Part shown: piece after piece, positions 1 through 11,307 of the stretch | Numbering within the stretch: position 1 is the first letter of the stretch | How the letters are laid out: each line of letters begins with the position of its first letter | DNA from: Candidatus Uhrbacteria bacterium RIFOXYB12_FULL_58_10 | GTDB taxonomy: Bacteria > Patescibacteriota > Patescibacteriia > UBA9934 > GWF2-40-263 | Assembly (NCBI GenBank): GCA_943348955.1 | Contig: CALQZE010000002.1 | Location: 1 to 11,307, forward strand | Direction: 5' to 3' | DNA length: 11,307 nt | Notes under the pieces: generated by a model | The model's input: the letters and a program-made list of their open reading frames with translations, nothing else | Databases searched by the model: none | What the model was told of the DNA's origin: nothing | Position numbers and translations under genes: made by a program

Positions 1-452
1 GCAATCGTCCGGGAGATCCTGCGAGTAAGGGGTGGAAAGTGATTATGAAACCAACCCGAGATCAAGAACCGTTTCTTGCGATTACAAAAGAGTTGGGATT
101 GGATCCGGATACAACTGCGGTTTCTTGTCCGATGCGTGATAAAAAAGGAAATCAGATCGGTTGGGGAGGAGCAATGGGTCCTGCACAGTTTATTCCATCG
201 ACCTGGATGGGATACAAAGATAAGGTCACAGCCATCACAGGGAAAAGTGCAAACCCATGGGATATCAAAGACGCATTCCTTGCATCTGCAATAAAACTCG
301 CAGCTGGTGGTGCGACAACACAAGACGGAGAATGGGCTGCGGCTATGCGATATTTCTCCGGATCAACAAACGTCCGTTTCCGTTTTTATGGTGATAACGT
401 TGTTGCAACAGCAAACGCTTATCAAAAAGACATGGACGCATTAGCACAATAA
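1..452 (+). CDS. Lytic murein transglycosylase (MltB/SLT_2-like), C-terminal part, 5' truncated by window edge
   Basis: The frame is open from base 3 to the TAA at 450-452, giving 149 residues of a gene that starts left of the window; the GTG at 39 is not a credible start because homologous-looking sequence (GDPASKGWKV) continues upstream of it. The motif GWGGAMGPAQFIPSTW is the classic GAMG-x-x-QF-x-PSTW signature of MltB-type lytic transglycosylases, which cleave the MurNAc-GlcNAc bond of peptidoglycan and leave a 1,6-anhydro end. The following NPWDIKDAFLASAIKL segment also fits that fold. The catalytic Glu would lie upstream of the visible part, so activity cannot be judged here. In Patescibacteria such domains often follow a signal peptide and coiled coil (recalled from the family, not visible). 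The gene ends just before a strong hairpin terminator. Confidence 0.85.
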   Translation, partial: NRPGDPASKGWKVIMKPTRDQEPFLAITKELGLDPDTTAVSCPMRDKKGNQIGWGGAMGPAQFIPSTWMGYKDKVTAITGKSANPWDIKDAFLASAIKLAAGGATTQDGEWAAAMRYFSGSTNVRFRFYGDNVVATANAYQKDMDALAQ

Positions 453-455
453 AAC

Positions 456-485
456 AAAAGCATCATCCAATCGGATGATGCTTTT
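456..485. terminator. Bidirectional intrinsic terminator between convergent genes
   Basis: A perfect 13-bp stem (AAAAGCATCATCC / GGATGATGCTTTT) closes a 4-base AATC loop, with A-tract and T-tract flanks on both strands. It starts 3 bases after the transglycosylase stop and lies 27 bases beyond the end of the minus-strand SGNH gene, so it can end both convergent transcripts. Confidence 0.85.
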
Positions 486-512
486 ATGACAATGAGGCTG
501 GGTGGCAAAATT

Positions 513-1100
513 CTAGAATGGATAAACTTGAAGAACTTTTTCAAAAATCTTTTCATGCCCGTTTGCATTTGGATGTAAACCATCATCTAAATTTGAATGG
601 TTGATGATCTGAGCGGTCGAAATAAACAACAGATCATTTTGTTCACAAATTTTTTTTATTTCTGTATCGTATTTTTCGATCTGCTCATTCGCATAAAACA
701 ATGACTCATCCCATGGGACAGGCATCGTCTGTGCTTCATCAACACGCGTGAGTCCGATGAATACAACTTTGGAAGCGAACTCTTGTGCTTTCTTAAGGAG
801 TGTTTCGAGATTTAATCGAAATGTTTCGAGAAGAATGCGCGGCTGCTCTGGCGCGCGAAGATATTGTGAATCATTGATCCCGATCGCAAAAAAGATCACA
901 TCTGGTTTTCTTGCGCTCGCCTCAATATCAAATCGATTCAAAAGTTTTTCTGTATCATCATTCGGGATTCCAAGATTATAGATACGCACGTTTTCATCTT
1001 CTGAAGCCAAAAAATGCATTTTCAAACGCTCAACCCAACCACCTTTTTGTTCATCTGACGAACCCCAGGTAATACTGTCTCCAAAAATACAAATGTTCAT
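513..1100 (-). CDS. SGNH/GDSL-family hydrolase
   Basis: This 195-residue protein has all the SGNH blocks: block I GDSITWG with nucleophile Ser9, block II NLGIPNDD with Gly44, block III GIND with Asn76, and block V DGLHPN with the Asp173/His176 pair. It is a complete single-domain serine esterase or lipase of typical length; the substrate cannot be read from the sequence, and acyl or acetyl esters on carbohydrates are common for the family. There is no signal peptide or membrane segment, so a cytoplasmic enzyme is expected. The ATG at 1100 directly precedes the conserved NICIFGDS strand. The start lies 11 bases after the GIY-YIG stop, so the two genes are probably cotranscribed. Transcription probably ends at the hairpin 456-485. 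Only a weak purine stretch (ATAGAG) precedes the start. Confidence 0.9.
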   Translation of the reverse strand: MNICIFGDSITWGSSDEQKGGWVERLKMHFLASEDENVRIYNLGIPNDDTEKLLNRFDIEASARKPDVIFFAIGINDSQYLRAPEQPRILLETFRLNLETLLKKAQEFASKVVFIGLTRVDEAQTMPVPWDESLFYANEQIEKYDTEIKKICEQNDLLFISTAQIINHSNLDDGLHPNANGHEKIFEKVLQVYPF

Positions 1101-1111
1101 ATCTCTATTAT

Positions 1112-1369
1112 TTATTTCAAACTTTCCTTTATTCTTCGTAGCAACGGAATAGAAATTGATCCACTTCGTTTCACATGAGATTCACGATCGCGAGCTGTCT
1201 TCTCCGTAATATACGCTTCATAATAAACTAACTTCCAAGGCCGTCGAGGTCTGGTCGAATCAACTTCTCCATTATTGTGTTGTGCAAAACGTTTTCGCAG
1301 ATCGCCAGTTGAACCTTTGTAGAAATAATTGATATCAACCTGACTTTGAAGAACATAGAAGTACCACAT
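1112..1369 (-). CDS. Small GIY-YIG nuclease domain protein
   Basis: This 85-residue protein begins MWYFYVLQ, which matches the first strand of stand-alone GIY-YIG proteins (UPF0213/YhbQ-like). The GIY tyrosine is Tyr5 and the YIG equivalent is FYKGS (Tyr17, Gly19). RKRFAQHNNG carries Arg27 and His31, and the likely metal-binding Glu63 is in ARDRESHVKR. The start at 1369 was chosen over upstream in-frame codons because the domain begins there and a -10-like TATACT lies 9 bases before it; the upstream frame crosses a terminator hairpin. Members of this family are structure-like nucleases or of unknown role, and no specific DNA target can be inferred. It is followed 11 bases later by the SGNH hydrolase gene. 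The GIY-YIG call is firm, the biological role unknown. Confidence 0.88.
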   Translation of the reverse strand: MWYFYVLQSQVDINYFYKGSTGDLRKRFAQHNNGEVDSTRPRRPWKLVYYEAYITEKTARDRESHVKRSGSISIPLLRRIKESLK

Positions 1370-1378
1370 AACAAATTT

Positions 1379-1384
1379 AGTATA
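1379..1384 (-). promoter_or_regulatory. -10 box candidate for the GIY-YIG/SGNH unit
   Basis: Read on the minus strand this is TATACT (5 of 6 to TATAAT). It is only 9 bases from the ATG at 1369, so initiation about 7 bases downstream would give an almost leaderless mRNA. No good -35 is visible: the best is TTGTTT at 1405-1400 with a 15-base spacer, overlapping the preceding terminator. Confidence 0.4.
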
Positions 1385-1403
1385 AAGAAAAGCTTGGTAA
1401 AAC

Positions 1404-1429
1404 AAAAGAACACCTCTCGGTGTTCTTTT
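1404..1429 (-). terminator. Intrinsic terminator of the tRNA-Trp transcript
   Basis: An 11-bp perfect stem (AAAAGAACACC / GGTGTTCTTTT) closes a 4-base loop. On the minus strand it is followed by TTTTGTTTT, so it best terminates the tRNA-Trp transcript about 75 to 100 bases beyond the mature 3' end. It sits just upstream of the GIY-YIG -10 box and insulates that unit. Confidence 0.75.
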
Positions 1430-1479
1430 ACTAACATGTTGGCACGAAACGTGACCTGACACACTACAGCTGAGTGGCA

Positions 1480-1507
1480 GGCCACGTCGGGCGCGACCGA
1501 CGTGGCC
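1480..1507 (-). other. Perfect 11-bp GC-rich hairpin overlapping the tRNA-Trp 3' end
   Basis: GGCCACGTCGG and CCGACGTGGCC flank a 6-base GC-rich loop. Read on the minus strand, the first five bases of the left arm are G72, G73 and the CCA end of the tRNA. It has no U-tract, so it is not a normal terminator. It may fold the trailer and mask the tRNA 3' end until processing. Confidence 0.7.
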
Positions 1508-1576
1508 GGGGCGGTGGGAATCGGACCCACGTCAGAGGTTTTGGAGACCTCCGTCCTACCATTGAACGACGCCCCT
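1503..1576 (-). tRNA. tRNA-Trp(CCA) with encoded CCA
   Basis: The minus strand folds as a complete cloverleaf of 74 bases. The acceptor strands GGGGCG/CGCCCC pair at positions 2-7 with 66-71. The D stem is GTTC/GGAC with GG in the loop. The anticodon stem GAGGT/ACCTC encloses loop CTCCAAA, giving anticodon CCA. The variable loop has 4 bases, and the T stem is GTGGG/CCCAC. The discriminator is G73, as in bacterial tRNA-Trp, and CCA is encoded at 1505-1503. Two oddities are visible: position 1 is A opposite G72 (E. coli has A1-U72), and the T loop reads TCCGATT, with C in place of the near-universal T55. The match to the E. coli tRNA-Trp body (GGGGCGT, CTCCAAAAC, CGCCCC) supports identity. Confidence 0.93.
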
Positions 1577-1590
1577 ATAGCAGTGACGGG

Positions 1591-1596
1591 ATTATA
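1591..1596 (-). promoter_or_regulatory. tRNA-Trp promoter, -10 box
   Basis: On the minus strand this reads TATAAT, a perfect -10 consensus preceded by TG, 14 bases upstream of the tRNA 5' end. This allows a start about 7 bases before the mature end. The -35 region is weak (CTTCCA at 17-base spacing, 3 of 6). Confidence 0.65.
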
Positions 1597-1663
1597 CAGG
1601 ATGAGAGAAAAAATGGAAGATCTGTTATGCTTTCTTTGTTTGCAGACAGTTATTAAATTTTCT

Positions 1664-2071
1664 ATGCAATATTGGCTTCTCAAAACAGAACCTTCGACGT
1701 ATTCTTGGGATGATCTCGTTTGTGATGGAAAAGGATCTTGGGATGGAGTTCGAAATTACCAAGCACGAAATAATCTGAGAGCGATGAAAAAAGGGGATTT
1801 GGTTTTTATTTATCATTCCGTACACGAAAAAGTGGTTAAAGGAATCGCAGAAGTTGTTCGAGAAGTGTATCGCGATCAAACGGCGACGGAGGGGGATTGG
1901 AGTATGGTTGAGATTGTTCCGATTCAGAAACTTGAAAAAGAAATTTCGCTTTTGGAGATCAAACAAAATCCGGATTTGAAAGAAATGATTCTTGTGAATC
2001 ATTCGCGATTGTCTGTACAGCCAGTTTCGAAAAAAGAATGGGAAATCTGTTTGAACCTGTCGGAAACGTAA
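1664..2071 (+). CDS. EVE domain protein (PUA-like superfamily)
   Basis: This 135-residue protein starts MQYWLLKTEPSTYSWDDL, the typical N-terminus of EVE (thymocyte nuclear protein 1-like) proteins. The conserved WDGVRNYQARNNLR follows at about residues 27-40, and then KKGDLVFIYHS. EVE domains resemble YTH and PUA folds and are proposed to bind modified bases in DNA or RNA through an aromatic pocket; the ligand here is unknown. The ATG at 1664 is chosen because EVE proteins begin at this strand; in-frame ATGs at 1601 and 1613 would add unconserved residues, and the open frame continues back through the tRNA gene, which is non-coding. No Shine-Dalgarno or convincing promoter precedes it. The gene reads away from tRNA-Trp and ends shortly before the 905-residue surface protein gene. 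Confidence 0.9.
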   Translation: MQYWLLKTEPSTYSWDDLVCDGKGSWDGVRNYQARNNLRAMKKGDLVFIYHSVHEKVVKGIAEVVREVYRDQTATEGDWSMVEIVPIQKLEKEISLLEIKQNPDLKEMILVNHSRLSVQPVSKKEWEICLNLSET

Positions 2072-2078
2072 TTATGAT
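2051..2078 (+). promoter_or_regulatory. Promoter candidate for the 905-residue surface protein
   Basis: TTGAAC (2051-2056, 4 of 6) and TATGAT (2073-2078, 5 of 6) are separated by 16 bases, overlapping the end of the EVE gene. Initiation near 2085 would leave a leader of about 33 bases without a Shine-Dalgarno motif. Confidence 0.5.
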
Positions 2079-2117
2079 ACAATAAAGATCATTGATACAT
2101 AAAAATTTTCAAAGAAT

Positions 2118-4835
2118 ATGACGCATGTTCATTTCCGTTTAAAAAATGTCTGTACCGTTCTGCTTTTGTCTATAATGACAATAATGGGATTGTTTATTTC
2201 CCTGCAAAATGTAAGAGCGCTTGTCTTTTTTTTTCCACTGAGCATCACGACTCCGTATACGTCCTCATTAAATAATGGAAGTTCTGTTATTTCGTTTACA
2301 AGCGGGAGCGATGCAACTCCACTCGTTGGTGTGTGTTCTATTGATAATTTTGTAACGTATGCAGAATGTATAACGGGCGTTACGACACTTGCGAACATTC
2401 CGGGTTTCGGAGCTCTTCCAGATGGAGTCTTCACCCTCTATCTTCAAGATGATGATTCAAGTCGCAATACTCAAATAGAGTTTAGAGAGGGGATCATCAA
2501 AGATACAATTCCTCCCGTCATAACTCCGAGTGCTCCAACTAGCGGTACACATGTAAATTCAACTTTTTCGTTCGTTTATTCATTGAGCGGTAATGCGGAT
2601 TCAGGCACAATCACATTTGCACAGACAGGCGGTTCTCCGGATAGTGCGTCTCATGTATTTGTGATTGCGAGAGACGATGCGGCTAATGGAACGCACACCC
2701 TTTCAAGAACGATGCTTGAGGCGGGCTTTGGAAACTCCTTGGTTGACGGTGCAATTTATTCCATCACATCTGTTGTGACGGACATGGCAGGAAATCAATC
2801 CGCACCTATTACCCATACAGGTATCACTCTCGATTTAACCGCTCCGTCTGCGCCAGCACGCACACATATCACTTCAAGTAACGTGATTTCAAATCTCGCA
2901 AAAATAGGGGATACCGTTACCGTAACGGCACTTGTGGATGCTGGGACAAGAGTGACTGGAACGATTGGTGGAAAAGTGGCGACAAGCTCCTCAGTTAATG
3001 GTTCGGATGCAACGCTTACGCGTCTTTTGGATGGAACAGAAACAGAAGGAGTTGGTCTTGATTTCACCATTGTTTCCACAGATGAGGCAGAAAATTATTC
3101 AGAGACATTAACGAAAACCAGCATCGTTGATGAATCTTCCGTTCAGACAGATTTTACAGCTCCTGTTTTACCGACAGCGAGTCCGATTGCGGGCACATAT
3201 ACAGGTACACAAAGCGTCACGCTTTCTTCTGTGGGGTCTTCGAGTGTTCTTTTCACTGTAGATGGCACAATACCAACGTGTTCTACGGGGATCGCTTATG
3301 CGGGAGCGATTTCTGTTTCTTCATCAACAACGATTAAAGCAAGAGGTTGTGATATCACAGGAAATGCGTCTGCACTCGCCACCTTCAGTTACACAATAAA
3401 CATTTCAGGCGGTGGTAGCGGTGGAAATGTTTATACTCCACCTCCATCTTCACCCACAGCAAGTCCAATTGCCGGCACATACACAGGCGTGCAAAACGTG
3501 ACTCTTTCTTCTGCGGGAGCGACAAGTATTCGCTTCACAACAGACGGAACAACTCCAACGTGTTCTGTTGGAACGGTTTACGTCGGAGCGATCCCTGTGT
3601 TTTCAACAAAAACAATCAGGGCAAGAGGTTGTAATGTATCCGGAGTTGCTTCTACACTTGCCACATTTAGTTACACCATAAACAGTTCAAGTGGTGGTAG
3701 TGGCAGTTCCGTTTCGACTCCCTCATTGCCGACAGCAAATCCTGTTGCTGGCACGTTTGCAAGTACACAAAATGTCACTTTGTCTTCAACAAACGCGACA
3801 AGTATTCGCTTCACAACAGACGGAACAACTCCGACGTGTTCTGTTGGAACGGTCTATACGGGAGCTATTGTCGTTTCTTCAACAAAAACAATTAAAGCAA
3901 AAGGTTGTAATGTGTCCGGAGTCGCTTCCTCGCTCGCAACGTTTGTTTATACAATCAATGCTTCAAGCAGTAATAGTTCCATTTCGCCTCCATCCTTGCC
4001 AATAGCAAGTCCCGTTTCCGGTGTGTATTCAAGTATACAAACCGTCACGTTATCCTCATCGGGAGCGACAAGTATCCGTTATACAATGGATGGAACAACT
4101 CCAACATGTACCATTGGATCGATCTATTCGGGGGCGATATCCGTTTCCTCCACAAAAACAATCAGAGCAAGAGGTTGTAATGCTTCTGGAGTCATGTCTC
4201 CACTCGCCATCTATGTGTATACGATAAACAGTTCGGGTGGCAGTAGTATTTACGTCGCACCTATTGCTGTGATCATTCATGACCCTTCTCAATATCTGAA
4301 ATTGTTGTCGGATTTTGGATTAATCAGTGATCCGGTGAATTTTGAAATGTATAAGTCATCGGTTCAATCCGATGCAAGTACTTATGGTGTTGCGATTACT
4401 GCAGAACAGGTGAGGGTTATTTCAAATTTTATTACGTACGGTGCATCAACAGAAACCATCAAACTTGGTTCAGGTGAACGACGTGCGGTTATTCGAGATT
4501 ATTTTGAAACCGTCGGTCGTGGAGATGTTGTTTGGGATGATATTCAGCGTCTTACGATCGGACAAAAACCCGTCAAACGTAATTTGGCAAAAGAACAAGC
4601 ACAGGTAGCGGTTGCTCTTGCACATTTTACACAAATGGTTGGTCATCCACCGAACTTTAAAGACACGTCAGAGGATTTGGCTTGGAATACGTTAATGTAT
4701 CGCATTCGTTTCCCACGTGATCTTGTAAAGGAACAGCAAGGAATTCATAAATTTGAAAGCATTTTCAAGCGTATACCGTTGACTCCTTTTGAATGGGCGA
4801 TCGTGAGAGCTCTTGGGTATGTATTGAAGAATTGA
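2118..4835 (+). CDS. Exported multi-domain surface protein with four chitobiase-C-terminal-like repeats
   Basis: This is a 905-residue protein. Residues 1-34 form a signal peptide: basic HFRLK, a hydrophobic core to about residue 29, then VRA as a plausible cleavage site after Ala34. No lipobox is seen. Residues about 35-350 are beta-rich Ig-like modules punctuated by D-x-T/I-(A/P)-P junctions (KDTIPPV, LDLTAPS, TDFTAPV). Residues 352-428, 446-522, 538-614 and 628-704 are four repeats of exactly 77 residues with the core TDGTTPTC ... TIRARGC, resembling the chitobiase/beta-hexosaminidase C-terminal domain (CHB_HEX_C_1). Each repeat has two Cys 23 residues apart, consistent with one disulfide outside the cell. 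Gly/Ser/Pro linkers join them. Residues about 720-905 are a mixed helical domain with LGSGER (783-788) and three weakly similar units ending FEWAIVRALGY. No catalytic motif is seen; binding to carbohydrate, envelope or another cell is inference. A terminator follows at 4847-4880. Confidence 0.85.
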   Translation: MTHVHFRLKNVCTVLLLSIMTIMGLFISLQNVRALVFFFPLSITTPYTSSLNNGSSVISFTSGSDATPLVGVCSIDNFVTYAECITGVTTLANIPGFGALPDGVFTLYLQDDDSSRNTQIEFREGIIKDTIPPVITPSAPTSGTHVNSTFSFVYSLSGNADSGTITFAQTGGSPDSASHVFVIARDDAANGTHTLSRTMLEAGFGNSLVDGAIYSITSVVTDMAGNQSAPITHTGITLDLTAPSAPARTHITSSNVISNLAKIGDTVTVTALVDAGTRVTGTIGGKVATSSSVNGSDATLTRLLDGTETEGVGLDFTIVSTDEAENYSETLTKTSIVDESSVQTDFTAPVLPTASPIAGTYTGTQSVTLSSVGSSSVLFTVDGTIPTCSTGIAYAGAISVSSSTTIKARGCDITGNASALATFSYTINISGGGSGGNVYTPPPSSPTASPIAGTYTGVQNVTLSSAGATSIRFTTDGTTPTCSVGTVYVGAIPVFSTKTIRARGCNVSGVASTLATFSYTINSSSGGSGSSVSTPSLPTANPVAGTFASTQNVTLSSTNATSIRFTTDGTTPTCSVGTVYTGAIVVSSTKTIKAKGCNVSGVASSLATFVYTINASSSNSSISPPSLPIASPVSGVYSSIQTVTLSSSGATSIRYTMDGTTPTCTIGSIYSGAISVSSTKTIRARGCNASGVMSPLAIYVYTINSSGGSSIYVAPIAVIIHDPSQYLKLLSDFGLISDPVNFEMYKSSVQSDASTYGVAITAEQVRVISNFITYGASTETIKLGSGERRAVIRDYFETVGRGDVVWDDIQRLTIGQKPVKRNLAKEQAQVAVALAHFTQMVGHPPNFKDTSEDLAWNTLMYRIRFPRDLVKEQQGIHKFESIFKRIPLTPFEWAIVRALGYVLKN
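3171..3401 (+). repeat. Chitobiase-C-terminal-like repeat 1 (77 codons)
   Basis: Runs from PTASPIAGTYTG to FSYTIN. It is the most divergent copy, with DGTIPTC and ARGCDITG in place of DGTTPTC and ARGCNVSG. Confidence 0.8.
3453..3683 (+). repeat. Chitobiase-C-terminal-like repeat 2 (77 codons)
   Basis: Same length and boundaries as the other copies. It shares a nearly identical DNA block (3519-3580) with repeat 3. Linker of 17 codons from repeat 1. Confidence 0.85.
3729..3959 (+). repeat. Chitobiase-C-terminal-like repeat 3 (77 codons)
   Basis: Runs from PTANPVAGTF to FVYTIN. Its block 3795-3856 matches repeat 2 at the DNA level. Linker of 15 codons from repeat 2. Confidence 0.85.
3999..4229 (+). 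repeat. Chitobiase-C-terminal-like repeat 4 (77 codons)
   Basis: Runs from PIASPVSGVYSS to YVYTIN. The Cys pair is kept (TPTCT, ARGCN). Linker of 13 codons from repeat 3. Confidence 0.82.
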
Positions 4836-4846
4836 TGGTAAAATAA

Positions 4847-4880
4847 AAAATAAGACACCAGATTTCTGGTGTCTTATTTT
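4847..4880. terminator. Bidirectional intrinsic terminator
   Basis: A 15-bp perfect stem (AAAATAAGACACCAG / CTGGTGTCTTATTTT) closes an ATTT loop, with A- and T-rich ends on both strands. It starts 11 bases after the surface-protein stop and lies 10 bases past the stop of the minus-strand microprotein gene, so it serves both. Confidence 0.88.
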
Positions 4881-4890
4881 GTCGCAGTGA

Positions 4891-5007
4891 TTACGCTGCT
4901 ACTTCCTCATCTGTTTCTTCAGCTTCAGGAGCTGGTTCAGCTGCTACTTCTTCAGCTGCTTCTGCTGCTGGGGCTGCTACTTCTTCCTCGGGTGTTTCTG
5001 TTTCCAT
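4891..5007 (-). CDS. Acidic Ala/Glu-rich microprotein (38 residues)
   Basis: A minus-strand frame from ATG (5007) to TAA (4891) encodes 38 residues starting METETPEEEVAA. It contains 14 Glu, 1 Asp and 12 Ala, with no basic or aromatic residue. The pentapeptide EEVAA occurs three times (residues 8-12, 19-23, 34-38), the last forming the C-terminus; the DNA repeats as GCTGCTACTTC on the plus strand. Support for a real gene is the full set of signals around it: a TTGACA-17-CATACT promoter about 28 bases upstream and a strong terminator 10 bases downstream. There is no Shine-Dalgarno. Function is unknown: the protein should be highly acidic and largely disordered or helical, and the VAA end resembles ssrA-like ClpXP-recognised tails. 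It could instead be a structured RNA transcribed from the same promoter. Confidence 0.55.
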   Translation of the reverse strand: METETPEEEVAAPAAEAAEEVAAEPAPEAEETDEEVAA

Positions 5008-5034
5008 AGGATGCGGAACATGAATGAGGGTGCA

Positions 5035-5063
5035 AGTATGTCAAGAACGGATGTGTTTGTCAA
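5035..5063 (-). promoter_or_regulatory. Promoter for the acidic microprotein
   Basis: On the minus strand a perfect TTGACA (5063-5058) and CATACT (5040-5035, 4 of 6) are separated by exactly 17 bases. The expected start is near 5028, giving a leader of about 20 bases. A second perfect TTGACA at 5044-5039 has no comparable -10 partner. Confidence 0.6.
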
Positions 5064-5111
5064 TCCTTTCAGATCTGCTGGCATTTGAAGAGGTGAGGAG
5101 ATAAAATAAAG

Positions 5112-5147
5112 ATGGTTTTACTCATAAATGGTTCATTATGGAAATGA
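5112..5147 (+). CDS. Possible 11-codon leader peptide overlapping the rhodanese start
   Basis: ATG at 5112 opens MVLLINGSLWK and stops at TGA 5145-5147, which overlaps the in-frame rhodanese ATG at 5144 as ATGA. It is preceded by GAGGTGAGGAG (5090-5100), the most Shine-Dalgarno-like run in the window, 11 bases before this ATG. Translational coupling is possible; chance is equally plausible for so short a frame. Confidence 0.2.
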   Translation: MVLLINGSLWK

Positions 5148-5494
5148 CAGCTCAAGACCATGTCGCTCAGGAAAAAGGCAGCATCCCTTCAATTTCAATG
5201 AAAGATTTTTTGGCGATGCAAGAAAAAGGGGAAACGTATACACTTATTGATGTTCGTGAACAAAATGAGTGGGATGCAGGTCATATTGATGAAGCTGTGT
5301 TTTTGCCAAGCGGTATTCTTCCGTTTAAAATTGCAGATGTCGTACCGGATAAACACGCACCGATCATTGTTCACTGTGCAAGTGGAGGTCGTTCATCTCT
5401 CTGTGTTCAGACGCTCTTAAAGATGGGATATGCACATGTAAAAAATTTAGAAGGTGGTTATACGGGTTACTGTGCTGCTACAAAAAATAAATAA
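5138..5494 (+). CDS. Single-domain rhodanese (sulfurtransferase-like)
   Basis: This 118-residue protein has one rhodanese domain. Its marks are YTLIDVREQNEWDAGHI at residues 34-50 (the DVRE and GHI signatures), then PIIVHCASGGRSS with catalytic Cys80 and Arg85 in a six-residue active-site loop, and finally GYAHVKNLEGGYTGY. Rhodaneses carry sulfur as a Cys persulfide and transfer it to thiophilic acceptors; the loop length fits the sulfur rather than the phosphatase class. There is no signal peptide, so it is cytoplasmic. The N-terminus is uncertain: ATG at 5138 or 5144, both without an adjacent Shine-Dalgarno. No terminator separates it from the downstream receiver genes, so some read-through into them is possible. 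No clear -35/-10 pair was found upstream (only TAAAAT at 5102-5107). Confidence 0.92.
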   Translation: MEMTAQDHVAQEKGSIPSISMKDFLAMQEKGETYTLIDVREQNEWDAGHIDEAVFLPSGILPFKIADVVPDKHAPIIVHCASGGRSSLCVQTLLKMGYAHVKNLEGGYTGYCAATKNK

Positions 5495-5500
5495 AATGGT

Positions 5501-5529
5501 TTGTATAAAAAAACGGATAAGGATATAAT
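5501..5529 (+). promoter_or_regulatory. Promoter of the receiver/surface-protein operon
   Basis: TTGTAT (5501-5506, TTG core) and TATAAT (5524-5529, 6 of 6) are separated by exactly 17 bases. The expected start near 5536 gives a leader of about 20 bases before the ATG at 5556, with a pyrimidine-rich TTCTTTCTATTTCTT and no Shine-Dalgarno. Confidence 0.68.
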
Positions 5530-5555
5530 AAACGTATTGATTCTTTCTATTTCTT

Positions 5556-5951
5556 ATGTTCGGAAAAAAAACACCTCAAAAAAATAAGCGAAAGATTATG
5601 CTGATCGTTGAAGATGATGCTTTGTTGTGCCGTGCATTATCAGAAGCATTTTCACATGAACTTTACGATACGTCATGTGTTGGAAATGGACTTGATGTTC
5701 AGTCCGCTGTAGAAAAAAACATGCCCGATGTTGTTTTATTAGATCTCATCTTGCCGGGTTTAGATGGATTCGCTGTTTTGAAACAATTGAAATCGGAAAT
5801 TAAAACAGCTTCCATTCCTGTTGTCGTTATTTCAAATTTAGGTTCTGCGGCAGATGTGAAGTCTGCTAAATCACTTGGAGCGGAAGCTTATTTTATTAAG
5901 GCGAACTCAGAAATAAAACAGATCATCGATTACGTAAATGGGTTGGTTTAA
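5556..5951 (+). CDS. Stand-alone CheY-like response regulator receiver 1
   Basis: This 131-residue protein is a receiver domain only, after a short basic tail (GKKTPQKNKRK). Acidic pocket residues are Glu19-Asp20-Asp21 in LIVEDD. The phospho-acceptor is Asp63 in VVLLDLILP, the switch Ser is Ser93 in VVVISN, and the invariant Lys is Lys115 in YFIKA. All residues required for phosphorylation are present. There is no DNA-binding or enzymatic output domain, so it should act by protein contact, as CheY, PilG or PilH do, or as a phosphate relay. It is the first gene after the 5501-5529 promoter, and the second receiver follows after 6 bases. No histidine kinase is in the window. The two receivers are clear paralogues (both PD(V/L)VLLDL and SNLG). 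Confidence 0.95.
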   Translation: MFGKKTPQKNKRKIMLIVEDDALLCRALSEAFSHELYDTSCVGNGLDVQSAVEKNMPDVVLLDLILPGLDGFAVLKQLKSEIKTASIPVVVISNLGSAADVKSAKSLGAEAYFIKANSEIKQIIDYVNGLV

Positions 5952-5957
5952 GATGCT

Positions 5958-6347
5958 ATGGCAAAGAGTAAAAGCAAAGTTATTTTAATTGTTGAAGACG
6001 ATGAAGTTATTTTACGAGCTTTATATTTAAGTTTTCATGAAGGAGAATTTACAATTGCAACAGCAACAGACGGAGAAACAGCTTTGAGCATGACACAACG
6101 TTTAAAACCCGATTTGGTTTTGTTGGATCTTGTGTTGCCAAAAAAAAGCGGATTCGATTATTTGAAAGACATGAAAGCGGATCCTGTTTTAAAATCGATC
6201 CCCGTGATCGTTCTTTCAAATCTCGGAACGGAAGATAATAAAGAAAAAGCAAAGGATCTTGGGGCATTGGATTATTTTGTGAAAGCGGATACGGATCTGT
6301 CTGTCCTTGTACAAAAAGCAAAAAAGGTTTTAGAAAAAAATTCTTAA
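5958..6347 (+). CDS. Stand-alone CheY-like response regulator receiver 2
   Basis: This 129-residue protein is again only a receiver domain. Glu13-Asp14-Asp15 lie in LIVEDDE, phospho-acceptor Asp57 in LVLLDLVLP, Ser87 in VIVLSN, and Lys109 in YFVKA. It aligns end to end with receiver 1 and the catalytic set is intact. The paralogues differ most in the loop after the phospho-Asp (PGLDGF against PKKSGF) and in the alpha-4 region, which commonly decides partner choice; a division of labour such as PilG/PilH is therefore possible but inferred. It is 6 bases from receiver 1 and 9 bases from the following membrane-protein gene, with no Shine-Dalgarno, so the operon structure is strong. Confidence 0.95.
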   Translation: MAKSKSKVILIVEDDEVILRALYLSFHEGEFTIATATDGETALSMTQRLKPDLVLLDLVLPKKSGFDYLKDMKADPVLKSIPVIVLSNLGTEDNKEKAKDLGALDYFVKADTDLSVLVQKAKKVLEKNS

Positions 6348-6356
6348 ACACATTTT

Positions 6357-7184
6357 GTGAAAACAGCTTGGCTCAATTTGATTCTTCGATTGTCGAACCA
6401 GATTTATCAACGAAAACAGTTGTTGGTTGGACAGGAGGGGGTGCAAATCATTTGGAACATTGTTTCGATTGTTTTGATTGAGATATTGCTGGCTATTGTT
6501 TCTCTGCCGCTTTATATCAGTGTTGGTTCTCAGAAAGTGACAGCTTTTTTGGAAGAGCGTGGAGGATATGCAAAAGTAGCGTTTGATTATAAATTGCGTC
6601 GGATTTTAACATTGTCGGGTACGGTCGTCATTGCTGTTGTCTGGGGATTGAAACTGTTGTTGATTTTATTGGTTCCAACTGTTTTTGGTCCGTTGCCACT
6701 TTATTATGTGAGTGATCTTCGACCGCCAGAATTGTCTTCACAAGAGCAGGCGGCAATTTTAGAAGAAGCTGGTATTCAAAATGCACGCGCTGTTCAAAGT
6801 TTGCAGAGACCGGAATTTACAGGAGTGAACAAAACATCCGGCAAGAATTTTGTTTTTTACGGAACGGGTGAACCGAACACCATGGTTGTTTTGTTTTTAA
6901 CGGATCAACAAACGGCTGTGTATACGGGAACGGTTGATAAGAATGGAGCATGGAGTATTGAGCATGGACAAAAAGAGTTTTTGTTAAGTGAAGGGAATCA
7001 TTCTTTGTCCGCGTTTACTTATAACAAGCAATCAGGTGTGCGCAGTGATTTCTCCAACACACAATACTTTAAAGTCAAAACAACTTGGTTGGACCTTGTA
7101 GTGAGAAATGTAGATGTTCTCGCAAACTTGTCCGTTGTCACGATTATTCTGCTCGGTGCCTTTTTGGTCATTTTAACCATCTGA
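6357..7184 (+). CDS. Three-helix membrane protein with external Ig-like domain
   Basis: This 275-residue protein starts at GTG 6357, 9 bases after receiver 2; no ATG fits the conserved N-terminus. Hydrophobic segments are at about residues 30-56, 83-110 and 257-275, the last ending the protein as a C-terminal anchor. The loop at 58-82 is basic (cytoplasmic by the positive-inside rule), which places residues 111-256 outside. Residues 152-240 read like a bacterial Ig-like (Big) domain: FYGTGEPNTMVVLFL, then GTVDKNGAWSIE, then LLSEGNHSLSAFTYNKQSG. The first 110 residues are homologous to the N-terminus of the next gene product (LLAIVSLPLY-x-x-x-x-SQKV against LLAVISLPLF-x-x-x-x-PQKV). No enzymatic motif is visible. 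It probably partners the giant surface protein in the envelope (inference). The gene ends at TGA, 21 bases before the next start. Confidence 0.82.
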   Translation: MKTAWLNLILRLSNQIYQRKQLLVGQEGVQIIWNIVSIVLIEILLAIVSLPLYISVGSQKVTAFLEERGGYAKVAFDYKLRRILTLSGTVVIAVVWGLKLLLILLVPTVFGPLPLYYVSDLRPPELSSQEQAAILEEAGIQNARAVQSLQRPEFTGVNKTSGKNFVFYGTGEPNTMVVLFLTDQQTAVYTGTVDKNGAWSIEHGQKEFLLSEGNHSLSAFTYNKQSGVRSDFSNTQYFKVKTTWLDLVVRNVDVLANLSVVTIILLGAFLVILTI

Positions 7185-7205
7185 GTTCTCTCACAACTTT
7201 TTTCT

Positions 7206-10200
7206 ATGGAAACCCGTTTGCTTAACTTTTTTCTGCGGTTCTCCGGATTTGTTTTTAATCTCAAGCAAAAAGTTGTTGAAAAAGAAGGTTGGACGGCAGT
7301 TTTGCCGACAGCTATTTTATTGATCGGTTCAGAATGCCTTTTGGCGGTTATTTCCTTACCGCTGTTTATTTTTGTTTCACCCCAAAAAGTTCAGGAAACC
7401 GGTTTTGTGTTTCCGACAAAGCAAAAAGAGACACGATCTTATCAGTCTTTTATAGTCAGAAGAAAAATCAGTATTTTCACGATCGGTGGCGCGGGTGGAA
7501 TTTATGCGATGAAAGTCTTGATTGTTGGAATCGTCTCTTTTTATTTGCTCGGAGCAACTCCGTTGCTTGCCGCCATACAGAACTGGGATTTCAGTGTTGC
7601 AGGAGATTACACATACGACTCTGCAAAGATTGAAGTGACAGGTGGAGTGGGGCAATTAAAAAATTTGGGAGGTGTTACAAACGGCGCGACAACTAATCCA
7701 AATTTTTCGACAGACACAACAGGGTGGACGTATGCAGACTGGGATCAAACGGGTGGAGAATCAAACGTTGTCGGTGCTCGTGTTACTTCTGGTGGAAATC
7801 CTGGCGGATATGTCAATGTTAGTTTTCCAGCAGGAGCAAATGATGAATTTGGAGGATATTGGCGACAGTCTTTCGTGACGACAGTTGCCGACCCAACAGT
7901 GACAGTTGGGTTTGATTGGCAGATAACAGCTTTTGATACAACTCCTGTTCCAAACACATTTAAACTGTATGCGTTCGTGGATACAGGTTCGGGCGTGCCG
8001 GTTATCGGGCAAGAGGTTTGGTCATCCGGTGAGATCTCCGGAACGAGCGGATGGGCTTCCGTGAGCAGTTTTGATGTTTCTTCAAAAGTAACAGCTGCAG
8101 GAACCTACTATTTGAAAATCGCCGCGTGGTTGGAGACTCCCGGAAGTTCAAGTGGGCCATTCACGCTCGGATACGACAACGTTCAATTAAACTGGACAAA
8201 AACAACGGTTAGTTATGACACAACGAGTCCAACCATCAATCCAACGACATCGCTTACCATGTCTAAAACGGTTAGCTGGAATGCGTTTACAGAAACCGCG
8301 ACAAAAAACGGCGGAGAAATTTCTTATCAACTTTCTGACGATGATGGAGCAACGTGGAAATATTGGACGGGTTCCGCCTGGGGAACTGCCGGAGCGACAA
8401 ATTACAATGTTGCAAGCGTTGTAAATACAAACATCGGCACATTTCCAAAAACGAATAATAAAATTCGATGGAAAGCGTTTCTGACAAGTAACGGATCTCA
8501 ACAGGTTATTTTAGATAACGTCGCGATTGATTACACCGAAAACAGTTTACCGGTTATCTCAAGCGTCACTCCAAGTCAGGGAACAAGTACGGGACGTGTT
8601 TATATTCCTTATACGTTGGCGGATGCAGATAGTGATCCAGAAAGTTTGACGACGTATGAATATTCTTTGACGGGTTCATTTACGGGAGAGCAAGTGACCA
8701 TGACGGCAGCGACAGGAGATCCTTCGCACAGCGGTGTTTCGAGTTTGACGTCATCGCCAGCAGGTGTTTCTCATACGTTTGTTTGGGACGCATTCTCGCA
8801 ACTTGGTGCGGTGTACAACACAACCGTTTATGTTCGACTTCGTGCGAATGACGGTGTTGGAAATGGTGTGTATGAAGCATCAACCGCATTCACGGTCGAT
8901 TATGTGAATCCGGTTGTGTCGAATGTGGTTGCTGTACAAACTGCAGGATCGACAAACGTTTCTGTTACGTATGATGTTGCAGATAATACCTCGACAGATT
9001 TGTTGATCGAAGTTGATGTTTCAGAAGATGGAGGATCAACATGGACGGTTCCAGACACGTCTGTTTCCGGAAATGTAGGAAGCGGACAATCAACGGGTGC
9101 GGGGAAGACAATCACCTGGAGTGCGGGAACAGATTTTGACGAACAACAACAATCGGATATTCAGGTGCGTGTAAGAGCAAAAGATAAATGGCAAAATCAA
9201 GGCGCAAATCTTGCGTCTGCAAACGTTGCGCTTGATACTCTGAATGCGGCTGTATTAACAACAGCTAATCTTCAAGCACAGCCAAACGCTGGAGATACAA
9301 CAGCATTGATCGGCGGATCGTTTACGGAGGTCAATCCAAATACAAATGAATTCTACGTTGCTATTGATGGCGGAGCCTATGGATCCGCAACGGTCGGAAC
9401 GACGAATACAGCATCGCCTTCAAACCAAGCGACAGCCGTTGGTGCGACGCTTGATGGAAATGATTACATCTCAAACGTAAAACTCGTTCATACGGATGAT
9501 TTTGGCCAGGTGACTTCAAATGAGAATACTTCACCTTCCACATCGTTTAAATACGTGAAGCCGTATACGCCGGCGACACCAACTCTTTCAAATCCAATTA
9601 CAACCACACTTGATCTCACAATCAATCCAAATGTAAGTGAAACAAGCGGACTCGAATATGCGATTTTTGAAACGTCGCAATCAAAATGGGTGCAAAGTAA
9701 CGGAACACTCGGAGCAAGTGCTGTTTGGGAAGTTTTGGGAACGGCAAGCGGACAATGGGGAAACAATACAGGTGTTTCCGCAAAGGTAAACGTGAATGGA
9801 TTAGTATCTCCGGTTGCGAATTATATTTTTGAAGTCAAATCACGCAATACATCTGATGGTGCAAATGCCGCATCCTCAGAATCCGCTTTTTCCGCAACAG
9901 CCCAAATCACAAACACAGCTCCTTCGATCTCACTTGGTTCGATTGCTCAGACAACGGATGGAACAAAGTACATCACGATTAATTACACAGGAACGGATGG
10001 ACAAGGTGATATCAACAGTTTGACGGTGTTTGAATACGCCCGTGACAATTCCGCATGGAGCACCATGACGGAAAAATCAGGAGTGAGCTCTGACGGAACA
10101 TCGAATTTGATATTCTTGCCGGGAGGAAGTGCACATGACTTCATGTGGGATGTTGGAACGGATCTTGTAAGCGTAGAAGATTCCACTGTTTACATTCGAT

Positions 10201-11307
10201 TACGATCATCTGATACCTTAACAACAAGCACACTCGCGACTTCATCAGCTTTCGAAATTGATACGATTACACCGGTTGTGTCGAGTGTTTCCGCTGTTCA
10301 AAATGCAGGCGTACGAACCGTGGCTTTTACGTATACATTGACCGATGCGAATAATTCTTTGGTCGAATTGGATATTTCAGAAGATGGAGGGTCTACATGG
10401 GCGGTGACAGACACATCGGTGACGGGTCATGTTGGAACAGGAGTAACTCCAGGAAGCAAAACAATCACATGGAATGCGGGAGTGGATTTTGATAATCAAT
10501 ATCAGACAGATCTTCAAGTTCGCATTCGGGCAAATGATACGTTTGGAAATCAAGGAGCAAATACTTCCTCGAGTAATTTTACGGTTGATACAAAAGATCC
10601 TGTTGTCGCAAATGTCACAGCTGTTCAAGATTCGGCTGCGGACACATTCACGTTTCATTATGATGTCAGTGAAGATTCTGGAAATGTCACGGTTGGACTT
10701 GAAGTTTCAAGCAATGGTGGATCAACATGGGTTGTTCCAATCACAACAGCCACCGGAGATGTTGGAACCGTTGTTCCGGGAACAAACAAAACGATTACAT
10801 GGAATGCAGCGACGGATTACAATGGTTTTGAAAAAACAAACATGATGATCCGTGTGACAGCAACGGATACGTTTTCAAACACATCGAACGCAAGTTCCTC
10901 AACATTCACACTTGATTCGCTTGCGCCTCGTGTGACAGGTGTGAGTGCATCACAAACATCTGGTTCAACAAATGTTTCGATTACGTATACACTTGCAGAT
11001 CAAAATAATTCACTTGTGGAAATAGATGTTTCCGATGATGGAGGATTCACGTGGGCGGTACCAGACACAAACGTTTCAGGAGATGTTGGAGCAGGAATCG
11101 CTGCGGGAAGTAAAACAATCACCTGGAACGCAGGTGCAGATTTTGATGAACAAGCACAATCGGATATACAAGTTCGTGTTCGTGCAAAAGATGTTTACGA
11201 ACATCAAAGTGCAAATACAGAATCGGCAAATTTCGCGCTTGATACGTTGAATCCGGCAACGAATGTTACTGCCGATTTGCAATCGCAGCCGAATGCGGGG
11301 GATACGA
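7206..11307 (+). CDS. Giant repeat-built surface protein, 3' truncated by window edge
   Basis: The frame opens at ATG 7206 and has no stop through the end of the window, giving at least 1367 codons. Residues 31-57 and about 91-123 are membrane segments around a basic loop, homologous to the preceding protein. After the second helix comes QNWDFSVAGDYTYDSAKIEV. Residues about 160-330 look like a jelly-roll carbohydrate-binding or galactose-binding-like domain (NPNFSTDTTGW ... GYDNVQLNW). Residues 336-446 form a further beta module with SDDDGATWKYW. From 449 on, the protein is a hierarchy of Ig/Fn3-like modules: type 2 (449-568 and 906-1022), type 1 (569-680, 1023-1131, 1132-1240, 1241-1349), and a long block (681-905) that restarts at 1350. 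Type 1 modules hold S-x-D-x-G-x-T-W motifs. No catalytic site is recognised; adhesion or envelope architecture is the likely role. It is the last visible gene of the receiver operon, 21 bases after the membrane-protein stop. Confidence 0.9.
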   Translation, partial: METRLLNFFLRFSGFVFNLKQKVVEKEGWTAVLPTAILLIGSECLLAVISLPLFIFVSPQKVQETGFVFPTKQKETRSYQSFIVRRKISIFTIGGAGGIYAMKVLIVGIVSFYLLGATPLLAAIQNWDFSVAGDYTYDSAKIEVTGGVGQLKNLGGVTNGATTNPNFSTDTTGWTYADWDQTGGESNVVGARVTSGGNPGGYVNVSFPAGANDEFGGYWRQSFVTTVADPTVTVGFDWQITAFDTTPVPNTFKLYAFVDTGSGVPVIGQEVWSSGEISGTSGWASVSSFDVSSKVTAAGTYYLKIAAWLETPGSSSGPFTLGYDNVQLNWTKTTVSYDTTSPTINPTTSLTMSKTVSWNAFTETATKNGGEISYQLSDDDGATWKYWTGSAWGTAGATNYNVASVVNTNIGTFPKTNNKIRWKAFLTSNGSQQVILDNVAIDYTENSLPVISSVTPSQGTSTGRVYIPYTLADADSDPESLTTYEYSLTGSFTGEQVTMTAATGDPSHSGVSSLTSSPAGVSHTFVWDAFSQLGAVYNTTVYVRLRANDGVGNGVYEASTAFTVDYVNPVVSNVVAVQTAGSTNVSVTYDVADNTSTDLLIEVDVSEDGGSTWTVPDTSVSGNVGSGQSTGAGKTITWSAGTDFDEQQQSDIQVRVRAKDKWQNQGANLASANVALDTLNAAVLTTANLQAQPNAGDTTALIGGSFTEVNPNTNEFYVAIDGGAYGSATVGTTNTASPSNQATAVGATLDGNDYISNVKLVHTDDFGQVTSNENTSPSTSFKYVKPYTPATPTLSNPITTTLDLTINPNVSETSGLEYAIFETSQSKWVQSNGTLGASAVWEVLGTASGQWGNNTGVSAKVNVNGLVSPVANYIFEVKSRNTSDGANAASSESAFSATAQITNTAPSISLGSIAQTTDGTKYITINYTGTDGQGDINSLTVFEYARDNSAWSTMTEKSGVSSDGTSNLIFLPGGSAHDFMWDVGTDLVSVEDSTVYIRLRSSDTLTTSTLATSSAFEIDTITPVVSSVSAVQNAGVRTVAFTYTLTDANNSLVELDISEDGGSTWAVTDTSVTGHVGTGVTPGSKTITWNAGVDFDNQYQTDLQVRIRANDTFGNQGANTSSSNFTVDTKDPVVANVTAVQDSAADTFTFHYDVSEDSGNVTVGLEVSSNGGSTWVVPITTATGDVGTVVPGTNKTITWNAATDYNGFEKTNMMIRVTATDTFSNTSNASSSTFTLDSLAPRVTGVSASQTSGSTNVSITYTLADQNNSLVEIDVSDDGGFTWAVPDTNVSGDVGAGIAAGSKTITWNAGADFDEQAQSDIQVRVRAKDVYEHQSANTESANFALDTLNPATNVTADLQSQPNAGDT
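7683..8195 (+). other. Jelly-roll (CBM/galactose-binding-like) domain within the giant surface protein
   Basis: Residues about 160-330. NPNFSTDTTGWTYADW at the start, YVNVSFPAG and AGTYYLKIAAWLE inside, and the closing GYDNVQLNW fit the layout of carbohydrate-binding jelly rolls (CBM4/9 style). The family assignment is by pattern only. Confidence 0.5.
8550..8909 (+). repeat. Type 2 module, copy 1 (120 residues)
   Basis: Residues 449-568. It shares with copy 2 an IPYTLADAD-like strand, a HTFVWDAFSQL core and the TVYVRLRANDG strand, and ends at the junction AFTVDYVNP. Confidence 0.7.
8910..9245 (+). repeat. Type 1 Ig/Fn3-like module, copy 1 (112 residues)
   Basis: Residues 569-680. It contains SEDGGSTW (606-613), KTITWSAGTDFDEQQQSD and IQVRVRAKD, and ends LDTLN. 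It is three residues longer than the later copies because of small loop insertions. Confidence 0.8.
9246..9920 (+). repeat. Long spacer block of the super-repeat, copy 1 (225 residues)
   Basis: Residues 681-905. It starts AAVLTTANLQAQPNAGDT and contains at least two Ig-like units. The same start recurs at residue 1350 (PATNVTADLQSQPNAGDT). Confidence 0.6.
9921..10271 (+). repeat. Type 2 module, copy 2 (117 residues)
   Basis: Residues 906-1022. HDFMWDVGTDL, TVYIRLRSSD and AFEIDTITP match copy 1. It again directly precedes a type 1 module. Confidence 0.7.
10272..10598 (+). repeat. Type 1 module, copy 2 (109 residues)
   Basis: Residues 1023-1131. SEDGGSTW (1058-1065), KTITWNAGVDFDNQYQTD and LQVRIRAND, ending VDTKD. 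Confidence 0.85.
10599..10925 (+). repeat. Type 1 module, copy 3 (109 residues)
   Basis: Residues 1132-1240. The Asp-box position has Asn (SSNGGSTW, 1168-1175), followed by KTITWNAATDYNGFEKTN; it is the most divergent of the tandem copies. Confidence 0.82.
10926..11252 (+). repeat. Type 1 module, copy 4 (109 residues)
   Basis: Residues 1241-1349. SDDGGFTW (1276-1283), KTITWNAGADFDEQAQSD and IQVRVRAKD, ending LDTLN. It is closest to copy 1, not to its tandem neighbours. Confidence 0.85.
11253..11307 (+). repeat. Start of the second copy of the long spacer block (truncated by window edge)
   Basis: Residues 1350-1367 match the start of the block at residue 681, sharing QPNAGDT, so the super-repeat begins again at the window edge. 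Confidence 0.6.

Follow-up and report, generated by a model that had tools for sequence, protein, structure and literature searches.

The window, that is, the whole stretch of 11,307 nucleotides analysed here, is the entire contig C2 of genome G000, which is estimated to be 56.7% complete. Four open reading frames follow each other on its forward strand, separated by intergenic gaps of 6, 9 and 21 bases (Table 1). They code for two stand-alone receivers (RR1 and RR2), a membrane protein (M) and a giant surface protein (G), and a gene for a rhodanese ends 61 bases 5' of RR1. An earlier note on this DNA had described an operon of two receivers, a membrane protein and an open-ended giant, and this layout has been confirmed, gaps included. 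Since the window is a whole contig of an incomplete genome, the lack of a kinase and the open end of the last frame, both recorded in that note, partly reflect truncation.

Table 1. Features of the RR1–RR2–M–G locus in the window.
Feature	Coordinates	Strand	Basis
Probable operon promoter	5501–5529	+	-35-like TTGTAT (5501–5506), 17-base spacer, -10 TATAAT (5524–5529)
RR1, stand-alone receiver, 131 aa	5556–5951	+	PF00072, 2.9e-18; phospho-pocket kept; RR1 clade 100/100
RR2, stand-alone receiver, 129 aa	5958–6347	+	PF00072, 5.5e-22; phospho-pocket kept in 16/16 rows; RR2 clade 98/94
M, 275-aa membrane protein (N-terminal helix, TM1, basic loop, TM2, Ig-like domain, TM3)	6357–7184	+	211 homologues; AF2 model
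TM1–TM2 loop of M (aa 56–77), into invariant Arg81-Arg82; proposed cytoplasmic docking site	6522–6587	+	invariant columns, 85 sequences; role putative
Ig-like domain of M (aa 153–240)	6813–7076	+	AF2 strands; Foldseek
G, giant surface protein, cut by contig end after 1367 aa	7206–11307	+	open frame; eight complete relatives of 1109–3982 aa
N-terminal membrane module of G (aa 1–120), paralogous to M 2–116	7206–7565	+	hhalign, 98.8% probability, E 1e-16
Jelly-roll domain of G (aa 126–335), like carbohydrate-binding modules	7581–8210	+	AF2; Foldseek

A single promoter had been claimed for the four genes. Its -10 hexamer is perfect, and nine of 15 loci have a -10 of at least 5/6 starting 42 to 30 bases 5' of RR1, where mononucleotide shuffles predict 3.9; on the other hand, the -35 matches the consensus at 3/6 positions only and the site is absent from the promoter scanner's list for the window. 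That list is itself at chance level (20 matches found, 21.5 expected), as are the promoter and terminator scan numbers generally. No terminator-like site has been listed by the scanner in the 61-base gap between the rhodanese gene and RR1; therefore, transcriptional read-through into the operon from this upstream gene is possible.

Both receivers score well over the PF00072 cut-off of 30.2 bits (66.5 for RR1, 78.5 for RR2), and this is the sole domain over a cut-off in either protein, their length leaving no room for an output domain. The acid pair, the phospho-Asp, the Ser and the Lys are all present in the window's copies, so that the description of two complete CheY-like receivers without output stands. 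Across the loci aligned, the acid pair of RR1 is kept in all 15 alignment rows with residues at those positions and its phospho-Asp in 15 of 16. The exception is the RR1 of G099, with Asn in its place, and phosphorylation of RR1 is therefore not universal. In a tree of 49 receivers, RR1 and RR2 form two clean clades that are sisters to each other (95/84), with 18 further receivers from the sequences compared branching outside them, which rules out that the receivers are random local recruits. Over 21 genomes, 79 of the 83 receiver matches above cut-off lie in frames of 180 aa or less and no DNA-binding output has been found in the module; for these reasons, an output by protein contact is favoured. 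The claimed absence of a DNA-binding output holds for the module itself, in a search that did not profile the families of DNA-binding regulators, but not for every genome, as G030 carries one OmpR-type regulator elsewhere.

The gene for M starts with GTG. An AF2 model of the protein (pLDDT 74.5) places helices at residues 2–25, 29–55, 78–110 and 252–274, and the three-helix Ig protein of the earlier note is a fair description of it, apart from a fourth, probably surface, helix that precedes the others. Profile searches with M return weak Ig profiles only. With its Ig domain, Foldseek finds SiiE at the top and Bap at rank 5, many other Ig/FN3 folds coming lower. The TM1–TM2 loop, Arg81-Arg82 included, carries a mean net charge of +1.9 (15 loci). 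Basic cytoplasmic loops had been claimed for both membrane proteins, and the charge data fit this; less certain is the topology of the first long helix, the N-tail and the loop being both basic. As for G, its frame does run off the contig end, as claimed, and encodes at least 1367 residues of a repeat protein; the frames checked in relatives contain no stop codons. A predicted transmembrane module at the N end is followed by the jelly roll and a long repeat region (with a period of about 109–112 aa in four of the eight complete relatives), and a hydrophobic stretch with a basic tail stands at the C end. The best Foldseek matches of the jelly roll include CBM11, CBM4 and CBM61, together with phage tail-fibre and tailspike chains. 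M is a small-scale version of G, with a common N-terminal membrane module and a similar C-terminal Ig region.

Close relatives of M have been found in 17 loci. RR1–RR2 lie directly 5' of M in all 16 with visible upstream sequence, G lies directly 3' in all 16 with visible downstream sequence, and the four genes appear in identical order in 14 loci other than the window. The gaps range from 1 to 73, 2 to 42 and -4 to 227 bases, where some of the gene starts used are the edges of profile matches. A comparison of gene order had been suggested in the earlier note, and instead of unrelated neighbours it reveals the receiver–receiver–membrane–giant order across many Patescibacteria loci: RR1–RR2–M–G is a conserved module. 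That unrelated receivers had come to lie beside a repeat protein in one genome, by chance or through an assembly artefact, might have been thought from a single contig of a genome 56.7% complete; the same order in those 14 loci and the 211 homologues of M practically rule it out.

The outer neighbours of the module differ between lineages, but some loci that are close to each other, and a few less close ones, have them in common. For example, G147, G375 and L051 have a leucyl-tRNA synthetase gene 5' of RR1, and genes for rhodanese and aminotransferase are repeated outer neighbours in the window's genus. Therefore, the conserved order is in part a matter of common ancestry, and so is the correlation between the distances of RR1, RR2, M and the N-module of G (r 0.51–0.73; 0/5000 permutations as high). 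In partial correlations, RR1 tracks M (0.54, 1/2000) and not G (0.05, 695/2000), and the partial correlation between RR2 and G fades once two loci are dropped (191/2000). In the distant G673, a kinase, a receiver, M and G are together in a different layout, the receiver falling outside the RR1 and RR2 clades, and in the diverged G121, M and a G-like gene are arranged head to head and lack a neighbouring receiver. RR1, RR2 and M have not been found in G027 (96% complete) or G052 (88%), where the front of the giant lies beyond the contig end, and this is due either to assembly gaps or to loss. Within the window's genus, G003 (98% complete) has M, two HisKA matches and three receivers, and M, HisKA and receivers over cut-off are all missing from G001 (99%), both in favour of the two-component system proposed below; G002 (81%), with two receivers over cut-off and neither M nor HisKA, counts against it.

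No kinase is present in the window, as had been observed, but this cannot be taken as a trait of the system, since a HisKA kinase adjoins the module in most relatives that are fully visible. Of the nine loci with both flanks visible, seven have a histidine kinase no more than about 1 kb away, against 0.1 expected (P about 8e-13 under random placement, with a distance limit chosen after looking); the two without are G030 and G099. PAS domains have been detected in all ten adjacent kinase frames profiled, from which the L050 kinase was excluded, and HisKA with HATPase in nine; the tenth frame (L048) is cut by the locus end and its continuation matches a kinase profile. Besides PAS, some carry HAMP and dCache-like parts (over cut-off in one), and the G673 kinase has GAF and MASE6. 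In G375, G027 and G052, the kinase beside the giant is the sole HisKA match of the genome. In the window's genus, no kinase has been seen beside the operon, upstream in G000, on both sides in G003, or upstream and downstream in G004. A kinase just past the window's end is likewise unsupported, as the sequence beyond the giant's end holds none in G003 (1.7 kb, as far as the contig reaches) or G004 (1.5 kb, on another contig). Two HisKA matches lie elsewhere in the window's genome. Among 95 relatives, HisKA is found in 7/7 genomes bearing M or a giant (counting G075, with one weak Ig match) vs 59/88 others, a weak association.

These observations may be accommodated by a two-component system with RR1–RR2–M–G at its core and a surface structure, not a gene, as its output, a proposal that we consider just as likely to be right as wrong. 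A HisKA kinase with PAS inputs, sometimes with HAMP and a dCache-like part, would phosphorylate RR1 and RR2, this kinase being presumably an unlinked one in the window's genus. The receivers would bind cytoplasmic parts of M and G, namely the basic TM1–TM2 loop, the N-terminal helix and the basic C-terminal tail of G, and M, having both end modules in common with G, would serve as partner or switch subunit. Through phosphorylation, the giant with its Ig-like repeats and CBM-like domain would be displayed, clustered, retained or mechanically set in a different way, and attachment to a surface or host cell would change with it. The chances that the receivers contact M and G directly seem even. 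By analogy with PilG/PilH, the main output may run through RR2, with RR1 as an accessory or as a phosphate sink on M. A more specific version, in which a non-transcriptional phospho-switch is devoted to one surface protein, the duplicated receivers acting on the duplicated M/G (perhaps RR1 on M) and the kinase directly setting the display or mechanical state of a transmembrane-anchored giant adhesin, is put forward tentatively and would rather be wrong than right.

The signal might also travel in the opposite direction, with M and G as the sensor: tension or a ligand on the giant would alter M and the kinase, and the receivers would pass the signal on to other targets, such as type IV pili. 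The construction of M, like that of a transducer with modules matched to those of G, agrees with this, and type IV pilus-type genes lie near outlying loci (a T2SSE ATPase near G121, a prepilin-type gene beside G673). However, the kinases come with their own inputs (PAS, HAMP plus dCache-like parts, or GAF and MASE6 in G673) and no pilus gene has been recognised by eye beside the operon in main-clade loci, where pilus profiles were not run, so this reversed flow is regarded as unlikely. Rather improbable as well is that the receivers have unrelated targets and that the genes are together through shared descent or because they are needed simultaneously. Operons often hold functionally linked proteins that never touch, and some loci do have outer neighbours in common; yet the association persists across lineages with differing outer neighbours, the distances of RR1 follow M beyond G, and kinase, receiver, M and G are still together in the rearranged G673.

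Several known systems resemble in part the proposed two-component control of G. The Pil-Chp system is chemotaxis-like, with the CheA-like HPt kinase ChpA, a chemoreceptor and CheW, and type IV pili, and its PilG and PilH are stand-alone receivers. These two response regulators of one kinase system have antagonistic effects on a surface structure (PMC10519157), a receiver pair tied to a surface structure being what is proposed for RR1/RR2. They differ in that the Pil-Chp kinase is ChpA, whereas the kinases here, judged from the adjacent frames and not from a genome-wide search for CheA, are of the HisKA/PAS type (nine of ten, the tenth being cut), and the receivers have M and G as their partner genes. 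No chemoreceptor or CheW gene was recognised by eye beside the receivers in the loci read, MCP/CheW profiles having been run on part of the genes at most. Another example is SiiE, a giant Ig-repeat adhesin exported by a type I system, with the accessory SiiA/SiiB controlling its surface retention and SiiAB proposed as a proton channel (PMC6272769). The likeness lies in a giant Ig-repeat protein with accessory partners and in fold, SiiE structures being what Foldseek ranks first for the Ig domain of M. However, SiiE leaves by a type I system, whereas G has predicted transmembrane stretches at its N and C ends, and inspection by eye, without profiles, showed no type I genes beside the loci read.

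The Lap system comprises LapD, with c-di-GMP domains, and the protease LapG. In it, a cytoplasmic signal decides the surface retention of the large adhesin LapA, as proposed here for G, but by means of c-di-GMP and LapD with proteolysis (PMC3032553; PMC6272769), in contrast to the receivers and M, itself a paralogue of the giant. For M, the profile matches are limited to the weak Ig ones, in a comparison where the flanking genes were profiled in part. Vampirococcus lugosii (CPR) has giant membrane-localised proteins of 1392–4163 aa that, like G, are proposed for host recognition and attachment; a two-component link is not reported there, and the main text uses none of the terms two-component, histidine kinase or response regulator (PMC8080830). 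No published description of the RR1–RR2–M–G set was recognised in the open-licence PMC literature, covered mostly as titles and abstract beginnings and without subscription journals.

How Patescibacteria recognise, attach to and release hosts or sediment is largely open, and their genomes have few signalling genes. The presence of the module, often beside a sensor kinase, in several lineages of these tiny, little-studied bacteria suggests a built-in signalling system, which may control how cells touch or hold on. If this is true, a membrane-anchored adhesin would join motors and pili as targets of stand-alone receivers, and the module would be a major, sometimes the main, two-component use in genomes with one to four HisKA matches (other kinase families being uncounted). 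Two receivers, M and the giant, often accompanied by a kinase, are a defined and testable candidate for regulated attachment. This candidate fits the 2.1-fold higher abundance of CheY-like genes in sediment-enriched as compared with planktonic ultra-small genomes (PMC9938205).

The two stand-alone CheY-like receivers (RR1 and RR2), the Ig-domain membrane protein (M) and the giant surface protein (G), described in the earlier note as a one-promoter operon, are indeed encoded by four same-strand open reading frames with intergenic gaps of 6, 9 and 21 bases. The window is an entire contig (G000:C2) of a genome of 504,597 bases in 93 contigs, with an estimated completeness of 56.7%. The promoter has been only partly borne out: its -10 element is perfect (5524-5529), but the -35 element is poor. 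Promoter-scanner matches across the window are at chance level; nine of 15 loci have a -10 motif with 5/6 or more matching bases that begins between 42 and 30 bases ahead of RR1, where mononucleotide shuffles predict 3.9. Upstream, a rhodanese gene ends 61 bases before the RR1 start.

Genes of the operon and other features of the window
Feature	Position	Strand	Description
GIY-YIG protein	1112-1462	-	small; upstream part of the window
tRNA-Trp	1503-1576	-	upstream part of the window
Secreted-looking protein	2118-4835		905 aa; separate, upstream of the operon; four chitobiase C-terminal-like (CHB_HEX_C_1) repeats
RR1	5556-5951	+	131 aa; PF00072 66.5 bits (cut-off 30.2)
RR2	5958-6347	+	129 aa; PF00072 78.5 bits (cut-off 30.2)
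M	6357-7184	+	275 aa, GTG start; weak Ig-like matches only
G	7206 to contig end	+	1367 aa, no stop; no domain match over cut-off

Relatives of M were found in 8 of 95 genomes, that of the window (G000) included, with full-length matches in five (G000, G003, G004, G007, G030), in 15 of 380 genomes of a class-wide draw (E up to 1e-10) and in 7 of 379 of a phylum-wide one (E up to 1e-8), the three draws overlapping. A contig scan gave nine loci, partly on the same contigs (four Uhrbacteria, two Magasanikbacteria, one Buchananbacteria, one 'Parcubacteria bacterium' and one 'Patescibacteria group bacterium'), and a protein collection holds 211 homologues, most of the 120 listed being 272-275 aa long. 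Seventeen loci with a close M relative (G000, G003, G004, G007, G030, G330, G099, G234, G318, G147, G246, G375, G102, L049, L050, L051, G290) were scanned with profiles made for RR1, RR2, M, the N-terminal membrane module of the giant (GN), its C-terminal end (GC) and the kinase core of three relatives. The receiver-receiver-membrane-giant order, for which the earlier note had proposed a comparison across genomes, is kept: in 16/16 loci that extend upstream of M, RR1 and then RR2 directly precede it on the same strand (the G290 contig begins within M, and L050 has an incomplete RR1), and in 16/16 that extend downstream, GN directly follows (L051 stops within M). Counting the window, 15 loci show the complete set of four. 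Gaps range from 1 to 73 bases (RR1-RR2), 2 to 42 (RR2-M) and -4 to 227 (M-G), some starts being profile edges; RR1 of G318, L051 and G375, overlooked by a simple gene caller, was recovered by six-frame scanning. The outer neighbors differ among lineages: the window has rhodanese, G007 a trypsin/PDZ protein, and both G003 and G004 an aminotransferase, which in G004 has rhodanese behind it. Some neighbors recur, however: leucyl-tRNA synthetase comes before RR1 in L085 (G147), L089 (G375) and L051. The G147 synthetase has 1164 aa, and its middle also matches NUDIX and HAD-like domains. G102 and G246 belong to one genus, and by eye their flanks are also similar on either side. The giant gene lies in three frames in G007 (L032/L033) and in two in G234 (L082), and RR1 and the giant are broken in L050, reflecting either assembly error or frame switching.

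The four genes form two pairs. A tree of 49 receivers (15 RR1, L050 being omitted as incomplete, 16 RR2 and 18 others from the fetched stretches) has RR1 as one clade (100/100) and RR2 as another (98/94), with the two as sisters (95/84); the 18 others, including that of G673, from another class of the phylum, fall outside both. Most of the 83 over-cut-off receiver matches of 21 genomes are absent from this tree. Profile comparison aligned M 2-116 with G 1-120 (98.8% probability, E 1e-16), and M also matches the Ig/TM C-terminal end of the giant. M and G are, by sequence comparison, a paralogous pair, and M, which matches both ends, is a miniature of G minus the repeats. Residues invariant among 85 M sequences include Glu42, Ser49, Pro51, Leu52, Tyr53, Arg81, Arg82 and Lys99. 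Across 15 loci, the four proteins have correlated pairwise distances (r 0.51-0.73, a level reached in 0/5000 permutations), a result that shared descent would also produce by itself. Partial correlations (14 loci, L050 omitted) were 0.54 for RR1-M (1/2000), 0.05 for RR1-G (695/2000), 0.48 for RR2-M (0/2000) and 0.39 for RR2-G (2/2000), the last fading to 191/2000 once G099 and G030 are dropped; they hint that RR1 partners M.

The kinase that the earlier note found lacking is indeed absent from the window and, as far as seen, from the operon's surroundings in its genus, but it often adjoins the operon in other relatives. Among nine loci with both operon sides visible (G007, G030, G330, G099, G234, G147, G246, G375, G102), a HisKA histidine kinase gene lies within about 1 kb in seven and is absent in G030 and G099. 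Expected adjacency from the HisKA count per genome is 0.105 (P about 8e-13, random placement), in a rough model that ignores operon structure and relatedness and uses a 1-kb limit picked after looking. One-sided views add kinases upstream in L049 and L050 and beside the C-terminal end of the giant in G027 and G052. PAS domains occur in all ten adjacent kinase frames that were profiled (L050's not among them). HAMP exceeds the cut-off in three, which also show dCache-like matches (one of these over cut-off); HisKA and HATPase are present in nine, and the tenth is truncated by the locus end. Each of the 18 genomes that contain M or parts of the giant has one to four HisKA matches, and in G375, G027 and G052 the sole match is the kinase adjoining the giant module. 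G000 has two elsewhere (C28, C68), each at the end of a contig and with no receiver on the stretch seen; none adjoins the two of G003 either. Within the genus, M and HisKA are missing from both G001 (99% complete), which has no over-cut-off receiver, and G002 (81%), which has two; G003 (98%) has M along with two HisKA matches and three receivers. A histidine kinase is joined to an NAD-binding oxidoreductase-like domain in a single 932-aa protein of G004 (L096; domain over cut-off) and in two adjoining frames of G000:C28 (L038; below cut-off); this might be a redox-sensing kinase serving unlinked receivers.

The phospho-pocket is intact in RR2 of 16/16 loci, and the phospho-accepting Asp of RR1 is kept in 15/16. 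The exception, G099 (L081:6034-6417), has Asn instead, beside an intact RR2 and in a locus without an adjacent kinase; this loss in RR1 and not in RR2 suggests that RR2 is the main output. Little room is left for an output domain, since 79 of the 83 receiver matches lie in frames of at most 180 aa; one OmpR-type regulator does occur in G030, next to another kinase. Elsewhere in G000 (C34, L042:1408-3415), a degenerate receiver-like ORF directly follows a PilM gene, and the next ORF is pseudopilin-like by eye, with no Pfam family match.

In eight complete relatives the giant measures 1109 to 3982 aa, with a repeat period of 109-112 aa in G003, G030, G099 and G246 (three of these also 671-672), of 178 in G330 and no clear period in G147, G375 and G102. 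All eight are acidic (net charge -63 to -208), seven have 0-4 cysteines (G330, 27), and all end in a hydrophobic stretch and a basic tail, which places the C-end inside and the Ig domains and repeats outside. The N-tail (mean charge +4.1 in M, +3.5 in G) and the TM1-TM2 loop (+1.9 and +4.1) are both basic, so that the membrane crossing of the first long helix is ambiguous. The structure models of M (85 sequences, pLDDT 74.5) and of the first 380 aa of G (16 sequences, pLDDT 70.7) predict adhesin-like folds. In G, helices precede a jelly roll (about 126-335) resembling CBM11, CBM4 and CBM61; chains of phage tail fibres and tailspikes rank equally high. In Foldseek, SiiE is the best match to the Ig domain of M; Bap ranks fifth and many further Ig/FN3 folds lower, so that this likeness is one of fold and no proof of an adhesin.

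The conserved order, the paired paralogues, the frequent adjacent kinase, the intact phospho-pockets and the adhesin-like model folds are the observed base for a mechanism in which a kinase would phosphorylate RR1 and RR2, these receivers would contact cytoplasmic parts of M and G, and the display or state of the giant protein would change as a result. Direct contact is taken as the working hypothesis, about evenly balanced against reverse flow and mere co-expression together. Paired regulators under one kinase, as proposed for RR1 and RR2, would resemble PilG and PilH, two regulators of one kinase which, according to PMC10519157, act antagonistically on a surface machine. Among the papers listed by searches of the open-access PMC library, none was recognised as describing the RR1-RR2-M-G gene set.

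Two distant relatives, G673 and G121, depart from the order. In G673 (L114), the giant and a MASE6-GAF-HisKA kinase lie 21 bases apart on one strand, and a receiver and M on the opposite one, with a prepilin-type gene next door, so that the module is present in rearranged form. G121 has M and a GN-like gene in head-to-head orientation, neither with an adjoining receiver; some 5 kb past M there is a cluster of kinase, receiver and T2SSE ATPase. For G027 and G052, the search recovered only the rear part of the giant, located at a contig end, and both assemblies lack RR1, RR2 and M. In G309, which has no separate M, one protein combines an M-like front with a GC end.
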